From Halobacterium noricense (GTDB lineage Archaea; Halobacteriota; Halobacteria; Halobacteriales; Halobacteriaceae), in NCBI RefSeq assembly GCF_021233435.1, contig NZ_CP089468.1, positions 372,001-436,000 on the forward strand: a DNA stretch of 64,000 nt. Direction: 5' to 3'. Position numbers and translations under genes: made by a program. Below the pieces are notes generated by a model. That model ran no database searches. It was not told where the DNA came from and was given only the letters and a program-made list of their open reading frames with translations. Positions 1 to 64,000 of this stretch are shown here, piece by piece. Each line of letters begins with the position of its first letter. Within the stretch, counting starts at the first letter, position 1.

Positions 1-1
1 G

Positions 2-490
2 TACGCGAACGCCGACGGTGCGGGCGCGGACGTCTCGATGGCGGACGCGCTCCGCACCGCGCTCCGGCTCGGCGACGGTGCCATCGCGGTCGGTGAAGTC
101 CGTGGCGAGGAGGCGCGCGTGCTCTACGAGGCGATGCGCGTCGGTGCCAGCGACGCCGCCGTCCTGGGCACGATACACGGCGAGGGCGCGGCCAGCGTCC
201 GCGAGCGCGTCGTCTCCGACCTCGGCGTCTCCGCGTCGTCGTTCGCTGCCACCGACCTCGTCGTCACGCTCGCCGACACTAACGCCGGGCGGCGCGTCAC
301 GCGCGTCGAGGAAGTCACGGACGACGGTGCCGCCACGCTCTACGAGGACGACGGGAGCGGTGCAGTACCGACCGGACGCGTCGCGCGCGGGAACAGCAGC
401 ACGGTCGCCGACCTCGCGGCACCCGGCGAGACGTACGCCGACGTCCGGGCCGCGATTCGCGCCCACGCCGACCACGTTGGCGATGACTGA
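2..490 (+). CDS. Type II/IV secretion system ATPase (GspE/TadA/FlaI-like), 3' end only
   Basis: The 5' part lies outside the window; 162 C-terminal residues are visible. The fragment carries GEVRGEEARVLYEAMRVG, the Walker B-like region of secretion ATPases, followed about 20 residues later by GTIHGEGAASVRERV, the His-box of the VirB11/GspE/FlaI family. Such ATPases form cytoplasmic hexamers that power pilus assembly or secretion through an inner-membrane platform protein. The stop codon overlaps the start of the next gene, the platform protein, by 8 bp, so the two are translationally coupled. The substrate (pilin or other) cannot be told from the fragment. Confidence 0.85.
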   Translation, partial: YANADGAGADVSMADALRTALRLGDGAIAVGEVRGEEARVLYEAMRVGASDAAVLGTIHGEGAASVRERVVSDLGVSASSFAATDLVVTLADTNAGRRVTRVEEVTDDGAATLYEDDGSGAVPTGRVARGNSSTVADLAAPGETYADVRAAIRAHADHVGDD

Positions 491-2060
491 GCCCGCGAAC
501 TGGCGACAGGCACTCGTCGCACTCGCCCTTACAGCCGCGGCCGCGCTCGCCGCCGCCAATTGGAACCCGTACGCCGGCACTGCCGCCGCGTTCCTGGGCA
601 TAGCGACAGCCGCTACGCTCGCGTACGGCCCGCACGTCCGCTCAGTCGCCGACCGTTCGCGTGCGCTCGGTGCCGCACCCGACATCGTCTGTCTAGTCGC
701 GCTCTCGCTCCGCCTCGATCCCGCGCTCGAACGCGCCACCGACTTCGCCGCCGAGCACGGGAACGGTCGGCTCGCGGCCAGCCTCGCCGCACACGCTCGG
801 GAATCTCGCGGGACGCCCGGAGCGGGATTTACGGCGTTCGCGGCGACGTGGGACGACCACCTGCCGTCGCTGCGGCGCGCCGCAGCCCTCGCCGACGCCG
901 CGGTCGACGCGCCCGCTGGCGAGCGCGGACGACTCCTCGACCGCACGCTCGCGGTGGTCGTCGAGGGCGCACAGGAGCGCGCCAGCGAGTACGCCGACGC
1001 CGTCCACGGGCCGACGATGGGCGTCTACGCGTTCGGCGTCGTGCTGCCGCTCGCGCTCGTCGGCGTCGTTCCCGCGGCGGCGAGCGCTGGCCTCCCAGTC
1101 ACGCTCGGCGCGGTTGCACTCGCGTACGGCGTCGTGCTGCCGTTGGCGGTGCTCGCCGTCGTCTGCTGGATTCTCGCACGGCGTCCGGTCGCGTTCCCGC
1201 CTGCGGCCGTGCCGAGCGACCACCCGAAACTGGACGACCGTGCGCGAAACGCCGCTCTCGCGGCAGTCTGTGGCGTCGTCGCTGCGCTCGTCACCTCTCG
1301 GCTGCTGCCGTCGTGGGCGCTCCCCGTGTTGCTCGTCGGCTGGCCGGTCGGCGGCGCGCTCGCCTACTGGTTCCGGCCCGCCTGCGAAGTCCGTGAGGAC
1401 GCCCGGAACGTCGAGGCCGGCCTCGCAGACGCGCTCGCTGTGCTCGGGCACCAACTCCGCCACGGCCGCGCGGTCGAGGCTGCCGTGACAGATGCCGGCG
1501 ACACGCTCGACGGTCCCACGGGTGACGTCTTCGACGAGGCGGCGCGCCGGATGCGACGATTTCGCGTGGGGGTCGCGGATGCGTTCTTTGGGGAGTTCGG
1601 CCCGCTCGCGCGAACCCGGAGTCAGCGCGCCCGTGCCGCGGTCTCGTTGGTCGTCCACGCCGCCGACGCGGGGCCAGCGGGCGGCCGCGTGCTCGTGGAC
1701 GTCGCGGACCTCTTCGACGACCTCACTGACCTCGACCGCGAGGTCCGCCGCGAGTTCGCCTCGACCACGCGCACGCTCCAGTACACCGCGCTCGTCTACG
1801 CGCCCCTCGTCGCCGGCGTCACGGTCTCGCTCGCCGGTAGAGTGAGCGGTCTCGACGGCGCGTCCGCCCTGCCGGCGGGCCAGCTCGCGCTCGTCATCGG
1901 TGCCTACGTGCTGTGGCTGGCGGCCGTGTTACCGGCGCTCGCGGTCGGCCTCGACCGCGGGCTGGACCGCGCGCTCGTCGGCTACCACGCCGGCCTCGCG
2001 CTCGCGGCCGCGGCCACCGTCTACCCCGTTACCGCGCTCGCCGCCGGGCGCGTCCTCTAA
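483..2060 (+). CDS. Type II secretion system F / TadC-like membrane platform protein
   Basis: 525 residues with several hydrophobic segments grouped in two parts: residues about 10-45 and 175-240, then about 265-300 and 435-515. Between them lie soluble helical regions such as LVALSLRLDPALERA and GLADALAVLGHQLRHG, typical of the duplicated T2SSF (GspF/TadC/FlaJ) fold. It should anchor the hexameric ATPase encoded just upstream and recruit pilin-like substrates. ATG at 483 was chosen because it overlaps the upstream stop in the usual coupled arrangement; the longer open frame upstream is a shadow of the ATPase gene. Four small-to-large proteins with N-terminal membrane segments follow in the same orientation. 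Confidence 0.85.
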   Translation: MTEPANWRQALVALALTAAAALAAANWNPYAGTAAAFLGIATAATLAYGPHVRSVADRSRALGAAPDIVCLVALSLRLDPALERATDFAAEHGNGRLAASLAAHARESRGTPGAGFTAFAATWDDHLPSLRRAAALADAAVDAPAGERGRLLDRTLAVVVEGAQERASEYADAVHGPTMGVYAFGVVLPLALVGVVPAAASAGLPVTLGAVALAYGVVLPLAVLAVVCWILARRPVAFPPAAVPSDHPKLDDRARNAALAAVCGVVAALVTSRLLPSWALPVLLVGWPVGGALAYWFRPACEVREDARNVEAGLADALAVLGHQLRHGRAVEAAVTDAGDTLDGPTGDVFDEAARRMRRFRVGVADAFFGEFGPLARTRSQRARAAVSLVVHAADAGPAGGRVLVDVADLFDDLTDLDREVRREFASTTRTLQYTALVYAPLVAGVTVSLAGRVSGLDGASALPAGQLALVIGAYVLWLAAVLPALAVGLDRGLDRALVGYHAGLALAAAATVYPVTALAAGRVL

Positions 2061-2092
2061 CTTTAAACCGGAGGCCACGACCAACCCGCCCC

Positions 2093-2563
2093 ATGTTCGA
2101 CACGCTCGCCGACGTGCCGCCGCTGCTCGTCGCGCTCTCGCTGGTCAGCACGACGCTGCTCGGCGTCGCACTCGCCGCGAAACCGACCACACAGCCGCGT
2201 GCTGCCCCGCTCGCGAGCACCGTCGACACCGTCGCTAGCGCGGACCATGCGAGCTCCGAGACGCGCGCCATCGACGCGGACACGATTCGCCTCACTCGGC
2301 ACGCCATCGAAGTTCGCGATGGGGGCGACACGTCCCGCGAGACGTACGCGTATGGGCCAGTTGCTCCCGTCCGACGCGACACAGTGCTCTGGCGAGTCCT
2401 CCACGGAACGCTCCCTGACGATGTTTTCGACGACGAACGCGCCTTCGAGCGCGCAGTCGCCGACGCCCGCGACCGCGACGCGGCGTGGCGCCGGGACCGC
2501 CAGCAGTTGACCGTTCGCCGCGTCACGTGGAGGGGTGTGGATGTCACGCTCGCCGGCGCGTGA
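2093..2563 (+). CDS. Haloarchaeal conserved protein with N-terminal membrane segment, secretion cluster
   Basis: 156 residues. A hydrophobic segment (residues about 8-29, PPLLVALSLVSTTLLGVALA) is followed by a hydrophilic extracellular-type domain. A TTTAAA-like element lies about 30 bp upstream of the ATG, in the short gap after the platform gene. The 3' end overlaps the next gene by 23 bp. The family is one of the haloarchaeal DUFs found beside TadA/TadC-like genes (I recall DUF7283, not verified). No catalytic motif is visible. The single N-terminal anchor and the context suggest a minor pseudopilin or accessory subunit, which is inference. Confidence 0.7.
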   Translation: MFDTLADVPPLLVALSLVSTTLLGVALAAKPTTQPRAAPLASTVDTVASADHASSETRAIDADTIRLTRHAIEVRDGGDTSRETYAYGPVAPVRRDTVLWRVLHGTLPDDVFDDERAFERAVADARDRDAAWRRDRQQLTVRRVTWRGVDVTLAGA

Positions 2564-2933
2564 GGCGCAAGTCGAGCCGCTGCCCGCACTCGTCGCCGTC
2601 GCCGTCGTGTGTCTCGCCGTCGGCGCGTTCGCGACGGTGCGCGCGGACGTGCTCCCTGTCGCCACGGGCGACGCGCCCACCGACGAAGTGCTGTCGGACG
2701 CCGTCGAGGCAGCGTCACCCGCCGATACTGTGGTCGTCGTGCCCGAGCGTCTCGATGCCTCGGTCACGCCCGAGGGCTACGAGGTCAACGTGACCGTGAC
2801 TGTCGGCGACCGCGAGTGGGCCGCTGGCGAACAGCCACCGCCCGACGCGGCGACCGCGAGCCAGCGCGTACCGGTGCGCGTCGAAGAGGGCCGAACCCGG
2901 CCCGGCCGACTCACCGTCGAGGTGTGGTCGTGA
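2541..2933 (+). CDS. Haloarchaeal conserved protein with N-terminal membrane segment, secretion cluster
   Basis: 130 residues starting MSRSPAREAQVEPLPAL. One hydrophobic segment (residues about 14-32, LPALVAVAVVCLAVGAFATV) precedes a beta-rich, acidic domain (TVVVVPERLDASVTPEGYEV). ATG at 2541 is preferred to the GTG two codons upstream. The frame overlaps both neighbours: 23 bp with the preceding gene and 4 bp with the next (GTGA). The strict overlaps argue for one transcript and stoichiometric production. I recall this as a DUF7285-type protein but cannot verify it; an envelope-exposed subunit of the secretion or pilus system is the likely role. Confidence 0.68.
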   Translation: MSRSPAREAQVEPLPALVAVAVVCLAVGAFATVRADVLPVATGDAPTDEVLSDAVEAASPADTVVVVPERLDASVTPEGYEVNVTVTVGDREWAAGEQPPPDAATASQRVPVRVEEGRTRPGRLTVEVWS

Positions 2934-3388
2934 GCCGTGCTATCAGCACCGTACTCGACGCGTCACTCGCCGTCCTCCTCGTCAGCGCGGCCGCCGTCGC
3001 GCTCGTCACGATACCGGGCAGCGACCAGCGCCCACCCGACCCGGACGCCGCCGCGCGCACGGTGCTCGCGAGTACGACGACCGCCGAGTACCAGACCGCG
3101 AACGGCAGCGAACGCTCGGTCTCGGGGCGGGTCGGAACGCTGCTCGCGCACGCCGCGGTCGCCGACAACCGGTCGACGAACTCCCGGTTCGCCAGCGCGG
3201 TCGAGGACGCCGTCGCGGACGTGCTCGCGGACGCAAACGGCCGCATCGCTATTGCCGCGACTGGCGGAGGCGGGACGGTTCGCGTCGGCGAGCGCCCGCC
3301 GCCGAGTGCGTCAGTCGCGGCGGTGTCGCACGAAGCCGTCGCCGAGAACGACTCCGTGACCATCACAGTCCGGACGTGGTCGGCGTGA
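2930..3388 (+). CDS. Pseudopilin-like haloarchaeal protein, secretion cluster
   Basis: 152 residues, GTG start overlapping the upstream stop as GTGA. The N-terminus SRAISTVLDASLAVLLVSAAA is a short charged stretch followed directly by a hydrophobic helix, similar in layout to TadE-like pseudopilins. The remainder is rich in Ala, Thr and Ser with NXS/T sequons (NGSER, NRSTN, NDSVT), as expected for an exported glycoprotein. It sits between two other membrane-anchored members of the cluster. The pseudopilin reading is inference from the N-terminus and context; no prepilin peptidase site was identified with confidence. Confidence 0.68.
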   Translation: MSRAISTVLDASLAVLLVSAAAVALVTIPGSDQRPPDPDAAARTVLASTTTAEYQTANGSERSVSGRVGTLLAHAAVADNRSTNSRFASAVEDAVADVLADANGRIAIAATGGGGTVRVGERPPPSASVAAVSHEAVAENDSVTITVRTWSA

Positions 3389-6348
3389 GACTCGCCGACG
3401 ACGACCGCGCCCGCGTCCCGTTCGCGCTGGTCGGCGTGGTGTTGCTCGTCGCGAGTGCGACTGCAGCAGCTACGCTCGCCGGCCAATCGCCGGTGCCGTC
3501 GGAGACGCGAACTGACCGGGCGGTCGAGCACGCAAAGACGAGCGCGGACACTGCACTCGCCAGCGCCGCTCGCACGGCCGCCGCCGAGGCCGTTCGGAAT
3601 CCAGTCGTCACACCCGCGAACACCAGTTTCGGCGCGGCAATCGACCCCGCGCACGCGTTCCGCGATGCGCTGGCGCTACGGGTGTACGCTCGCACGGAGC
3701 GCGCACTCCGCGGCCACGAATCGACTGCCGGGGCGGTGTCGGCGTCCGTGTCACTCCCACGCCTCGAAACCACCGCGGACGCCGAGCGCGCCATCGAACG
3801 CATCGCGCTCGAACGCGTCGGCGGCGACCTGATTCGCGTCACCCTCTCTGGTGTCCGCGTCGACGTCGAGCGCGATGGCCAGGTTGTCTCGCAGTCGACG
3901 ACCAACGTCTCCACGACCGTCCACAGTCCCGCGCTGGCGCTCCGCGACCGCGTCCAGCGCTTCGAGCGCTTGCTCGACCGCGGCGCGTTCGATGGTCCGG
4001 GCTTGGACCGGCGACTCACAGACTACCTCCACCGCGTCGTCTGGCTGCGCGGGCCGCTCCAGTACGCCGGCGTTCCGATTTCGAACGTGCTCGCGAACCG
4101 TCACGTCGAGCTGATGGCCAACCGCGCGCTGCTCGACGTCCAGCGCACCGCGTTCGGCCGCGAGGACGACGCGGGCCGGGCTGCGTACGGCCGTGCGCTC
4201 GCTCGCGTCGGCCTCGGCGACGTGCTCGCCCTCGTAGAAGGGAGTGCGAAGAAGCGCGCGGGCGCGGTCCTCGACCGGACTGGCGGGTCGGCGACGCCGA
4301 CGAAGGCAGGCCTCTCGTCCGCGCTCGACGCAATCGACCAGTCCAGCCAGTCCGTTCCGGTCGGCGTCAACGCGACCGCGGACCGCGCGTTCCTCGACCT
4401 CGTGGAACGCGCGGACGAAACCTCACTCGACGGGACGCTGCGCGCCGCGTACACCTCGCTCGCCCGGCGGACAGTCGATACGGCACTCGCTGACCGGAGT
4501 CACTCGCAGTCCGGGCACGCGCCCGCGAACTGGACGCTCGTGAGTGCGACCGACGACCGCGATGTCGAGGTCGATGGTGCAGTCGAACCCTCAGACGTGC
4601 TCGCGGCCGACCAGCGAGCAGTCGAAACGTACGGTCGCCGTGTGGTCGTCACTGAGCGCGAGACGCGCCGCTACACGAACGGCAACCGGAGCCGCCGGGT
4701 AGTCGAGACGACCGAGAGCACGTACCGCGTCTCGGTCGGTGTGAGCTACGAGGTACAGCCACCCGCGCGAGAACTACCGAGCGAGCGCGCCGAGCGCGTG
4801 CTCGACGCGGACATAGTGACAGTCACGCCAGCCGTCCACGACCGCATCGCGTCTCGCGCGAAACAGTCGCTCGTCGCGGACGCTGGCGGCATCGAGGCGC
4901 TCGCTCGGCGTGCAGTTGCTGGCGATGATGCCCTGACTCGGGAAGCACTCATTCGACCGGACGTTCCACAGTCAGTTCGCAAGCGCGCGTACCGGGCGGC
5001 TGCGACGCTCCGAACGCGGAGTCGGAACGTCTCCGCCGACGTCTCCACGCGCGGACTAGCAAGTGGCCGCGTCCCAGTCGACACGCTCCGGGACCGCGTC
5101 GTGGCGCTTCACGACGCCCGTGACAGCTACGGCTCCGCGACCGACCGCGCCGTCGCCGCGGTCCGCGAGACGTACCTCGCACGGGTGGCCGGGCGGCTGG
5201 GCGAACGGCGCGCGGACGGCGCGCTCGCATCGATAGGTGAAGCGCTCGGCGACCGTGGCCTCGAAGTACCGCCGACGGACCACGGAAGCGAGCGTGAGGC
5301 TGGCCCCGTCTCGGCCGTCGAAGGAGCACCCGCGTACCTGACGCTCGCGGAAGTCTCGCCACGAACTGAATCAGAGAACGACGCGCGCTACCACCCGCTC
5401 GTGGCGCGGAATGTGAACTGGTTCACGATTCCGCACGGCGACGCGGCGTCGGCGGTCGTCGACGCGGCGATGCCCGAGCCCCCGGAGTCGGTTCGTATCG
5501 GCACCGCCGCGCAAGCGCTCTTGGCGGTGAACGGCACGCTCGCGGCCGCGCCGAACCGTACGCTCCACGACCAGCGTGCAGAGCTACGGGCGGCGGTCTC
5601 GGACAGCGTGTCGGCAGCGAGCCGGGAGTACCGCAGCGTGCTCGCGGCGTCGCCGCGCTCGTTCACGGAGCGCGAGCGCCAGGCGGCGACGCGGCGCGCG
5701 TTCGAGCGCTGGGACACCGTCCACGCGCGAGGGATGGCCGTCGGCAACGGCTCGGCGGCGGCAGCGGTCGCCGCCGAGGCGGCTCGCATCGCCGACGCCA
5801 CGCCACAGCAGCGCGACCAGCTGGCGACGCGGCTCCGTGCAGCCTCGGCAGAAGTCGCGGACAGCGAGGCGGTTCGCGTGGAGAGCACCGTCGTGCGGGA
5901 CACGGCGAACCTCGCCCACCGAATCGGGGGCGCAATCACGGAGAACGCGCTCTCCGAAGCCGGGTCGATAGCGGCCGAGCAAGCCGCCGAGCGGCTCGGT
6001 GCGGCGGACGTCGGCGCGGTGCCGGCAGGCTTGCCGGTAGCGCCCGTCCCGGGGTTCTGGTACGCGACGGCGAACGCGTGGTCGGTGTCCGTGCGCGGGT
6101 CGTACGCCCGGTTCACGGTTCGCGCCGACGGCGGGTCGCCAGTCGGGCCCGGGGAGGGAACGGCCTACGTCCGGGAGAACGCGAGCGTCGCGTTCGACGT
6201 GGACGGCGACGGCGACGTGGAGCGCGTCGGGCGCAACGAGCGGGTGTCGTTCGAGGTCGAGGCGACGGTCGGGGTGGTCGTGCCGGCGGGACCGCGCGGC
6301 GTCGGCGACGTGGACGGGAACGCGGACGAGCAGTCCGCGGGGTGGTGA
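3385..6348 (+). CDS. Large membrane-anchored extracellular protein of the secretion/pilus cluster
   Basis: 987 residues. One membrane segment (about residues 11-32, VPFALVGVVLLVASATAAATLAG) is followed by a very long exported domain. It has many NXS/T sequons, alternating helical stretches and a DVDGDGDVERVG motif near the C-terminus that could bind calcium. GTG at 3385 overlaps the preceding stop (GTGA), repeating the arrangement of the previous pair, so it is preferred to GTG 3376. I recall this as a DUF7286-type protein, not verified. It is the last gene of the cluster and its size suggests a tip, adhesin or substrate role (inference). Confidence 0.7.
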   Translation: MRLADDDRARVPFALVGVVLLVASATAAATLAGQSPVPSETRTDRAVEHAKTSADTALASAARTAAAEAVRNPVVTPANTSFGAAIDPAHAFRDALALRVYARTERALRGHESTAGAVSASVSLPRLETTADAERAIERIALERVGGDLIRVTLSGVRVDVERDGQVVSQSTTNVSTTVHSPALALRDRVQRFERLLDRGAFDGPGLDRRLTDYLHRVVWLRGPLQYAGVPISNVLANRHVELMANRALLDVQRTAFGREDDAGRAAYGRALARVGLGDVLALVEGSAKKRAGAVLDRTGGSATPTKAGLSSALDAIDQSSQSVPVGVNATADRAFLDLVERADETSLDGTLRAAYTSLARRTVDTALADRSHSQSGHAPANWTLVSATDDRDVEVDGAVEPSDVLAADQRAVETYGRRVVVTERETRRYTNGNRSRRVVETTESTYRVSVGVSYEVQPPARELPSERAERVLDADIVTVTPAVHDRIASRAKQSLVADAGGIEALARRAVAGDDALTREALIRPDVPQSVRKRAYRAAATLRTRSRNVSADVSTRGLASGRVPVDTLRDRVVALHDARDSYGSATDRAVAAVRETYLARVAGRLGERRADGALASIGEALGDRGLEVPPTDHGSEREAGPVSAVEGAPAYLTLAEVSPRTESENDARYHPLVARNVNWFTIPHGDAASAVVDAAMPEPPESVRIGTAAQALLAVNGTLAAAPNRTLHDQRAELRAAVSDSVSAASREYRSVLAASPRSFTERERQAATRRAFERWDTVHARGMAVGNGSAAAAVAAEAARIADATPQQRDQLATRLRAASAEVADSEAVRVESTVVRDTANLAHRIGGAITENALSEAGSIAAEQAAERLGAADVGAVPAGLPVAPVPGFWYATANAWSVSVRGSYARFTVRADGGSPVGPGEGTAYVRENASVAFDVDGDGDVERVGRNERVSFEVEATVGVVVPAGPRGVGDVDGNADEQSAGW

Positions 6349-6372
6349 GTCGTCGCGGCAAGCGTAGCCTCC

Positions 6373-6831
6373 TTGAACGCCGAGCACGTACGGGCGAGCG
6401 TGCTAGCCGACGAAATTCAGGACGCCGAGGCAGTGACCGCCGGGGACGTTCGCGCGGAGTACGAGGCGGCGCTGGCGCGCGTCGTCGAAACGGAGGGCGT
6501 CGACGCCGTCGCGGAGGCGTCGGGCGTCGACGCGGAACGACTCGCAGCGCTCGTCGACGGCGAATTCGTGGAACTCACCGTCGAGGAGACCGCGGGCGTC
6601 TTCGCCGTCAGCGACGACTGGCCGGACGCCGAAGGGCTCCTGCTGGAGGTCCGGGACAACCTGATGCTCCAGATGAGTTCCGCCGTGATGGACGTGGAGT
6701 CGCTCGCCAGCGGGCTCGACGACCAGTTCGACCCGAAGGAGATTCAACAGAAAATCGAGGGCCGCCAGCCGATGACGCTCGACGAGTACGCCCGCATCTA
6801 CCGGCACATCGCCAGCGAGAACCCGTACTGA
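6373..6831 (+). CDS. Conserved haloarchaeal protein (DUF5791-like)
   Basis: 152 acidic residues with no membrane segment. The frame opens with TTG at 6373; no ATG or GTG lies before the conserved-looking part (VRAEYEAALARVVETEGVDAVA), so TTG or a slightly internal GTG is the probable start. Repeated helical motifs EGVDAVAEASGVDAERLAALVDGE read like a small helix-turn-helix or all-alpha domain, and DEYARIYRHIASENPY closes the protein. The stop overlaps the next ATG by one base (TGATG), so it is co-translated with the epimerase. I recall DUF5791 in this position in haloarchaea; function unknown. Confidence 0.75.
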   Translation: MNAEHVRASVLADEIQDAEAVTAGDVRAEYEAALARVVETEGVDAVAEASGVDAERLAALVDGEFVELTVEETAGVFAVSDDWPDAEGLLLEVRDNLMLQMSSAVMDVESLASGLDDQFDPKEIQQKIEGRQPMTLDEYARIYRHIASENPY

Positions 6832-7733
6832 TGGACGTCGCGATTCTGGGCTGCGGATACGTCGGGCTCGAACTCGGCCGCCAGCTCGCAGTCGTCGGCC
6901 ACGACCCCGTGGGCGTCCGGCGCTCCGAAGAAGGGATCGCGGCGATTCGGGACGCGGGCTTCGACGCCGTGCAGGCGGACGTCACCGACGCCGAGTCGCT
7001 GTCGGCGGTACCGGACGTCGACGCCGCGGTGTTCGCGGCAAGTTCGGGCGGCCGCGACGCGAACGCCGCGCGCGAGGTGTACGTCGAGGGCTTGCGGAGG
7101 GCAATCGAGCACTTCGGCAGTCGCGAGGACTCGCCAGACCAGTTCGTCTACACGTCGAGTACGGGCGTCTACGGCGACCACGACGGCGACTGGGTGGACG
7201 AGGAGACGCCGCTTGACCCGACTACGGAGAAGACGAAGGTGCTCGTGGAAGCCGAGCGCGTCACCCGCGAGCGCGCACCAGACTTCGGGATGGACGCGAC
7301 CGTCGTACGGTTCGCCGGGCTCTACGGCCCGGACCGCTACCGCTTGCTCCGATACCTCGACGGCCCCGTCACGGAGGGCTACCTGAACATGGTCCACCGC
7401 GAGGACGCCGCTGGCGTCGTGCGGTTCGCGCTCACCGACGCCGCGGCCGCCGACGCCGAGGTGCTGCTGGCGGTGGACGACGAACCGGTCTCGAAGTGGG
7501 CGTTCGCGGACTGGCTCGCCGACGAAGCCGGCGTCGACCGGCCCGACAAGCAGACTGTCGAGGAGCGGCTGGCCGCGGGCGACCTCTCCGAGCCCGCCGA
7601 GCGCCGCCTGCGCACGAGCAAGCGCTGCTCGAACGACCGCCTCCACGAGTTGGGCTACGAGTTCGCCTATCTGACGTTCCGCGAGGGGTACCGCGCGGCC
7701 GTCGACGCGTTCCGTCGCGGGGAGTACAAGTAA
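6831..7733 (+). CDS. NAD(P)-dependent epimerase/dehydratase (SDR superfamily)
   Basis: 300 residues. The N-terminal Rossmann motif ILGCGYVGLELG binds NAD(P). The extended-SDR catalytic area is VYTSSTGVYGDHDGDW, with Ser/Thr and the Y of GVYG; the usual YxxxK lysine may be supplied by TTEKTKVLVE, which is less standard. RFAGLYGPDR is the typical substrate-loop motif. The family includes YeeZ-like and sugar epimerases, so the substrate cannot be assigned. ATG overlaps the upstream stop by one base. Confidence 0.85.
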   Translation: MDVAILGCGYVGLELGRQLAVVGHDPVGVRRSEEGIAAIRDAGFDAVQADVTDAESLSAVPDVDAAVFAASSGGRDANAAREVYVEGLRRAIEHFGSREDSPDQFVYTSSTGVYGDHDGDWVDEETPLDPTTEKTKVLVEAERVTRERAPDFGMDATVVRFAGLYGPDRYRLLRYLDGPVTEGYLNMVHREDAAGVVRFALTDAAAADAEVLLAVDDEPVSKWAFADWLADEAGVDRPDKQTVEERLAAGDLSEPAERRLRTSKRCSNDRLHELGYEFAYLTFREGYRAAVDAFRRGEYK

Positions 7734-7753
7734 CGCGGCGGTGAAGGGCCGGT

Positions 7754-8842
7754 ATGGCTACTGCTGACGGGACGTTCCAGTACAAGGAGCGCTTCAGCGA
7801 GGACAAGGCGCGGACGTACTTCCGGAGCGTGCGCGACCGCGCGGTCTCCAGCGTCGGGCTCGGCACGTACCTCGGCGAGCCGACCGACGACGTCGACGAC
7901 GCCTACTACGAGACGATTCGGGCGGCCGTCGAGGGCGGCTGCAACGTCGTGGACACGGCCATCAACTACCGCCACCAGCGCAGCGAGCGCGTCGTCGGCC
8001 GCGCGCTCGTGGACGCCGACGTGGACCGCGAGGAAGTGTTCCTCGCGACGAAGGGCGGGTTCGTGCCGTTCGACGAGTCCCGGCCCGACGACCCCGGGGA
8101 GTTCGTCGCCGAGGAGTACGTCGACAGCGGGATTCTAGACGCCGACGACCTCGCGCACGGCAGCCACGCCATCGCGCCCGGCTTCATCGAGGACCAGTTG
8201 GACCGTTCGCTCCGAAATCTCGGCGTGGACAAAATCGACCTCTACTACGTCCACAACCCCGAGACGCAACTTGACGCGCGGCTCTCCGGCGCGGTCTACG
8301 ACCAACTGGAGGCGACGTTCGAGCGCCTGGAGGAGCGCGTGGCTGCGGGCGACATCGAGCATTACGGCGTGGCGACGTGGGAGGCGTTCCGCGTCCCACG
8401 CACCCACGACCACTTCCTCGACCTCGGCGAAATCATCTCGCGGGCGCGGTCGGCTGCGAAGGCGGTCGGGAACACGGCGACGCACCTGCGCGCGATTCAG
8501 GTGCCGTTCAACGTCTTCATGGCGGACGCGTTCACCGTCAAATCGCAGGAGGGGCCGGAGGGCGACCAGAGCGTCCTGTGGTACGCCCACGAAGCCGGAT
8601 TGAACGTGTTCACGTCCGCGAGCCTCGCACAGGGCCAAGTCCTCGAGGGGCTGCCTGACGACGTCGAGGAAAAGCTCGACGGCGACACGCTCGCCCAGCA
8701 GGGCTTGAACTTCGCGCGCAGCGCGCCCGGCGTCACGTCCGCGCTCGCCGGCACGACCAGCCCCGAGCACGTCCGCGAGAACATCGCTGCGGGGACGTTC
8801 GAGCCGCTGGGCGCGGACGCCTTCGACGCGGTCTTCGAGTAG
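7754..8842 (+). CDS. Aldo/keto reductase
   Basis: 362 residues, TIM-barrel oxidoreductase using NADPH. Catalytic tetrad candidates are visible: D and Y in VVDTAINYRHQRSER, K in FLATKGGF and H in DLYYVHNPET. The C-terminal part (TSALAGTTSPEHVRENIAA) matches the cofactor-binding loop of the family. It is longer than the usual 280-330 residues, with extra sequence around residues 95-130. Start ATG at 7754, 20 bp after the epimerase stop, so probably the same transcript. The substrate is not predictable from sequence. Confidence 0.88.
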   Translation: MATADGTFQYKERFSEDKARTYFRSVRDRAVSSVGLGTYLGEPTDDVDDAYYETIRAAVEGGCNVVDTAINYRHQRSERVVGRALVDADVDREEVFLATKGGFVPFDESRPDDPGEFVAEEYVDSGILDADDLAHGSHAIAPGFIEDQLDRSLRNLGVDKIDLYYVHNPETQLDARLSGAVYDQLEATFERLEERVAAGDIEHYGVATWEAFRVPRTHDHFLDLGEIISRARSAAKAVGNTATHLRAIQVPFNVFMADAFTVKSQEGPEGDQSVLWYAHEAGLNVFTSASLAQGQVLEGLPDDVEEKLDGDTLAQQGLNFARSAPGVTSALAGTTSPEHVRENIAAGTFEPLGADAFDAVFE

Positions 8843-8881
8843 AACCACAAGAATTGACCTCGGGGGCCGTCAAGTCCGCCC

Positions 8882-10081
8882 GTGCCCAGTACGTCCGCCA
8901 GTGACGCGCGCCGCGTCCGGCTGTTCGGCTCGCTGTGCGCGCTCGTGTTCCTCGTGAACTTCGGGCGCGTCGTGTTCGCGCCGCTGGTCGCGCCCCTGCA
9001 GGCCGACTTCGTGACCAGCGACGCCGCGGTCGGGCTGGTGGCGACGCTGGCGTGGCTTGGGAGCGCGCTCCCGCGGTTGCCGACCGGCTGGCTGCTGACG
9101 CGCGTCGACCGCCACCACGTCGTCCTCGGCACGGGCGCGCTGCTCGCGGTGTCCTCGGCGGGGATGACGTTCGCGCCGTCCATCGAGTTCGTGATGGTCG
9201 GCGCGTTCCTCGTCGGCCTCGCGTCGGGCGCGTACTTCGTCGCCGCGAACCCGCTCATCAGCGAACTCTTCCCCGAGCGCGTCGGCCGCGTCGTCGGCGT
9301 CCACGGCACCGCCTCGCAGTTGGCGGCCGCGCTCGCGCCCGTGCTCGTCGGCCGCGTCCTTCTCGAAGCGTTCACGTGGCGCGCGCCGTTCTACCTGCTG
9401 TCCGCGGCCGCGGTCGTCGTCACGGTCGTCATCTACGTGCTCGCCGGCCGCACCGACCTCCCGGAAGCCGGCGCCGCCGACCGCGACCTCCTCGGCGCGA
9501 TTCGCCGCCAGTACCGCATCGTGGTGCTCGGTGTCGTCATCGTCGGTGCCGCGGCACTCGTCTGGAACGGCTTCTTCAACTTCTACATCAAGTACCTCAC
9601 CGAGACCAAGAACATCCCGAGTAGTACTGCCGAAACCCTCCTCACGGTGGTGTTCGCTGCGGGCGTGCCGGCGTTCTGGTACACCGGCCGGCTCGCCGAC
9701 CGATTCCGCCACGTGCCGCTGATGCTCGCGGTGCTCGGGGGCTTCGTCGCGTCGCTGCTCGCGATGACGCTCGTCGACGGCGTGGTCGCCGTCGCGGCCG
9801 TCTCCGTGGTGCTCGGGTACGCCGTCCACAGCCTCTTCCCCGCCATCGACACGTTCCTTTTGGACAGCCTGCCGGACAGCGACCGGGCGAGCGCGTACGC
9901 CGGCTACAGTTCCGTGATGATGGTCGTGCAGGCGATGGGGAGCGTCGTCATCGGGTCGCTGGTCGGCGCCGGCTTCGCCTACGACGGCGTCTTCCAGGTC
10001 GCGGGCGTCGCGCTCGCCGCGCTCCTCGTCGTCCTGGTCGTGCTCTACCGCGGCGGCCGGCTGCCCGCTGGCGCAAGTTAG
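8882..10081 (+). CDS. Major facilitator superfamily transporter
   Basis: 399 residues, about 12 hydrophobic segments spread along the whole protein. The loop after segment 2 (LPTGWLLTRVDRHHVVLG) fits the MFS signature between helices 2 and 3, and AFWYTGRLADRFRHVP is the equivalent in the second half, showing the two six-helix repeats. GTG start at 8882 gives a short cytoplasmic tail before the first helix (RLFGSLCALVFLVNFGRVVF). Substrate unknown. The gene is followed after 26 bp by a glycosyltransferase-like gene, with no obvious functional link. Confidence 0.88.
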   Translation: MPSTSASDARRVRLFGSLCALVFLVNFGRVVFAPLVAPLQADFVTSDAAVGLVATLAWLGSALPRLPTGWLLTRVDRHHVVLGTGALLAVSSAGMTFAPSIEFVMVGAFLVGLASGAYFVAANPLISELFPERVGRVVGVHGTASQLAAALAPVLVGRVLLEAFTWRAPFYLLSAAAVVVTVVIYVLAGRTDLPEAGAADRDLLGAIRRQYRIVVLGVVIVGAAALVWNGFFNFYIKYLTETKNIPSSTAETLLTVVFAAGVPAFWYTGRLADRFRHVPLMLAVLGGFVASLLAMTLVDGVVAVAAVSVVLGYAVHSLFPAIDTFLLDSLPDSDRASAYAGYSSVMMVVQAMGSVVIGSLVGAGFAYDGVFQVAGVALAALLVVLVVLYRGGRLPAGAS

Positions 10082-10107
10082 TTCCCGCCGGCGCGCCGAG
10101 CCAGGGT

Positions 10108-11304
10108 ATGGACTACACGCAGGAGCGCGTGGCGACGCTCCACGACTACGGCGACGCCGACCCGGACGCGCCGACGGGCCGGGCGGCCGTCGTCGTTCCG
10201 ATGACCGACCGCGAGTACGCCGGCCTCGCCCCGGAGCGCGTGTTCTCCGAGCTCGAACGCGTCGACCCCGCGGAGGTCGTCGTGCCGCTGCGCGCGCCCG
10301 CCGAGCGCGTCCCCGAGTTCCGCGACTGGCTCGCCGAGTTCGACGTGCCCCTGACCGTGCTCTGGTGTGACGGCCCGCGCGTCGAGGGCTTGCTCGACGA
10401 CGCGGGACTTGCGGGCGAACGCGGGAAGGGCCGGGACGTCTGGCTGGCGCTCGGCGTCGCCGCGCGCCACGACTACGTCGTCGTCCACGACGCCGACACC
10501 ACCACGTACGAGGCCCGCGACGTTCGGAAGCTACTCTTTCCGCTCGCCGAGGGCTTCGACTTCGCGAAGGGCTACTACGCGCGCGTCGAGAACGACCGGC
10601 TGTACGGCCGGCTGTTCCGGCTGTTCTACGAGCCGCTCGTGGACGCGCTCGCGGACCTTCGGAAGACGACGGCGTCGTCTTCCGCAGCCCATCAGAACGC
10701 GAAGCGTTCTGAGGACAGCCACGACCACGAGATTCTGGACTTCCTCGGCGCGTTCCGGTACGCGCTCGCCGGCGAGTGCTCGATGACCGCGGAGCTGGCG
10801 CGCGGCCTGCGCGTCCAGCGGCGCTGGGGGCTGGAGGTCGGCACGCTCGGCGAGGCGTTCCGGCTCGCCGGGACGGACGGCACGGCGCAGGTCGACCTCG
10901 GGCGCTACGAGCACGACCACCGCGCGGTCTCCGGCCCGACGGGGCTCTCGGAGATGAGCGAGGGCGTCGGCGCGGCGCTGTTCCGCGCCGTCGAGGACGC
11001 GGGCGTAGACGTGGACTACGACGCGCTCGCTGAGCGCTACCTCGACGCGGCCGACCGGTTCGTGCGCGCGTACGGCGCGGACGCCGCGTTCAACGACCTC
11101 GACTACGACGGCGAACAGGAACGTGCCCAGACGCGGACGTACGCCGACGCCATCGCCGAGCCCGGCGCGGACGCGCGGCTGCCGGCGTGGAGCAACACCA
11201 GTCTCGACGCGGGCGACGTGGCTGCGGCGGCCGCCGCGGACGCCGAGGAGGCCGCCGCGGCAGCGGGAGATTCAAGCGACTCCGCGACCGACGGGGAGCC
11301 GTGA
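10108..11304 (+). CDS. GT-A glycosyltransferase, glucosyl-3-phosphoglycerate synthase-like
   Basis: 398 residues. The motif GKGRDVWLALGVAARHDYVVVHDADTTTY contains the HDAD metal-binding signature found in GT81 glucosyl/mannosyl-3-phosphoglycerate synthases; GTLGEAFRLAG follows in the acceptor half. Such enzymes transfer a sugar from a nucleotide donor to a glycerate-type acceptor, a compatible-solute route. Residues 185-202 are a non-conserved-looking hydrophilic insert coded by two perfect hairpins (10660-10684 and 10692-10712). The C-terminus ends in an Ala/Asp/Glu-rich tail. Its stop overlaps the next GTG (GTGA). Family is fairly sure, substrate is not. Confidence 0.72.
   Translation: MDYTQERVATLHDYGDADPDAPTGRAAVVVPMTDREYAGLAPERVFSELERVDPAEVVVPLRAPAERVPEFRDWLAEFDVPLTVLWCDGPRVEGLLDDAGLAGERGKGRDVWLALGVAARHDYVVVHDADTTTYEARDVRKLLFPLAEGFDFAKGYYARVENDRLYGRLFRLFYEPLVDALADLRKTTASSSAAHQNAKRSEDSHDHEILDFLGAFRYALAGECSMTAELARGLRVQRRWGLEVGTLGEAFRLAGTDGTAQVDLGRYEHDHRAVSGPTGLSEMSEGVGAALFRAVEDAGVDVDYDALAERYLDAADRFVRAYGADAAFNDLDYDGEQERAQTRTYADAIAEPGADARLPAWSNTSLDAGDVAAAAAADAEEAAAAAGDSSDSATDGEP
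10660..10684. repeat. Perfect triloop palindrome inside a gene (11-bp arms)
   Basis: Arm CGGAAGACGAC, centre GGC, then the exact complementary arm. It is translated as part of the glycosyltransferase-like protein (LRKTTASSSA region). Seven bases separate it from a second hairpin. Confidence 0.9.
10692..10712. repeat. Perfect triloop palindrome inside a gene (9-bp arms, GAA loop)
   Basis: Arms TCAGAACGC and GCGTTCTGA around GAA. Codes for QNAKRSE in the glycosyltransferase-like protein. Similar TCAGAAC/TCAGAC arms occur in the SAM hydrolase gene at 23418-23460. Confidence 0.92.
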
Positions 11305-11744
11305 ACGGCGACGAACTCGCGGGCGTCGTGGACCTCTTCGGCGCGCTCACCCGGCAGGAACTCCACGACGCGCTCGAAGAACTGGCGTTCAAACGCGGCG
11401 ACGACCTCGACGCCGACGCCGCCGACGAGGCCGTGATGGACGCGCTCCGCGAGTACTACCTCGTGGCCGTCGAGCGCGAGGACGGTGACCGCGTACTCGC
11501 CCCCGGTCCGGTCGCGTTCCCCGAACTCCCCGAGCACGCGGTCGACCTCCCGCACATCCTGGACGTCGAGCCCCGGGACCTCGACCGCGAGACGCTCGCG
11601 GACGCGGTGCGTGCGCGCCTCGAATCGGACGTCTCCGACGCCGACGGCGAGCGCGCGCGCTACCTCGTGGACGTGACCTACGACGCGGAAGCGTGGGCTC
11701 CCGTCGACCTCGCGGACGTCCGCGACGCGCTGACCGAGGCGTGA
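11301..11744 (+). CDS. Conserved haloarchaeal protein (DUF7109-like)
   Basis: 147 acidic residues. GTG at 11301 overlaps the upstream stop by 4 bp. The N-terminus ELAGVVDLFGALTRQELHDALEELAFKRG reads as a small winged-helix-like unit, and the C-terminus repeats a helix-rich pattern (DLADVRDALTEA). No membrane segment or catalytic motif. I recall DUF7109 for such proteins but cannot check it. The neighbour downstream is a CoA pyrophosphatase 46 bp away; function unknown. Confidence 0.75.
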   Translation: MNGDELAGVVDLFGALTRQELHDALEELAFKRGDDLDADAADEAVMDALREYYLVAVEREDGDRVLAPGPVAFPELPEHAVDLPHILDVEPRDLDRETLADAVRARLESDVSDADGERARYLVDVTYDAEAWAPVDLADVRDALTEA

Positions 11745-11790
11745 GCGAGACTGCGCGTGAGTTAAGAGTGTCGCGGTGTTTCCCCCGGGT

Positions 11791-12384
11791 ATGGACCTGT
11801 CGCGGGTCGCCGCCCACCAGCCGGAACGGGTCACCGACGAGGACCGCGACGCCGCGGTGCTCGTCCCCGTCGTCGAGCGCGAGGACGGCCCGGCGCTGGT
11901 GTTCACGAAGCGCGCCGACCACCTCGGCGAACACCCCGGCCAGATGAGTTTCCCGGGTGGCGGCCGCGAACCGAGCGACGACGACCTCCGGGAGACGGCG
12001 GCCCGCGAGGCGTACGAGGAGATCAGCCTGCTGCCCGAAGAACTCTCCGACGCCGGGCGACTCGACGACATCGCCACCGTAACTGGGTACTCCGTGACGC
12101 CGTTCGTCGCGCGCGTCCCGGACCGCGAGTTCGTCCCCGACGAGCGCGAGGTCGACGAGGTCGTCGTGCTCTCGCTGTCGGACCTCACTGACCCCGACAA
12201 CTACGAGGTCGAGAAGCGCATTCATCCCTCCTACGGCGAAGCCATCGTCCACTTCTTCCACGTCGACGGCTACACCGTCTGGGGCGCGACCGGCCGCATT
12301 CTCGTGCAGTTCCTCGACCTCGCGTGCGGGTGGACGCCACCCGACCGCGAGCCCGAAGTCGTCGAAGTCGACCCCGACGACTGA
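11791..12384 (+). CDS. Nudix hydrolase, CoA pyrophosphatase type
   Basis: 197 residues. It contains TKRADHLGEHPGQMSFPGGG, the CoA-pyrophosphatase (NUDT7/YeaB) signature that precedes the Nudix box, and the box itself: E in TAAREAYEEISLL supplies the metal ligands. Such enzymes split coenzyme A or acyl-CoA into 3',5'-ADP and phosphopantetheine. ATG at 11791 is preferred over an in-frame GTG at 11776. The normal Gly after REUxEEx is Ser here (EEIS), a mild variation. Confidence 0.88.
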   Translation: MDLSRVAAHQPERVTDEDRDAAVLVPVVEREDGPALVFTKRADHLGEHPGQMSFPGGGREPSDDDLRETAAREAYEEISLLPEELSDAGRLDDIATVTGYSVTPFVARVPDREFVPDEREVDEVVVLSLSDLTDPDNYEVEKRIHPSYGEAIVHFFHVDGYTVWGATGRILVQFLDLACGWTPPDREPEVVEVDPDD

Positions 12385-12392
12385 CGCGCCGG

Positions 12393-12560
12393 CTACTCGA
12401 CGGTGACGAGGAACGTCTTCCCGCCGCGGCGCTCGATGAACGCCTCCTCGTGAGTGTCGGCGTAGGCGGCGACGCCGGCGGCGGTCATCTCCGAGACTTC
12501 GATGCGGCGCTCGGGGCTATCGGCGGTCGACTGCGAGCGGCGTCGGTGCTGCAGTGCCAT
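12393..12560 (-). CDS. Small haloarchaeal protein, 55 aa
   Basis: 55 residues from an ATG at 12560 (MALQHRRRSQSTADSPERR). The C-terminal half (TAAGVAAYADTHEEAFIERRGGKTFLVTVE) looks like a compact alpha/beta unit, and acidic/basic balance differs from random reverse frames. It is convergent with the Nudix gene, 8 bp apart. The spacer 12561-12681 separates it from the divergent FAD oxidoreductase and can hold both promoters. Function not recognised. Confidence 0.6.
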   Translation of the reverse strand: MALQHRRRSQSTADSPERRIEVSEMTAAGVAAYADTHEEAFIERRGGKTFLVTVE

Positions 12561-12681
12561 ACATCCTCGATGCGGTGCTACCCGCTTGAACCCCACCCGT
12601 ACACGGTGAAAGTGAAACTGACGGACTGCGCCGGCCTCCGCGGTTCGCGGCAGTTATGCCGGTCGCGGTACATCCGCCGGC

Positions 12682-13815
12682 ATGGACGAGTTCAGCGACG
12701 CCGACGACGACCGCGGCGCGGGCCACTCCGTCGCGGTCGTCGGTGCCGGTGCGGTCGGACTAACCGCCGCCCACGACCTCGCAGCACGCGGCGCATCCGT
12801 CACCGTCTACGAGCGCGGCGAGGTCGCTGGGGAGAGCACGGGCCGCGCTGCGGGTATTCTCTACGACGCGTACGCCGAGGACGTGGACGCGCGCATCGCT
12901 GCGCGCGCCATCGAGCGCTTCCGCGCGCTCTCGGGGACGGGTGAGTTCACGTTCGCGGAGACGCCGTACCTCTGGTTCGTCACCGAACCCGGCCGGAAAG
13001 CCGACGCCATCCGCGAGCAAGTCGACGGGATGCAGCGCAACGACCGCCGCGTCGAACGCGTCGACCCGGACGACCTCGCTGCGGAGTTCCCCGCGCTCCG
13101 CACCGAAGACGTCGTCGAGGCTGCCGTCTCGCGCAACGCCGGAGTCGCGGACACCGCGGCCTACGCCGACGCTCTCGCAAAATTGGCGGTCGAGGAAGGT
13201 GTCGACCTCCGCGAGCACACGGCCGCGAGCGTCGCGCTCGACCCACCGCGCGTGAACGGGGCTGAGTACGACGCCGTGCTCGTCGCAGCAGGTGCGCACA
13301 CCGCCCGCGTGCTCGCGGATGTCGGCGTCTCGATTCCCCTGAAGCCGTACCGCGTGCAGGCGCTCACCGCCGACTTCTCTGCGGAGGTTCCGACGCTCTA
13401 CGACGCGACTGAGGGCTACTACGCGCGCCCACACCCCGAGGGCGTGCTCGCCGGGGACGGCACCGAGGAGGTCGAAGCCGACCCCGAGAGGTACGACCGC
13501 GACGGCGACGACTGGTTCGTCGACGCGATGCGCGAGCGACTCGCGGACCGCCTCCCGGGCTACGAGTCCGAGATTCACCGTGCGTGGGCGGGCCTCTGCA
13601 CCGCCACCCCGGACCGCGACCCGCTGCTCGGCGAACTCGCCGACGGCCTCTACGTCGCGGCCGGCTGGCAGGGCCACGGCTTCATGCGCGCGCCAGCGAC
13701 CGGCGAAGCAGTCGCAGCAGAAATTCTGGGCGGGGAGGGCGTCCCCGCGTTCGACCCGACGCGCTTCGACGGCGACGAAGTGTTCGAGGTCGTCGAAGGG
13801 ATGACCGTCGAGTGA
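12682..13815 (+). CDS. FAD-dependent oxidoreductase (DAO family)
   Basis: 377 residues. The N-terminal dinucleotide fold VAVVGAGAVGLTAAHDLAARGASVTVYERG binds FAD, and GESTGRAAGILYDAY is the second FAD contact typical of the D-amino acid oxidase/glycine oxidase/sarcosine oxidase group. The C-terminal GLYVAAGWQGHGFMRAPATGEAVA closes the FAD site. Substrate is likely an amine or amino acid but cannot be specified. It is divergent from the 55-residue gene and is followed closely by the convergent Hsp20 gene. Confidence 0.88.
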   Translation: MDEFSDADDDRGAGHSVAVVGAGAVGLTAAHDLAARGASVTVYERGEVAGESTGRAAGILYDAYAEDVDARIAARAIERFRALSGTGEFTFAETPYLWFVTEPGRKADAIREQVDGMQRNDRRVERVDPDDLAAEFPALRTEDVVEAAVSRNAGVADTAAYADALAKLAVEEGVDLREHTAASVALDPPRVNGAEYDAVLVAAGAHTARVLADVGVSIPLKPYRVQALTADFSAEVPTLYDATEGYYARPHPEGVLAGDGTEEVEADPERYDRDGDDWFVDAMRERLADRLPGYESEIHRAWAGLCTATPDRDPLLGELADGLYVAAGWQGHGFMRAPATGEAVAAEILGGEGVPAFDPTRFDGDEVFEVVEGMTVE

Positions 13816-13821
13816 GGCGCG

Positions 13822-14256
13822 CTACTCGTCGTCTTCGTCCGCGTCGTCTGGTGTCGTCACGTCCACTTCGGTGCCCTCCGGCTCGCCCTTCGGGAGGAAG
13901 ACGTACAGCGCGCCGTTGTCGCGCAGTTCCGCGCGGGCCTCGTCGGCGTCCACGACGGCATCGTCGGGGAGTTCGGCGCGGCCGTCGAGTTTCAGGCCGC
14001 GGCCCGGGAACACCATCTCGAAGCCCTCGCGGAACTCCCGGAAGCGGTCGACGCGGACCTCGACCGCGCCGCCGACGTAGTTCACCTGCACGTCGCTGGC
14101 GGTCGCGCCCGGCGCGTCGAACACCACGAGGTACTCGTCGTCGCTTTCGAGGACGTCCACCGGCAGCGGCGACTCCTCCTGCATCTGGGAGGCCGCGCGG
14201 CCCAGCCGCTCGAAGACGGCGTCGCCGACGCTCTCCGCGAACTCGCGTGCCCTCAT
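13822..14256 (-). CDS. Hsp20/alpha-crystallin family small heat shock protein
   Basis: 144 residues. The alpha-crystallin-like beta-sandwich spans about residues 32-130: LPVDVLESDDEYLVVFDAPGATASDVQVNYVGG to ELRDNGALYVFLPKGEP, with an acidic tail DDADEDDE. Small heat shock proteins hold unfolding proteins in oligomers without ATP. The usual I-x-I C-terminal motif is not evident, as in several haloarchaeal members. The ATG at 14256 overlaps the stop of the upstream zinc-ribbon gene by 4 bp (ATGA), so the two are co-transcribed. Confidence 0.82.
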   Translation of the reverse strand: MRAREFAESVGDAVFERLGRAASQMQEESPLPVDVLESDDEYLVVFDAPGATASDVQVNYVGGAVEVRVDRFREFREGFEMVFPGRGLKLDGRAELPDDAVVDADEARAELRDNGALYVFLPKGEPEGTEVDVTTPDDADEDDE

Positions 14257-14411
14257 AACTCGATGCGTTCCAGGCAGTCGGTGCCACCACACAGCGGACA
14301 CTGCAGGTCCTCGATGGTGAGGTCCTCGCTGACGTCGTACGTGTAGTGGTTCTCGAACATGTCCAGCTCGCAGTCGTCGCTCGTGCACTTCAGTTCCTCA
14401 GTAGCGGGCAT
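14253..14411 (-). CDS. Small zinc-ribbon protein, 52 aa (DUF7559-like)
   Basis: 52 residues with two Cys pairs, CTSDDC near residue 9 and CPLCGGTDC near residue 38, which would bind one zinc. The middle part MFENHYTYDVSEDLTIEDL is acidic. ATG at 14411 gives MPATEELK; the open frame continues upstream but without conserved character. Co-transcribed with the Hsp20 gene through a 4-bp overlap. Haloarchaea have many such one-domain zinc-finger microproteins; this one's role is unknown. Confidence 0.82.
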   Translation of the reverse strand: MPATEELKCTSDDCELDMFENHYTYDVSEDLTIEDLQCPLCGGTDCLERIEL

Positions 14412-14518
14412 ACGCGGTCGTTGGAGCGGCGAGTGCAAAAAGGGGCGGGCCGCGGTGAGAACGACTGCTGGCAGCCGCCTCCACAAGACGAAAGTACTGC
14501 GGCGTCGGTGCGTGAGTC

Positions 14519-15796
14519 ATGCCTTCGGTCCGCGCGCCGCGACTCGTCCTCCTCGCCAGCGTGCTCGTGGGCGTCGTGAACACCGTCTTGTTCCCGCTGC
14601 GCAACCCCGAGCAGGTCGCGCTCGCGACGGACGTCTACTACTACTCGGCGCGCGCCGCGCTCCGCGGCGCGGACTTCTACGCCGTCAACCCAATCGGGCA
14701 GGCCGGCTTCCGGTATCCGCCCGCGGTCGTGCTCGCGTTCTCCCCGCACGCCGCGCTCGGCGACCCCGTGCTCGCGTACGCGCTCCAGACACTCCTGAAC
14801 CTCGCCGCGCTCGCGGCGCTCGCCGTGCTCGTAATTCGTACCGTCGAACGCGCCGGCGTCACGCTGGCACGGGTGGACCGCGCGGCTCACGGTTGCACCG
14901 CTCGCTCAGTCCGCGGTCTCGCTACGCTCGACCGCGCGCTCCTCACCGCTGCCGTGTTCCTCGTCGGCCCCGTCGGCGTCAACCTCGTGATGGGACAGGT
15001 GAACCCGCTGCTCGCGCTCGGCCTCGCGGGCGGGGCCGTCCTCCTCGAACGCGACTGCGACACTGTCGCCGGCGCGGCGTTCGGGCTGGTCGCGCTCGTG
15101 AAACTGTTCCCCGCGCTCGTCGGCGTCTGGCTGCTCCGCCGGCGCGCGTGGCGCGCCGTCGCCGCCGCAACCGCGACGGGGATCGCCGGCCTCGCTGTGG
15201 GCCTGCTCGTCTTCGGCCCGGACGCCTCGGTCACGTACGTCACCGAGACGCTCGCCGGCGAAACCGCGGTCGCGTCGTTCGCCGGCGGCCCCGACCCCAC
15301 CGCGCCGTTTGTTACGATTCGCCGGCAGTTAGCCGTGCTCGCACCCGGGCTTCCTTCGTCGTGGCTGCTCCCAGTCGGGGCGCTCGTGCTCGCACCCGTC
15401 TTCGTCGGCGTGAACCGCGTGGTCGCGGACCGCCGCAGCCGCCTCGTCGCGCTCCAGGGGACGCTACTCGCCACGCTCCTGTTGCTCCCGCTAGAACCGT
15501 TCTACGTCGTCCTCGTCCTGTTTCCGCTGTTCCCGCTGCTCTACGTGCTCGACGACGGGTGGCCGCGGCGACTCTTCCTCGCCGGAGCGCTCCTGCTGCT
15601 GGTCCCGGTCACGTGGGCGAGCGTCACCTCGATGACGGCCGTGCTGCCAGCAGGCGCCGCTAGCGTCGTCCGGGACGCAGCGACTGGCCTGTTCTCGTTC
15701 GTGCTCCCGCCGACGATTGGCGCGTGGCTCGTGCTCGCGGGCTGCCTGCTCTATCAGCACCGGGCGGCGGCCGAGCGGCCGGACGCGCCCGTGTAG
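14519..15796 (+). CDS. GT87-like (DUF2029) polytopic membrane glycosyltransferase
   Basis: 425 residues with around ten hydrophobic segments. The motif DVYYYSARAALRGADFYAVNP followed by FRYPPAVVLAFSP is typical of GT87/DUF2029 polyprenyl-phosphate-sugar-dependent transferases, where an Asp-rich or aromatic luminal loop follows helix 1. Residues 122-140 (DRAAHGCTARSVRGLATLD) are a hydrophilic insert coded partly by an 11-nt-loop hairpin at 14912-14936. Likely acts in envelope glycan or lipid glycosylation; acceptor unknown. Divergent from the zinc-ribbon/Hsp20 pair. Confidence 0.78.
   Translation: MPSVRAPRLVLLASVLVGVVNTVLFPLRNPEQVALATDVYYYSARAALRGADFYAVNPIGQAGFRYPPAVVLAFSPHAALGDPVLAYALQTLLNLAALAALAVLVIRTVERAGVTLARVDRAAHGCTARSVRGLATLDRALLTAAVFLVGPVGVNLVMGQVNPLLALGLAGGAVLLERDCDTVAGAAFGLVALVKLFPALVGVWLLRRRAWRAVAAATATGIAGLAVGLLVFGPDASVTYVTETLAGETAVASFAGGPDPTAPFVTIRRQLAVLAPGLPSSWLLPVGALVLAPVFVGVNRVVADRRSRLVALQGTLLATLLLLPLEPFYVVLVLFPLFPLLYVLDDGWPRRLFLAGALLLLVPVTWASVTSMTAVLPAGAASVVRDAATGLFSFVLPPTIGAWLVLAGCLLYQHRAAAERPDAPV
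14912..14936. repeat. Class II hairpin inside a gene, 11-nt loop TCGCTACGCTC
   Basis: Arms CGCGGTC/GACCGCG around TCGCTACGCTC. The same loop with one base changed (TCGCTGCGCTC) sits between different arms at 42526-42550. It is translated within the GT87-like protein. Confidence 0.85.
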
Positions 15797-15831
15797 TCAC
15801 GTTCTTACGCGTCGAAGCCCAACGCTGGTGT

Positions 15832-17526
15832 ATGATTGACCCCGCGGAGTTGGACGTGACGCTCGTCGACGGCTACGTCGACGAGCCGGCGCACTTCGGG
15901 GTGCCGCCGTACATCTCCACGTATCCGCGGTACGCGGCCGGCGCGCTCGTGGACGCCGGCATCCCCGAGGACCGAATCACGTACCACACCATCGACGAAC
16001 TCCGCGAGGACAAGTCGAAGTTCAACGACGTCGCGGATGCGGACCTCTTCGTCTACGTCGGCGGGATGACCGTCCCCGGGCAGTACGTCGGCGGGACGCC
16101 CGCCGAACCCGACGAAGTCCGCGAACTGGCGTGGGTCGCGGAGGGCACGAGCATCATGGGCGGGCCCGTGCGGTTCGGTGTCGGCGAGGAGAACGCGGGC
16201 GCTCAGGAGATGGAGCGCTCGGACCTCGACTTCGACTTCCTCGCGATGGCGGACATCGAAGCCGCCGTCTACGACCTCGTCGGGAACGGCCTCGAAGGGT
16301 TCGAGGACCGCTACCGCGACAACGACGAAATCGATAGGTGGGCCGCGTCAGGCGCGTTCGTCGTCGAGCAGCACCCGAACTACCCCGACTACCTCATCTG
16401 CGAGATGGAGACCTCGCGGGGCTGCGCGTACCGCTGCTCGTTCTGCACGGAGCCGATGTACGGCGACCCCGGGTTCCGGAGCGCCGAGAGCGTCGTCCGG
16501 GAGGTCGGGAACCTCTACGACCACGGCGCGCGTCACTTCCGGCTCGGCCGACAGGCCGACATCCTCGCCTTCGGCGGGGACGGCGAAGCGCCGAACCCGG
16601 ACGCGCTCCGTCGGCTCTACAGCGGCATCCGGGAGGTCGCGCCCGACCTGGAGACGCTGCACCTCGACAACATGAACCCGGTGACTATCGTGGACTACCC
16701 CGAGAAGTCCCGGGAGGCCATCCGCATCATCGCCGAGCACAACACCGCCGGCGACACGGCGGCGTTCGGCCTGGAGAGCGCCGACCCCGTGGTGCAGGAG
16801 GAGAACAACCTCCTCGTGTCCGCCGAGGAGTGTCTGGAAGCCGTCCGCGTCGTCAACGAGGTCGGCGGCTGGCGGCCGGGCGAGTCCCCCGAGGATTCGC
16901 CGACGTACGGCGACGAGGCGACGAACCGGCTGCCGAAGATTCTGCCCGGCATCAACCTCGTGCACGGCTTGACGGGCGAGCGCGAGGAGACGTTCGCGCA
17001 CAACAAGCGCTTCCTCCGGAGCGTCCTCGACGAGGGGCTGATGCTGCGGCGTATCAACATCCGGCAGGTGATGGCGTTCGAGGGCACCGACATGGCGGAG
17101 ACGGGTGCCCAGCTCGCCGAGGACCACAAACAGCAGTTCAAGCGCTACAAGCAGGAGGTCCGCGAGGAAATCGACAACGCGATGCTGAACCGCGTGGTGC
17201 CGCCGGGCACGCTCCTGAAGGACGTCCACCTGGAGTACCACCAGGACGGGAAGACGTTCGGCCGGCAACTGGGGACGTACTCGCTGCTCGTGGGAATTCC
17301 CGGCGAGCGCGAACTCGGGCAGACTATCGACATCGCGGTCACCGACCACGGCTACCGCTCGGTCACGGGCGTCCCGCACCCGCTGGACGTCAACGAGGCG
17401 TCGATGGACGAACTCACGGCGATTCCCGGCATCGGGACGTCGACGGCCGGCGACCTGCTCGTCGACCGGCCCCACGACTCCGCGCCGAGCGTCGACGACG
17501 CGGACCTCGCAAAGTTCACGCAGTGA
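15832..17526 (+). CDS. Radical SAM protein with C-terminal helix-hairpin-helix
   Basis: 564 residues. An N-terminal B12-binding-like region (VGGMTVPGQYVGGTP) precedes the radical SAM core, whose CxxxCxxC cluster is CAYRCSFC near residue 200. The core includes DNMNPVTIVDYP and a long FGLESADPVVQEENNL stretch. The C-terminus NEASMDELTAIPGIGTSTAGDLL is a helix-hairpin-helix that usually contacts nucleic acid. The layout matches an uncharacterised archaeal Fe-S oxidoreductase family (COG1031 as I recall). A nucleic-acid modification role is plausible inference. ATG at 15832. Confidence 0.82.
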   Translation: MIDPAELDVTLVDGYVDEPAHFGVPPYISTYPRYAAGALVDAGIPEDRITYHTIDELREDKSKFNDVADADLFVYVGGMTVPGQYVGGTPAEPDEVRELAWVAEGTSIMGGPVRFGVGEENAGAQEMERSDLDFDFLAMADIEAAVYDLVGNGLEGFEDRYRDNDEIDRWAASGAFVVEQHPNYPDYLICEMETSRGCAYRCSFCTEPMYGDPGFRSAESVVREVGNLYDHGARHFRLGRQADILAFGGDGEAPNPDALRRLYSGIREVAPDLETLHLDNMNPVTIVDYPEKSREAIRIIAEHNTAGDTAAFGLESADPVVQEENNLLVSAEECLEAVRVVNEVGGWRPGESPEDSPTYGDEATNRLPKILPGINLVHGLTGEREETFAHNKRFLRSVLDEGLMLRRINIRQVMAFEGTDMAETGAQLAEDHKQQFKRYKQEVREEIDNAMLNRVVPPGTLLKDVHLEYHQDGKTFGRQLGTYSLLVGIPGERELGQTIDIAVTDHGYRSVTGVPHPLDVNEASMDELTAIPGIGTSTAGDLLVDRPHDSAPSVDDADLAKFTQ

Positions 17527-17544
17527 AAAACGGGTGCGGCGCGC

Positions 17545-17949
17545 TCAGTACTCGTCTTCGATGATTTCGCCGACCGCGAAGTTCGACTTCACTTCGGTCA
17601 CTTCGACTTTCACGCGCTCGCCGATTTCGGCGTCCGGCACGATGATGACGTAGCCGCGTTCGACGCGCGCGATGCCGTCGCCCTGCTTGCCGATGTCCTC
17701 GATTTCGACGTACCGAATCTCGCCCTCCTCGACGGGGGGCTGGGGTTCGGACTCGGCGGGCTCGCTCGTCGTCTCGGTTTCGGTGCCGGCCTCGGCTTCG
17801 GCCTGCGAGATGAGCGCGACGCGGTAGACGTCGCCGGGTTCGACGGAGCCAGCTTCGACTTCGCTCCGCGGGATTTCGACGACGTACTCGTCGTCCTTGA
17901 CAGTCACTTCCGCACTGAACAGACAAAGGAGTTGGTCAGAGATTTCCAT
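17545..17949 (-). CDS. TRAM domain protein
   Basis: 134 residues. The C-terminal 60 (VEIEDIGKQGDGIARVERGYVIIVPDAEIGERVKVEVTEV) form a TRAM domain, a small RNA-binding beta-barrel present in RNA-modifying enzymes and in archaeal single-domain proteins proposed as RNA chaperones. The N-terminal half is a separate beta unit (DDEYVVEIPRSEVEAGSVEPGDVYRVALI), joined by a Glu/Thr/Pro-rich linker. Convergent with the radical SAM gene, which may also act on RNA. The next gene upstream on this strand is 75 bp away. Confidence 0.85.
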   Translation of the reverse strand: MEISDQLLCLFSAEVTVKDDEYVVEIPRSEVEAGSVEPGDVYRVALISQAEAEAGTETETTSEPAESEPQPPVEEGEIRYVEIEDIGKQGDGIARVERGYVIIVPDAEIGERVKVEVTEVKSNFAVGEIIEDEY

Positions 17950-18024
17950 GACGGGCCTCCATTCGTGCGTGTCGGCCCCGTGACTTAATCGTTGCCACGG
18001 CCCCGCCGCACGACGACCACCCAC

Positions 18025-18720
18025 TCAACCCTCGTAGGCCGTCCCATCCGGACGTTTCGCGCCCTCGGAGTCGTGCACGACTGTCTCGTCGGGGCCGAGG
18101 TTCGCGGGCTCGTAGTTGTCCCGGACGGCGATGGCCTCCTCGATGTCGCGCACCGCCCGCTCCTTCAGCGCGTCCGCCAGCGACTCGGCGTCCTCGCGGG
18201 AGATGTTCCGCCCGAGTCCCTCGCACTCGTGGGCACGAACCATTCCTGACTCGTCGCCGGTTTCACCGGCTTCCCGTTGCCCGTCTAGAGCAACGCTGTC
18301 CACCGCTTCGCCCATCGGCTGACTCGTCCCACCGAGCGCGACGCTGAACGGGTACGTCTCGCAGATGAGCGGCCGACTGTCGTGGACTGTGCACGCCCCT
18401 GTCCCGTCCTCGTCCTCCTCGTAGAACGTGCAGTCCCCGCACGCGGCCGTCTGGAGCGCCCACTCGAACGTCTCTCCTGTCCCGTCCTCGTCGAGCCCGT
18501 ACGGCATCGGGCGCGCAATCTCGCGCCAATCTCGCTCTGTTGCGTCCTCCAGTTCCCGAACTTCGTCGGGGAACACGGTCGCCGTGTGCGGGTCGTCGTC
18601 CTCGCTCTTACAGCACGCCCCACACCGCGTGCACTCGAAGCCGATGGTCTCGATGGCGTCCGCGAGGGCCGCCACGTCGAGACTACGGGCGCGTTCGAGT
18701 TCGACTTCGAGCTCCTCCAT
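18025..18720 (-). CDS. YkgJ-family cysteine-cluster protein
   Basis: 231 residues. Cys pattern CTRCGACC near residue 30, then CGDC, CTVH and CETYPF, matching the YkgJ/Fe-S or zinc-cluster family of unknown function. Residues about 141-160 (SVALDGQREAGETGDES) look like an insert absent from the cysteine core; its DNA contains two hairpins, one sharing 21 of 24 bases with an insert in metG. The N-terminus is a charged helix (MEELEVELERARSLD). ATG at 18720. Confidence 0.82.
   Translation of the reverse strand: MEELEVELERARSLDVAALADAIETIGFECTRCGACCKSEDDDPHTATVFPDEVRELEDATERDWREIARPMPYGLDEDGTGETFEWALQTAACGDCTFYEEDEDGTGACTVHDSRPLICETYPFSVALGGTSQPMGEAVDSVALDGQREAGETGDESGMVRAHECEGLGRNISREDAESLADALKERAVRDIEEAIAVRDNYEPANLGPDETVVHDSEGAKRPDGTAYEG
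18256..18295. repeat. Tandem hairpins inside the YkgJ-like gene
   Basis: First hairpin 18256-18270: arms GCCGGT/ACCGGC, loop TTC. Second 18275-18295: arms CGTTGC/GCAACG around nine bases. The second aligns with the metG hairpin at 46696-46716, including flanks, with three differences over 24 bases. Confidence 0.88.
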
Positions 18721-18808
18721 GGCCGTGGGTTGGCAGCGAGTGCGGAAAAGATTCGCGGGCTAGGGATTGCCTGTTCTATTTCTCCGATAGGCTCTGGCTA
18801 CGACACTT

Positions 18809-18922
18809 CGAAAGCCCCCTCCCGCTCGCGGCCGCTCGCTCGCTGTGCTCCTCGCTCACTGCGTTTGCTGCGGTGCTTGCGTCGCGACCGACCGCGACCG
18901 GTCGGCCCCTTTCAGTCCCGCC
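18809..18922. repeat. Intergenic haloarchaeal repeat element with CGAAAGCCCC / GCCCCTTTCAGTCCCG ends
   Basis: The spacer 18721-18952 carries no convincing gene. This element begins CGAAAGCCCC and ends GGCCCCTTTCAGTCCCG, with CGCTCGCTCGCTG-type and CCGACC/GGTCGG inverted motifs between. The same two ends bracket the element at 34806-34986. It lies between the 5' end of the YkgJ-like gene and the 3' end of the hydrolase gene. Confidence 0.8.
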
Positions 18923-18952
18923 CTATCGGCTGATTCAATTTTTCACCGGCTA

Positions 18953-19723
18953 CTATTGGCCGGCTGGCAGGCTGGCGCGGTCGCCGTCCCACTCGACGTG
19001 CCCCTCGACGGCGAGCTTCTGGAGGTGTGCGCGGACCACCTTCGCGGCGAGGCTGCGGGCGTCGCCGAGCGCTTTCTCGTAGGCGGCGTCGAGAATTTCG
19101 TCGACGGTCTCGGCGCCGGAGTCGACGGCTGCGCGGACGCTGCGCTCGCGGTCGCGGCGGTGGAAGTACGTCTCGCGGATGCGCTCGTCGGGATTCTCGA
19201 TAGGGTCGCCGTGGCCGGGGTAGAGCGTGTCGAAGTCGCGAGCGAGCAGGCGGCGGAGGGACGCGAGATACGTGCGCACGTCGCCGTCGGGCGTACCGAC
19301 GAAGACGCTGCCGTCCGCGAACACGAGGTCGCCGGTCACGGCTTCGCCGTCCGCGACGAACGCGACGTGGTCGGGGGCGTGGCCCGGTGTCGTCAGCACG
19401 GAGACGCCGGTGTCAGCGATGGTGTCGCCCGGGTGGAACAGTCGGTCGGGTTCGACGCCGGTCGCGTCCGCGAAGCGCTCGGCGAACGACGCGTGCGCCC
19501 AGACGGTCGCGTCGGCTTCGGCCGCGTAGTCGGCGACGGCGTCGACGTGGTCGGGGTGCGTGTGTGTGACCGCGACGTGGTCGATGGATTCAGCGGCGTC
19601 GTCGAGGGCGGACGTGCGGGCCGCGGGGTCGACGAGCAACCGCTCGTCGTCGCCGAGGACGTAGGCGTTCGTCGCGCCGCCGGGCACCGGCAGCTCCACT
19701 GGAACGGCGTAGAGCGCTATCAC
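18953..19723 (-). CDS. MBL-fold metallo-hydrolase (LACTB2-like)
   Basis: 256 residues. The metal-binding motif HTHPDHVD (HxHxDH) is near residue 58; further ligands lie in TTPGHAPDHVAF, VTGDLVFADGSV and TLYPGHGDPI. The C-terminal 55 residues (VDEILDAAYEKALGDARSLAAKVVRAHLQKL) form a winged-helix-like cap as in LACTB2-type hydrolases. The substrate may be a thioester or nucleic acid. GTG at 19723 (VIALYAVPVELPVPGG) fits the family start; the longer upstream frame is not supported. Confidence 0.85.
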   Translation of the reverse strand: MIALYAVPVELPVPGGATNAYVLGDDERLLVDPAARTSALDDAAESIDHVAVTHTHPDHVDAVADYAAEADATVWAHASFAERFADATGVEPDRLFHPGDTIADTGVSVLTTPGHAPDHVAFVADGEAVTGDLVFADGSVFVGTPDGDVRTYLASLRRLLARDFDTLYPGHGDPIENPDERIRETYFHRRDRERSVRAAVDSGAETVDEILDAAYEKALGDARSLAAKVVRAHLQKLAVEGHVEWDGDRASLPAGQ

Positions 19724-19761
19724 GGGTGCAGAGACGAGGCCTGCGAGGAAAAGTCGGTGGT

Positions 19762-20031
19762 CTAGTCGTCGAGGAAGTACACTTGCTTGCGGGCGTCCTG
19801 GAAACTGTAGCGGGAGCCGACGAGGTCCGCGTCGTCGAGGCGGTTGAGCGCGTACCGGACGGTGCGGTCCGGCAGCAGGGACTCCTCGGCGAGCTGGCCC
19901 TGCGAGAGCGGCGCGTCGATTTCGAGCACTTTCGCGACGAGTTTCGCGCTCGGCGGAAGCTCGCGAAGACGCTCGCGGAATTCTTCGTCGTCCTGGATGA
20001 GTGACCGGTGTTCCGTGGCGGACGTGCTCAT
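19762..20031 (-). CDS. Winged helix-turn-helix transcriptional regulator, 89 aa
   Basis: 89 residues. The centre AKLVAKVLEIDAPLSQGQLAEESLLPDRTVRYALNRLDDADLV is a winged HTH of MarR/TrmB type, with the recognition helix around DRTVRYALNRL. The wing ends in SFQDARKQVYFLDD. No effector domain is present, so it is probably a constitutive or multimerising regulator. It lies 38 bp upstream of the MBL hydrolase and may share a transcript. A TATAC-N10-GTATA inverted repeat sits 50-70 bp upstream of its start. Confidence 0.82.
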   Translation of the reverse strand: MSTSATEHRSLIQDDEEFRERLRELPPSAKLVAKVLEIDAPLSQGQLAEESLLPDRTVRYALNRLDDADLVGSRYSFQDARKQVYFLDD

Positions 20032-20080
20032 GGAACTCCCTCACATGCTGAAAGAGGTAAAGGTTGTCTACCCGTGGGAC

Positions 20081-20100
20081 TATACACCTTATATCGTATA
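20081..20100. promoter_or_regulatory. TATAC-N10-GTATA inverted repeat upstream of the HTH gene
   Basis: Arms TATAC (20081-20085) and GTATA (20096-20100) in an AT-rich stretch between the HTH gene and the divergent methyltransferase. A candidate autoregulatory operator. The methyltransferase has its own TTTTAA box near 20250. Confidence 0.4.
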
Positions 20101-20285
20101 ATGACGATGCGAGCAAGCCCGCCGCCCGACGGCGACCCGTCACGTCACCTCGGTGTGGGCGAGTTGCAGGGACGACTGGGGGTCGTTCCTTCGGAGCGGC
20201 GCGCGTTCACGTCGTGGTACCGGTGTTCGTCGCGTGTTTTCCAGTACGGTTTTAACCACCCGTCTCCGAAGTGCAAGCGAGAAGC

Positions 20286-20990
20286 GTGAAGGGACAGGAG
20301 TGGTACCAGGCCACGGAGGTCGCCGAGGAGTACGACGAGAAGCGATTCTCCCGTGGCGGCCGGCTCATCGACCGACGGGAGAAACAGGCCGTCCTCGACG
20401 CGGTGGGACCGGTCGAGGACCAGCGCGTCCTCGAAATCGCGTGCGGCACGGGCCGCTTCACCGTGATGCTCGCCGAGCGCGGCGCGGACATCACGGGACT
20501 GGACATCTCCGGGCCGATGCTCCAGGAGGGACGCGAGAAGGCCCAGCGCGCGGACGTCGCCGACACTATCGACTTCATGCGCGGCGATGCCGGCCGGCTC
20601 CCGTTCCCGGACGACCACTTCGACACCGTGTTCGCGATGCGATTTTTCCACCTCGCGGACACGCCGGCGAAGTTCCTCACGGAGATGGCCCGCGTCTCCA
20701 AGGACACCGTGTTCTTCGACACGTTCAACCGGTTCAGCACGCGCTCGCTGTACAACTGGCTGCTCCCGATGGGGTCGCGGCTGTACGGCGACAGCGAGGT
20801 CCGCGGGCTCGTCGGCGAAGCCGGACTGGACCTCGTGCGGGACGAACACGACTTCGTCGTCCCGTACGGGTTCTACCGCAAAGTTCCGGACTGGATCGCC
20901 GGCCCGATTCGGCGCGCGGACACGGCCATCGGCGAGACGCCGGTCGGCCGCGCGCTCGCGTCGGTCTCCTACTGGCACACGAGCGTCTGA
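20286..20990 (+). CDS. Class I SAM-dependent methyltransferase
   Basis: 234 residues. Motif I VLEIACGTGRFTVMLAERGADITGLD binds SAM; the following DFMRGDAGRLPFPDDHFDTVFAMRFFHL is motif II/III of the UbiE/COQ5-like group. The N-terminus EWYQATEVAEEYDEKRFSRGG is common in small-molecule methyltransferases. GTG at 20286 lies about 30 bp after a GGTTTTAACC box, suggesting a leaderless transcript. A glycosyltransferase follows in the same direction with its own TTTTTA box, so it need not be an operon. Acceptor unknown. Confidence 0.85.
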   Translation: MKGQEWYQATEVAEEYDEKRFSRGGRLIDRREKQAVLDAVGPVEDQRVLEIACGTGRFTVMLAERGADITGLDISGPMLQEGREKAQRADVADTIDFMRGDAGRLPFPDDHFDTVFAMRFFHLADTPAKFLTEMARVSKDTVFFDTFNRFSTRSLYNWLLPMGSRLYGDSEVRGLVGEAGLDLVRDEHDFVVPYGFYRKVPDWIAGPIRRADTAIGETPVGRALASVSYWHTSV

Positions 20991-21079
20991 CGGAAACCCG
21001 CGGTTCGTATGAGCTCGCGGACGATTTCGGCGGGTTTCGACCCGGGACGTTTTTACCACCGCGTAGACTCGTGTACGCT

Positions 21080-22000
21080 ATGGACCTCTCGGTAGTGGTG
21101 CCCACCCTCAACGGCCGCGACGTGCTCGCTGCGTCGCTGGACGCGCTCGCGGCCCACGCACCCGACGCCGAGGTCGTGGTCGTCAACGGCCCGTCCGTGG
21201 ACGGCACGTCCGGGATGGTGCGCGACCACGACGCAGCCGACTTGCTGTTGGAAGTCTCCGAGCGGAATCTCAACGCCTCCCGGAACGCCGGCATCGCCGC
21301 CGCGGACGGCGACGTCGTCGCGTTCGTCGGGCAGGACTCCCAAATTCGGGAGGGCTGGGTAGAGGCCGTCGAGCAAGCACTCGACGGCGGCGCGGACGCG
21401 GTCACTGGCCCCGTCCACCACCGCGTCGAAGGCGGCGTCACCACGGAATCCGTCGAGACAGCGACTGTCGCGGGCCGCCACGTCACGTACTTCGACGGCG
21501 GTAACGTCGCGTTCGTCCGAGACGCCATCGACGCTCTCGACGGGTTCGACGAGTACCTCCAGACCGGGGCCGCGCGGGACGCCGCCCACCGGCTCGCAGG
21601 CATGGACCGCGACGTCGCGTGGGGCGCGGACGCGGTCGTGCTCCGCGAGGAGAAAGACGACATCCGCCACCGACTCCCGGAGGACGCCGAGGAGACCGCG
21701 TGGGGGCTGAAGTACCGCGCGCTTGCGTACCGCCTCGTGAAGAACTACGGGTTCGGCGCGCGCATCGCCGCCCGCATCGCGAAGTACGCGGTCGGGGATG
21801 CGTTCTCGGTCGGTGGCGACGTGCTCCGCGGCGACGTCAAACTCACGGAGTGGGCGGCCGCCGGCAGCGCCGTCGTCCCGAACGTCTGGACGGGCAGCCA
21901 GGACGGGATGTCCGCGCGCATGGCGGACCGAACACTCCGACGCAACCCCAACGGCGTCTCCGCGCGCATGGACCGCACGATGGTCCGCCACGACTGCTGA
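21080..22000 (+). CDS. Family 2 glycosyltransferase
   Basis: 306 residues. GT-A fold start DLSVVVPTLNGRDVLAASLDAL, nucleotide contact VVVNGPSVDGT, and NASRNAGIAAADGDVVAFVGQDS, where QDS replaces the common DxD. The C-terminal 80 residues are helical and basic-aromatic (LKYRALAYRLVKNYGFGARIAARIAKY), probably membrane-associated. A TTTTTACC box at about 21049 precedes the ATG by 30 bp. Likely acts on a lipid or envelope glycan; substrate not assignable. Confidence 0.85.
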   Translation: MDLSVVVPTLNGRDVLAASLDALAAHAPDAEVVVVNGPSVDGTSGMVRDHDAADLLLEVSERNLNASRNAGIAAADGDVVAFVGQDSQIREGWVEAVEQALDGGADAVTGPVHHRVEGGVTTESVETATVAGRHVTYFDGGNVAFVRDAIDALDGFDEYLQTGAARDAAHRLAGMDRDVAWGADAVVLREEKDDIRHRLPEDAEETAWGLKYRALAYRLVKNYGFGARIAARIAKYAVGDAFSVGGDVLRGDVKLTEWAAAGSAVVPNVWTGSQDGMSARMADRTLRRNPNGVSARMDRTMVRHDC

Positions 22001-22008
22001 CTGTTCTA

Positions 22009-22029
22009 GACGCTGCGCTCCGCGGCGTC
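22009..22029. terminator. Hairpin between convergent genes
   Basis: Arms GACGCTGCG/CGCGGCGTC with one wobble pair and CTC loop, located between the glycosyltransferase stop and the stop of the convergent 40-residue gene. A possible bidirectional terminator and a near-perfect member of the triloop hairpin class. Confidence 0.5.
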
Positions 22030-22150
22030 AGGCGTCGCCGTGCAACCACTCAGCGAGGAACGACGCGAGGTTGACGAACGTGTACGCGCCGTACAGCATC
22101 ACGCCGACGGCGACCGCGAGCAGCACCATCCACTCTAACTGCGCGCTCAT
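22028..22150 (-). CDS. Small single-pass membrane protein, 40 aa
   Basis: 40 residues from the ATG at 22150: MSAQLEWMVLLAVAVGVML, then YGAYTFVNLASFLAEWLHGDA. A hydrophobic helix of about 24 residues fills the first two thirds and an amphipathic tail follows. Codon usage is GC-rich at third positions like real genes here. It is 47 bp downstream of the amidohydrolase gene on the same strand. Function unknown; too short to judge by homology alone. Confidence 0.6.
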   Translation of the reverse strand: MSAQLEWMVLLAVAVGVMLYGAYTFVNLASFLAEWLHGDA

Positions 22151-22197
22151 ACGTTCCGACACTCCCGGCGGCTGGATAGGCTTTCTGTCGGCCGGCG

Positions 22198-23016
22198 TCA
22201 CTCCCGGTCGAGGCCGGGGACGACCCGCACCGGGTTCTTCCCGAGCACCTTCCGCATCGCGTCCTCGGTGACGTCGAGGGTGAGTATCTCCATGACCGCG
22301 ACGTTCGGGTGGGTGTCGGGCGCACCGCTTCCGAAGACGACGCGGTCGGGGTGTTCGACGATGGCGTGTTCGAGGAGTTCGCGGTACCGCACCGCCGCAG
22401 TATCGAGGTAGAGGTCCTCGTAGGAGTCGAGCAGCGAGACGGCTTCGTGCATCAATTCGCGGTCGAGCGGGTGGCCGCCGAAGTGCGCGAGCACGACCGG
22501 GAACTCGCGGTCGAGCAGCGTGGCTTCGAGCGCGCTCGGCGGGAACCCCTCGCCGCCGTGAACGAGCACCGGGAGCCCGACGTCGTCGAGCACGTCGAGG
22601 ACGTCTGGTTCGGGGAGGCCGTCGCGGGTCGGGTCGAGCTTGAAGCCGTGGAAGCGGTCGTCGTAGGCGTACTGTTCGACGTCCTCGGGGGAGGTCTGCC
22701 AGTCCGACCGATTCGACCGGAGGTTCTTCAGGCGGGAGGTCGCGCTGTCGCCGGGGTCGCGCGGGCCGTCGATGCGCGCGAACGCGATGAACGGGCGCTG
22801 GACGGCCTGCCGGGCGACCGCGTTGTTCGCGCGGAGGTAGCCCTGTTCGCCCTTACGTGGTCCGGGGAAGACGACCGAGCGGACGACGCCGGCTTGGTGC
22901 ATCTCGCGTTCGAGGTCTTCGCCGTCGATGGTGCGGCCCCGGACTGGTCGCCCCGGGCCGGCGTGGAGCCGCGCGTGCAGGTCCACAATCCGGAACCCGT
23001 GCTCCAGTTCGAGCAT
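22198..23016 (-). CDS. Amidohydrolase-family protein (TIM barrel)
   Basis: 272 residues. Barrel motifs: IVDLHARLHAG (metal-binding DxH), GFKLDPTRDGLP, PVLVHGGEGFPPSA, VVLAHFGGHP and DRVVFGSGAPDTHP, which follow the order of the amidohydrolase-2 group of decarboxylases and hydrolases. The C-terminus ends at MRKVLGKNPVRVV, as in the family, where Asn-Pro closes the barrel. ATG at 23016; the SAM hydrolase gene lies 42 bp upstream on the same strand. Substrate unknown. Confidence 0.82.
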   Translation of the reverse strand: MLELEHGFRIVDLHARLHAGPGRPVRGRTIDGEDLEREMHQAGVVRSVVFPGPRKGEQGYLRANNAVARQAVQRPFIAFARIDGPRDPGDSATSRLKNLRSNRSDWQTSPEDVEQYAYDDRFHGFKLDPTRDGLPEPDVLDVLDDVGLPVLVHGGEGFPPSALEATLLDREFPVVLAHFGGHPLDRELMHEAVSLLDSYEDLYLDTAAVRYRELLEHAIVEHPDRVVFGSGAPDTHPNVAVMEILTLDVTEDAMRKVLGKNPVRVVPGLDRE

Positions 23017-23058
23017 ACGCGTAGGTCACTGTCCGGGTATTTCGATGTGACGGTGCCC

Positions 23059-23862
23059 CTACAGCGAGAGTTCCACGGGACTGCCGGGTTCGACGCCGAA
23101 CGCGTCGTCGCCGCGCCCGCGGTTCACGGCGAGTTCGACGTTCCCGTGGCTGCCGACCGTCACGACGCGCTCGCCGGGCTCGACGTGAGCGTACGAGGGT
23201 TCGACGCGCACGCGGTCGCGGTTCACGCGCACCGAGTCACCGACGCGGTCGGCGACGACGCGCCCCGGGAGGTTCGTGATGGCGTTCCCGAAGCCGTCCA
23301 CGACGAGCACCTCGCCGCGGAGCACGTCGCCCGTGAGGTCGGGGTCGGGGAACGCGACGGCCGCGTAGTCGTCGAGGCGCTCGTAGCCCGGGTAGTCGTC
23401 GAAGGCCTCGACACCGTTATCAGAACTGCATTCTGATAGCCCGTCAGACGTAGTCTGACGACTGCGCTCGTGCACCTCAGCGGCCGCGGGCGCGAACACG
23501 TCCCGGCCGTGGAACGTCGAACTCGCGGGGTCCTCGACCGCGATTTCGAACACCTCCACGTCCTCGGCGAGCCGTCGCGCCGCGGGAATCGCGACGCCGT
23601 TGTCCGGCGCGACGATGGCGTGACGGCCCGCGCGGACGACCACCGCCTTCCGGTCCGTGCCGACGCCCGGGTCGACGACGACCAGGTGGACCGCCGGCGG
23701 GAAGTACGGCAGCACCTCGCGCAGCCAGAACGCCGTCGCGCGCACGTTCTGCCGCGGGAAGTCGTGTGCGACGTCGACGAGGCGCGCGTCCGTCGACTGG
23801 AGGACGACACCCTTCATCGCCGCCGGGTACGGCGAGCCGAAGTCGGAACTCAGCGTTATCAT
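23059..23862 (-). CDS. SAM hydroxide adenosyltransferase (DUF62, SAM hydrolase/halogenase family)
   Basis: 267 residues. Family motifs: ITLSSDFGSPYPAAMKGV at the N-terminus, VVVDPGVGTDRKAVVV with the D...R pair, STFHGRDVFAPAAA and VDGFGNAITN. Members split S-adenosylmethionine into adenosine and methionine, or halogenate it; no halogenase loop is evident. Residues about 131-152 (ERSRQTTSDGLSECSSDNGVE) form a hydrophilic insert coded by two hairpins at 23418-23460. The neighbour upstream, NadM, is 42 bp away on the same strand, suggesting an adenine-nucleotide-related operon. Confidence 0.87.
   Translation of the reverse strand: MITLSSDFGSPYPAAMKGVVLQSTDARLVDVAHDFPRQNVRATAFWLREVLPYFPPAVHLVVVDPGVGTDRKAVVVRAGRHAIVAPDNGVAIPAARRLAEDVEVFEIAVEDPASSTFHGRDVFAPAAAEVHERSRQTTSDGLSECSSDNGVEAFDDYPGYERLDDYAAVAFPDPDLTGDVLRGEVLVVDGFGNAITNLPGRVVADRVGDSVRVNRDRVRVEPSYAHVEPGERVVTVGSHGNVELAVNRGRGDDAFGVEPGSPVELSL
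23418..23460. repeat. Two tandem hairpins inside the SAM hydrolase gene
   Basis: 23418-23438: arms TATCAGAA/TTCTGATA around CTGCA. 23442-23460: arms CGTCAGAC/GTCTGACG around GTA. Three bases lie between. Arm sequences resemble those at 10692-10712 (TCAGAAC). Confidence 0.9.
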
Positions 23863-23904
23863 ACGTCGTGCTTACAGCGCCGTCGTTGAAAACTGCTCGC
23901 CGGC

Positions 23905-24420
23905 CTACTCGCCGGTGTCCGTGTCGCTGACCCTTCGGATGCGGTCGATGCCGTCGATTTCGTCGATGACGTCCGCGACCGGCTTCGGGATGAGTTCGCG
24001 CCAGTCGCCGCCCGCCGCCATCCGGCGGCGGATTTCGGTGCCTTCGAGCACGTCGCGCTCGAACATCGGGGACTGCCGGACCTCGATACCGGCTTCGTCG
24101 AACAGCCGGATGACCAGCGGGTTGTTCGAGTACGCCACGTCGAAGTTCGGGCTCATCGACTGGACGTGGCTCACCCAGACCGCGTTCCGGTCGAGGTCCT
24201 CGATGGGGACCGCGTACGTCACGAGGTCGAAGTCCACGAGGGACTTCGTTATCATCATGATGCGCTCGCCCGCGGTGAACGGGTTCCGCGTGGTGTGGGA
24301 GTCGCCGGCGCTCCCGATGCCGACGACGAGCTCGTCGACCTCGGTGGCAATCTGCTCGACGACGCGGTGGTGGCCGTTGTGGTACGGCTGGAAGCGACCG
24401 ATGTAGAACCCGCGGGTCAT
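23905..24420 (-). CDS. nadM: Nicotinamide-nucleotide adenylyltransferase, archaeal NadM
   Basis: 171 residues. The nucleotidyltransferase signature GRFQPYHNGHH at residue 8 binds ATP; the second motif EGTEIRRRMAAG corresponds to ISGTxxR. VGIGSAGDSHTTRNPFTAGERIMMI is the middle NMN-binding part. It joins NMN and ATP to make NAD. ATG at 24420 gives MTRGFYIGRFQP; a longer in-frame start at 24438 is unlikely because a TATTCTTATAGG box (24449-24460) sits about 30 bp upstream of 24420. Confidence 0.92.
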   Translation of the reverse strand: MTRGFYIGRFQPYHNGHHRVVEQIATEVDELVVGIGSAGDSHTTRNPFTAGERIMMITKSLVDFDLVTYAVPIEDLDRNAVWVSHVQSMSPNFDVAYSNNPLVIRLFDEAGIEVRQSPMFERDVLEGTEIRRRMAAGGDWRELIPKPVADVIDEIDGIDRIRRVSDTDTGE

Positions 24421-24448
24421 TTCCTCACCTCGAAACACCTCGTCAGCG

Positions 24449-24460
24449 CCTATAAGAATG
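24449..24460 (-). promoter_or_regulatory. TATA-like promoter of nadM
   Basis: Read on the minus strand CATTCTTATAGG, 29-40 bp upstream of the nadM ATG, consistent with leaderless transcription. Confidence 0.6.
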
Positions 24461-24577
24461 GCGAGTTCGGCGCAACCGGCTGTTCGGCCCTGCTAGTGCC
24501 GGTCGGCGAAATCCTGTTCGGGTGCCTGAGCGCTCGAAACCGGGGAATACGGCCGGTTACGCGTTCCGACGAGGGAG

Positions 24578-24588
24578 AAAGTATATCA
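24578..24588 (+). promoter_or_regulatory. TATA-like promoter of lonB
   Basis: AAAGTATATCA about 40-49 bp upstream of the lonB ATG. The spacer 24421-24626 holds this and the divergent nadM promoter and shows no gene. Confidence 0.6.
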
Positions 24589-24626
24589 GTCGCCCGTCCT
24601 TGGTTTCACGTGTCGAAATCACTTCT

Positions 24627-26708
24627 ATGAGCAACGAATCGACCGAAGACGAGCCCCACCACGAGGACCCCGACGCCGACGCCCCCGACGCCCCCGAAGC
24701 GGGCGAGGAGTCGACGGCCGAGTCTGCCGAACCCCTCGACGACCTCGAGGACCTCGGCAGCGAGGTCGGCGTGGAAGGCGACGTCTCTATCAACGAGGAC
24801 AACGCCGAGGACGACCTGCTTGGCGGCCTCGAAATCCCGGACACCTCGGCCATCGAGGTGCCCGAACGGCTGGTCGACCAGGTCATCGGCCAGTCCGAGG
24901 CCCGCGACATCATCCTGCGCGCGGCCAAACAGCACCGCCACGTGATGATGATCGGCTCCCCGGGGACCGGGAAGTCGATGCTCGCGAAGGCGATGAGCCA
25001 CCTCCTCCCGAAGGAGAGTCTACAGGACGTTCTCGTCTACAACAACCCGGACGACTCCAACGAGCCGAAGGTCCGGACCGTCCCCGCCGGAAAGGGCGAG
25101 CAAATCGTCGAAGCCCATCAGGAGGAAGCCCGCAAACGCAACCAGATGCGGTCGTTCCTCATGTGGATCATCATCCTGCTCGTCGTGGGTTACGCGCTCC
25201 TCATCGCCCACCAGCCGCTGCTGGGCGTGCTCGCGGCCGGTGTCATCTATCTGGCGTTCCGCTACACCGACCGCGGCGGCGACGCGATGGTGCCCAAGCT
25301 CCTCATCAACAACGCCGACAGCCAGACCGCGCCGTTCGAGGACGCGACCGGTGCCCACGCCGGCGCGCTGCTCGGCGACGTCCGCCACGACCCGTTCCAG
25401 TCCGGCGGCATGGGGACGCCGAGCCACGAGCGCGTCGAAGCCGGATCCATCCAGAAGTCCCATAATGGCGTGCTGTTCATCGACGAAATCAACACGCTCG
25501 ACGTCCGCAGCCAGCAGAAGCTGATGACGGCGATTCAGGAGGGCGCGTTCTCCATCACCGGCCAGTCCGAACGCAGTTCGGGCGCGATGGTCCAGACCGA
25601 ACCCGTCCCGTGTGACTTCATCATGGTCGCGTCCGGGAACATGGACGCGATGGAGAACATGCACCCCGCGCTCCGTTCCCGCGTTCGCGGGTACGGGTAC
25701 GAGGTGTACATGGACGACACCATCGAGGACACCCCGGAGATGCGCAGGAAGTTCGCGCGCTTCGTCGCCCAGGAGGTCGAACGCGACGGCCAGCTCCCGC
25801 ACTTCGACGCGGACGCCGTCCGCGAGCTCATCCTCGAAGCGAAGCGCCGCGCCGGCCGCAAGGACCACCTCACGCTCGAACTGCGCGACCTCGGTGGGCT
25901 CGTGCGAGTCGCCGGCGACATCGCGAGCTCGAAGGGCAACGAATTCACCACGCGCGACGACGTGCTGCAGGCGAAGAAGCGCTCGCGGTCCATCGAACAG
26001 CAGTTCGTGGACAACTACATCGAGCGCCGCAAGGACTACGAGCTCGGCACCTCCCAGGAGGAGGCCGTCGGCCGCGTGAACGGCCTCGCGGTCATGGGCG
26101 GCGACTCCGGCATCATGCTGCCCGTGATGGCCGAAATCACGCCCGCGCAGAGCCAGGAGGAGGGTCGCATCTACGCGACCGGCCAGCTCAAGGAGATGGC
26201 CGAGGAGGCAGTCGAGAACGTCTCCGCCATCATCAAGAAGTTCAGCGACGAGAACATGTCCGAGAAGGACGTGCACATCCAGTTCGTCCAGGCTGGCGAG
26301 GGCGGCGTCGACGGCGACTCCGCCTCCATCACGGTCGCGACCGCGGTCATCAGCGCGCTGGAGGACATCCCCATCGCGCAGGACCTCGCGATGACCGGCA
26401 GCCTCTCCGTCCGCGGGGACGTGCTGCCGGTCGGCGGCGTCACGCACAAAATCGAGGCCGCCGCGAAGGCGGGCTGCACGCGCGTCATCATCCCGAAAGC
26501 CAACGAGCAGGACGTGATGATCGAGGACGAGTACAAAGACCAGATCGAGATCATCCCGGTCTCGCACATCAGCGAAGTCCTCGACGTCGCGCTCGTCGGC
26601 GAACCCGAGAAGGACTCGCTGGTCGACCGCCTCAAATCCATCACCGGCAAGGCCCTCGAAGGCCAGACGGAGTCCGGTGCGACCGGCGGCTCGCCGAGTC
26701 CGCAATAG
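24627..26708 (+). CDS. lonB: Archaeal membrane-bound Lon protease (LonB)
   Basis: 693 residues. An acidic N-terminal tail (about 80 residues) precedes the AAA+ domain: Walker A GSPGTGKS near residue 110, and Walker [10 protein letters not shown]. Two membrane helices ([20 protein letters not shown] and [13 protein letters not shown], residues about 173-212) are inserted in the AAA+ region, the mark of archaeal LonB. The protease dyad is S565 in GDSASI and K608 in THKIEAA, 43 residues apart as in Lon. It degrades misfolded and regulatory proteins at the membrane and is essential in some haloarchaea, where it controls carotenoid and lipid levels. ATG at 24627. Confidence 0.95.
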
Positions 26709-26932
26709 TACCTTTTTCAGCGCTCGCTTCGGCGGCTTCGCCGCCTTCGCTCGCTTGCAAAAAGCTACGCTAAAAAGCCTCGCGGCTCCAGTCGCGCACC
26801 GAAGGTGCGCGGTAGTCGCCACTCGCCCCACTCGCTCACTCCGCTCGCTCGTGGTGGGCGTTCTCTCTTCTTAGCCTCCGCGACCACTGCTGACCGCCAC
26901 TTTTCTACGCGCGTCCCGCGTGCGCCGACGTG
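26709..26932. repeat. Hairpin-rich spacer after lonB
   Basis: No gene seen. It holds CTTTTT (26712-26717) and AAAAAG (26759-26764) framing a hairpin GGCGGC/GCCGCC with TTC loop at 26731-26745, then CGCGCACC/GGTGCGCG with GAA loop at 26793-26811, then an imperfect class II hairpin around TCACTCCGCTC near 26836-26846. The T-run just after the lonB stop can serve as terminator. Confidence 0.8.
26712..26764 (+). terminator. Probable lonB terminator
   Basis: A T5 tract four bases after the lonB stop, followed by a GC hairpin and a complementary A5 run. Archaeal terminators need mainly the oligo-T. Confidence 0.5.
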
Positions 26933-27598
26933 ATGGCGTACTGGGTCGCGTTCGCGGCGTTCGCGCTGCTGGTGACTTCTGGGCTCGTCGCGCTTACGCG
27001 GGCGTCAGAGGGCGTCGTCGGCGAGGGAACCGAGGAGTTCACGGCGGGTGAGTTGCTGTTGCAGACGACGCTCTCGCAGGCCGTCGTCGGCGCGCTCCTC
27101 GTGGCCGCGCTGTGGTTGGCGCGGATTCCCCTCGAATCGCTCGGCGCCGCCGTCTCCGTCGACCTCGCCGCCGTTGGCGTCGCCGCAGGGCTCGTACTCG
27201 CGCTCGGGAACGAGGCCGCGATGCACGTGCTCGACTCGGCGGGGCTGGGCTACGATGCGGAACTCCGGGAGACGCTGACGCCCGACCAGCGTCGCGGCTG
27301 GCTGATTCTATTCTGCGTCGCGCTGCCCGTCGTCGCGGGCTTCGAGGAACTGTTGTTCCGCGGGATTCTCGTCGGCGCGCTCTCAGTGGGCTTTGGCGTG
27401 TCGCCGTGGGTGCTCGCGGCCGCGTCGAGCGTCGCGTTCGGGACGGCGCACACCGCGCAGGGCACGACTGGGGTCGTCGTCACGACGCTGTTGGGGTTCG
27501 CGCTCGCCGCGGCGTACGTCCTCACCGGCAGCCTGCTCGCGGTGTTCGTCGCGCACTACGTCGTGAACGCCGCGGAGTTCGCGGCGCACGCGCGGTAG
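26933..27598 (+). CDS. CPBP family intramembrane metalloprotease
   Basis: 221 residues, about seven hydrophobic segments. Motif 1 FEELLFRGILVGAL (EExxxR), motif 2 SVAFGTAHTAQG (FxxxH) and motif 3 VAHYVVNAAEF match the CAAX/bacteriocin-processing protease (Abi) family, in which the Glu and His residues bind zinc or act directly. In archaea the substrates are unknown. ATG at 26933 is preferred to an overlapping GTG at 26930. It is convergent, almost abutting, with the MGMT-like gene. Confidence 0.85.
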   Translation: MAYWVAFAAFALLVTSGLVALTRASEGVVGEGTEEFTAGELLLQTTLSQAVVGALLVAALWLARIPLESLGAAVSVDLAAVGVAAGLVLALGNEAAMHVLDSAGLGYDAELRETLTPDQRRGWLILFCVALPVVAGFEELLFRGILVGALSVGFGVSPWVLAAASSVAFGTAHTAQGTTGVVVTTLLGFALAAAYVLTGSLLAVFVAHYVVNAAEFAAHAR

Positions 27599-28054
27599 TC
27601 AGGACTCGAGCGCGCGGAGGCGGTCGACGACTTCCGGTGGCGCGCCGCTCGGACCGTCACGGACGCGGTGGTCCGGGACGAACAGTGGGACGGGGTTGCT
27701 CGCGAGCGCGGCGCGCGCGGTTTCGCGGGCGTCGCTGTCCTCGGGGTCCGTGTCGGGGACCATCGAGAGGACGCGCTTGACCGTGACGCGCTCGCCGTAC
27801 GGGACGTTCCGGACGGCTTCGAGCACGACGCGGTGGTTCGTCGGGACAGTCAGGCCGACCTCCACGTCGTCGAAGTCGTCCTCCGCGCCCTCGAAGTACG
27901 CCTCGACGCGGTCGAGCAGCGGGTGGTCGGGGTCGGCGTCCGCCGGCACGCCCTCGGGGAAGGAGACGCTGATGACGCGGTCGCCCGCGACGCCGAGTTG
28001 GACGGCTCTGTCGAGATACGACGACTCGCGTGCGTAGATACCGGCCGCAGCCAT
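27599..28054 (-). CDS. MGMT-fold protein lacking the alkyl-acceptor cysteine
   Basis: 151 residues. The C-terminal region has VPYGERVTVKRVL and ALASNPVPLFVPDHRV, the layout of O6-alkylguanine-DNA alkyltransferase, including the DNA-binding helix-turn-helix. The reactive PCHRV motif reads VPDHRV, so the Cys is Asp. Alkyltransferase-like proteins also lack the Cys, with Trp or Ala there, and mark lesions for other repair. The N-terminal part (RAVQLGVAGDRVISVSFPEG) is a small beta domain. ATG at 28054 chosen (MAAAGIYARESSYLD). Divergent from trpC. Confidence 0.75.
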   Translation of the reverse strand: MAAAGIYARESSYLDRAVQLGVAGDRVISVSFPEGVPADADPDHPLLDRVEAYFEGAEDDFDDVEVGLTVPTNHRVVLEAVRNVPYGERVTVKRVLSMVPDTDPEDSDARETARAALASNPVPLFVPDHRVRDGPSGAPPEVVDRLRALES

Positions 28055-28143
28055 GTGTGCGTCCACGGCCGACACGGCCTTGTACGTTCGGCCACCGGTG
28101 AGTCGGGCAGTCTCCGGCCGGCTCGACGCGCACCGACGCAAGA

Positions 28144-28172
28144 CTTATGTACAAACTAGTGCATTAATGCAC
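28144..28172 (+). promoter_or_regulatory. trp operon promoter with TGTACA and a 14-bp palindrome
   Basis: A TATA-like CTTATGTA (28144-28151) lies 26-33 bp before the trpC ATG, implying a leaderless transcript. TGTACA (28148-28153) overlaps it, and a perfect 14-bp palindrome (GTGCATT/AATGCAC, 28159-28172) fills the space to the start codon. Confidence 0.65.
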
Positions 28173-28176
28173 AATA

Positions 28177-28932
28177 ATGGACGAGAGTGACGGGCTCGCG
28201 CCGGCGGTGCAGTCAATCCTGAACGCGGCCCGCGAGCGAGAACCGGACAGCGGCCGGGTATCGGTGTCTCCCCGGTCGCTCCCGGACGCGTTCGCGGCCG
28301 CCGAGGCGGACGGGCGCGTGCCCACGATTGCGGAAGTGAAACCGACAAGTCCCACCACGGAGGGCGGGCGCCACGACGACCCCGTCGACCTCGCCGAGCA
28401 GATGGTCGCGGGCGGCGCGGCCGCGCTCTCCGTGCTCACCGAACCCGAGCACTTCGGCGGCAGCCCCGAGAACCTGCGCGCGATTCGGGACGCCGTCGAC
28501 GTGCCCGTGCTCCGGAAGGACTTCCTACTACGGGAGGCGCAACTGGACGCCGTCGAAGCCGACGTCGTCCTGCTCATCGCGCGCTTCCTCGGTGACGACC
28601 TCGAACCGATGCTGGCGGCGGCCCGCGAGCGCGGCTTCCAGGCGCTCGTGGAGGTCCACGACCGCGACGAACTCGACCGCGCAGTCGACGCCGGCGCGGA
28701 CATTATCGGCGTGAACAACCGCGACCTCGCGAAACTGGAGGTCGACCTCTCGACGTTCGAGACGGTCGCGCCCCACGCCCCCGAGGACGTGACGCTGATT
28801 GCGGAGAGCGGCGTGAGCACGCCCGCGGACGTCCGGCGGATGCGCGAGGCGGGCGCCGACGGCCTGCTCGTCGGAAGCGCCATCATGGCCGGCGACGTAA
28901 CCGAGAACACGCAGACGTTAGTGAACGCATGA
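28177..28932 (+). CDS. trpC: Indole-3-glycerol phosphate synthase
   Basis: 251 residues, TIM barrel. Motifs: [13 protein letters not shown] at residue 50 with the catalytic Lys, [25 protein letters not shown] with Lys in KDF and the following Glu region, [13 protein letters not shown] and [11 protein letters not shown], all standard. It closes carboxyphenylamino-deoxyribulose phosphate to indole-glycerol phosphate. Stop overlaps the trpB start by 4 bp (ATGA). First gene of trpCBA. Confidence 0.95.
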
Positions 28933-30284
28933 GCGAGGAATCTAAGCGAACGACGGGCGCACAGTCGGAGACGCAGGCCGGGAAGTTCGGGGCGTACGGC
29001 GGCCAGTACGTCCCCGAGGTCCTGATGCCGGCGGTCGAGGAACTCGCGGATGCCTACGAGCGCTACGTCCTCGGCAACGAGGACGGCTTCGTGGACGACT
29101 TCCGCCAGCGCATCCGGGAGTTCGGCGGGCGGCCGACGCCGCTGAGCCACGCCGAGAACCTCTCGGGGCGCTACGGCTTCGACGTCTACCTCAAGCGCGA
29201 GGACCTCCTGCACGGCGGCGCGCACAAGCTCAACAACGCGCTCGGGCAGGTGTTGCTCGCGAAGTACATGGGCAAGGAGCGCATCGTCGCCGAGACCGGC
29301 GCAGGCCAGCACGGCACCGCGACCGCGATGGCCTGTGCGTACCTCGACATGCCCTGCGAGATTTACATGGGCCGCACGGACGTGAACCGCCAGCGGCCGA
29401 ACGTCTTCCGGATGCGCATCCACGACGCCGAAGTCAACCCGGTCGACGTCGGCTCGGGCACGCTGAAGGAGGCAATCAACGAGACGATGCGCGACTGGGC
29501 GACGAACGTCGAGGACACCCACTACGTCATCGGCAGCGTCGTCGGCCCGCACCCGTTCCCGGCGATGGTCCGGGACTTCCAGTCGGTCATCAGCGAGGAG
29601 ATGCGCGTGCAGTCGGAGGACCAGCTCGGCCGGCTTCCCGAAGCCGTCATCGCGTGCGCCGGCGGCGGGTCGAACACGATGGGTGCGTTCGCCGCGTTCG
29701 TCGGACGCGCGGACCACCGGTCCGCGGAACAGGGGAGCGGCGGAGTCGCGACCAGCGCTCGACTCCCGGGTGCGCCCGAGGGCACGCACGAGCCCGCGGC
29801 GGACGTGGACCTGCTCGCTGTCGAGGCGGGCGGCTCCAGCCTCGGCGTGGACAAGGCGGAGGGGTACGCGCCGAACTCCGCGAGCCTCTCGACGGGGACT
29901 GAGGGCGTGCTCCACGGCGCGCGCACGAAACTCCTCCAGACGGAGGAGGGCCAAATCGTCGAGTCTCACTCCGTGAGCGCGGGCCTCGACTACGCGGGCG
30001 TCGGCCCGGAACTGGCGTACCTCGTGGACGAGGGCCGCGTCGAGCCCGTGAACGTCGACGACGACGCCGCGCTCGAAGCCTTCCACCGCCTCTCCCGCGA
30101 GGAGGGCATCATCCCGGCGCTCGAATCGAGCCACGCCGTCGCCTACTTGGAAGGGTACGAGGGTGACGGCCCGGTCGTCGTGAACGTCTCCGGCCGCGGC
30201 GACAAGGACCTCGACACGGTCATCGAGGAGTCCGCAGCGCGCGACATCGCCGGCGCGCCCACGATGGAGGTGTTCGAGGAGTGA
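28929..30284 (+). CDS. trpB: Tryptophan synthase beta chain
   Basis: 451 residues, about 50 more than usual (near 400). The PLP lysine is in [13 protein letters not shown], the phosphate loop is [12 protein letters not shown], and [12 protein letters not shown] is the catalytic region with Glu. Residues about 258-293 ([21 protein letters not shown]) are a hydrophilic insert between GAFAAFVG and [11 protein letters not shown], coded by a perfect hairpin 29708-29726 and GGAGTCG/CGACTCC arms. It makes tryptophan from indole and serine with TrpA, whose gene overlaps by 4 bp. Confidence 0.95.
29708..29726. repeat. Perfect triloop palindrome inside trpB
   Basis: Arms CGCGGACC/GGTCCGCG around ACC. 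A second inverted pair, GGAGTCG (29742-29748) and CGACTCC (29760-29766), follows. Both lie in the stretch that looks inserted relative to TrpB proteins generally. Confidence 0.9.
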
Positions 30285-31111
30285 CCCGCAGCGAGATTCG
30301 CGCCGCGTTCGAGGGCGGCCCCGCGCTCGTCTCCTACGTCGCCGCGGGCGACCCGAGCGCGGAAGCCACGAAGGAGTACGTCGAAGCACTCGTCGACGGC
30401 GGCACCGACGTCGTCGAACTCGGCCTCCCGTTCTCGGAGCCGGTCGCCGAGGGCACCACGATTCAGAACGCCATCAAGCGCGCGCTGGAGGCCGGCATGA
30501 CCCCGGACGCCTACCTCGACCTCGTTCGGGAGTTGGACGTGGACGTGCCCGTCGTCTGCATGACGTACTACAACCTGATTTACCAGTACGGCTCCGAGCC
30601 CGGCCCCGAGGAGTTCGTCGAAGCTGCCGCCGAGGCGGGCATCTCCGGATTCGTCGTGCCCGACCTCCCAGTCAACGAGTCCGAGCCGATGTACGAGGCG
30701 TGCCGCGAGCACGGCCTCGACTTGGTGTTCATCGTCGCGCCGACGACGACGCCCGAGCGCCTCGAATCGATGCTCGACCGCACCACCGGGTTCGTCTACG
30801 TGCAGGGCCGGCTCGGCACGACCGGCGCCCGCGACGAGGTCAGCGAGAACACGCCCGAGGCGCTCGAACGCCTGCAGGACGCCGACGTCCCGAAGGCCGT
30901 CGGGTTCGGCATCTCGTCGGGCGATCAGGCCCGCGAGGTCGTCGCGAGCGGGGCCGACGGCGTCATCGTCGGGAGCGCGTACGTCGACATCATCGCCGAC
31001 GGCGTCGAAAACGACCTGCCGATCGAGGCGGTCGCCGACCGCCTCGAAGCGCTCGCCGCGGAACTGAAGGCGGGGGCGCGGAAGGGTCTGCCCGAACCGG
31101 AACGCAAATAG
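30281..31111 (+). CDS. trpA: Tryptophan synthase alpha chain
   Basis: 276 residues. The active-site strand [17 protein letters not shown] carries the first catalytic Glu; the second acid, Asp in most species (LADGP), is Glu here. [11 protein letters not shown] is YIYLLAPTT-like, and [14 protein letters not shown] with GVIVGSAYV binds phosphate. It cleaves indole-glycerol phosphate. GTG start at 30281 overlaps the trpB stop by 4 bp. Confidence 0.93.
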
Positions 31112-31135
31112 CCGACCGTTTGCTACTCACTACCA

Positions 31136-31930
31136 ATGACACCAGGGAAGACAGCGCGACTCGACCGCATCGGCCGGGATGGCCGATTCGTCACCATCCC
31201 GATGGACCACGGAATCACACTCGGCGCCGTCGACGGTCTCGTCGACATCGAATCCACCATCGACGCAGTCACGAGCAACGGTGCCGACGCCGTACTCACG
31301 CAGAAAGGCATCGCCCCCCGCGTCCACGGGAACAAGAACGACGCCGGCTATATTGTCCACCTCAACGCCTCTACGTCTATCGGGCCGGACTCCAACGACA
31401 AGCGCTTCACCGGCACCGTCGAGGAAGCCGTCCGAGCCGGCGCAGACGCCGTCTCCTTCCACATCAACGTCGGCAGCGACCACGAACCGGACCAGATTAC
31501 GCAGCTCGCGGGCGTCGTCGACGACGCACAGGACCTCGGGATGCCCGTGCTTGCGATGGCGTACGCCCGCGGCCCGGGCGTCGACGAACACGACGCCGAA
31601 AGCCTCGGCCACGCCGTCCGACTCGCGGAGGAACTCGGCGCGGACGTCGTGAAGACCGCCTACTCGGGGAGCCGCGAGAGCTTCGAGCGCGTCGTCGAGT
31701 CCACGAGCAAACCGGTCATCATCGCCGGCGGCAGCCCCGACGGCGACCGCGAAACCCTCCAGAACGTCCGCGACGCGATCGACGCCGGCGCTGTGGGCGT
31801 CTCGACGGGTCGCACTGTCTTCCAGCACGACGACCCCGGCGCGATGACGGCCGCCATCGCCGCCGTGGTCCACGAGGACGCCGCGCCCGACGAAGCGCTC
31901 CGCGAGGCCGGCCTCCCCATCGAAGCCTGA
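31136..31930 (+). CDS. 2-amino-3,7-dideoxy-D-threo-hept-6-ulosonate synthase (ADH synthase)
   Basis: 264 residues, class I aldolase-like. VTIPMDHGIT near residue 20 and VVKTAYSG with the Schiff-base Lys, followed by PVIIAGGSPDGDRETL, match the DeoC/FbaB-type aldolases that archaea use for the first step of aromatic biosynthesis from aspartate semialdehyde and a ketose phosphate. Placed just after trpA (24 bp) and near DHQ synthase II, which supports this over fructose-bisphosphate aldolase. Sometimes annotated fba2. Confidence 0.85.
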   Translation: MTPGKTARLDRIGRDGRFVTIPMDHGITLGAVDGLVDIESTIDAVTSNGADAVLTQKGIAPRVHGNKNDAGYIVHLNASTSIGPDSNDKRFTGTVEEAVRAGADAVSFHINVGSDHEPDQITQLAGVVDDAQDLGMPVLAMAYARGPGVDEHDAESLGHAVRLAEELGADVVKTAYSGSRESFERVVESTSKPVIIAGGSPDGDRETLQNVRDAIDAGAVGVSTGRTVFQHDDPGAMTAAIAAVVHEDAAPDEALREAGLPIEA

Positions 31931-31949
31931 CCCGTCGTCTTTCGCTTTC

Positions 31950-32249
31950 TCAGACGTCGGCGTACGCGAGTTCCCACGCTCCCGGGAGCGTGTCGAGCAC
32001 GCTCCGGAACTCCGTGGCGGCCAGCCCGTAGAACTTCTCGCGGCCGACGGCCGTCCGCACCCGCACGACGACCGTGTGGTCGGTCGCCTCGAACGCGGTT
32101 AGTGAGCCGCCGCCCGCGCGTTCGAGGCGCGCGCACTCGGGTTTCCGGTCGACGAGCTCGGAACCGAGGTCCCAACTGAGGGACTCGGCGGCGTCGAGCG
32201 CGAACGGCACGCGCTCGCCCATGATGCGGCCCTGTCCACTCGTTGCCAT
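31950..32249 (-). CDS. Conserved haloarchaeal protein, 99 aa
   Basis: 99 residues from ATG 32249. A mixed alpha/beta sequence (MGERVPFALDAAESLSWDLGS, VVVRVRTAVGREKFYGLAATEFRSVLDTLP) without membrane segment or metal motif. A TATAAA-like box (about 32271-32278) read on the minus strand lies 23-30 bp upstream, so the transcript is probably leaderless. It is divergent from the DHQ synthase II gene. No family recognised. Confidence 0.75.
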   Translation of the reverse strand: MATSGQGRIMGERVPFALDAAESLSWDLGSELVDRKPECARLERAGGGSLTAFEATDHTVVVRVRTAVGREKFYGLAATEFRSVLDTLPGAWELAYADV

Positions 32250-32362
32250 ACCACGTCCTCAGTAGTTCAGCAGTATAAATCGTGTCATTCCGGCACACGC
32301 GCCGCCAGCAAGTACGCGTTGCTCCGGTACGTTCAAGGCCGCACCGCGTCTCCATCTGCCTA

Positions 32363-33529
32363 ATGACACGGTCCGTCTGGCTGAAGGCCGACGACGCGGT
32401 CGGTGACTGGGAGACGCGCAAGCGACGCATCACGACCGGCTTGGAAGCCGGCGTCGACTGGGTGCTCGTCGACGACGAGGACGTCGAGCGCGTCCGCGAA
32501 CTCGGCTCGGTGAACGTCGCGGCGTTCCGCACGGACGACGGCGACGTCATCGAAGAAGCCGACAGCGAGGAGCCCGCCGAACCCGACGCGTACGTCGTCG
32601 GGAAGGACGGCGAGGGCGACGGCACCGTCGACCTCCCGGAGGACTTCTCGGGGAGCGCGGACCTCTCCACGATTCGCCGCGGGAACGCCGACGCCGCCTA
32701 CGTCCGCATCCTCGACGAGCGCTACGAGGCGTTCGCCGAGGAAGCCGCACAGGACGCCGAACACACCATCGTCGTCGGCGAGGACTGGACTATCATCCCG
32801 CTGGAGAACCTCATCGCGCGCATCGGCGACGAGACCACGCTCGTCGCTGGCGTCGAATCCGCCGCGGAGGCCGAGACTGCCTTCGAGACGCTGGACATCG
32901 GCGCCGACGCCGTGCTGCTGGACAGCGACGACCCGGACGAGATTCGCCGCACGGTGCAGGCCCGGGACGCCGCCGAGCGCGAGCGCCTCGACCTCGCGTG
33001 GGTCACCGTCACGGAAATCGAGGAAGCCGGGAGCGCGGACCGCGTCTGCGTCGATACGGGCACCCTCATGGAGGACGACGAGGGGATGCTCGTCGGGTCG
33101 ATGTCCCGCGGCCTGTTCTTCGTACACGCCGAGACCGCCGAGTCGCCGTACGTCGCATCCCGGCCGTTCCGCGTGAACGCGGGGGCCGTCCACGCCTACG
33201 TCCGGACACCCGACGGCGGCACGAAGTACCTCGCGGAACTCTCCAGTGGCGACGAAGTGCAGGTCGTCGACCGCGAGGGCCACACGCGGACCGCGGTGGT
33301 CGGGCGCGCGAAAATCGAGAAGCGCCCGATGTTCCGTGTCGAAGCCGAGACCGAGTCTGGGGACCGCATCGAGACGCTGCTCCAGAACGCCGAGACCATC
33401 AAAATCTCCACGCGCGAGGGTCGTACCGCCGTCACGGACCTCGACGAAGGCGACGAGATTCTGGCCTACCTCGAAGAGGGCGGTCGCCACTTCGGCGAAG
33501 CCATCGACGAGCGCATCATCGAACAGTAA
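32363..33529 (+). CDS. 3-dehydroquinate synthase II
   Basis: 388 residues. MTRSVWLKADDAVGDWETRKRRITTGLEAGVDWVLVDDEDVERV and the C-terminal SMSRGLFFVHAET and NAGAVHAYV regions match the archaeal-specific enzyme (AroB') that turns the ADH synthase product into 3-dehydroquinate by NAD-dependent deamination. The C-terminal third, from LAELSSGDEVQVV, is a beta-barrel-like extension. ATG at 32363 gives the family-like start. Feeds the downstream DHQ dehydratase at 34047. Confidence 0.92.
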   Translation: MTRSVWLKADDAVGDWETRKRRITTGLEAGVDWVLVDDEDVERVRELGSVNVAAFRTDDGDVIEEADSEEPAEPDAYVVGKDGEGDGTVDLPEDFSGSADLSTIRRGNADAAYVRILDERYEAFAEEAAQDAEHTIVVGEDWTIIPLENLIARIGDETTLVAGVESAAEAETAFETLDIGADAVLLDSDDPDEIRRTVQARDAAERERLDLAWVTVTEIEEAGSADRVCVDTGTLMEDDEGMLVGSMSRGLFFVHAETAESPYVASRPFRVNAGAVHAYVRTPDGGTKYLAELSSGDEVQVVDREGHTRTAVVGRAKIEKRPMFRVEAETESGDRIETLLQNAETIKISTREGRTAVTDLDEGDEILAYLEEGGRHFGEAIDERIIEQ

Positions 33530-33543
33530 GGAGCCGTCGGCCG

Positions 33544-33999
33544 CTACGCGGATTCGGCGTCGTCGGTCGCAGTGTCGAATCGCGTCGTACACCACGGACA
33601 GAAGTCGAGGTCACGGTCGAGTTCTTTGCCACACGCCGGGCATTCGGCGGGTTCACCAGCAGCGTCCGCGTCGGCATCGCCGTGCGTCGGCACGCGCTCG
33701 GCGACGTTGTTCGCCGTGTCCCGGACCGCGACGAGGTACGCGTCGACGACGTTCAGCACGCGAATCACCAGCAGGCTGAGCGTCACTTCGAGGCCGAAGC
33801 TCTCGCTGGCTTCCACGAGGCCAGCGAAGCCGTCGGTCTGGAACGCCTGGTACGCCGACTCGGGGACGACCAGCGCGGCCGTCACGAGCGCGAGCACGAA
33901 CCACGAGACGGCGCGCACCCAGCGCCGCAGGTAGACGTGTCCGAGGCCGGGGTAGACGAAACCGAGTACCGCCGCGATGACGCCGCGTCGATTGACCAC
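33544..33999 (-). CDS. Membrane protein with C-terminal zinc ribbon
   Basis: 151 residues. Three hydrophobic segments: AAVLGFVYPGLGHVYLRRWVRA, SWFVLALVTAALVVP and the weaker VTLSLLVIRVLNVVDAYLV. The GLGHVYLR motif resembles TM2-like membrane proteins. The tail CPACGKELDRDLDFCPWC is a rubredoxin-like zinc ribbon. GTG at 33999 (MVNRRGVIAAVLG) starts just before the first segment; longer frames are shadows of the DHQ dehydratase. Function unknown. Confidence 0.78.
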   Translation of the reverse strand: MVNRRGVIAAVLGFVYPGLGHVYLRRWVRAVSWFVLALVTAALVVPESAYQAFQTDGFAGLVEASESFGLEVTLSLLVIRVLNVVDAYLVAVRDTANNVAERVPTHGDADADAAGEPAECPACGKELDRDLDFCPWCTTRFDTATDDAESA

Positions 34000-34046
34000 A
34001 GTTACCGGGACTCGGTGCCGCGCGCTCCTAAAGCCACCGAAGCCGG

Positions 34047-34730
<684 letters not shown>

Positions 34731-34805
34731 GGGGTGTCGTGTGCGGGCCGTCCGCAATACGGTTTCGGAGTCCGCAACGAGCTCGTCGGTTCGACGGCGT
34801 GTCCT

Positions 34806-34986
34806 CGAAAGCCCCTGACCGTCTCGCGTCCGCTCGACAGCATCCCGCTCGCTCGCTGCGCTCGCTCACGGGTCGCTTCGCTCCCCGTTCGCGCATTCTG
34901 AGGCGCTTCGCGCCTCGCGTCGCTCGCGGGAGCCCTGCTGTCGAGCGAACGAGTAAACGCGAGACGGCCAGCCCCTTTCAGTCCCG
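34806..34986. repeat. Intergenic repeat element with long nested inverted arms
   Basis: The 366-bp spacer 34731-35096 has no gene. This element starts CGAAAGCCCC and ends GCCCCTTTCAGTCCCG, the same ends as at 18809-18922. Inside are nested arms CCGTCTCGCGT (34819-34829)/ACGCGAGACGG (34957-34967) and CGCTCGACAGCA (34831-34842)/TGCTGTCGAGCG (34936-34947), plus a small hairpin GAGGCGC/GCGCCTC with TTC loop (34900-34916). Confidence 0.88.
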
Positions 34987-35008
34987 AAGACTCACTGCGT
35001 TCGTCTTC
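34986..35008. repeat. Class II hairpin, 11-nt loop TCACTGCGTTC
   Basis: Arms GAAGAC/GTCTTC around TCACTGCGTTC, immediately at the end of the larger element. The loop matches the class II consensus. Confidence 0.8.
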
Positions 35009-35096
35009 CGCCCACACGACCGGCTGGTCGTCCGGGAGACGCACGGCTGTCGTCTCGGAAAGCGCGGAAAACGGTCGTCGGTCGTCGAGTGCGCGC

Positions 35097-36050
35097 TCAG
35101 ACCGGAATCGTGTCTTCGGCTTCGAGCAGCTCGTGGTAGCGGTTCCGGATGGTGACCTCGGAGATGTCCGCGACCTCCGAGACCTTCGCCTGCGTCGTCT
35201 TCTCGTTGGTCAGCAGCGCGGCGGCGTACACCGCGGCCGCGGCGAGGCCGACCGGGCTCTTGCCGGAGTGGACGCCCTTGTCCTTCGCAGTTTTGAGGAG
35301 TTCACGGGCGCGGTGGGCGGACTCGTCGGAGAGTTCCAGCGACGAGGCGAACCGCGGCACGTAGCTCTCGGGGTCGGCGGGCGCGACTTCCAGGCCGAGC
35401 TCGCGGACGACGTAGCGGTACGTGCGCGCGATTTCGGACTTCTCGACGCGGGAGACGTCCGCGATCTCGTCGAGGCTGCGCGGGACGCCGGCCTGCCGGG
35501 CGGCGGCGTACACGCAGGAGGTCGCGACGCCCTCGATGCTACGGCCGGGCAGCAGGTCGTCTTCGAGCGCGCGGCGGTAGATGACCGACGCGGTCTCGCG
35601 GACGTTGTCCGGGAGGCCGAGCGCGGAGGCCATGCGGTCGATTTCGCCGAGCGCCTGCTTGAGGTTGCGCTCTTTGGCGTCGCGGGTGCGGAAGCGCTCG
35701 TTCCACTTGCGGAGGCGTTGCATCTTCTGGCGCTGGTTCGAGGACAGCGAGTTGCCGTACGCGTCCTTGTCGCGCCAGTCGATGTTCGTCGACAGCCCCT
35801 TGTCGTGCATCGTGTTCGTGGTTGGGGCCCCGACGCGGGATTTCTCGTCTTTCTCCTTGGAGTCGAACGCGCGCCACTCGGGCCCGCGGTCGATGCCGTC
35901 CTCCTCGACCACGAGGCCGCAGTCGGCGCAGACCGACTCGCCGTGCTCTTCGTCCTGGACGACGAGACCGCCACACTCCGGGCAGCCGTCCGTCGTCTCT
36001 TCTTCGTCCGTGCGCTCCTGCTCTCGGGAGCGCATGCGTGCATCTGTCAT
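35097..36050 (-). CDS. tfb: Transcription initiation factor IIB (TFB)
   Basis: 317 residues. N-terminal zinc ribbon CPECGGLVVQDEEHGESVCADCG, then the B-finger region DRGPEWRAFDSKEKDEKSR, and two cyclin-fold repeats: residues about 125-210 (RMASALGLPDNVRETASVIYRRA) and 220-310 (SAHRARELLKTAKDKGVHSGKSPVGLAAAAVYAAALL). It bridges TBP at the TATA/BRE and RNA polymerase. Haloarchaea carry several TFBs; which paralogue this is cannot be decided. ATG at 36050, with a GGTTAAGTGCG box about 60 bp upstream. Confidence 0.95.
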   Translation of the reverse strand: MTDARMRSREQERTDEEETTDGCPECGGLVVQDEEHGESVCADCGLVVEEDGIDRGPEWRAFDSKEKDEKSRVGAPTTNTMHDKGLSTNIDWRDKDAYGNSLSSNQRQKMQRLRKWNERFRTRDAKERNLKQALGEIDRMASALGLPDNVRETASVIYRRALEDDLLPGRSIEGVATSCVYAAARQAGVPRSLDEIADVSRVEKSEIARTYRYVVRELGLEVAPADPESYVPRFASSLELSDESAHRARELLKTAKDKGVHSGKSPVGLAAAAVYAAALLTNEKTTQAKVSEVADISEVTIRNRYHELLEAEDTIPV

Positions 36051-36154
36051 TAGCGTGAAATCACCGGAAAACCCGGGTGAGTCGTAGCCCATCGGTTAGG
36101 GCAAAACGCACTTAACCGTTGCGCTATTCCGACGAGGGGAGACCCGACCGCGTC

Positions 36155-36163
36155 GGTTTTTAC
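36155..36163 (+). promoter_or_regulatory. TATA-like promoter of the BtuF-like gene
   Basis: GTTTTTACC 23-31 bp upstream of the ATG at 36186, in the divergent spacer shared with tfb. Confidence 0.5.
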
Positions 36164-36185
36164 CACGGGGTGCCAACCCACGGCC

Positions 36186-37016
36186 ATGCGCGTCGTCTCG
36201 CTCGCACCGAGCGCCACCGCTACCGTCGCCGCCCTCGGCGGTAGCGACCGCCTCGTCGGCGTTACCGCACATTCTAGAGATATCGACGCCCCCGTCGTCG
36301 GCGGCTGGCTGAACCCCGACTTCGAGACGGTGGCCGACCTCGACCCGGATATCGTTCTCACCAGCGACGCCCTCCAGCGCGACGTCCGCGACGACCTTTG
36401 CGACCGCGGCTTCGACGTCCACCACGTCGAGCCGGCGACGCTCGACGACGTCCTCTCGACGTTCGCGGCAATCGGCGACGCCGTCGGCCTTCCCGACGCG
36501 GGCACCGAACTGGAAGCCGAGAGCCGCGAGCGGGTCAGGGAAATCGAAGCGCGCGTGGCCGACCAACGGGAGGCCACGGAACGAGCGAATGGCGAGGGAC
36601 TACGTTCCTCGAACCGTTCGAGCGGGCAAAGCCCGCGAGAAGACGGGGAGGAACGACCCGTGAGCCGAGCGCCCGACGACGGCCCGGTCGTCTACTGCGA
36701 GGAGTGGTCGGACCCGCCGATGGCCGCCGGAAACTGGGTGCCCGACGTGGTGGAAGCCGCGGGCGGCCGCTACCCGTTCGTGGACGCCGGCGAGCGCTCC
36801 CGAGAGGTCGAAGCGAGCACGGTCGAAGCTGCGGATCCCGAGCACGCCGTCGTCCACGTCTGCGGGAAGGGCGACAGCGTCGACCCGGACTTCGACGGCC
36901 GCGGCTGGACGTTCGACGCCGACGTCCACGTCATCGACGACAGCCTCCTCAACCAACCGAGCCCGCGGCTGCTCGACGGCCTCGAAACGCTCGCCGCGCG
37001 AATCCACGGCGACTAA
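36186..37016 (+). CDS. Cobalamin-binding protein (BtuF-like, helical-backbone substrate-binding)
   Basis: 276 residues. RVVSLAPSATATVAALGG at the N-terminus and DLDPDIVLTSDALQ follow the helical-backbone metal-receptor fold; VVYCEEWSDPPMAAGNWVPDVVEAAGGRYPF is characteristic of BtuF-like proteins. No signal peptide is visible, so it may act inside the cell. Residues about 125-160 (ERANGEGLRSSNRSSGQSP) form a hydrophilic insert coded by nested hairpins at 36603-36655. Followed 25 bp later by the NTPase gene. Confidence 0.8.
   Translation: MRVVSLAPSATATVAALGGSDRLVGVTAHSRDIDAPVVGGWLNPDFETVADLDPDIVLTSDALQRDVRDDLCDRGFDVHHVEPATLDDVLSTFAAIGDAVGLPDAGTELEAESRERVREIEARVADQREATERANGEGLRSSNRSSGQSPREDGEERPVSRAPDDGPVVYCEEWSDPPMAAGNWVPDVVEAAGGRYPFVDAGERSREVEASTVEAADPEHAVVHVCGKGDSVDPDFDGRGWTFDADVHVIDDSLLNQPSPRLLDGLETLAARIHGD
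36603..36655. repeat. Nested hairpins inside the BtuF-like gene
   Basis: Outer arms CGTTCCTC (36603-36610)/GAGGAACG (36648-36655). Inside are CTCGAAC/GTTCGAG around one C (36608-36622) and GCGGGC/GCCCGC with AAA loop (36622-36636). Confidence 0.88.
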
Positions 37017-37040
37017 GGCGCGGGCCGCCCGCTTCCCGGT

Positions 37041-37541
37041 ATGCGAGTCGCAGTCGGCTCCGGGAACCCGGTGAAACGCGACGCGGTCGCGGCCGCGCTC
37101 CCGGACGCGACAGTCGAATCGGTCAGCGTCGCCAGCGGCGTCCCCGAGCAGCCGTGGGGCGACGACGAGACCATCGAGGGCGCGCAGAACCGCGCGGAGC
37201 GCGCGCTCGACGCTGGCGAGTACGACCTCGGGGTGGGACTGGAAGGAGGAGTGGTAGAACGCGATGGCGACCTCTTTCTCATTATGTGGGCGGCCGCGAG
37301 CGACGGCGAGCGCGTCGAAATCGGTGGCGGGCCGCGGATGCGCCTTCCGGACGACGTGGCTGCACGGCTCCACGACGGTGCGGAACTCGGCCCCGTGATG
37401 GACGACCTGCTCGACACCTCGGGCGTCGCGGAGAATCAGGGCGCAGCGGGCGTGCTGACCGGCGGCATCACGAACCGCACCGAAGCGCTGCGAACCGCGG
37501 TCGCTGGCGCGCTCGGGCCGTTCGTCACCGACTACTACTAG
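37041..37541 (+). CDS. Inosine/xanthosine triphosphatase (YjjX/DUF84 family)
   Basis: 166 residues. VAVGSGNPVKRDAV, ETIEGAQNRAERAL, DLGVGLEGGVVE and NQGAAGVLTGGITNR are the conserved stretches of the YjjX/Maf-related non-canonical purine NTPases, which hydrolyse ITP and XTP to keep the nucleotide pool clean. The Glu in TIEGA and Asp in YDLGVG are metal ligand candidates. Same strand as the BtuF-like gene; convergent with the aglD-like gene, two bases between stops. Confidence 0.88.
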   Translation: MRVAVGSGNPVKRDAVAAALPDATVESVSVASGVPEQPWGDDETIEGAQNRAERALDAGEYDLGVGLEGGVVERDGDLFLIMWAAASDGERVEIGGGPRMRLPDDVAARLHDGAELGPVMDDLLDTSGVAENQGAAGVLTGGITNRTEALRTAVAGALGPFVTDYY

Positions 37542-37543
37542 AA

Positions 37544-39379
37544 CTACTCCTCGACGGCGACGGCGTCCGAGGAGAGGTCCGCCTCGTCGCCCTCGACGGC
37601 TTCCGTCAGCGAGACGTCCAGCCACGTCATCGACACAGCGCCGCCCGCGACCGTCACGACGTTCTTCACCACGTGGTCAACGACGGCGACACTGAGCGCG
37701 GACCCGAACGGGACAGGAAGCAGCGTCCAGACAATCGCCGCAAACGCCGCCTCGTAGATGCCGATGCCGCCCGGCGGCCCCGGGATGACTTTCGCGAGGT
37801 TGCCGATGCTGACGGCGAAGAAGCCGACCGCGAGTAAGCTCACGAGCGCGACGTCGAAGCCGAACGCGAGGAAAATTAGTAGCGCAGTGGCGACGTCGAT
37901 GGTCCAGATGAGCACGCTCGTCGCGCCGATGCGCGCGAACGCGCGGCCGTCGGCGGCGACCCGCTGGATGTCGCCGACGAACTGCTCGAAGACGCTCGCC
38001 ACCATCTCCGTGTAGGAGTCGTCGCTGGCCCACTCGACCACCCGGCGCACGTAGTTGGTGTCCGAGCGCGCCGACCAGACGATGGCGACGACCGCGGCGA
38101 CTGCGAGCACGCCGACGACGGAAGCCACGACGACGGCCTGCTGGAACGCCTGTGACTCGTCCCCACCCAGCCCTTCGCCTGCGGCCGTCGCCGCGAGTTC
38201 GGCGACCGTCTCGGGTGCGAACGTCGCCAGCGCGACGAGCACGCCGCCCGCCAGCACCGTGATGGTGAGCAGGTCGTAGACGCGCTCGACGGTCAGCGAC
38301 GCGAATCCGGTCGTGTACGGGATGCCGCGTCGCGCTTTCACGACGTACGCGCGGATGGCGTCGCCGGCGCGCGCGGGTATCACGAGGTTCCCGGTCTGAC
38401 TGATGAACACCGCGCCCGTCAGGAACCACGTGCTCTCGCGGTAGCCCAACTCCGTGAGGATGTCGCGGTAGCGCAGGCCGCGTAGCGGCCACGACAGTAG
38501 GTAGACGGCCCCGCCCGCCGCGACCAGTGCGGGGTCGGCGTCCTGCACCGCGTCCACGAATTCGCCGACATTAATGTAGAAGAACATCAGCGCGAACGCC
38601 ACCACCGAGAGCAGGACGCCGACCACGGTGCCCGTGCGGCGGTTCGCGTACGGGCTCACGTTGAACTCCCAGAAGCAGCGCAGAATCTGGCTGCCCATCC
38701 CGAAGACGTCCCGCACCAGGTCGACTTTCGAGTCGCCCTTCGGCGTCCAGTCGACCGGGAACTCCTCGACCGTGAACCCGCGGCGCTGGGCGCGCACCAG
38801 CATCTCCGTGTCCCAGAACCAGTGCTCGTCCTCGACCTCGCCCACGAGGTTCTCGAAGGCCTCGCGGTTGAACGCCTTGAACCCGCACTGGTGGTCGCGC
38901 AGGTCCGAGCCCAGCAGCGTCCGCACGGCGAGGTTGAACCCCCGCGAGGGGATGCCGCGCTTGGCGGGTCGGTCGGCCTGCTCGCCGGGAATCCACCGCG
39001 ACCCCGTCGCGACGTCCGCGTCCCCGGAGCGCACGCTCTCGATGAGCTCTTCGAGGTGGCGCATGTCCGTCGCGAGGTCCGTGTCGAAGTACGCCAGCGT
39101 GTCCCCGTTCGCGGCCCGGAATGCGGCGTTCAGCGCGCCGCCGCGGCCCAGGCGTTCGTCGCTGTGGAAGTGGCGGACGCGGTCGTCTTCTGCGGCGAGC
39201 CGCGAGGCGATTTCGGGCGTCTCGTCCTCGCAGCCGTCCTCCGCGACGACGACCTCGTAGCTGCCGGCGGGGAGGAAGGCGTCGAGCGTCGAGAGCGTCG
39301 TCCGGACCGTCCGCTCGATGGTGTCGGCCTCGTTGTAGGCGGGGAGGACGACGCTCACTTCGACGCGCGACGCTGTCAT
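37544..39379 (-). CDS. aglD: GT2 glycosyltransferase fused to a flippase-like membrane domain (AglD-like)
   Basis: 611 residues. N-terminal GT-A domain of dolichol-phosphate-mannose synthase type: VVLPAYNEADTIERTV, VVVAEDGCEDET and the DxD motif AYFDTDLATDM. From about residue 245 a C-terminal region with 6-8 membrane helices of the lysylphosphatidylglycerol synthase/flippase fold (RAGDAIRAYVVKARRGIPYTTGFASLTVERVYDL). The architecture matches Haloferax AglD, which charges dolichol phosphate with the final mannose of the S-layer N-glycan. Symbol by architecture; several paralogues exist. A TATA-like AGTTCTTACCC lies about 25-33 bp upstream of the ATG. Confidence 0.78.
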   Translation of the reverse strand: MTASRVEVSVVLPAYNEADTIERTVRTTLSTLDAFLPAGSYEVVVAEDGCEDETPEIASRLAAEDDRVRHFHSDERLGRGGALNAAFRAANGDTLAYFDTDLATDMRHLEELIESVRSGDADVATGSRWIPGEQADRPAKRGIPSRGFNLAVRTLLGSDLRDHQCGFKAFNREAFENLVGEVEDEHWFWDTEMLVRAQRRGFTVEEFPVDWTPKGDSKVDLVRDVFGMGSQILRCFWEFNVSPYANRRTGTVVGVLLSVVAFALMFFYINVGEFVDAVQDADPALVAAGGAVYLLSWPLRGLRYRDILTELGYRESTWFLTGAVFISQTGNLVIPARAGDAIRAYVVKARRGIPYTTGFASLTVERVYDLLTITVLAGGVLVALATFAPETVAELAATAAGEGLGGDESQAFQQAVVVASVVGVLAVAAVVAIVWSARSDTNYVRRVVEWASDDSYTEMVASVFEQFVGDIQRVAADGRAFARIGATSVLIWTIDVATALLIFLAFGFDVALVSLLAVGFFAVSIGNLAKVIPGPPGGIGIYEAAFAAIVWTLLPVPFGSALSVAVVDHVVKNVVTVAGGAVSMTWLDVSLTEAVEGDEADLSSDAVAVEE

Positions 39380-39573
39380 TATCCGAGGATTCGGCCGTGA
39401 CCGGGTAAGAACTTTCTGCCTCGGGTCGCGCGCGGCCCGGCGTTAACCGCGCCTACCAATACGCCCGCTCCGGGCCACCACCCCCGGCACGGAGCACACC
39501 AAAACCGCAAGACAGCAGCCGATTTACCACGCGTACCAAACCCCTCTTGGGGTGGCCGTGCCACTGTACTGGT

Positions 39574-39813
39574 ATGAGCGCGACAGCCGCGGCGAGTCAG
39601 GCACTCACCCCGAAGCAGCGTCGCATCCTCGACTACCTCCGCGACCACGCCGACGACCGCACGTACTTCAAGTCGCGGCTCATCGGCGACGAACTCGACC
39701 TCTCCGCGAAGGAGGTCGGCGCCAACATGCCCGCCATCGAGGCCGGCGAGTTCGACATCGACGTCGAGCGTTGGGGGTACTCCTCCTCGACGACGTGGAA
39801 GGTCGAGGCTTGA
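39574..39813 (+). CDS. Small winged-helix-like protein (DUF7123-like)
   Basis: 79 residues. LTPKQRRILDYLRDHADDRTYFKSRLIGDELDLSAKEVGANMPAI is a compact helix-turn-helix, the rest GEFDIDVERWGYSSSTTWKV a beta wing, so DNA binding is likely. ATG at 39574. It is divergent from the aglD-like gene, and the spacer 39380-39573 carries both promoters. I recall DUF7123 for this haloarchaeal protein, unverified. Confidence 0.8.
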   Translation: MSATAAASQALTPKQRRILDYLRDHADDRTYFKSRLIGDELDLSAKEVGANMPAIEAGEFDIDVERWGYSSSTTWKVEA

Positions 39814-39983
39814 CCGCCGACTGACGGTTCGGCCCGCGCGGACTCGTCATCCACCCGCGCGGGATTCGCGTTCTCCCCAGCTCGGCCGGGAATCCAGTGT
39901 CTGTCGCAGTCCCGCTCGGGCTGCACTCGTTTTCTCCCACGGAGCCGTCGCTACGCGTCGTGAACGCGCCGCCCGACTCGCGG

Positions 39984-40592
39984 TCAGGGTTCGTAGGAGA
40001 GGAGGTCGGCGGCCTCGCCGGCGAACTCCGCGGCGTTCGCGTCGAAGGAGTCGGCGTACCGCACGAGCAGCGTGATGAGGGTCTCCGGGCGCTCGACGGC
40101 GTAGCCGTCCGCCCGCGAGAGCACGCCCGCGTCCTCCAGTTGTGCGGCGTACTTGCTCACGGTCGCCGGCGACACGTCCAGCGATTCCGCGAGGCCGCTG
40201 GCGGTCGCGTCGGGGTTACGGAGGAGTTCGACGACCATCCCGCGCGGCGTCTCCCGACGGAGGTAGCCGAGCGCGCGCTTCTCGAACGGCGAGAACCGCT
40301 CTGCGGGGAAGAAGCGCTTGTAGTCGCCGTCGCGCTCGCTCTCGACGGCGGACTCCTCCAGCAGCCGCCGGAGGTGGTGTTGGGTCTCTCCGGTGCCTAA
40401 CTGGAGGTCGTCCCGGAGCTTCGAGAAGTGCGCGCCCGGCGTCGCCGTCACGTAGCCCGTGATGGCGTCGCGGACGTCGCTGTCGCCGCCCTCGCCGTCG
40501 TCGTCACCGCCGGCGAGCCGCGTCAGCGGGCTCGCTGCGCCGACGGCGGCGAACCGGCGGAGCGTCGAGCGCTTGTCCTCGTCGATGCCCAT
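39984..40592 (-). CDS. Two-wing helix-turn-helix transcriptional regulator
   Basis: 202 residues with two winged-helix units: RDAITGYVTATPGAHFSKLRDDLQLGTGETQHHLRRLLEES (residues about 40-80) and RALGYLRRETPRGMVVELLRNPDATASGLAESLDVSPATVSKYAAQLEDAGVL (residues about 105-158). This is the pattern of a family of haloarchaeal regulators. The N-terminus RFAAVGAASPLTRLAGG is a short low-complexity lead. The spacer to the previous gene (39814-39983) holds GC-rich inverted sequence and no gene. Target unknown. Confidence 0.82.
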   Translation of the reverse strand: MGIDEDKRSTLRRFAAVGAASPLTRLAGGDDDGEGGDSDVRDAITGYVTATPGAHFSKLRDDLQLGTGETQHHLRRLLEESAVESERDGDYKRFFPAERFSPFEKRALGYLRRETPRGMVVELLRNPDATASGLAESLDVSPATVSKYAAQLEDAGVLSRADGYAVERPETLITLLVRYADSFDANAAEFAGEAADLLSYEP

Positions 40593-40660
40593 CTACGCGG
40601 CCCTAGGTTGTCACCCGAGAAAAGCGTTCGGTACCAGGTGGCACGCCAGCGTGGACGCAG

Positions 40661-41830
40661 TTACGCGTCCTTGTTGTCGTCGCCGCTGTCGCTGTCACTG
40701 CCGTTAGCGCTGCTGTCGCCCGTGTCGAGTTCCTGGTCCATCTCCTCGATGACCTCGTCGGTCGACGTCAGGCCGGCGTCCTCGCCGCGCTGGACGGCCT
40801 CGGCCTGCTCTTCGAGCTTCTCGGGGTCGATGTCGGCTTCCTGGCTGATCTGGTTGAGAATCTCGTCGATGTCGTCGAGGCCGATGAGTTCGCGGGTCTC
40901 GGCGTCGAATTCGAGGCTGTCGAGCTCGGTGCCGCCGCCGGCGACGTCGCTGCCGGCGAGGTGCTTGCCGTAGCGGCCGACGAGGCTGGTGAGCTCCTGC
41001 GGCAGGACGAACGTGTTCGACTCGCCGTCGCCGATGCCCTCCAGCGTCTCCATGCCCTTCTCGATGATGGCGCGCTCGCCCATCGACTCGGCGGACTTCG
41101 CGCGGAGGACGGTGGAGATGGCGTCCCCCTGCGCTTCCAGAATCTGGGACTGCTTCTCACCCTGCGCGCGGATGATGTTCGACTGCTTGTCCCCCTGCGC
41201 GTTCTCGATGGCGGACTGGCGCTCACCCTGCGCTTCGAGAATCATCGCGCGGCGGCGACGCTCGGCGCTGGTCTGTTGCTCCATCGCCTTCTGGACTTCC
41301 TGGGAGGGGTTGACTTCGCGGACCTCCACGCTCTCGACGCGAATCCCCCACTCGTCGGTGGGTTCGTCCAGTTCTGTGCGGATGCGCGCGTTGATCTCCT
41401 GGCGCTTGTTCAGCGTGTCGTCCAGTTCCATGTCGCCCAGCACCGCGCGCAGCGTCGTCTGCGCGAGGTTCGAAACGGCGGTCTTGTAGTGGTCGACTTC
41501 GAGGAACGCCCGCTTGGCGTCCCGCACGCGGATGTACACGACGGCGTCGGCGGTCACCGGCGAGTTGTCGCGGGTGATGGCCTCCTGCCGGGGCACGTCG
41601 ATGGTCTGCGTGCGCATGTCGAAGGGGTACGTGCGTGCGACGAACGGCGGCACGATGTTGATACCGGGTTCGAGGAGGCCGCGGTACTCCCCGAACACCG
41701 TGAGCGCCTTCTTCTCGTAGGCGTCCACAATTTCGACGGTCTCGTAGACGACGACGGCCAACAGCAGCAACAACAGCAGCCCGACTGCCGGTATCACTGC
41801 GCCGCCCGTCTGTAGCGGGGTTAACTCCAT
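40661..41830 (-). CDS. SPFH/stomatin-prohibitin family membrane protein
   Basis: 389 residues. One N-terminal helix (IPAVGLLLLLLLAVVVYETVEIV), then the SPFH domain (LLEPGINIVPPFVARTYPFDMRTQTIDVPRQEAITRDNSPV), as in stomatins that organise membrane microdomains. Residues 199-235 are three 11-residue repeats (AQGERQSAIEN, AQGDKQSNIIR, AQGEKQSQILE), a hendecad coiled coil. An acidic tail of about 60 residues follows. The gene lies 72 bp downstream of an NfeD gene; the SPFH/NfeD pair is a widespread operon. Confidence 0.92.
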   Translation of the reverse strand: MELTPLQTGGAVIPAVGLLLLLLLAVVVYETVEIVDAYEKKALTVFGEYRGLLEPGINIVPPFVARTYPFDMRTQTIDVPRQEAITRDNSPVTADAVVYIRVRDAKRAFLEVDHYKTAVSNLAQTTLRAVLGDMELDDTLNKRQEINARIRTELDEPTDEWGIRVESVEVREVNPSQEVQKAMEQQTSAERRRRAMILEAQGERQSAIENAQGDKQSNIIRAQGEKQSQILEAQGDAISTVLRAKSAESMGERAIIEKGMETLEGIGDGESNTFVLPQELTSLVGRYGKHLAGSDVAGGGTELDSLEFDAETRELIGLDDIDEILNQISQEADIDPEKLEEQAEAVQRGEDAGLTSTDEVIEEMDQELDTGDSSANGSDSDSGDDNKDA

Positions 41831-41902
41831 GTGTGAACGTTCGGCGAGCGGACAATAAGTGTTGGTACGCTTCGCGCCGCGAGCGACCGCCGGCCCGCAG
41901 AA

Positions 41903-42424
41903 TCAGTCGCCGTCGGTGTTCCCGCTATCCCGGTCGAGTTCCCGGTCGATGTCGTCGGCACCGTCGACGGCTTCTACAGTGAGGATGTTGCCTCCGCCGG
42001 GGTCGACGACCACGATTTCCGCGTTCTCCTCGATGGTCCCGGAGATGCTGCGCGCGCCGTACGTCGGGTTGAAACCGCCGGATTCGAGTTTCACGCGTCC
42101 GGAGCGCGGCGTCACTTCTTCGAGGACGTAGCCGCGCTCGCCGCGAAGGTCCTCCGCGTCCAGCGTCTGGCCGCGCCCGGTCCCCTGGTAGATGTCGTAG
42201 TTGCGGTACAGGTAGAGGGAGACCAACCCGATGCCCAGCACGAGGCCCGCGAGCACGAACGGGGTCGCCGCTGCCGGCACGAACAGCCCGATGAGGCCGG
42301 CGATCAGGAGCGCGATGCCGAGGACGATTAGGTGTGCACCCGGCGCGAGCGCCTCCATGATGCACAGCGCCGTCCCGGCGAGGACGAGCAGGAACGACAG
42401 CGACTGTCCGAACAGTTCGGCCAT
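41903..42424 (-). CDS. NfeD family membrane protein
   Basis: 173 residues. Three or four hydrophobic segments in residues 8-80 (SLSFLLVLAGTALCIMEALAPGAHLIVLGIALLIAGLIGLFVP) followed by the OB-fold soluble part (LDAEDLRGERGYVLEEVTPRSGRVKLESGGF). NfeD proteins partner SPFH/stomatin proteins, here encoded directly downstream. This short form lacks the N-terminal ClpP-like protease domain. Acidic tail DRELDRDSGNTDGD. Confidence 0.9.
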   Translation of the reverse strand: MAELFGQSLSFLLVLAGTALCIMEALAPGAHLIVLGIALLIAGLIGLFVPAAATPFVLAGLVLGIGLVSLYLYRNYDIYQGTGRGQTLDAEDLRGERGYVLEEVTPRSGRVKLESGGFNPTYGARSISGTIEENAEIVVVDPGGGNILTVEAVDGADDIDRELDRDSGNTDGD

Positions 42425-42663
42425 ACACGGGAGTTAGGCGCGCGGCGGGAAAACCGTTTACCCGCGTGGTCGACCGCAGGGAGACCACGTTATGACGAAC
42501 GGCGAGCAACGCGAGCCGTGAGCAGCGTGGCCTCGCTGCGCTCGGCCACGTCTCGAGCGAGCGGGGAACGAAGTGACCCGCGTGGGCGGGCACAGCGAGG
42601 CCACATTTGAGAGCAGAGAGACCACGTTCGAGCCGCGTGTTCGTGCACAAAAGAACCGAACGT
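42425..42663. repeat. Spacer with class II hairpins
   Basis: No gene seen. It carries two class II hairpins: 42526-42550 (arms CGTGGCC/GGCCACG, loop TCGCTGCGCTC) and 42561-42581 (arms GCGGG/CCCGC, loop GAACGAAGTGA), and a direct repeat GAGACCACGTT at 42481-42491 and 42618-42628 bounding them. Confidence 0.85.
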
Positions 42664-42834
42664 TCAGAACAGCAGGAGCGCGAGCACGCCGACCATGGCG
42701 GCGACGCCGAGCAGGAAGAACGCGACGTTCTCCGGGTTCGGCGACCCGGGTTCGATGGCTCGCACGTCGGGTTCGGCGTCGGGGCCGACTTCGTCGACCT
42801 CGTAGCGCCACGCGCGCTCGTCGTTCTCTGACAT
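42664..42834 (-). CDS. Small single-pass membrane protein, 56 aa
   Basis: 56 residues. A hydrophilic acidic N-terminus (MSENDERAWRYEVDEVGPDAE) and a C-terminal hydrophobic helix (VAFFLLGVAAAMVGVLALLLF), so tail-anchored. ATG at 42834. It lies 48 bp downstream of the pyruvate kinase gene on the same strand and may be co-transcribed. Similar small tail-anchored proteins are common in haloarchaea; role unknown. Confidence 0.7.
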   Translation of the reverse strand: MSENDERAWRYEVDEVGPDAEPDVRAIEPGSPNPENVAFFLLGVAAMVGVLALLLF

Positions 42835-42882
42835 GTCCGTTTCTACCCCGTCGACGGGGAAAAACTCGCGGGTTCGGTGGAT

Positions 42883-44616
42883 TCAGGACTCGCCGGCGTA
42901 GACGACGCCGCGTTCGCCGTCCACGGTGACGGTGTCGCCGTCCACGATGTCGTCGAGGTCGGCGTCCCCGACCATCGGCACGTCGAGTTCGCGCGCGACC
43001 ATCGCGGGGTAGCCGGTCATCCCGGACTGTGCGCTCACGATGCCCGCAATCTTCGAGAGGTCGCCGTGGAACTCGTCGTCGAAGTCCGGCCCGAGCACGA
43101 CCACCGCACGCTCGGGAACCTTGGAGAGGTCGCCGTCGTCGAGCACCGCCACGGGCGCGGTGACGCGTCCCTTCACGACGGACTGGCCGACCGTGAGGGT
43201 CTCCGCGGCGACGTGGACTTTCAGCGTGTTCGTCGTGCTCGCGCCTTCGAGGTCGGTCATCATGCCGACGAGCACGACCACGGTGTCGCCGCTGTCGACG
43301 ATGCCGGAGTCGACCGCCGACTGGACCGCGTGCTCGACGACCGTCGTCGCGTCGCCCTCCGCGACCGCGGCGTACTCGGCGTGGACGCCCCAGTTGAGCG
43401 CGAGTTCGCGGCGCACGCGGTGGGAGGGCGTCGCACAGACCACGGGGACGCGCGGCCGGAACTTCGCGGCCTTCCGTGCGGTGTAGCCGGATTCGGAGGC
43501 GACGACGACGGCGCTCGCGTCGATGTCGCGGGCGAGGTAGCGTGCCGACCGCGCGAGCGCGTCGGTCTTCGCCGTGCCGTTCGCGGTCGGGACGCGTTGC
43601 TCCTGCAGTTCGGCGTACTCGCCGCTGGATTCGACTTCGCGCACGATTCGGTCCATCGTCTCCACGACCCGCGTCGGGTTGTCGCCGACCGCGGTTTCGG
43701 CGGACAGCATGACGGCGTCCGTGCCGTCGAGGACGGCGTTCGCGACGTCGCTAGCCTCGGCGCGCGTCGGCCGGCGCGCGTGCACCATCGAGTCCAGCAT
43801 CTCCGTCGCCGTGATGACGGGGACGCCGGCGTCCCGACAGCGGCGGATGATGCGCTTCTGAATCATCGGCACGTCCTCCATCGGGCACTCCACGCCGAGG
43901 TCGCCGCGCGCGACCATCACGCCGTCCGCGGCCTCGACGATGTTGTCGAGGTTGTCGACGGCACCCGCGCGCTCGATTTTGGCGACGACGGGCACGTCAG
44001 CGCCGAACGATTCGAGCACGCGCTCGACTTCGAGGACGTCGTCGGCGTCCCGGACGAAGCTCGCTGCGACGTAGTCGACGCCCTCCTCGGCCGCGAGTTC
44101 GAGGTCGCGGCGGTCCTTCTCCGTGACCACGTCGAGGTCGAGGTCGACGCCCGGGACGTTCACGCCCTTCCGGCTGCCGAGTTCGCCGCCGGACTCCACG
44201 CGAGCGGTGACGACGTTGCCCTCGACGTCCTCCACGACGGTCTCGATGCGGCCGTCGTCCAGCAGTACGCGGTCCCCGGGTTCGGCCGCCGCGACGCTCG
44301 TCGAGAGGCCGATGGTCTCGCCCGTCGTCTCGCCGCCCGGCATGAACTCCACCAGACTCCCAGTTTCGATGTGAACCGGTTCGTCGGTCTCGGCCGTCCG
44401 GACCTCCGGCCCCTTCGTGTCTAACATGACGGCGACCGGCTTCTCGGTCAACTCGTCGACCCGTCGCGCCGTCCCAATCAGGTCGCGGCGGTCGTCGAGG
44501 TTGCCGTGGCTCGCGTTGATGCGCGCGACCGACATCCCCGCGTCCACCAGCGACCGTATCGACGACTCGTCGTCTGTCGCCGGCCCCAGCGTACAGACGA
44601 TTTTCGCGTTTCTCAT
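42883..44616 (-). CDS. pyk: Pyruvate kinase with C-terminal PEP-utilising-like domain
   Basis: 577 residues. Barrel start NAKIVCTLGPATDDESSIRSLVDAGMSVARINASHGNLDD, then MLDTKGPEVRT, VAKIERAGAVDNLDNIVEAADGVMVARGDLGVE and TATEMLDSM, the ADP/PEP and metal sites. The C-terminus about residues 490-577 (AGIVSAQSGMTGYPAMVARELDVPMVGDADLDDIVDGDTV) is the mobile domain of PEP-utilising enzymes, but GMTGYPA stands where the phospho-His motif (TSHAA) would be. It makes pyruvate and ATP from PEP; opposite step to PpsA. Confidence 0.95.
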   Translation of the reverse strand: MRNAKIVCTLGPATDDESSIRSLVDAGMSVARINASHGNLDDRRDLIGTARRVDELTEKPVAVMLDTKGPEVRTAETDEPVHIETGSLVEFMPGGETTGETIGLSTSVAAAEPGDRVLLDDGRIETVVEDVEGNVVTARVESGGELGSRKGVNVPGVDLDLDVVTEKDRRDLELAAEEGVDYVAASFVRDADDVLEVERVLESFGADVPVVAKIERAGAVDNLDNIVEAADGVMVARGDLGVECPMEDVPMIQKRIIRRCRDAGVPVITATEMLDSMVHARRPTRAEASDVANAVLDGTDAVMLSAETAVGDNPTRVVETMDRIVREVESSGEYAELQEQRVPTANGTAKTDALARSARYLARDIDASAVVVASESGYTARKAAKFRPRVPVVCATPSHRVRRELALNWGVHAEYAAVAEGDATTVVEHAVQSAVDSGIVDSGDTVVVLVGMMTDLEGASTTNTLKVHVAAETLTVGQSVVKGRVTAPVAVLDDGDLSKVPERAVVVLGPDFDDEFHGDLSKIAGIVSAQSGMTGYPAMVARELDVPMVGDADLDDIVDGDTVTVDGERGVVYAGES

Positions 44617-44639
44617 ACCCCGCGGCTACGACGCCGCCA

Positions 44640-44675
44640 CGCAAAAACGTACGTGGTTAACTCGCCGCCGAGTTA
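44640..44675 (-). promoter_or_regulatory. pyk promoter with TrmB-like operator AACTCG-N4-CGAGTT
   Basis: A perfect palindrome TAACTCG (44658-44664)/CGAGTTA (44669-44675) with CCGC centre lies 40-60 bp upstream of the pyk ATG and 47-64 bp upstream of the divergent GYD gene. A T-rich stretch near 44640-44650 on the minus strand may be the TATA box. Confidence 0.55.
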
Positions 44676-44721
44676 CAGCCCGGCCACAGCGACTTTTCGG
44701 CGGCCGACACAACCCCCGTGT

Positions 44722-45009
44722 ATGCCGACGTACGCCGCCATCGCCACCGTCGAGACCGGGAAGTTCCAGAACGCCCAAGAACTCGCCGCCATCTGGGGTG
44801 ACGTCCGCGCCGACCTCGAAGCCCAGGACTGCGACCTCCAGGACGCCTACATCCTCCTCGGCGAACGCGACGTCCTCCTCGTCTTCGACGCGCCCGACCG
44901 CGAAGCCGCGCTCCAAGCCTCTATTGCTGCCGAACGCTACGGCATCGACATGCAGACCATGGAAGCGATGGACGTCGAGAAACTCGGCGACGTCGTCGAG
45001 GATCTGTAA
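44722..45009 (+). CDS. GYD domain protein, 95 aa
   Basis: 95 residues, dimeric alpha-beta barrel type: PTYAAIATVETGKFQNAQELAAIWGDVRADLEAQDCDLQDAYILLGERDVLLVFDAPDREAALQASIAAERYGIDMQTMEAMD. The family, named for a conserved Gly-Tyr-Asp, is of unknown function and here the motif is altered. ATG at 44722. It is divergent from pyk and shares the palindrome between them. Followed by the hairpin-rich spacer with a T5 run 7 bp after the stop. Confidence 0.78.
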   Translation: MPTYAAIATVETGKFQNAQELAAIWGDVRADLEAQDCDLQDAYILLGERDVLLVFDAPDREAALQASIAAERYGIDMQTMEAMDVEKLGDVVEDL

Positions 45010-45365
45010 ACGCACTTTTTGCTGCGCTCGGCGGCCTCCGGCCGCCGAGCTGGCAAAAACTTGCGGCAAAAGCACTCCTCCCTCCCGATGGTCGGTCGTC
45101 GGCCCGCGCTCACTCCGTTCGCGCGGTGAACCGCTCGCCTCGGGCTCTCCGAGCCGCTCGGATCGCGGATGCTTGACGCCGGACTACGTAATCAGGTGAC
45201 GAGTATTCGCGGCTCGAACGGTCCGTAGGTCCTGAGCGCCGCGATTCTCCGCGCGACCGTAGGGAGCGCGGGCGTCGAGGACCCCGTAGTGGGGTCCGAC
45301 GGCGCTTTTTCCCCAAGTTTTTGCAAGCGAACGCGCCGAAGGCGCGTGAGCGCAGGAAAAAGTGG
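45010..45365. repeat. 356-bp spacer composed of hairpins, no gene
   Basis: Hairpins seen: 45026-45050 (11-bp arms GCTCGGCGGCC and complement, TCC loop), 45104-45126 (CCGCGC/GCGCGG, class II loop TCACTCCGTTC), 45279-45297 (GGACCCC/GGGGTCC, loop GTAGT), 45331-45347 (ACGCGCC/GGCGCGT, GAA loop). T5 tracts on the plus strand (45016-45020, 45306-45310) and an A5 tract at 45357-45361 fit terminators of the convergent neighbours. Confidence 0.88.
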
Positions 45366-47465
45366 CTACTTGATTTTGGTGCCCGGTTCGCTGTCCTCGT
45401 GCGTAGTGAGGAGGTCGGCGTCCTCGCCGGCGGCGAGAATCATGCCGTTGGACTCGACGCCGAACAGCTCGGCCTTCTCGAGGTTCGCGACGATGACGAC
45501 GCGCTTGCCCGGTAGTTCGTCGAGGTCGTGGAGCTGCTTGATGCCCGCGACAATCTGGCGGACTTCGTGGCCGATGTCGACTTCGAGGCGCGCGAGGTCG
45601 TCGGCATCTTCGATGCCTTCCGCGTCCTCGATTTCGCCGACGCGCAGGTCCAGCGCCTGGAAGTCCTCGAAGCTGACGCGCTCGTCGGCGAGCGGTTCGA
45701 GCTCGGTCTCGGATGCTTCGCTCACGTCCTCGTTCTCTTCCTCGTCGCTACTAGCGGCTTCGATTTTCTCCTGGAGCTTCTCGTCGAGCTCCTCGACGCG
45801 CTCGTCCTCGACCTTCGTGAACAGCTCCTCGGGCTCGCCGAACTCCGCGGGCGGTGCCTGCAGGCAGTCGCCGATGGTCGCGTCCGCCACGGAGCCGTCC
45901 TCCTCGATTTGCGTCCAGATTTCGTCGGCCTTCTCGGGGACGAACGGCTGCAGCAGGACTGCGACGGCCTTCACGAGCTGCACGCAGTCGCGGATGACTG
46001 GCGCGGCCTCCTCGTCGTCGAGCTTCCAGGGCTCGTTGCGCTGGATATACTCGTTGCCGTAGCGAGCGAGCGCGACCGCGCGCTCCCCCGCGGACTTGAG
46101 GTCGTAGTCGTTGAGCGCGTCCTCGTAGTCGTCCATCGCGGCCGCGATTTCGGTCTCCACGTCGTCCGAGACCGCGGCGTCGGGCGTCCCGTCGAAGTTC
46201 CGGGTCGCGAACAGCAGCGCGCGGTAGACGAAGTTCCCGACGACGTCCGCGAGTTCGCTGTTCACGCGCTCGGCGAAGCGGTCCCACGAGAAGTTCACGT
46301 CGCGCTCGAACCCGCTGGCCGTCGCCATGTAGTAGCGCAGCAGGTCCGGGTGGAACCCCTCGTCGAGGTACTCCTCGGCCCAGATGGCGCGGTTCTTCGA
46401 CGTCGAGAGGCCCTTGCCGTCGATGTTCACGAAGCCAGTCGCGCAGACCGCGCGCGGCTCGGTGTAGTCGGCGGCCTCCAGCATCGCCGGCCAGTAGACG
46501 GTGTGGTGCTGGATGATGTCGCGGCCGATGACGTGGACGATGTGGCCGTCGCCGTCCTTCCAGACGGGTTCCCAGTCGAAGTCGCCCGTGCGCTCGCTGT
46601 ACTGCTTGGTCGTGGAGACGTATTCGATGGGGGCGTCCACCCAGACGTACAGCACGAGGTCGTCCGAGCCGTTCGCGGCTTCGCCGCTCTCGTTCCGTTG
46701 CTCGTCCCGAGCAACGCTCTCCCCGGGGTAGTCGATGCCCCAGTCCATGTCCCGCGTGATGCAGAAGTCCTCCAGTTCGCCCTCGATCCACTCGCGGGGC
46801 TGATTCTGGGCGTTGCTCGTGCCTTCGAGGCGGTTGATGAACCCCTGGAGGTGATCCTGGACGTCCGAGAGCCGGAGGAACTTGTGGTCGCGCACGCGGT
46901 ACTCCGCGGGGTTGCCGGTGAGCGTCGACACGGGGCCCTCGATTTCGCCGGGTTCGAGGTGGCGCTGGCAGCCCTCGTCGCACTCGTCGCCGCGCGCGTG
47001 CTCGCCGCAGTACGGACACGTGCCCTCGACGTAGCGGTCGGGGAGCCACTGGTCGGCCTCGGGGTCGTAGGCGACGTTGATCTCCTTCTCGTGGACGTGG
47101 CCGTTCTCCTCCCACTTGCGGACGAACTCCTTCGTGAGCTCGGTGTTGGTTTCGTCGTGGGTGTGGCCGTACTGGTCGAAGTCGACGTTGAACTTCGGGA
47201 ACGTCTGTTCGTACTGTTCGTGGTGGCGGAGCGCGAACTCCTCGGGGCTGACGCCTTCCTCGGCGGCGTTGACGGCGATAGGGGTGCCGTGCATGTCGCT
47301 GCCGCAGACGTAGATGGCGTCCTGGCCGAGCTTTCGGAGGCCGCGCGTGAACGCGTCGGCGTTCACGTAGCTCCGAAGGTGGCCGATGTGGAGGTTGCCG
47401 TTGGCGTACGGCAACCCCGCGGTGACCACCGTCTGCTCGTCGGTCGGGAAGTCCTCGTAGGTCAT
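45366..47465 (-). CDS. metG: Methionyl-tRNA synthetase
   Basis: 699 residues. HIGH motif NGNLHIGHLRS near residue 20; zinc knuckle CPYCGEHARGDECDEGC near residue 140; KMSKS-equivalent GKGLSTSKNRAIW near residue 345. The C-terminal about 100 residues (FEDFQALDLRVGEIEDAEGI) are the EMAPII/tRNA-binding OB domain that dimerises the enzyme. Residues about 246-267 (VARDEQRNESGEAANG) are a hydrophilic insert coded by two hairpins. ATG at 47465 (MTYEDFPTDEQTVVTAG). Confidence 0.96.
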   Translation of the reverse strand: MTYEDFPTDEQTVVTAGLPYANGNLHIGHLRSYVNADAFTRGLRKLGQDAIYVCGSDMHGTPIAVNAAEEGVSPEEFALRHHEQYEQTFPKFNVDFDQYGHTHDETNTELTKEFVRKWEENGHVHEKEINVAYDPEADQWLPDRYVEGTCPYCGEHARGDECDEGCQRHLEPGEIEGPVSTLTGNPAEYRVRDHKFLRLSDVQDHLQGFINRLEGTSNAQNQPREWIEGELEDFCITRDMDWGIDYPGESVARDEQRNESGEAANGSDDLVLYVWVDAPIEYVSTTKQYSERTGDFDWEPVWKDGDGHIVHVIGRDIIQHHTVYWPAMLEAADYTEPRAVCATGFVNIDGKGLSTSKNRAIWAEEYLDEGFHPDLLRYYMATASGFERDVNFSWDRFAERVNSELADVVGNFVYRALLFATRNFDGTPDAAVSDDVETEIAAAMDDYEDALNDYDLKSAGERAVALARYGNEYIQRNEPWKLDDEEAAPVIRDCVQLVKAVAVLLQPFVPEKADEIWTQIEEDGSVADATIGDCLQAPPAEFGEPEELFTKVEDERVEELDEKLQEKIEAASSDEEENEDVSEASETELEPLADERVSFEDFQALDLRVGEIEDAEGIEDADDLARLEVDIGHEVRQIVAGIKQLHDLDELPGKRVVIVANLEKAELFGVESNGMILAAGEDADLLTTHEDSEPGTKIK
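46675..46716. repeat. Tandem triloop hairpins inside metG
   Basis: 46675-46687: arms GCGGC/GCCGC, TTC loop. 46696-46716: arms CGTTGCTCG/CGAGCAACG, TCC loop. The second aligns with the hairpin in the YkgJ-like gene at 18275-18295 (21 of 24 bases with flanks). Confidence 0.92.
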
Positions 47466-47600
47466 GGTTCCTCGTTCTTCCGGCGCGGGCCTAAAGCCCG
47501 CTGGTTGCGTCGCGACGTTCCGGTTTCGTGGCTGTGGCTGGCGGGTGGCGCTCGTGGAGAAGCGGGGATCGCGTCCACCTGGCGGCCGCATGAAAGCCCG

Positions 47601-48173
47601 TCACGCGACGAACAGCACGCCCTCGATGAGCGCGACGGTGATTGCGAGGCGGCCGACGCTGCCGGCGAACGTCGCGAGCGCGAACCGCCGGTAGTCCTTC
47701 TCGATGACGGAGAACGCGTACAGCGAGATGGTGTCCGGGAAGAACGGCACACTGAGCCCGACGGCCATCCCGTAGTAGCCGTACGTCTGAACGAGGTCAA
47801 CCATGCGAGTCTTCGACCACTCGACGGGGTCGAAGCCGAGCCGGCGGAGCGCGCGCACGACGACGCTGGAGTGGCTGGCACCGTGGCCGACCGAGAGCGC
47901 GATGACGCTGCCGAGGGACTTCCCGACGCCGCTGACCACGACGACGATTCCGACGAGTACGGGGCCGGGGAGGCCGAGGCCGAGCGTCGCGGCGCTCCCG
48001 CAGACGTAGCCCGCGGGACACAACACGACCTCGCTGGGCAGTGGGAGGACGAACGCGATGAGAAACGAGTAGACGAAGATGATGCCGAGTCCCGGCCAGC
48101 CCGTCGCGGCACGGACCGCTCCCTCGACGGCGCTCAGGTCGATGGAGAGCGCGAGCAGGACGGACGAGAGCAC
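47601..48173 (-). CDS. VTT/DedA-like membrane protein
   Basis: 190 residues, five or six hydrophobic segments. IIFVYSFLIAFVLPLPSEVVL contains the Pro-rich re-entrant motif (F/VxxPxPSE) of VTT/DedA proteins, and VVVSGVGKSLGSVIALSVG the G..K/G motif. Such proteins handle lipid scrambling or envelope homeostasis. GTG at 48173. The spacer 47466-47600 to metG holds no gene. Followed by the decarboxylase MfnA upstream on the same strand at 27 bp. Confidence 0.8.
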   Translation of the reverse strand: MLSSVLLALSIDLSAVEGAVRAATGWPGLGIIFVYSFLIAFVLPLPSEVVLCPAGYVCGSAATLGLGLPGPVLVGIVVVVSGVGKSLGSVIALSVGHGASHSSVVVRALRRLGFDPVEWSKTRMVDLVQTYGYYGMAVGLSVPFFPDTISLYAFSVIEKDYRRFALATFAGSVGRLAITVALIEGVLFVA

Positions 48174-48199
48174 TGTCTGTGTGGAGGACTGTCGCGGGA

Positions 48200-49270
48200 T
48201 TAAACGTTACCGACACCGGACAGCGCCGCGAGGAAGTCGTCGAGCAGTTCGCGGGTGACGTGGGGCATGCAGACGACGCGGAGTTCGCCGGTGCCCGTGC
48301 GGGAGATGCGCCAGCCCTCGTCGCGGAGCGCCTCGAACTCGGCGTCCGGGAGGTCCGCAGCGACCAGCGGGAGCACGGGGTCGACGACGTCGTAGCCGTG
48401 GGCGTCGAGTTCCGCGGCGAGGTAGTCGGCGTTGGCCTGCGAGCGCTCGTACTGGTCGCGGTAGCCGTCCGGCCAGAGGGCGTCGAGGGCGGCGTGGGTG
48501 CCGGCGACGCCCGCGCCCGAGCGCGTGCCGCCGAGCGTCGGCTGCGTGTCGGATTCGAGGTAGGGAGTGTCGATGGCGAGCGCGTCCAGCGTCTCGGCGT
48601 CCCGCGCGAGGAAGCCGCCGGCGGGAATCGGCGCTTGCCCCATCTTGTGGGGGTCGATGGTCATCGTGTCGACGGGCGCGTCCGCGAAACTCCACTCGTG
48701 GTCGGTGAACGGGAGGACGAACCCGCCCCACGCGGCGTCGACGTGGAGGCGCGCGTCCACGTCCGCGGCGACGTCCGCGAGCGCGGGAATCGGGTCGACG
48801 CGGCCGTACTCCGTCGTGCCGGCGACGCCGACGACGAGCGCGGTGTCGTCGTCCGCGAGGTCGAGGACGCTGTCCACGTCCGCGCGGTGGTCGTCGTCCG
48901 TGGGCACGAGCCGGAGTTCGACGTCGAGCACGTCGGCGGCCTTCTGGAAACTGAAGTGCGCGCTCTCGGGCGCAACAACGTTCACGTCGCCGTCGGCGAG
49001 ATTGCGGGCGGCACGAACCGCTTGGATGTTCGCCTCGGTGCCGCCGGAGCCGACGTAGCCGTGCGGGTGGTCGAGCCCGACGACTTCGCCGAGAGTGTCG
49101 ACCGCTTCGGTTTCGAGGTCCGCGACGGCGGGGTAGGTGGCGGGGTCGCCGGGATTGTCGGCGAGGAACGCCACCGCGGCCTCGCGGGCGGCCGGGTGGG
49201 GCTCCGTACACATCGAGGAGAGCACGCGCTCGAAGTTCTGCGGGGTGGGCGTCGGCTCCGCGCGTGGCAT
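48200..49270 (-). CDS. mfnA: L-tyrosine/L-aspartate decarboxylase MfnA family (PLP)
   Basis: 356 residues. PLP lysine in [18 protein letters not shown], pyridine-ring Asp in [14 protein letters not shown] and [15 protein letters not shown] at the phosphate site: the MfnA group of PLP fold type I. In haloarchaea the enzyme is thought to make beta-alanine from aspartate for CoA; in methanogens it makes tyramine. ATG at 49270. The C-terminus [24 protein letters not shown] is family-like. Confidence 0.9.
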
Positions 49271-49315
49271 ACTGTCTGCCAGTCGAAGGAGCGATTTAGC
49301 GGTTCCGCTCTCGGG

Positions 49316-50554
49316 TCAGTCTTCCGCGAGGTAGCGGATGCGCTCGGGGACGGGCGGGTGCTGGTAGTGGAACGTCTCGTACAGCGGGTGCGGGAACGGG
49401 TTGCCGAGGTTCTCACTGGTGAGCGCAGCGAGCGCGCCCGCGAGCGGCTGGCCGCCGTCCATCACGTCCACGGCGAACGCGTCGGCTTCGCGCTCGTTGG
49501 CGAGCCAGAGGCGGTTCGAGAGCGGGCTGGCGAACTGGCTCACTGGTTCGACCCACAGCGCCGCGAGCAGCAGGCCCGCGGCGGGCACCTCGGGTGCGCC
49601 GAACATCGCGTACAGCCACGACGACTCCACGAGGAACTGCGCGACGAACAGCAGGATGCCGGCCTGCACGACGCTGGCGGCCATCCCCTGCCAGATGTGC
49701 CCCTCCTTCCAGTGCGCGAGTTCGTGCGCGAGCACGCTCTGGAGTTCGGTCTCGTCGAGCTGGTCGACGAGCGTGTCGAAGAGGACGACGCGCTTGGTCG
49801 CGCCGAAGCCCGTGAAGAACGCGTTCGAGTGGCCCGAGCGCGAGCTCGCGTTCATCACGTAGACGTCGTCGCAGGTGAAACCGGCGCGCTCGAAGACGTC
49901 GTCGACGGCGTCGCGCAGACTCGAATCTTCGACCGGCTCGAAGTCGTAGAACAGCGGCAGGAACACGCGCGGGACGATAATCTGGGTGGCGAGCAGGAAG
50001 ACGCCGACGACGCCGGTGGCAGCGAGCCACCACCACTCGGGGAACGCCTCGACGACGAACAGCACGGCAGCGCCGAGCGCGGCGACGAGGACGACGGCGA
50101 AGGCGGTGCTGACGAGTTTGTCGCGGACGAACAGTTTCGGAGACTGCTCGTTGAAGTCGAACGCGTCCTCGACGGCGAACGTCTCGAAGGCGTCGAACGG
50201 CACGCGGAGCGCCTGCATCGCGAGCGCCGCGCCGACGAACACCGCGACGCCGGCGAGCAGGTCGTTCCCGATTGTCTCGTGGACGGCGGCGACGGCGTCG
50301 CCGAACAGGCCAGTGTAGAGCACGAGCAGGACGACGCCGAGCACGACGACGCTCTGCAGTTGGCTGGCGGCGGTCGTCAGCCGATGGTAGTCCAGTAGCT
50401 CCTCGGGGTCGTCGACGCCGACGGTGTCGGCCAGCCACTCGGTGCGCTCACGGACCGCGCGGTCGGCGTGCCGGACGTTCAGCGCGGCGAGCGCGACGAA
50501 GAAGCCGGTCGACCCGGCGACCAACAGCACGAAGACGGCGTGGTACGCGAGCAT
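49316..50554 (-). CDS. M48 family zinc metalloprotease (CAAX prenyl protease/HtpX-like)
   Basis: 412 residues. HELAHWKEGH is the HExxH zinc site near residue 277, with third ligand Glu in NEREADAFAVDVM. Several membrane helices in residues 1-250 and around 305-325. The TGFGATKRVVLFDTLVDQLDETELQSVLAHELAHW region matches the STE24/CAAX type rather than HtpX. Removes tails or degrades membrane proteins; substrate unknown in haloarchaea. ATG at 50554. Confidence 0.9.
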   Translation of the reverse strand: MLAYHAVFVLLVAGSTGFFVALAALNVRHADRAVRERTEWLADTVGVDDPEELLDYHRLTTAASQLQSVVVLGVVLLVLYTGLFGDAVAAVHETIGNDLLAGVAVFVGAALAMQALRVPFDAFETFAVEDAFDFNEQSPKLFVRDKLVSTAFAVVLVAALGAAVLFVVEAFPEWWWLAATGVVGVFLLATQIIVPRVFLPLFYDFEPVEDSSLRDAVDDVFERAGFTCDDVYVMNASSRSGHSNAFFTGFGATKRVVLFDTLVDQLDETELQSVLAHELAHWKEGHIWQGMAASVVQAGILLFVAQFLVESSWLYAMFGAPEVPAAGLLLAALWVEPVSQFASPLSNRLWLANEREADAFAVDVMDGGQPLAGALAALTSENLGNPFPHPLYETFHYQHPPVPERIRYLAED

Positions 50555-50639
50555 GCGTCGAGATAGGAACGCGGCGGTGAAAACGTCTGTCGTGTCGACG
50601 AGCGGACCGGAGGAAGGTGAGGCGGGGCGGGACGAGCGG

Positions 50640-52889
50640 TTAGTCTCGGGCGGAGTCGAGGATGAGCCGCTGTTCGACGCGCTTGACCTCGTGTTGGACG
50701 TCGCGGACGGCGTCGATGTTCGCGGAAATCGAGGAGATGCCGGTCTCCACGAGGAAGTTCACCATCTCGGGCTTCGAGCCGGCCTGCCCGCAGATGCTGG
50801 TGGCGACGTCGTGCTCGCGGCACGTCTCGATAGCTCCCTCGATGAGGTCCAGGACGGCGGGGTGGAGTTCGTCGAAGCGGTCGGCGACGTTGCCGTTGTT
50901 CCGGTCGACCGCGAGCGTGTACTGGGTGAGGTCGTTCGTGCCGAACGACGCGAAGTCGATGCCCTCGCCGGCAAGCTCGCCGACGGAGAGCGCGGCCGCG
51001 GGCGTTTCGATCATCGCCCCCCACGTGCGTTTCTCGGTGTCGAGGCCGACCTCGGTCATGAGCTCGCGGGCCTGCCGGACGTCGTCGGCGTCGTTCACGA
51101 GCGGGAACATGATTTCGACGTTGTCGTACCCCATCTCGTACAGTTCCTTGAACGCCTCCAGTTCGTGTTTGAACACCTCGGGACGGTCGAGGCTGCGGCG
51201 GATGCCGCGGTAGCCCAGCATCGGGTTGTGTTCGTGGGGTTCGTCGCTGCCGCCCTCCAGTTGCCGGAATTCGTCGGTCGGCGCGTCGAGGGTGCGGACG
51301 CGGACGGGGCGCGGGTAGAACTCCTCGGCGACCGTGCGCACGCCGGAGACGAGTTCGTCCACGTAGGCGTCCTCGCCGTGGTCGGCGATGTAGCGCTCGG
51401 GCGTCTTGTTCGTGGAGAGAATCATGTGCTCCGTGCGGAGCAAGCCGACGCCGTCGGCCCCGGTCGCGGCGGCCCGCTCGGCGGCCTCCGGAATCGAGAC
51501 GTTGACCTTCACCTCGGTCGCGGTCATCGGCTTCACGGGCGTCGTCGGGCGCGCTTCCTCGATTGGCTTGCGCTCGGACTCCGACTCGGTGCGGCCCTCG
51601 GTGATGGTGCCGCGGTCCCCGTCGAGCGTGACGATTTGGTCGTCGTGGAGCACGTCCGTGGCGTTCGTCGCGCCGACGACCGCGGGACAGCCCAGTTCGC
51701 GGGAGACGATGGCAGCGTGGCTGGTCATGCCGCCCTCGTCGGTGACGATGCCAGCGCCGCGCTTCATCGCCGGCACCATGTCCGGGGTCGTCATCTCGGT
51801 GACGATGATGTCGCCCTCGCCGACCTTGTCGAGCTGGTCGAGCTTGGTGACGACGCGAGCCGGGCCGGACGCGATGCCCGGGCTCGCGCCGAGGCCGTTC
51901 ACGAGTTCCTCGCCGGTGTCGCCGTTTTCGGTCATCTCGGTGTCCTCGTCGATGGTCGTGATCGGGCGGGACTGCAGCATGTAGATGTCGCCGTCAGTCA
52001 TCGCCCACTCGACGTCCTGTGGTTCGCCGTAGTGGTCCTCGACGCGCTCGCCGATGGTGACGAGGTCCAGAATCTCCTCGTCGGAGAGCACGCGCTGCTC
52101 GCGCTTCTCCGCGGGGACCTCGCGTTCGACGGTCTCGCCGGTGTCGGGGTCGCGGACGCACATCACCTTCTTGTCGGCGACCGAGACCGCCTCGACGGTG
52201 TTCGTGTCGCGGTCGACGTGGTAGTTGTCCGGGGAGACCGAGCCGGAGACGACGGCCTCGCCGAGCCCCCACGCGGCCTCGATGATGGCCTTGTGAGCGC
52301 CCGTCGAGGGGTGGCTCGTGAACATCACGCCGGACTTCTCGGCGTCGACCATCTTCTGGACGACCACCGCGATGTCGACCTTGCGGTGGTCGAAGCCCTG
52401 CTCCTCGCGGTAGTAGATGGCGCGCTGCGTGAACAGCGACGCCCAGCAGCGCTTCACGCGGTCGATGAGGTCCTCGCGGGTGATGTTGAGGAACGTCTCC
52501 TGCTGGCCCGCGAAGCTCGCGTCCGGGAGGTCCTCGGCGGTCGCCGACGAGCGCACGGCGACCGACGCGTTCCCGTCGTCCAAATCGTCGTACGACGACA
52601 GGATGTCCTCCCGGATGTGTTCGGGGAGTTCGGTGTTTAGGATGAGGTCTTTCGCGGCCGCTTCGGCGTCGGCGAGCGCGCTGGAGTCCTCGGGGTCGAC
52701 TTCGACCGCGTCGAACAGCTCGTCGTCGATGTTCGCGTCCTCGATGAACGTGCGGTACGTCCCCGCGGTCACGACGAACCCCGGGGGGACGGGGAGCCCG
52801 GCGTCCGTGAGTTCGCCGAGCGACGCGCCCTTGCCGCCGACACTGTCGATGTCGTCGGCCCGTACGTCTTCCAGCCATCGAACAGCCAT
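50640..52889 (-). CDS. ppsA: Phosphoenolpyruvate synthase
   Basis: 749 residues. N-terminal ATP-grasp domain (VGGKGASLGELTDAGLPVPPGFVVT), the phospho-His domain DEGGMTSHAAIVSRELGCPAVVG, and the C-terminal PEP/pyruvate barrel ending with DFASFGTNDLTQYTLAVDRNNG and STSICGQAGSKPEM carrying the catalytic Cys. Converts pyruvate and ATP to PEP, AMP and phosphate: the gluconeogenic counterpart of pyk. Start ATG at 52889; a TTCTTATGAG box lies 25-34 bp upstream. The overlapping longer frame is a shadow of PhzF. Confidence 0.96.
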   Translation of the reverse strand: MAVRWLEDVRADDIDSVGGKGASLGELTDAGLPVPPGFVVTAGTYRTFIEDANIDDELFDAVEVDPEDSSALADAEAAAKDLILNTELPEHIREDILSSYDDLDDGNASVAVRSSATAEDLPDASFAGQQETFLNITREDLIDRVKRCWASLFTQRAIYYREEQGFDHRKVDIAVVVQKMVDAEKSGVMFTSHPSTGAHKAIIEAAWGLGEAVVSGSVSPDNYHVDRDTNTVEAVSVADKKVMCVRDPDTGETVEREVPAEKREQRVLSDEEILDLVTIGERVEDHYGEPQDVEWAMTDGDIYMLQSRPITTIDEDTEMTENGDTGEELVNGLGASPGIASGPARVVTKLDQLDKVGEGDIIVTEMTTPDMVPAMKRGAGIVTDEGGMTSHAAIVSRELGCPAVVGATNATDVLHDDQIVTLDGDRGTITEGRTESESERKPIEEARPTTPVKPMTATEVKVNVSIPEAAERAAATGADGVGLLRTEHMILSTNKTPERYIADHGEDAYVDELVSGVRTVAEEFYPRPVRVRTLDAPTDEFRQLEGGSDEPHEHNPMLGYRGIRRSLDRPEVFKHELEAFKELYEMGYDNVEIMFPLVNDADDVRQARELMTEVGLDTEKRTWGAMIETPAAALSVGELAGEGIDFASFGTNDLTQYTLAVDRNNGNVADRFDELHPAVLDLIEGAIETCREHDVATSICGQAGSKPEMVNFLVETGISSISANIDAVRDVQHEVKRVEQRLILDSARD

Positions 52890-52913
52890 TGACAGGTAGA
52901 TACACCAGAACTG

Positions 52914-52970
52914 CTCATAAGAAGGTTGCGAACCCCTCATACGCAATAATTGCAAACTCGGTTCCGAGTA
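52914..52970 (-). promoter_or_regulatory. ppsA promoter with TrmB-like operator and extra inverted repeats
   Basis: TATA-like TTCTTATGAG (minus strand, 52914-52923). Beyond it, TTGCG/CGCAA inverted repeat (52926-52946), GCAAT-A-ATTGC (52943-52953) and AACTCGG/CCGAGTA (52955-52970), which fits TACT-N7-GAGTA with one change. Confidence 0.6.
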
Positions 52971-53063
52971 CTGATTGTCCGTTCGCAGCCCGGTCGCCAC
53001 CGGTGCGCTCTCGTCGCAGCCGCCAGCGGAGGATTTTAGCCAGCGGCTCGTCACCACTCGGGC

Positions 53064-53501
53064 ATGGACGCGAAACGCGCAGCCGTTCACGCCGGCAAGT
53101 ACTTCCTGTTCACGTCCGCGTTCGCGGTCGTCGGCCTCGCGCTGGTCGGCGGCGGCGTCGCGCTCGGCGGGCTCGAAGCGTGGGACATCCTCTCGGCGGA
53201 CTCCTCGGCGACGGGGCAAGCGCTGACGGCCGCCGCGCCCGGCATCGCGCTCGCCGTCGCGGGCCTGCTCGTCTACCGCTTCGGGAAGGCGTGGTCGCTG
53301 TACAAGACGCTCACCGCCGCCAACGAGGACGCGCTCTCGGACACCTTCGACACCCAGCGCGTGAAAAGCGACATCGTGAGCGTGCTCGACGACCGGCTCG
53401 CGGACATGCAGAACGACCTCCAGTCGGTGAACCGCGAACTCCGCAAACTCAAGGAGGACGACGCGTTCGACTTCGGCGACGCGCCGAACTCGAAGGACTA
53501 G
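53064..53501 (+). CDS. Membrane protein with C-terminal coiled coil, 145 aa
   Basis: 145 residues. Two hydrophobic segments (about 15-36, FLFTSAFAVVGLALVGGGVALGG, and 53-75, ALTAAAPGIALAVAGLLVYRF), then a helical charged region (VLDDRLADMQNDLQSVNRELRKLKEDD) likely a coiled coil. ATG at 53064. Convergent and overlapping by 4 bp with the PhzF gene. It is divergent from ppsA and shares that spacer. Function not recognised. Confidence 0.75.
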   Translation: MDAKRAAVHAGKYFLFTSAFAVVGLALVGGGVALGGLEAWDILSADSSATGQALTAAAPGIALAVAGLLVYRFGKAWSLYKTLTAANEDALSDTFDTQRVKSDIVSVLDDRLADMQNDLQSVNRELRKLKEDDAFDFGDAPNSKD

Positions 53502-54415
53502 GCTTCGAGGATGTCGTCGGTCTCGGCCGGCGGCACCTGTAGCTTCCCGTCGAGCGTCTCGACGGCCGTCCCGCCGACTTTCGGCGCGCCGCCATCCTGC
53601 ACCCGCACTCGGACGCGGCCCGGCCGGTCGACGAAGTGCCCTTGCTCGAAGCCCATCTCGTCGGCGACATCGCCGCCGAACGCCGCGTAGTGTTCGAGGT
53701 ACGCCCCCGTCGCGCCGCTCGCCGTTCCAGTCACGGGGTCCTCGTCGACGCCCGCGCCCGGCACCCACGCACGCCCGTGGAGCGTCGACTCGCCGGCCAG
53801 CGCATCGAACGAGAACGCGTACACGCCGGCCGCGCCCACCTCGTCGGCGAGCGCCTCGACTGCGTCGAAGTTCGGACTGGCGTCGCCAAGGTCCGAGAGG
53901 TACGTCACGGGCGCGACGAGGAACGGCAGCCCCGTCGAAGCCACCGCCAGCGGCAGGTCGTCGCTGGCGCCTCGTAGTGCTTCCTCGTCCAGCCCCGTCG
54001 CAGCCGCGACGCGCTCGTAGGTCACGTCCACTTCCCGAATCTCGCGCGGATTCTGCGTCATCCACACCGTCCCGTCGTCCTCGACTTCGATATCGAGCAC
54101 GCCGACGTTCGTCTCAAGCGTGTGCTCGCCTGCCTCGATGGCGCCGTCCGCGAACAGGTGCGCGTGCGTCGCGATGGTCGCGTGCCCGCAGAGGTCGACC
54201 TCGGTCGTCGGCGTGAAGTACCGAATCCGGCGGTCGGCGTCGCCACTCTCGCGGACGAACGCCGTCTCGCTCGCGCCGAGTTCGGCGGCGATGGCCTGCA
54301 TCTGGCCGTCGGTCAACTCGTCGGCATCCGGCACCACGCCAGCCGCGTTCCCCGCGCACGGCTCGTCGGTGAACGCGTCCACGAGAAGCGCTCGCGCTCC
54401 CATTTTGGTCGGCAT
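53498..54415 (-). CDS. PhzF family protein
   Basis: 305 residues in two matching halves of the diaminopimelate-epimerase-like fold. LGASETAFVRESGDADRRIRYFTPTTEVDLCGHATIATAHLF holds the catalytic Glu (ASET) and the GHATIA loop; VTGTASGATGAYLEHY is the second-half motif. PhzF isomerises dihydroanthranilate in phenazine synthesis, but most homologues have unknown substrates. ATG at 54415, with TATTAGATAATC about 20-30 bp upstream. Confidence 0.88.
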   Translation of the reverse strand: MPTKMGARALLVDAFTDEPCAGNAAGVVPDADELTDGQMQAIAAELGASETAFVRESGDADRRIRYFTPTTEVDLCGHATIATHAHLFADGAIEAGEHTLETNVGVLDIEVEDDGTVWMTQNPREIREVDVTYERVAAATGLDEEALRGASDDLPLAVASTGLPFLVAPVTYLSDLGDASPNFDAVEALADEVGAAGVYAFSFDALAGESTLHGRAWVPGAGVDEDPVTGTASGATGAYLEHYAAFGGDVADEMGFEQGHFVDRPGRVRVRVQDGGAPKVGGTAVETLDGKLQVPPAETDDILEA

Positions 54416-54818
54416 ACTAGTTGGAAGAGCTGATTATCTAATAGAACTGTCGTCGGGAGGTTTCAAAAGAAGTGACGCCCTTTAGGGTTCAGCTGTAAGT
54501 GGATTTTGGCAGTAGCGGGAGGATTGTGGGGGGGTCTTCAATCGTTCTAACGTTCTTCTGTAACCTCCTCCGAAACCGCTATTATTGTGCGGTTTTTAAC
54601 TACTGCCCGCAGTAGACATTTGTCTGCCTGTGCTTGCGTGCCGGCTGAGCCGATCTTGGGTCGGCATCGCCGGCAATTTAATCTTGTTGCATTAGCCACC
54701 CCTTTCCATTTCTACCTTTTGCCTGTCACATAGTAAAGCTTTCCCCCCACACAAAGAATTTCACTGGGTGAATTCAGAAACGCTTCCCTTCTAAGCGCTA
54801 GTGGGTACTTTCTATCCT
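54416..54818. other. 403-bp AT-richer spacer with inverted repeats, no gene
   Basis: Hand count over 54421-54780 gives 172 G+C of 360 (48%), far below its neighbours. Contains CTACTGC/GCAGTAG (54600-54615) and a two-part stem TGCCGGC-TGA-GCCGA / TCGGC-ATC-GCCGGCA (54639-54675), plus several T-runs. No open frame of convincing codon use. Could be a structured RNA, a relic of a mobile element, or a long promoter region of the PhzF gene. Confidence 0.65.
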
Positions 54819-56216
54819 CTAACCCATCCACTTTACGAGGTCCGTCACGACCGCCTCGGCGACGTTCCCGGGCTCGAAGTACTCGTTCGGGTTCGGGTCG
54901 CCCACGCCGGCTACGAACAGGTGGTTCAGGTCGTCGTACAGCGCCGTGTGGCTCTCGCCGAGCGCGTCCTGCCACGCGGGGAAGTCCGCGGTCGGGCTCA
55001 CCTGGTAGTCGCGGCCGCCCTGTAGCGCGTACACCTCGCTGTCCAATTCCGTCGCGGTCGCCACCGGGTCGTACTCCGCGACCGCGCGCCAGAACGCCGC
55101 GCTCCACGCGAGGCCGCCGCTCTCGTAGTTCCCGTTCGCGAGTCGTTCGGCGGTCGACTCCGCGTCCTCGATGCGCGAGCGTTCGGCGTCGGTCACCGTG
55201 TCGTCGAGGTTCGCGAGGTAGCGCAGTTGGTCGGGGACGAGTTCGTACAGCGGGCGTGACGGCGCGGCGAGCAGGAGCGCGGCCGCGTTGCCGTCCCGCT
55301 CGGCGATGCGGGGTGCTGCGTACCCGCCGAGGCTGTGCCCGACGACCGCGGAACTGCCCACGTCGGTCTCCGCGCGCAAGCGGTCGAGCGCGGTCAGTGC
55401 GTCGTCGGCCACGAGCGCGTCGAACCCGAGGTCGCCGGTCGCCACGTCGCAGGCGTACGTGCGCTTGTCGTATCGCAGTACGGCGACGCCCTCGGTCGCC
55501 AGCCCCCACGCGAGGTCCTTGAAGGGCTTGTTCGGGCCGATGGTCTCGTCGCGGTCGTTCGGCCCCGAACCGTGGACGAGCACGACGCCGGTGTCCGCGC
55601 CGTCGGTTGGCACCGTCAGCGTCGCGTCGAGGTCGCAGGCCGGCGACGACAGCGCCAGTTCGCGCTCCTCGAATGCGGACTCGTCGGCGTACGTGGGCGG
55701 CGAGTACGCCCCCTGGAGCGGCACGAACTGCAGTCCCTCGATGGATGCCTGCTCGAAGGCCAACTGCACGCCGAGCACGCCCGCCTCGAACTGCGCCTGC
55801 ACGACGAGCACGTCGTAGCCGCCCGTCGGCTCCCGGGTCGTCCCCGAGATTCCCTCGAAGCGGCCGTAGTCCGCGGTCGTCTCCGTCCAGTCGGTCTCCA
55901 ACCGGGTGGCGGAGTACTGGCTCCGAATGTTCTCGGAGAGCATCCCGAACGCCGTCTCGTACTCGCCGGCCGCCAGTATCTGCACGAACTCGATTGCTTT
56001 CTCGCGCTGGGCGGCGTCGCTGACGGTCGTCGGCGTGGTCGTGGTCGACTCCGCCGTCGTCTGGGTCGGCGCGGTCGTGGCTCCGTCGCCGTCGCCGCCC
56101 GAACAGCCCGCGAGGCCGGCGAGCGCGACTGCGGCCGCGGACTGGAGGACCCGACGGCGACGGGGGTCGGTCGGCGTGTCGTTGGAGGGCGGTATCACGT
56201 TTTCGGGTTCAGCCAC
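54819..56216 (-). CDS. Alpha/beta hydrolase lipoprotein (Tat signal)
   Basis: About 465 residues from GTG 56216. A twin-arginine signal RRRRVLQSAAAVALAGLAGC with lipobox LAGC near residue 40 marks export and lipid attachment. A Thr-rich linker and a DUF3887-like region (EKAIEFVQILAAGEYETAFGML) precede the hydrolase: GVVLVHGSGPNDRDETIGP, nucleophile elbow VVGHSLGGYAAPRI and final His near DLNHLFVAGV. It may act on envelope esters. An upstream GTG at 56264 would add 16 residues; which is used is uncertain. Confidence 0.85.
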   Translation of the reverse strand: MAEPENVIPPSNDTPTDPRRRRVLQSAAAVALAGLAGCSGGDGDGATTAPTQTTAESTTTTPTTVSDAAQREKAIEFVQILAAGEYETAFGMLSENIRSQYSATRLETDWTETTADYGRFEGISGTTREPTGGYDVLVVQAQFEAGVLGVQLAFEQASIEGLQFVPLQGAYSPPTYADESAFEERELALSSPACDLDATLTVPTDGADTGVVLVHGSGPNDRDETIGPNKPFKDLAWGLATEGVAVLRYDKRTYACDVATGDLGFDALVADDALTALDRLRAETDVGSSAVVGHSLGGYAAPRIAERDGNAAALLLAAPSRPLYELVPDQLRYLANLDDTVTDAERSRIEDAESTAERLANGNYESGGLAWSAAFWRAVAEYDPVATATELDSEVYALQGGRDYQVSPTADFPAWQDALGESHTALYDDLNHLFVAGVGDPNPNEYFEPGNVAEAVVTDLVKWMG

Positions 56217-56291
56217 GCGCGGCTTCAACCTTTCCCGCGTTCTCGCTGACTGACTCGCTGACACGTTCAGGCGGCCGAGCGCACCTGTAAA

Positions 56292-56301
56292 CCGTTAAGT
56301 A
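56292..56301 (+). promoter_or_regulatory. TATA-like promoter of the phosphoribosyltransferase
   Basis: CCGTTAAGTA lies 27-36 bp upstream of the ATG at 56328, fitting a leaderless transcript. Confidence 0.5.
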
Positions 56302-56327
56302 GCGAGGTGCCCGAGGGCCAATACGTA

Positions 56328-57029
56328 ATGAGCGACCTCCCGGACGAGTTCAAGTGTACTATCACCAACTGGGAGTACATCTACGGTCTCTGCCGCGACG
56401 TCAGCGACGACGTCAAAACCTCCGAGTTCGAGCCCGACGTCGTGGTCGCGCTCGCCCGCGGCGGCTGGTTCGCGGGCCGGTGTCTCTGTGACTTCCTCGG
56501 GCTCGACGACCTGACCAGCCTCAAGATGGAGCACTACGTCGGCACCGCCGAGAAGGCCGACGAGCCCGAAGTCCGATACCCGATGCCGGAGGGCTCCGTC
56601 GAGGACAAGGACGTTCTCATCATCGACGACATCGCCGACACCGGCGGCTCCATCGAGCGCGCCCACGAGTACGTCGCCGACCGGGACGCCAACGAGATCC
56701 GCACCGCTACCCTCCAACTGCTCGGTACCAGCGAGCACGACCCCGACTACGTCGGCGAGTACCTCGACGAGTGGGCGTGGGTCGTCTACCCCTGGAACTT
56801 CATCGAGGACATGATAGACCTCATCTCGGGCGTCATGGAGAAGGACGGCGACGGCCCCTACACGTACGAGGGCATCCAGAACCTCCTCGCGACGTACCAC
56901 GACGTCGAGCGCATCGAGATGGAAATCGCCCAGCCCGACCGACTCGACGAAGTGCTCGAGGAGATGGTGCGCCGCGACGTGCTCGTGAAGGCCGGCCCCG
57001 AGGAGTGGAAGCTCCGCGTCGACGCCTAG
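56328..57029 (+). CDS. Purine-type phosphoribosyltransferase
   Basis: 233 residues. VVVALARGGWFAGRCLCDFLG is the PRT helix/hood region and VLIIDDIADTGGSIERA the PRPP-binding motif. The C-terminal 60 residues (YTYEGIQNLLATYHDVERIEMEI) form an extra helical unit of the archaeal hypoxanthine/xanthine/guanine type. ATG at 56328. Next gene on the same strand is MTA phosphorylase, so purine salvage is a consistent theme. Exact base specificity unknown. Confidence 0.88.
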   Translation: MSDLPDEFKCTITNWEYIYGLCRDVSDDVKTSEFEPDVVVALARGGWFAGRCLCDFLGLDDLTSLKMEHYVGTAEKADEPEVRYPMPEGSVEDKDVLIIDDIADTGGSIERAHEYVADRDANEIRTATLQLLGTSEHDPDYVGEYLDEWAWVVYPWNFIEDMIDLISGVMEKDGDGPYTYEGIQNLLATYHDVERIEMEIAQPDRLDEVLEEMVRRDVLVKAGPEEWKLRVDA

Positions 57030-57108
57030 CCTGTTCTCGCTGGCATATCCGTTCCCGGTGGTCGCGGATAGTGGCCAGCGAGACGACCAAGCAAGCGCGA
57101 GCGGTCCT

Positions 57109-57171
57109 CGCCCTTTCAATCCGCCGGAAATCGGAGATTTCCGAGGCCTCGAGCGAGCTTCGCTCTCTCGG
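57109..57171. repeat. Hairpin cluster in the spacer before mtnP
   Basis: The spacer 57030-57280 has no gene. It contains CCCTTTCAATCCGCC, similar to the CCCCTTTCAGTCCCG end of the longer elements, then CGGAAATC/GATTTCCG with GGA loop (57125-57143) and GAGCGA/TCGCTC with GCT loop (57151-57165). Confidence 0.8.
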
Positions 57172-57280
57172 CGACCGCCAGGGCTATCGGTCGTCGCGTC
57201 GGCTGAACCCGTTCACCTGACGGAGTCCGGGGCAACTCCGACCCGAGTCCTTTACGGCGCTGCCGGCACATCTCCGGGAC

Positions 57281-58135
57281 ATGATCGGTTTCATCGGCGG
57301 TTCCGGCATCTACGAAGCGCTCCCGCTGAGCGACGTCCGCGAGGAGGACGTGACGACGCCGTACGGCGACCCGAGCGCGCCCGTCACCGTCGGCGAGTTC
57401 GGCGACACGGGTACGGAAGTCGCGTTCCTGCCGCGCCACGGCCCCGACCACCAGCGCTCGCCGACGAACCTCCCGTACAAGGCGAACATCTACGCGCTCA
57501 AGCAGCTCGGCGTCGAGCGCATCCTCGCGTCGAACGCCGTCGGCAGCCTCACGGAGGAGCTGCCGCCGCAGACGCTGGTCGTCCCGGACCAGATTTTCGA
57601 CCGTACGAAACACCGTGACGCCACGTTCTTCGGGGACGGCATCGTCGTCCACCAGCCGTTCGCGGACCCGTACTGTCCACACATGGTCGAACACCTCCAC
57701 GAGTCCGCGGAGGAAGCGACCGACGCGAAAACACAAGACGGCGGCACGTACGTCTGCATCGAGGGTCCGCAGTACTCGACGCGCGCGGAGTCGGAGTTCT
57801 ACAAGGCGCGGGGCTGGGACCTCGTCGGCATGACCGCCATCCCGGAGGCCAAGCTCGCGCGGGAAGCCGAGATGTGTTACGCCACGGTCGCGGGCGTCAC
57901 CGACTACGACGTCTGGAAGGCGGACAGCGAGGTCACGCTCGAAGAGGTGCTGGAGAACGCCGCGGCCAACGAGGAGGCCATCAAGCGCACGGTCGAGCAC
58001 GCCATCGAGACGCTGCCCGAGGAGCGCGACTGCGACTGCGGGCACGCCCTCGACGGCACCGTCAACACCCCTACTGAAGCCATCCCCGAGGAGACCCGCG
58101 AGCGCGTCGACGCGCTCGTCGGCGACTACCTCTGA
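57281..58135 (+). CDS. mtnP: S-methyl-5'-thioadenosine phosphorylase
   Basis: 284 residues. IGFIGGSGIYEALPL at the N-terminus (phosphate-binding GGSG), LPRHGPDHQRSPTNLPYKANIYALKQLGVERILASNAVGSL, and the C-terminal DLVGMTAIPEAKLAREAEMCYATVAGVTDYD with the purine-binding Asp, as in trimeric MTAP. It cleaves methylthioadenosine with phosphate, recycling adenine and methionine. ATG at 57281. Upstream in the salvage pair with the phosphoribosyltransferase, which can recycle the adenine or related purine. Confidence 0.92.
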   Translation: MIGFIGGSGIYEALPLSDVREEDVTTPYGDPSAPVTVGEFGDTGTEVAFLPRHGPDHQRSPTNLPYKANIYALKQLGVERILASNAVGSLTEELPPQTLVVPDQIFDRTKHRDATFFGDGIVVHQPFADPYCPHMVEHLHESAEEATDAKTQDGGTYVCIEGPQYSTRAESEFYKARGWDLVGMTAIPEAKLAREAEMCYATVAGVTDYDVWKADSEVTLEEVLENAAANEEAIKRTVEHAIETLPEERDCDCGHALDGTVNTPTEAIPEETRERVDALVGDYL

Positions 58136-58223
58136 GGCCGGCGCGCTGAGGCGGGTAACGCGGTAAGATTCGCGGCTGCGGACCAAAAATGTAAATACTA
58201 TTCGTGCGTTTGTTAGGTCGACT

Positions 58224-58931
58224 ATGGGGGAGCACGCGGACGCCGAAGCGTTCTCGACCGAGCTCGCGGCGCTGAAGCGGGACGGCTGCAACGTCCTCGT
58301 CGTCAGCGACGCTGCGGGCCGCGACGCCGCCTGCGAGCGTTTGCTCGGTGCCCCCGAACTCGACCGCCGCCACGTCTTCCTCGAAACGTCGTCGGACGTT
58401 TCGACGGTGCTGGACCGCCACAGCCCGCGCCGCACCGACCCCTCGACGCTCGGCGTCGTGGACGCCACGCCCGCCACGGGCGCGCGCTCGGCGGCCGCCG
58501 CAGCCCCCAGCACGAGCGAGTTGCCGACGCCGCTCGGCGAGTGGTACGAGCGCGTCGACGACCCCACCAACTTCGTGGCGCTCACTACTGCCGTCACCGA
58601 CGCCTTCGATCGCGTCGCCGCGACCGCGGACAATCCCAGCGAGCTCCGGTTCTGCGTGGACGGCCTCGACCCGTTCTTCGACGCCGTGCACTCCGGGGAT
58701 ATCTCCGAGGAGCGGCTGTTCCGCTTCCTTCACCTCCTCACGAGCTCCGTCCGCAGCGTCGACGGCATGGGTCACTTCCACGTCTCCGCGAGCGCCGACG
58801 ACGACCTCCTCGCGACGGTCGAGCCGCTGTTCGACGCGACGCTGTCCGTCGAAACTGGCGAAGGAGGAACCGTCCGTCAGCGCTGGCGGCTCCACGACTC
58901 GGGCCGCGTTACCGACTGGTTCGCGTTCTAG
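58224..58931 (+). CDS. Haloarchaeal RecA-like fold protein (DUF7504-like)
   Basis: 235 residues. LAALKRDGCNVLVVSDAAGRDAACERLL is a degenerate P-loop-like start and VFLETSSDVSTVLDRHSP follows; DPTNFVALTTAVTDAFDRVAATADNPSELRFCVDGLDPFFD resembles the RecA-fold region of haloarchaeal KaiC-like or DUF7504 proteins. No intact Walker A (GxxxxGKT/S) is seen, so ATP use is doubtful. A GTAAATACTA box is about 25-33 bp upstream of the ATG. Convergent with scpA, overlapping 4 bp. Confidence 0.75.
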   Translation: MGEHADAEAFSTELAALKRDGCNVLVVSDAAGRDAACERLLGAPELDRRHVFLETSSDVSTVLDRHSPRRTDPSTLGVVDATPATGARSAAAAAPSTSELPTPLGEWYERVDDPTNFVALTTAVTDAFDRVAATADNPSELRFCVDGLDPFFDAVHSGDISEERLFRFLHLLTSSVRSVDGMGHFHVSASADDDLLATVEPLFDATLSVETGEGGTVRQRWRLHDSGRVTDWFAF

Positions 58932-59983
58932 GTCGGCGTTGGCGTTTCGGTCTCCGCGTTCTCGCAGACCCAGAGGTCGCCGAACAGGTCGTCCTGTTCG
59001 AGCGTGACCGCGCCGCGGTGCGCCAGAAAGAGTAACGCGAGGAACGTCTGCACGCGCGACTCGCCGGCGTCCGCGACTTCCTCGTAGAGGACTTCCGTGC
59101 GGCCGCCGCCGTACTTCTCGTCCAACACCGTGCGGACGTCGACGATGGTCGCCTCGATGTCCTCCTCGTGGGCGTTCCCGAGCGCCTCCTCGGCGGTCGG
59201 CTCGTCGTCCATCCGGAACTCGTCCCCGGAGTGATAATCCAACTCCTGGACGCCGCGCCGGAACCCCTTCGGGGAGTCGCTGGTGTCGTACTCCCTCGAC
59301 TCCTTCCACCACGATCCGCGCTCGGCCTCCCGGAGGTCGCGCACGAGCTCGTCCAGCGTCTCCGGGTTGCCGCGGGCGTGCTTGCGCTCCAGCCGGCGGT
59401 CCATCTCGGACTCGAGCGCGTCCACGGGGTCGTAGGCCGGGCGGCCGTCCGCGTCCGCCTCGGCGGGCGGAGACTCCCACGGCGGCCGCTCGACTTCTTC
59501 CTCCTCGGGTTCGTCGTCGCCGTCGTCGAGCATCACGTCGCTCTTCATCCGCAGGAGGACGCTCGCGTAGAACAGCGCGCGCCCGGACGTCCGCAGGTCG
59601 GCCTCGTCGAGCGCCTCGAGGAATTTGTCCGTCACCGCGACGATGTCGATGTCCCACGGCTCGATTTCGCCGTTCTTCGCGAGCTGCACGAGCAACTCGA
59701 CGGGCTCGACCTCGTCGTCGGGGTTCGCCTCGGGTTCGGCCGGCGACTGCGCGATGAGTTCCGCGGCGCTGTCGGGCGTGTCGTCGGTGTCGTCTCCGGG
59801 CGCGTCCGCGGTCGTCAGCCCGCCGTCGGGCTCCGCGTCGCTGGACTCCCGCTCGGCCTTCCGGTCCTCGTGGCCCGTGATGTCCAGCGGGACGTCGTCT
59901 CCTGATTCACCGTCTCGCGGCTCGGTTCGCTTCGCTCCCTCGCCGCTCGACTGTTCGGAGTCGCTTCGCGACTCCCTAGTCAT
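58928..59983 (-). CDS. scpA: Segregation and condensation protein A (ScpA)
   Basis: 351 residues. The kleisin core is PVELLVQLAKNGEIEPWDIDIVAVTDKFLEALDEADLRTSGRALFYASVLLRMKSDVML (residues about 92-150), which binds the Smc head, and a C-terminal winged-helix (RVQTFLALLFLAHRGAVTLEQDDLFGDLWV). The N-terminal 90 residues are acidic and low-complexity. Codons 3-9 are a perfect hairpin (59957-59975). The start overlaps the smc stop by 8 bp; together they form a Smc-ScpA condensin. Confidence 0.93.
   Translation of the reverse strand: MTRESRSDSEQSSGEGAKRTEPRDGESGDDVPLDITGHEDRKAERESSDAEPDGGLTTADAPGDDTDDTPDSAAELIAQSPAEPEANPDDEVEPVELLVQLAKNGEIEPWDIDIVAVTDKFLEALDEADLRTSGRALFYASVLLRMKSDVMLDDGDDEPEEEEVERPPWESPPAEADADGRPAYDPVDALESEMDRRLERKHARGNPETLDELVRDLREAERGSWWKESREYDTSDSPKGFRRGVQELDYHSGDEFRMDDEPTAEEALGNAHEEDIEATIVDVRTVLDEKYGGGRTEVLYEEVADAGESRVQTFLALLFLAHRGAVTLEQDDLFGDLWVCENAETETPTPT
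59957..59975. repeat. Perfect triloop hairpin at the scpA start
   Basis: Arms GGAGTCGC/GCGACTCC with TTC loop, eight bases inside the scpA ATG and just before the smc stop region. The palindrome straddles translation start control of scpA. Confidence 0.9.
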
Positions 59984-62900
59984 TCGCTGTCGCCCCCGGC
60001 GCGGAGAGGTCGATACCCGTGACGATGCTGCGGTTGTCCTCCTGCATCGTGACGCCGATTGCGCGCTCGGAGCGGTCGAGCATCGCCGAGCGGTGGCTGA
60101 CGACGACGAACTGCGCGTCCCCGGCGAGTTCGTCGACCAGTTCGCCGACGCGGTCGGCGTTGACGGCGTCGAGGAACGCGTCCACCTCGTCGAGCGCGTA
60201 GAACGGCGCGGGGTTGTGCCGCTGGATGCCGAAGATGAACGCGAGGGCGGTCAGGGACTTCTCCCCGCCGCTCATCGCGTCGAGACGCTGGACGGGCTTG
60301 TCCGCGGGCTGGGCCTTCATCGTCAGCCCGCCCTCGAAGGGGTCCTCGGGGTTCTCCAGTTCGAGTTCGCCCGTGCCCGCGGAGAGTCGCGAGAAGATGC
60401 GCTGGAACTGGTCGTTGATGGCGTCGAAGGCGTCCATGAACGTCGACTTCTTCTGCTCGTCGTACTGGTCGATGCGGTCCTGGATGCCGTCGCGCTCCTC
60501 CACGAGCGTCTCGCGCTTGTCCTCGAGGTCGTCGAGGTCGGCTTCGACGTCGTCGTACTCCTCGATGGCCTTCATGTTCACCGGTTCGAGGGCTTCCATC
60601 TGGCGTTCGAGGCGCGCGACGTTCTCCTCGACGTCGTCGAGGTCCGGAATCTTCTCGGGGTCGTAGTCGCCGACGGCCTCTTCGAGGTCGTCGATTTCCT
60701 CGGCGAGCCGCGACTCCGCCCGGCGCAGGCTCTCCAGGCGGTTCTCGACCTTCTCGACCTCGCTGGCCTGCTCGTCGCGGGCTGCCTTCGCCTCCTTGAG
60801 GTCGTCTTTGAGGTCCTCGCGCTCGCTCTTGAGGTCCGCGAGTTCCGCCTCCAACTCGGCGACGGCGTCCTCCTTCTCGGCGAGCGTCTCCCGTTCGGCC
60901 TCGATTTGCTCGCGGAGGTCGCCGATGCGTTCCTCCTGTTCGGCCTTCTCGTTCTGTGCCTCCTCGATGTCGTCGTGGAGGTCCTCGACGGCGTCCTCGG
61001 CGTACTCCTTCTCCAATTGGAGGCTGTTCAGTTCGCCGTCGAGGTCGTCTACGCGCGACTCGAGGTCCGCGATGTCCGCCTCGATGTCCTCCTTCTGCGA
61101 GGCGAGTTCGGGAATCTTCGAGTCCGCGAGCTCGCTCTCCAACTCGGCGATGTCGTCCTCTAAGGCCGCGAGTTCGTCCTGCTTCGCGGCGATGTCGGCC
61201 TCGATTTCCTGCATCTCCTCGTCGACGTCCTCGCGTTCGCCCTGCAACTCCTCGATTTTCGCTTCCAAGTCGTCGATTTCGCCCTCGACGTCCTCGCGCT
61301 CGCTCTCGGCGTCCTCCACGTCGTTCTGGAGCGAGCGCACCTGGTCGGTGGCGTCCTGCCGGCGGTCGCGGGCGTCCTCCAAGCGGTCGTCGATTTCCCG
61401 GACGTCCTCCCGAATCTCGGCGCGCTCGTCTTCGAGGCGCTGGATGCGCTCGGCGACCCGTTCGAGTTGGCCTTTGCCGGACTTCGAGAACGAGTACCTC
61501 GAGCCCGACCGCGACCCGCCAGTCATCGCGCCGGACTTCTCCACGAGTTCGCCCGAGAGCGTCACCAGCCGGAAGTCGCCCATCAGGTCGCGGGCGGTCT
61601 CCATGTTCTCCACGACGAGCGTGTCCCCGAGCACGTACGAGAAGATGGGCTCGTACTGCTCGTCGAAGTCCACGAGGTTGTACGCGAAATCCACCACGCC
61701 CGGCATGTCGGGCGTGCTCGGGAGCGAGCGGTGGCGCATCTTCGTGATGGGGAGCATCGTCGCGCGGCCGGCGTTGCGCTGCTTGAGGTACTCGATGCAG
61801 CGCTGGCCCGTGCCGTCGTCGTCCACGACGACGTTCGCGAGGCGGCCGCCCGCCGCCGTCTCACAGGCAGTCGCGTACTGTTCGCTCACGCCACCGAGCT
61901 GTCCGACCGTGCCGTGAACGCCCTCCACGTCGCTGTTCAGAATCGTCGTGACGGCCTTCCCGTACGAGCTATCCCCGGACTGGTCGGCCTGCGCTTCGAG
62001 GCGCGCGTACTCCTCCTGTGCCGCGGAGAGGTCGTCCTCGACGTCTTCGAGGTCGTCCTGGCGCTCGCGTTTCTCCTGCTTGAGGTCCTCGACGACCTCC
62101 ACGATTTGCTCGCGGTTGCGCTTCGCCTTCGCGAGTTCGTCCTCGAGGTCGTCGAGCACCGCGTCCAGTTCCGGCAGGCGCTCGCGGGCCGCTTCGAGGT
62201 CGGATTTGGCCTCGTCGACGGCCTCCGAGCGGCGCTTGGCCTCGTCCAGCAGGCGGTCCTGCTCGCGCTGGAGGTCGTTGCGCTCGCTCTTGGCGTCCTC
62301 CAACTGCTCTTTCTTCTCGGCGAGTTCGGCTTTGAGTTCGTCGAACGCCGTGTCCACGGACTCGATTTCCGCTTCGACGTCCGCGAGGTCGGACTCGCGC
62401 TGCTGGATGTCCGCCTTCACGGACGCCTTCTCGACTTTCAGGTCCTTGATGTCGCCTTCCAGCTCGTCGATTTGCTCCTGCTTGCGGTCGATTTCGACGA
62501 ACGCCTGCCGGCGCTCGTTCTCCGCGGCCTCGATGCGCTCCTCGGCGGCCTCGACCTTGTCTTCGAGCCGCGAGATGTCGCCTTTGACTTCCTCCATCTC
62601 GCGCTTGATGGCGAGCTGCTCGTCCTCGCCCTTCCGCTCGATTTCCGCGTTCAGGTCTTCGAGGTCTTCCTCCAAGCGGAGGACGACGCCGCGGCGCTCG
62701 TCCAACTCTTCTTGGAGTTCGTCGAGTTCGTCCTCGCGCTCCGTGATGTCCGTGCGCGTGGCGTCGAGGTCGTCGTGCTTCTCTTCGAGCTCGGCGGCCT
62801 TCGCGTAGCTCTCGTACTCCTGTTTTTCGTCGCGGAGGCCCTGGTACTCGAGCGCCGTCTCGCGCTCGTCTTCGAGCTGTTCGAGGCGCTCGCGCTTCTC

Positions 62901-63548
62901 GTCGATGCGCAGGTCCGCCTCGTTGATGCGCTCCTCGACGACCTCCAGTTCCGCGTAGGCGTCCTCCTTCTTCGCGTCGAACTCCGCGACGCCCGCGATT
63001 TCGTCGACGATTTCGCGGCGCTCGCCCGGCGTCATGTTGATGATGCCCGTGACGTCGCCCTGCATCACGACGTTGTACCCCTCGGGCGCGACGCCCGCCT
63101 GCGCGAGCAGGTCGCGGATGTCCGAGAGGTTCACCGAGCGGCCGTTCAGGTAGTAGTAGGAGTAGTAGTTGTCGTCCGTGCGCTTCACGCGACGCTTGAC
63201 GGTGATGGTGTCCACGTCGCCGACCTTCTCCGAGCCCGCGGCGGCCTCCACCTGCGAGCGCGAGAGCGTCCCGTCGCCGTTGTTCAGCACGACCTCGACG
63301 CTGGCCTCCTTCGGACCGGCGGTCGCGTCGTCGCCCTCGTGGCTGGGGTTGTAGATGAGGTCCGTGAGCTTCTCCGCGCGCATCCCAGAGGTGCGCGCGA
63401 GCCCGAGCGCGAACAACACCGCGTCGATGATGTTCGACTTCCCGGAGCCGTTCGGCCCGCTAACCGTCGTGAAGTCCTCGTAGAACGGGATGCGCGTCGT
63501 CCCGGCGAAGCTCTTGAAGTTCTGGAGGACGATTTCGTCGATGTACAT
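59976..63548 (-). CDS. smc: Chromosome segregation ATPase Smc
   Basis: 1190 residues. Head N-terminal Walker A GPNGSGKSNIIDAVLFALG (residue about 32), long coiled coils (roughly residues 170-500 and 680-1000), the hinge around residue 515-650 (EGVHGTVGQLGGVSEQYATACETAAGGRLANVVV), signature MSGGEKSLTALAFIFG and Walker B FYALDEVDAFLD near the end. ABC-type ATPase of condensin with ScpA. ATG at 63548; a coiled-coil gene precedes it by 18 bp. Complete length for an archaeal Smc. Confidence 0.97.
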   Translation of the reverse strand: MYIDEIVLQNFKSFAGTTRIPFYEDFTTVSGPNGSGKSNIIDAVLFALGLARTSGMRAEKLTDLIYNPSHEGDDATAGPKEASVEVVLNNGDGTLSRSQVEAAAGSEKVGDVDTITVKRRVKRTDDNYYSYYYLNGRSVNLSDIRDLLAQAGVAPEGYNVVMQGDVTGIINMTPGERREIVDEIAGVAEFDAKKEDAYAELEVVEERINEADLRIDEKRERLEQLEDERETALEYQGLRDEKQEYESYAKAAELEEKHDDLDATRTDITEREDELDELQEELDERRGVVLRLEEDLEDLNAEIERKGEDEQLAIKREMEEVKGDISRLEDKVEAAEERIEAAENERRQAFVEIDRKQEQIDELEGDIKDLKVEKASVKADIQQRESDLADVEAEIESVDTAFDELKAELAEKKEQLEDAKSERNDLQREQDRLLDEAKRRSEAVDEAKSDLEAARERLPELDAVLDDLEDELAKAKRNREQIVEVVEDLKQEKRERQDDLEDVEDDLSAAQEEYARLEAQADQSGDSSYGKAVTTILNSDVEGVHGTVGQLGGVSEQYATACETAAGGRLANVVVDDDGTGQRCIEYLKQRNAGRATMLPITKMRHRSLPSTPDMPGVVDFAYNLVDFDEQYEPIFSYVLGDTLVVENMETARDLMGDFRLVTLSGELVEKSGAMTGGSRSGSRYSFSKSGKGQLERVAERIQRLEDERAEIREDVREIDDRLEDARDRRQDATDQVRSLQNDVEDAESEREDVEGEIDDLEAKIEELQGEREDVDEEMQEIEADIAAKQDELAALEDDIAELESELADSKIPELASQKEDIEADIADLESRVDDLDGELNSLQLEKEYAEDAVEDLHDDIEEAQNEKAEQEERIGDLREQIEAERETLAEKEDAVAELEAELADLKSEREDLKDDLKEAKAARDEQASEVEKVENRLESLRRAESRLAEEIDDLEEAVGDYDPEKIPDLDDVEENVARLERQMEALEPVNMKAIEEYDDVEADLDDLEDKRETLVEERDGIQDRIDQYDEQKKSTFMDAFDAINDQFQRIFSRLSAGTGELELENPEDPFEGGLTMKAQPADKPVQRLDAMSGGEKSLTALAFIFGIQRHNPAPFYALDEVDAFLDAVNADRVGELVDELAGDAQFVVVSHRSAMLDRSERAIGVTMQEDNRSIVTGIDLSAPGATAND

Positions 63549-63566
63549 GCTGGGGAGGGGAGCGGC

Positions 63567-63854
63567 CTACGCGACGATGATGTCGTCGAGGCCCGACTCC
63601 TCGTTGTCGTCAGCCTCGCCGTCCACAGGTTTAGTCGCTTCGTCTGCCCCGGTGTCGGGGTCGTTGTCGGGCTCGATGACGCCGCCCTCGCGGGATTCGC
63701 GGAGTTCCTCCGTGCTCGGCGTGCGGTCGAGTTCGGCTTCCAGCGTGCGGATGCGCTCGCTGGCGTCCACGAGTTCCTCGGTGAGGCCGCGGACGGTCGC
63801 CTCCAGTTCTTCGACGCGCTGTTCGAGTTCCTCGACGTCGGTGTCGTCAGTCAT
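63567..63854 (-). CDS. Small coiled-coil protein upstream of smc (DUF7518-like)
   Basis: 95 residues. A heptad-like coiled coil fills residues 5-45 (VEELEQRVEELEATVRGLTEELVDASERIRTLEAELDRT) and an acidic tail follows (NDPDTGADEATKPVDGEADDNEESGLDDIIVA). ATG at 63854; a CCTATACTTATCC box (minus strand, 63878-63890) is 24-36 bp upstream and probably drives the whole smc-scpA operon. Conserved association with smc is my recollection, not verified. Function unknown. Confidence 0.8.
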   Translation of the reverse strand: MTDDTDVEELEQRVEELEATVRGLTEELVDASERIRTLEAELDRTPSTEELRESREGGVIEPDNDPDTGADEATKPVDGEADDNEESGLDDIIVA

Positions 63855-63877
63855 ACGTCCTGAACGGGACGCGAGAC

Positions 63878-63890
63878 GGATAAGTATAGG
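63878..63890 (-). promoter_or_regulatory. TATA-like promoter of the smc-scpA operon
   Basis: CCTATACTTATCC on the minus strand, 24-36 bp upstream of the first gene, which has almost no leader. Confidence 0.6.
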
Positions 63891-63985
63891 TCGGACGAGC
63901 GTCAGACAATTTTGATTAGTGGCGCGGGGCCGGCCGCGTGGCCCCTTCGTTAGTCCTAAGCGGCCACCCCTCGAATCGTGGCGTA

Positions 63986-64000
63986 ATGAGTACGCAGGCC
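63986..64000 (+). CDS. Start of a gene cut by the window edge
   Basis: ATG AGT ACG CAG GCC (MSTQA) runs into the end of the window. It is divergent from the smc operon and preceded by a GC-rich spacer (63855-63985). Five residues cannot identify it. Confidence 0.4.

Follow-up and report, generated by a model that had tools for sequence, protein, structure and literature searches.

Introduction

Pyruvate kinase and phosphoenolpyruvate (PEP) synthase, the products of pyk and ppsA, catalyse opposite reactions. In Halobacterium salinarum both genes are under the control of the sugar-sensing regulator TrmB (VNG1451C), which activates ppsA (VNG0330G) and represses pykA (VNG0324G) (PMC3794607, PMC10817205). 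Its published motif is TACT-N7-8-GAGTA, and within 5 min of glucose ppsA goes down 3.6-fold and pykA up 12.7-fold in a TrmB-dependent manner (PMC3794607). TrmB of Haloarcula hispanica (HAH_1548) binds the ppsA promoter, but in a 2024 study control of pyk by TrmB was found to be missing there (PMC10817205). Finally, Tgr or TrmBL1 of Thermococcus kodakarensis and Pyrococcus furiosus is a sugar-responsive TrmB-family switch between glycolysis and gluconeogenesis, for which the position of the site decides between activation and repression (cited in PMC10817205).

Here we describe a palindrome at the pyk promoter of Halobacterium noricense, lying in a window of 64,000 nucleotides (NZ_CP089468.1, 372,001 to 436,000). 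We propose, with a probability of roughly nine in ten, that this palindrome is a TrmB operator, that a copy at ppsA is its partner and that the two sites serve sugar-dependent opposite control, a proposal that draws on the sites themselves, their fixed positions, the presence of a TrmB gene and the joint loss of sites and regulator.

The locus resembles the Hbt. salinarum TrmB regulon in the type of operator, in having both targets close together and in the two domains of the regulator, and differs from it in the outer letters (AACT...GAGTT here, TACT...GAGTA there) and in being predicted here from sequence. With Har. hispanica it shares the protein family of the regulator and a partly palindromic motif, but TrmB there is published as not controlling pyk, and several TrmB-carrying families of our survey are likewise without a pyk site. 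The likeness to Tgr/TrmBL1 lies in a sugar-responsive TrmB-family switch between the same two pathways, whereas the motif is a different one, the targets are largely others and the hosts are hyperthermophiles. TrmB control of the pyk/ppsA pair has thus already been published for Hbt. salinarum, and the operator is of a known kind; what is new is comparative evidence, from genome sequences, indicating that the operator disappears when its regulator does and that control of pyk extends further than one would expect from the two species studied so far.

The pyk palindrome and its partner at ppsA

The palindrome (TAACTCGCCGCCGAGTTA) is a perfect 7+7 inverted repeat around the 4-base spacer CCGC, at 44658-44675 on the plus strand. 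It lies between pyk, on the minus strand (ATG 44616), and a divergent gene for a GYD-domain protein (ATG 44722), as follows:

42883 to 44616, minus strand: pyk, pyruvate kinase, 577 aa (PF00224 3.7e-107, PF02887 3.8e-31, PF00391 7.8e-13)
44642 to 44648, minus strand: TATA-like box GTTTTTG of pyk, at -32 to -26, assigned from conservation in same-genus genomes
44658 to 44675, no strand assigned: palindrome TAACTCG-CCGC-CGAGTTA, predicted TrmB operator of pyk
44692 to 44698, plus strand: possible TATA-like box for GYD, ACTTTTC, covering -30 to -24, assigned from position only
44722 to 45009, plus strand: GYD-domain protein, 95 aa, divergent from pyk (PF08734 4.2e-13)

The 16-base core of the palindrome (44659-44674) occupies -58 to -43 relative to the pyk ATG and -63 to -48 relative to the GYD ATG. 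Set against the Hbt. salinarum motif it reads AACT-CGCCGCC-GAGTT, in which the core ACT-N7-GAGT and the spacing agree and one letter is off at each outer end. The TATA-like box of pyk lies about 21 bases downstream of the palindrome centre; at this box TTTTTGC is invariant in nine compared same-genus genomes that carry TrmB, and TTTTT is retained in those that lack it. Judged from this box, about 5 bases separate the palindrome from the presumed BRE downstream of it, which it abuts with no clear overlap, so that the relation of site to BRE is less clear here than for the repressed targets described for Har. hispanica.

The initial annotation had pointed out that the palindrome shares its core with a site at ppsA, and this is exactly the case at 44658-44675 and 52955-52970, the two genes being 8.3 kb apart here. 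The corresponding features at ppsA are:

50640 to 52889, minus strand: ppsA, phosphoenolpyruvate synthase, 749 aa from ATG 52889
52915 to 52920, minus strand: TATA-like box TTATGA of ppsA, at -31 to -26, assigned from conservation
52955 to 52970, no strand assigned: partner site AACTCGGTTCCGAGTA, the predicted ppsA operator of TrmB, spanning -81 to -66 relative to the ppsA ATG

Searched with the longer open frame 50640-54065, ppsA contains PF01326 (2.5e-113), PF02896 (5.4e-82) and PF00391 (2.5e-28). There are 65 bases between its start (52889) and the partner site. The TATA-like box is about 44 bases downstream of the centre of this site, and TTAT or TTAG is kept there in most same-genus genomes, including both that lack TrmB.

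Motif counts in the window and the genome

With zero mismatches allowed, WACTCGN4CGAGTW matches the window exactly twice, at the pyk and ppsA sites only, where dinucleotide shuffles give an expectation of 0.04 +/- 0.20 and two matches were reached in 0 of 100. The true background is higher than these shuffles indicate, since strings of codons like those for E-L-x-x-E-F yield the pattern. The whole 3.32 Mb genome holds 20 exact sites, 17 of which fall within apparent reading frames and one of which (C1:1989903) is in a region where the frame is unclear, and it is only at pyk and ppsA that a recognisable promoter location is found. The abundance of coding matches is what speaks for the palindrome being a product of chance or of codon composition in a G+C-rich genome, and from its letters alone it is indeed weak evidence, since the bare motif is not diagnostic genome-wide. 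A plain genome-wide count, as proposed in the initial annotation, would mislead, since most exact matches stand inside coding sequence.

When this genome was scored with a motif model trained purely on sequence, from 46 promoter sites in many genomes, the pyk site came first and the ppsA site second; both had been part of the training set, and coding matches came close behind. A simple motif count is therefore an unfair test and comparison between genomes the fair one. Accordingly, the case that the pyk palindrome is more than chance rests on the conservation of its exact position across genomes. One further near-perfect site, TAACTCGATGTCGAGCAA (G000:C1:2701747-2701766, G000 being this genome), is seemingly intergenic, with a dipeptidase-like gene some 195 bases downstream.

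Conservation of the sites and of TrmB within the genus

Five full-length PF11495 proteins are encoded in the genome, one of which is the TrmB ortholog:

G000:C1:2000486-2001541: TrmB ortholog, with an N-terminal DNA-binding domain (PF01978, 77.5 bits) and a C-terminal sugar-binding domain (PF11495, 223.8 bits), both above cut-off

Its nearest full-length solved relative is TrmB 3qph. With about 1.58 Mb between its gene and the pyk site, the protein would act in trans. The TrmB gene of two family f6 genomes, by contrast, immediately precedes pyk in the same orientation, with about 140 bases between them (G030:C15:95956-97126 and G057:C3:114721-115892); the pyk promoter of these two is without the palindrome.

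Across 13 genomes of the genus, the TrmB ortholog is present in 11, namely our own and ten others with full-length matches of 74-98% identity, while G001 and G011 gave only weak partial matches, to other proteins. The pyk palindrome is at -58 or -57 from the pyk start in all 11 TrmB carriers and in neither of the two genomes that lack TrmB. In an alignment of nine genomes with TrmB, the half-sites keep the letters ACTCG and CGAGT without exception and the spacer letters vary; G006 and G012 have an exact TACTCG-N4-CGAGTA at this position. The ppsA site behaves in the same way, being present at -81 to -84 in 11 of 11 TrmB carriers and in 0 of 2 without TrmB, where the core promoter of ppsA is conserved. 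G001 and G011 likewise retain the TATA-like box of pyk and the box on the GYD side; what has been erased there is thus only the operator. The suggestion that one regulator, with TrmB as the candidate, is responsible for both pyk and ppsA is in this way supported, as a full TrmB ortholog is encoded and both sites are absent wherever TrmB is absent.

A different sugar regulator might nevertheless bind the palindrome, either one of the TrmB paralogs, there being four further full-length PF11495 proteins in the genome, or an activator of the GfcR type, as GfcR is reported to activate the genes for GAPDH I and pyruvate kinase in Haloferax volcanii (cited in PMC11519228). We consider this very unlikely. 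The sites vanish together with the ortholog described above and the motif fits that published for TrmB; moreover, ppsA is gluconeogenic and would not be an expected target of GfcR.

Two further genes have related sequences upstream. Class I fructose-bisphosphate aldolase (fba; G000:C1, upstream of 854889) has TACTCGGGGTGCAGTA at -93, and this weaker palindrome is found at a fixed place in the genus, -93 or -92, in most readable TrmB carriers and is absent from both same-genus genomes that lack TrmB, suggesting that it is likely another TrmB site. For gapII, a weak palindrome-like stretch (of the CACTCGCGTCGCGGTA type) is found at about -64 to -74 in most readable same-genus TrmB carriers and is absent from the one readable genome without TrmB. 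In this genome gapII (G000:C1, upstream of 212177) has TACTCATATCGAGTA at -184.

Survey of the order

We extended the comparison to 59 genomes of the order, a site being defined as at least 9 of 12 matched letters within the expected interval, with intervals and threshold chosen after the first sites had been seen. By this definition a pyk site is present in 23 of 37 promoters from genomes with TrmB and in 0 of 12 from those without (Fisher p 1e-4, the genomes being related), and a ppsA site in 30 of 36 and 0 of 12, respectively (Fisher p 3e-7, with the same relatedness). Where a pyk promoter matches at 10 or more of 12 letters, the match lies between -55 and -59 in 21 genomes and elsewhere in two others; the ppsA site is mostly at -73 to -94. 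The pyk promoter of Natrinema pallidum has TACTCGAACGCGAGTA, and in Halorussus ruber a similar site stands further upstream.

The families in which the pyk site was found are f1, f8, f9, f11, f14 and f17; it is missing in the TrmB carriers of f3, f4, f5, f6, f7 and f13. In f5 and f7 TrmB is present and the ppsA site is kept without the pyk site, so pyk is not an obligatory target of TrmB. On a pyk tree, used solely to show that changes in TrmB presence are few, they number only about six (with rows G056 and G030 misplaced through translation of the wrong strand), and a test of TrmB against the sites in independent pairs had too few pairs for significance, with none that contradict. The survey bears on chance as well: half-sites that are invariant or nearly so between varying spacers and flanks, a position fixed across six families and loss together with TrmB make a coincidence or compositional artefact next to inconceivable. 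The distribution leads us to favour, by a small margin over even odds, the view that TrmB control of pyruvate kinase is an old haloarchaeal trait rather than a speciality of Halobacterium, the pyk operator having been dropped alone in lineages such as f5 and f7, so that its absence from Haloarcula hispanica would be a loss and not the original state.

The divergent GYD gene

The initial annotation had also considered the GYD gene a possible member of the regulon, in which case the operator would serve this gene as well as, or instead of, pyk. The site does stand between the two start codons, at a near-constant distance from the GYD ATG in the genus, and the two ATGs are 105-107 bases apart in same-genus genomes with the site. 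However, eight genomes (G007 and seven of other genera) have the site with no GYD gene found next to pyk, and two, G001 and G011, which have also lost TrmB, retain the GYD gene without the site; the partner site at the ppsA promoter has no GYD neighbour. Site and GYD gene are thus not conserved together, the site follows TrmB and not GYD, and we reject GYD as the main target and regard its membership of the regulon as doubtful, although a passive effect on it is possible.

On the GYD side, an A/T tract at the place of the possible TATA-like box is present in most relatives, and between this tract and the palindrome a GCCACAG stretch (window 44680-44700) is conserved in most relatives, those without TrmB included, which is possibly a GYD promoter element.

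Discussion

We propose that TrmB acts on pyk and ppsA from the two sites in opposite directions. When sugar is scarce, TrmB would be bound at both. At pyk, on -58 to -43, it would abut the BRE/TATA region (the TATA-like box being at -32 to -26) and hinder TFB/TBP, such that pyruvate kinase is repressed; at ppsA, on -81 to -66, it would sit further upstream of the TATA-like box, by about two helical turns, such that PEP synthase is activated. Sugar would free TrmB and reverse both effects, and a futile PEP-pyruvate cycle would be prevented. The distances of the two sites from their TATA-like boxes fit a block at pyk and upstream activation at ppsA, which are the signs measured in Hbt. salinarum; it is by analogy with that species that we infer TrmB binding, the response to sugar and the sign of each effect in this organism.

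The pyk/ppsA switch of one model haloarchaeon may thus be readable from sequence in others, and appears to be erased from promoters upon loss of the regulator. Moreover, the survey says which haloarchaeal groups should, and which should not, have TrmB control of pyruvate kinase, and it is of direct relevance to the published proposal of a TrmB regulon that was rewired along with metabolism.
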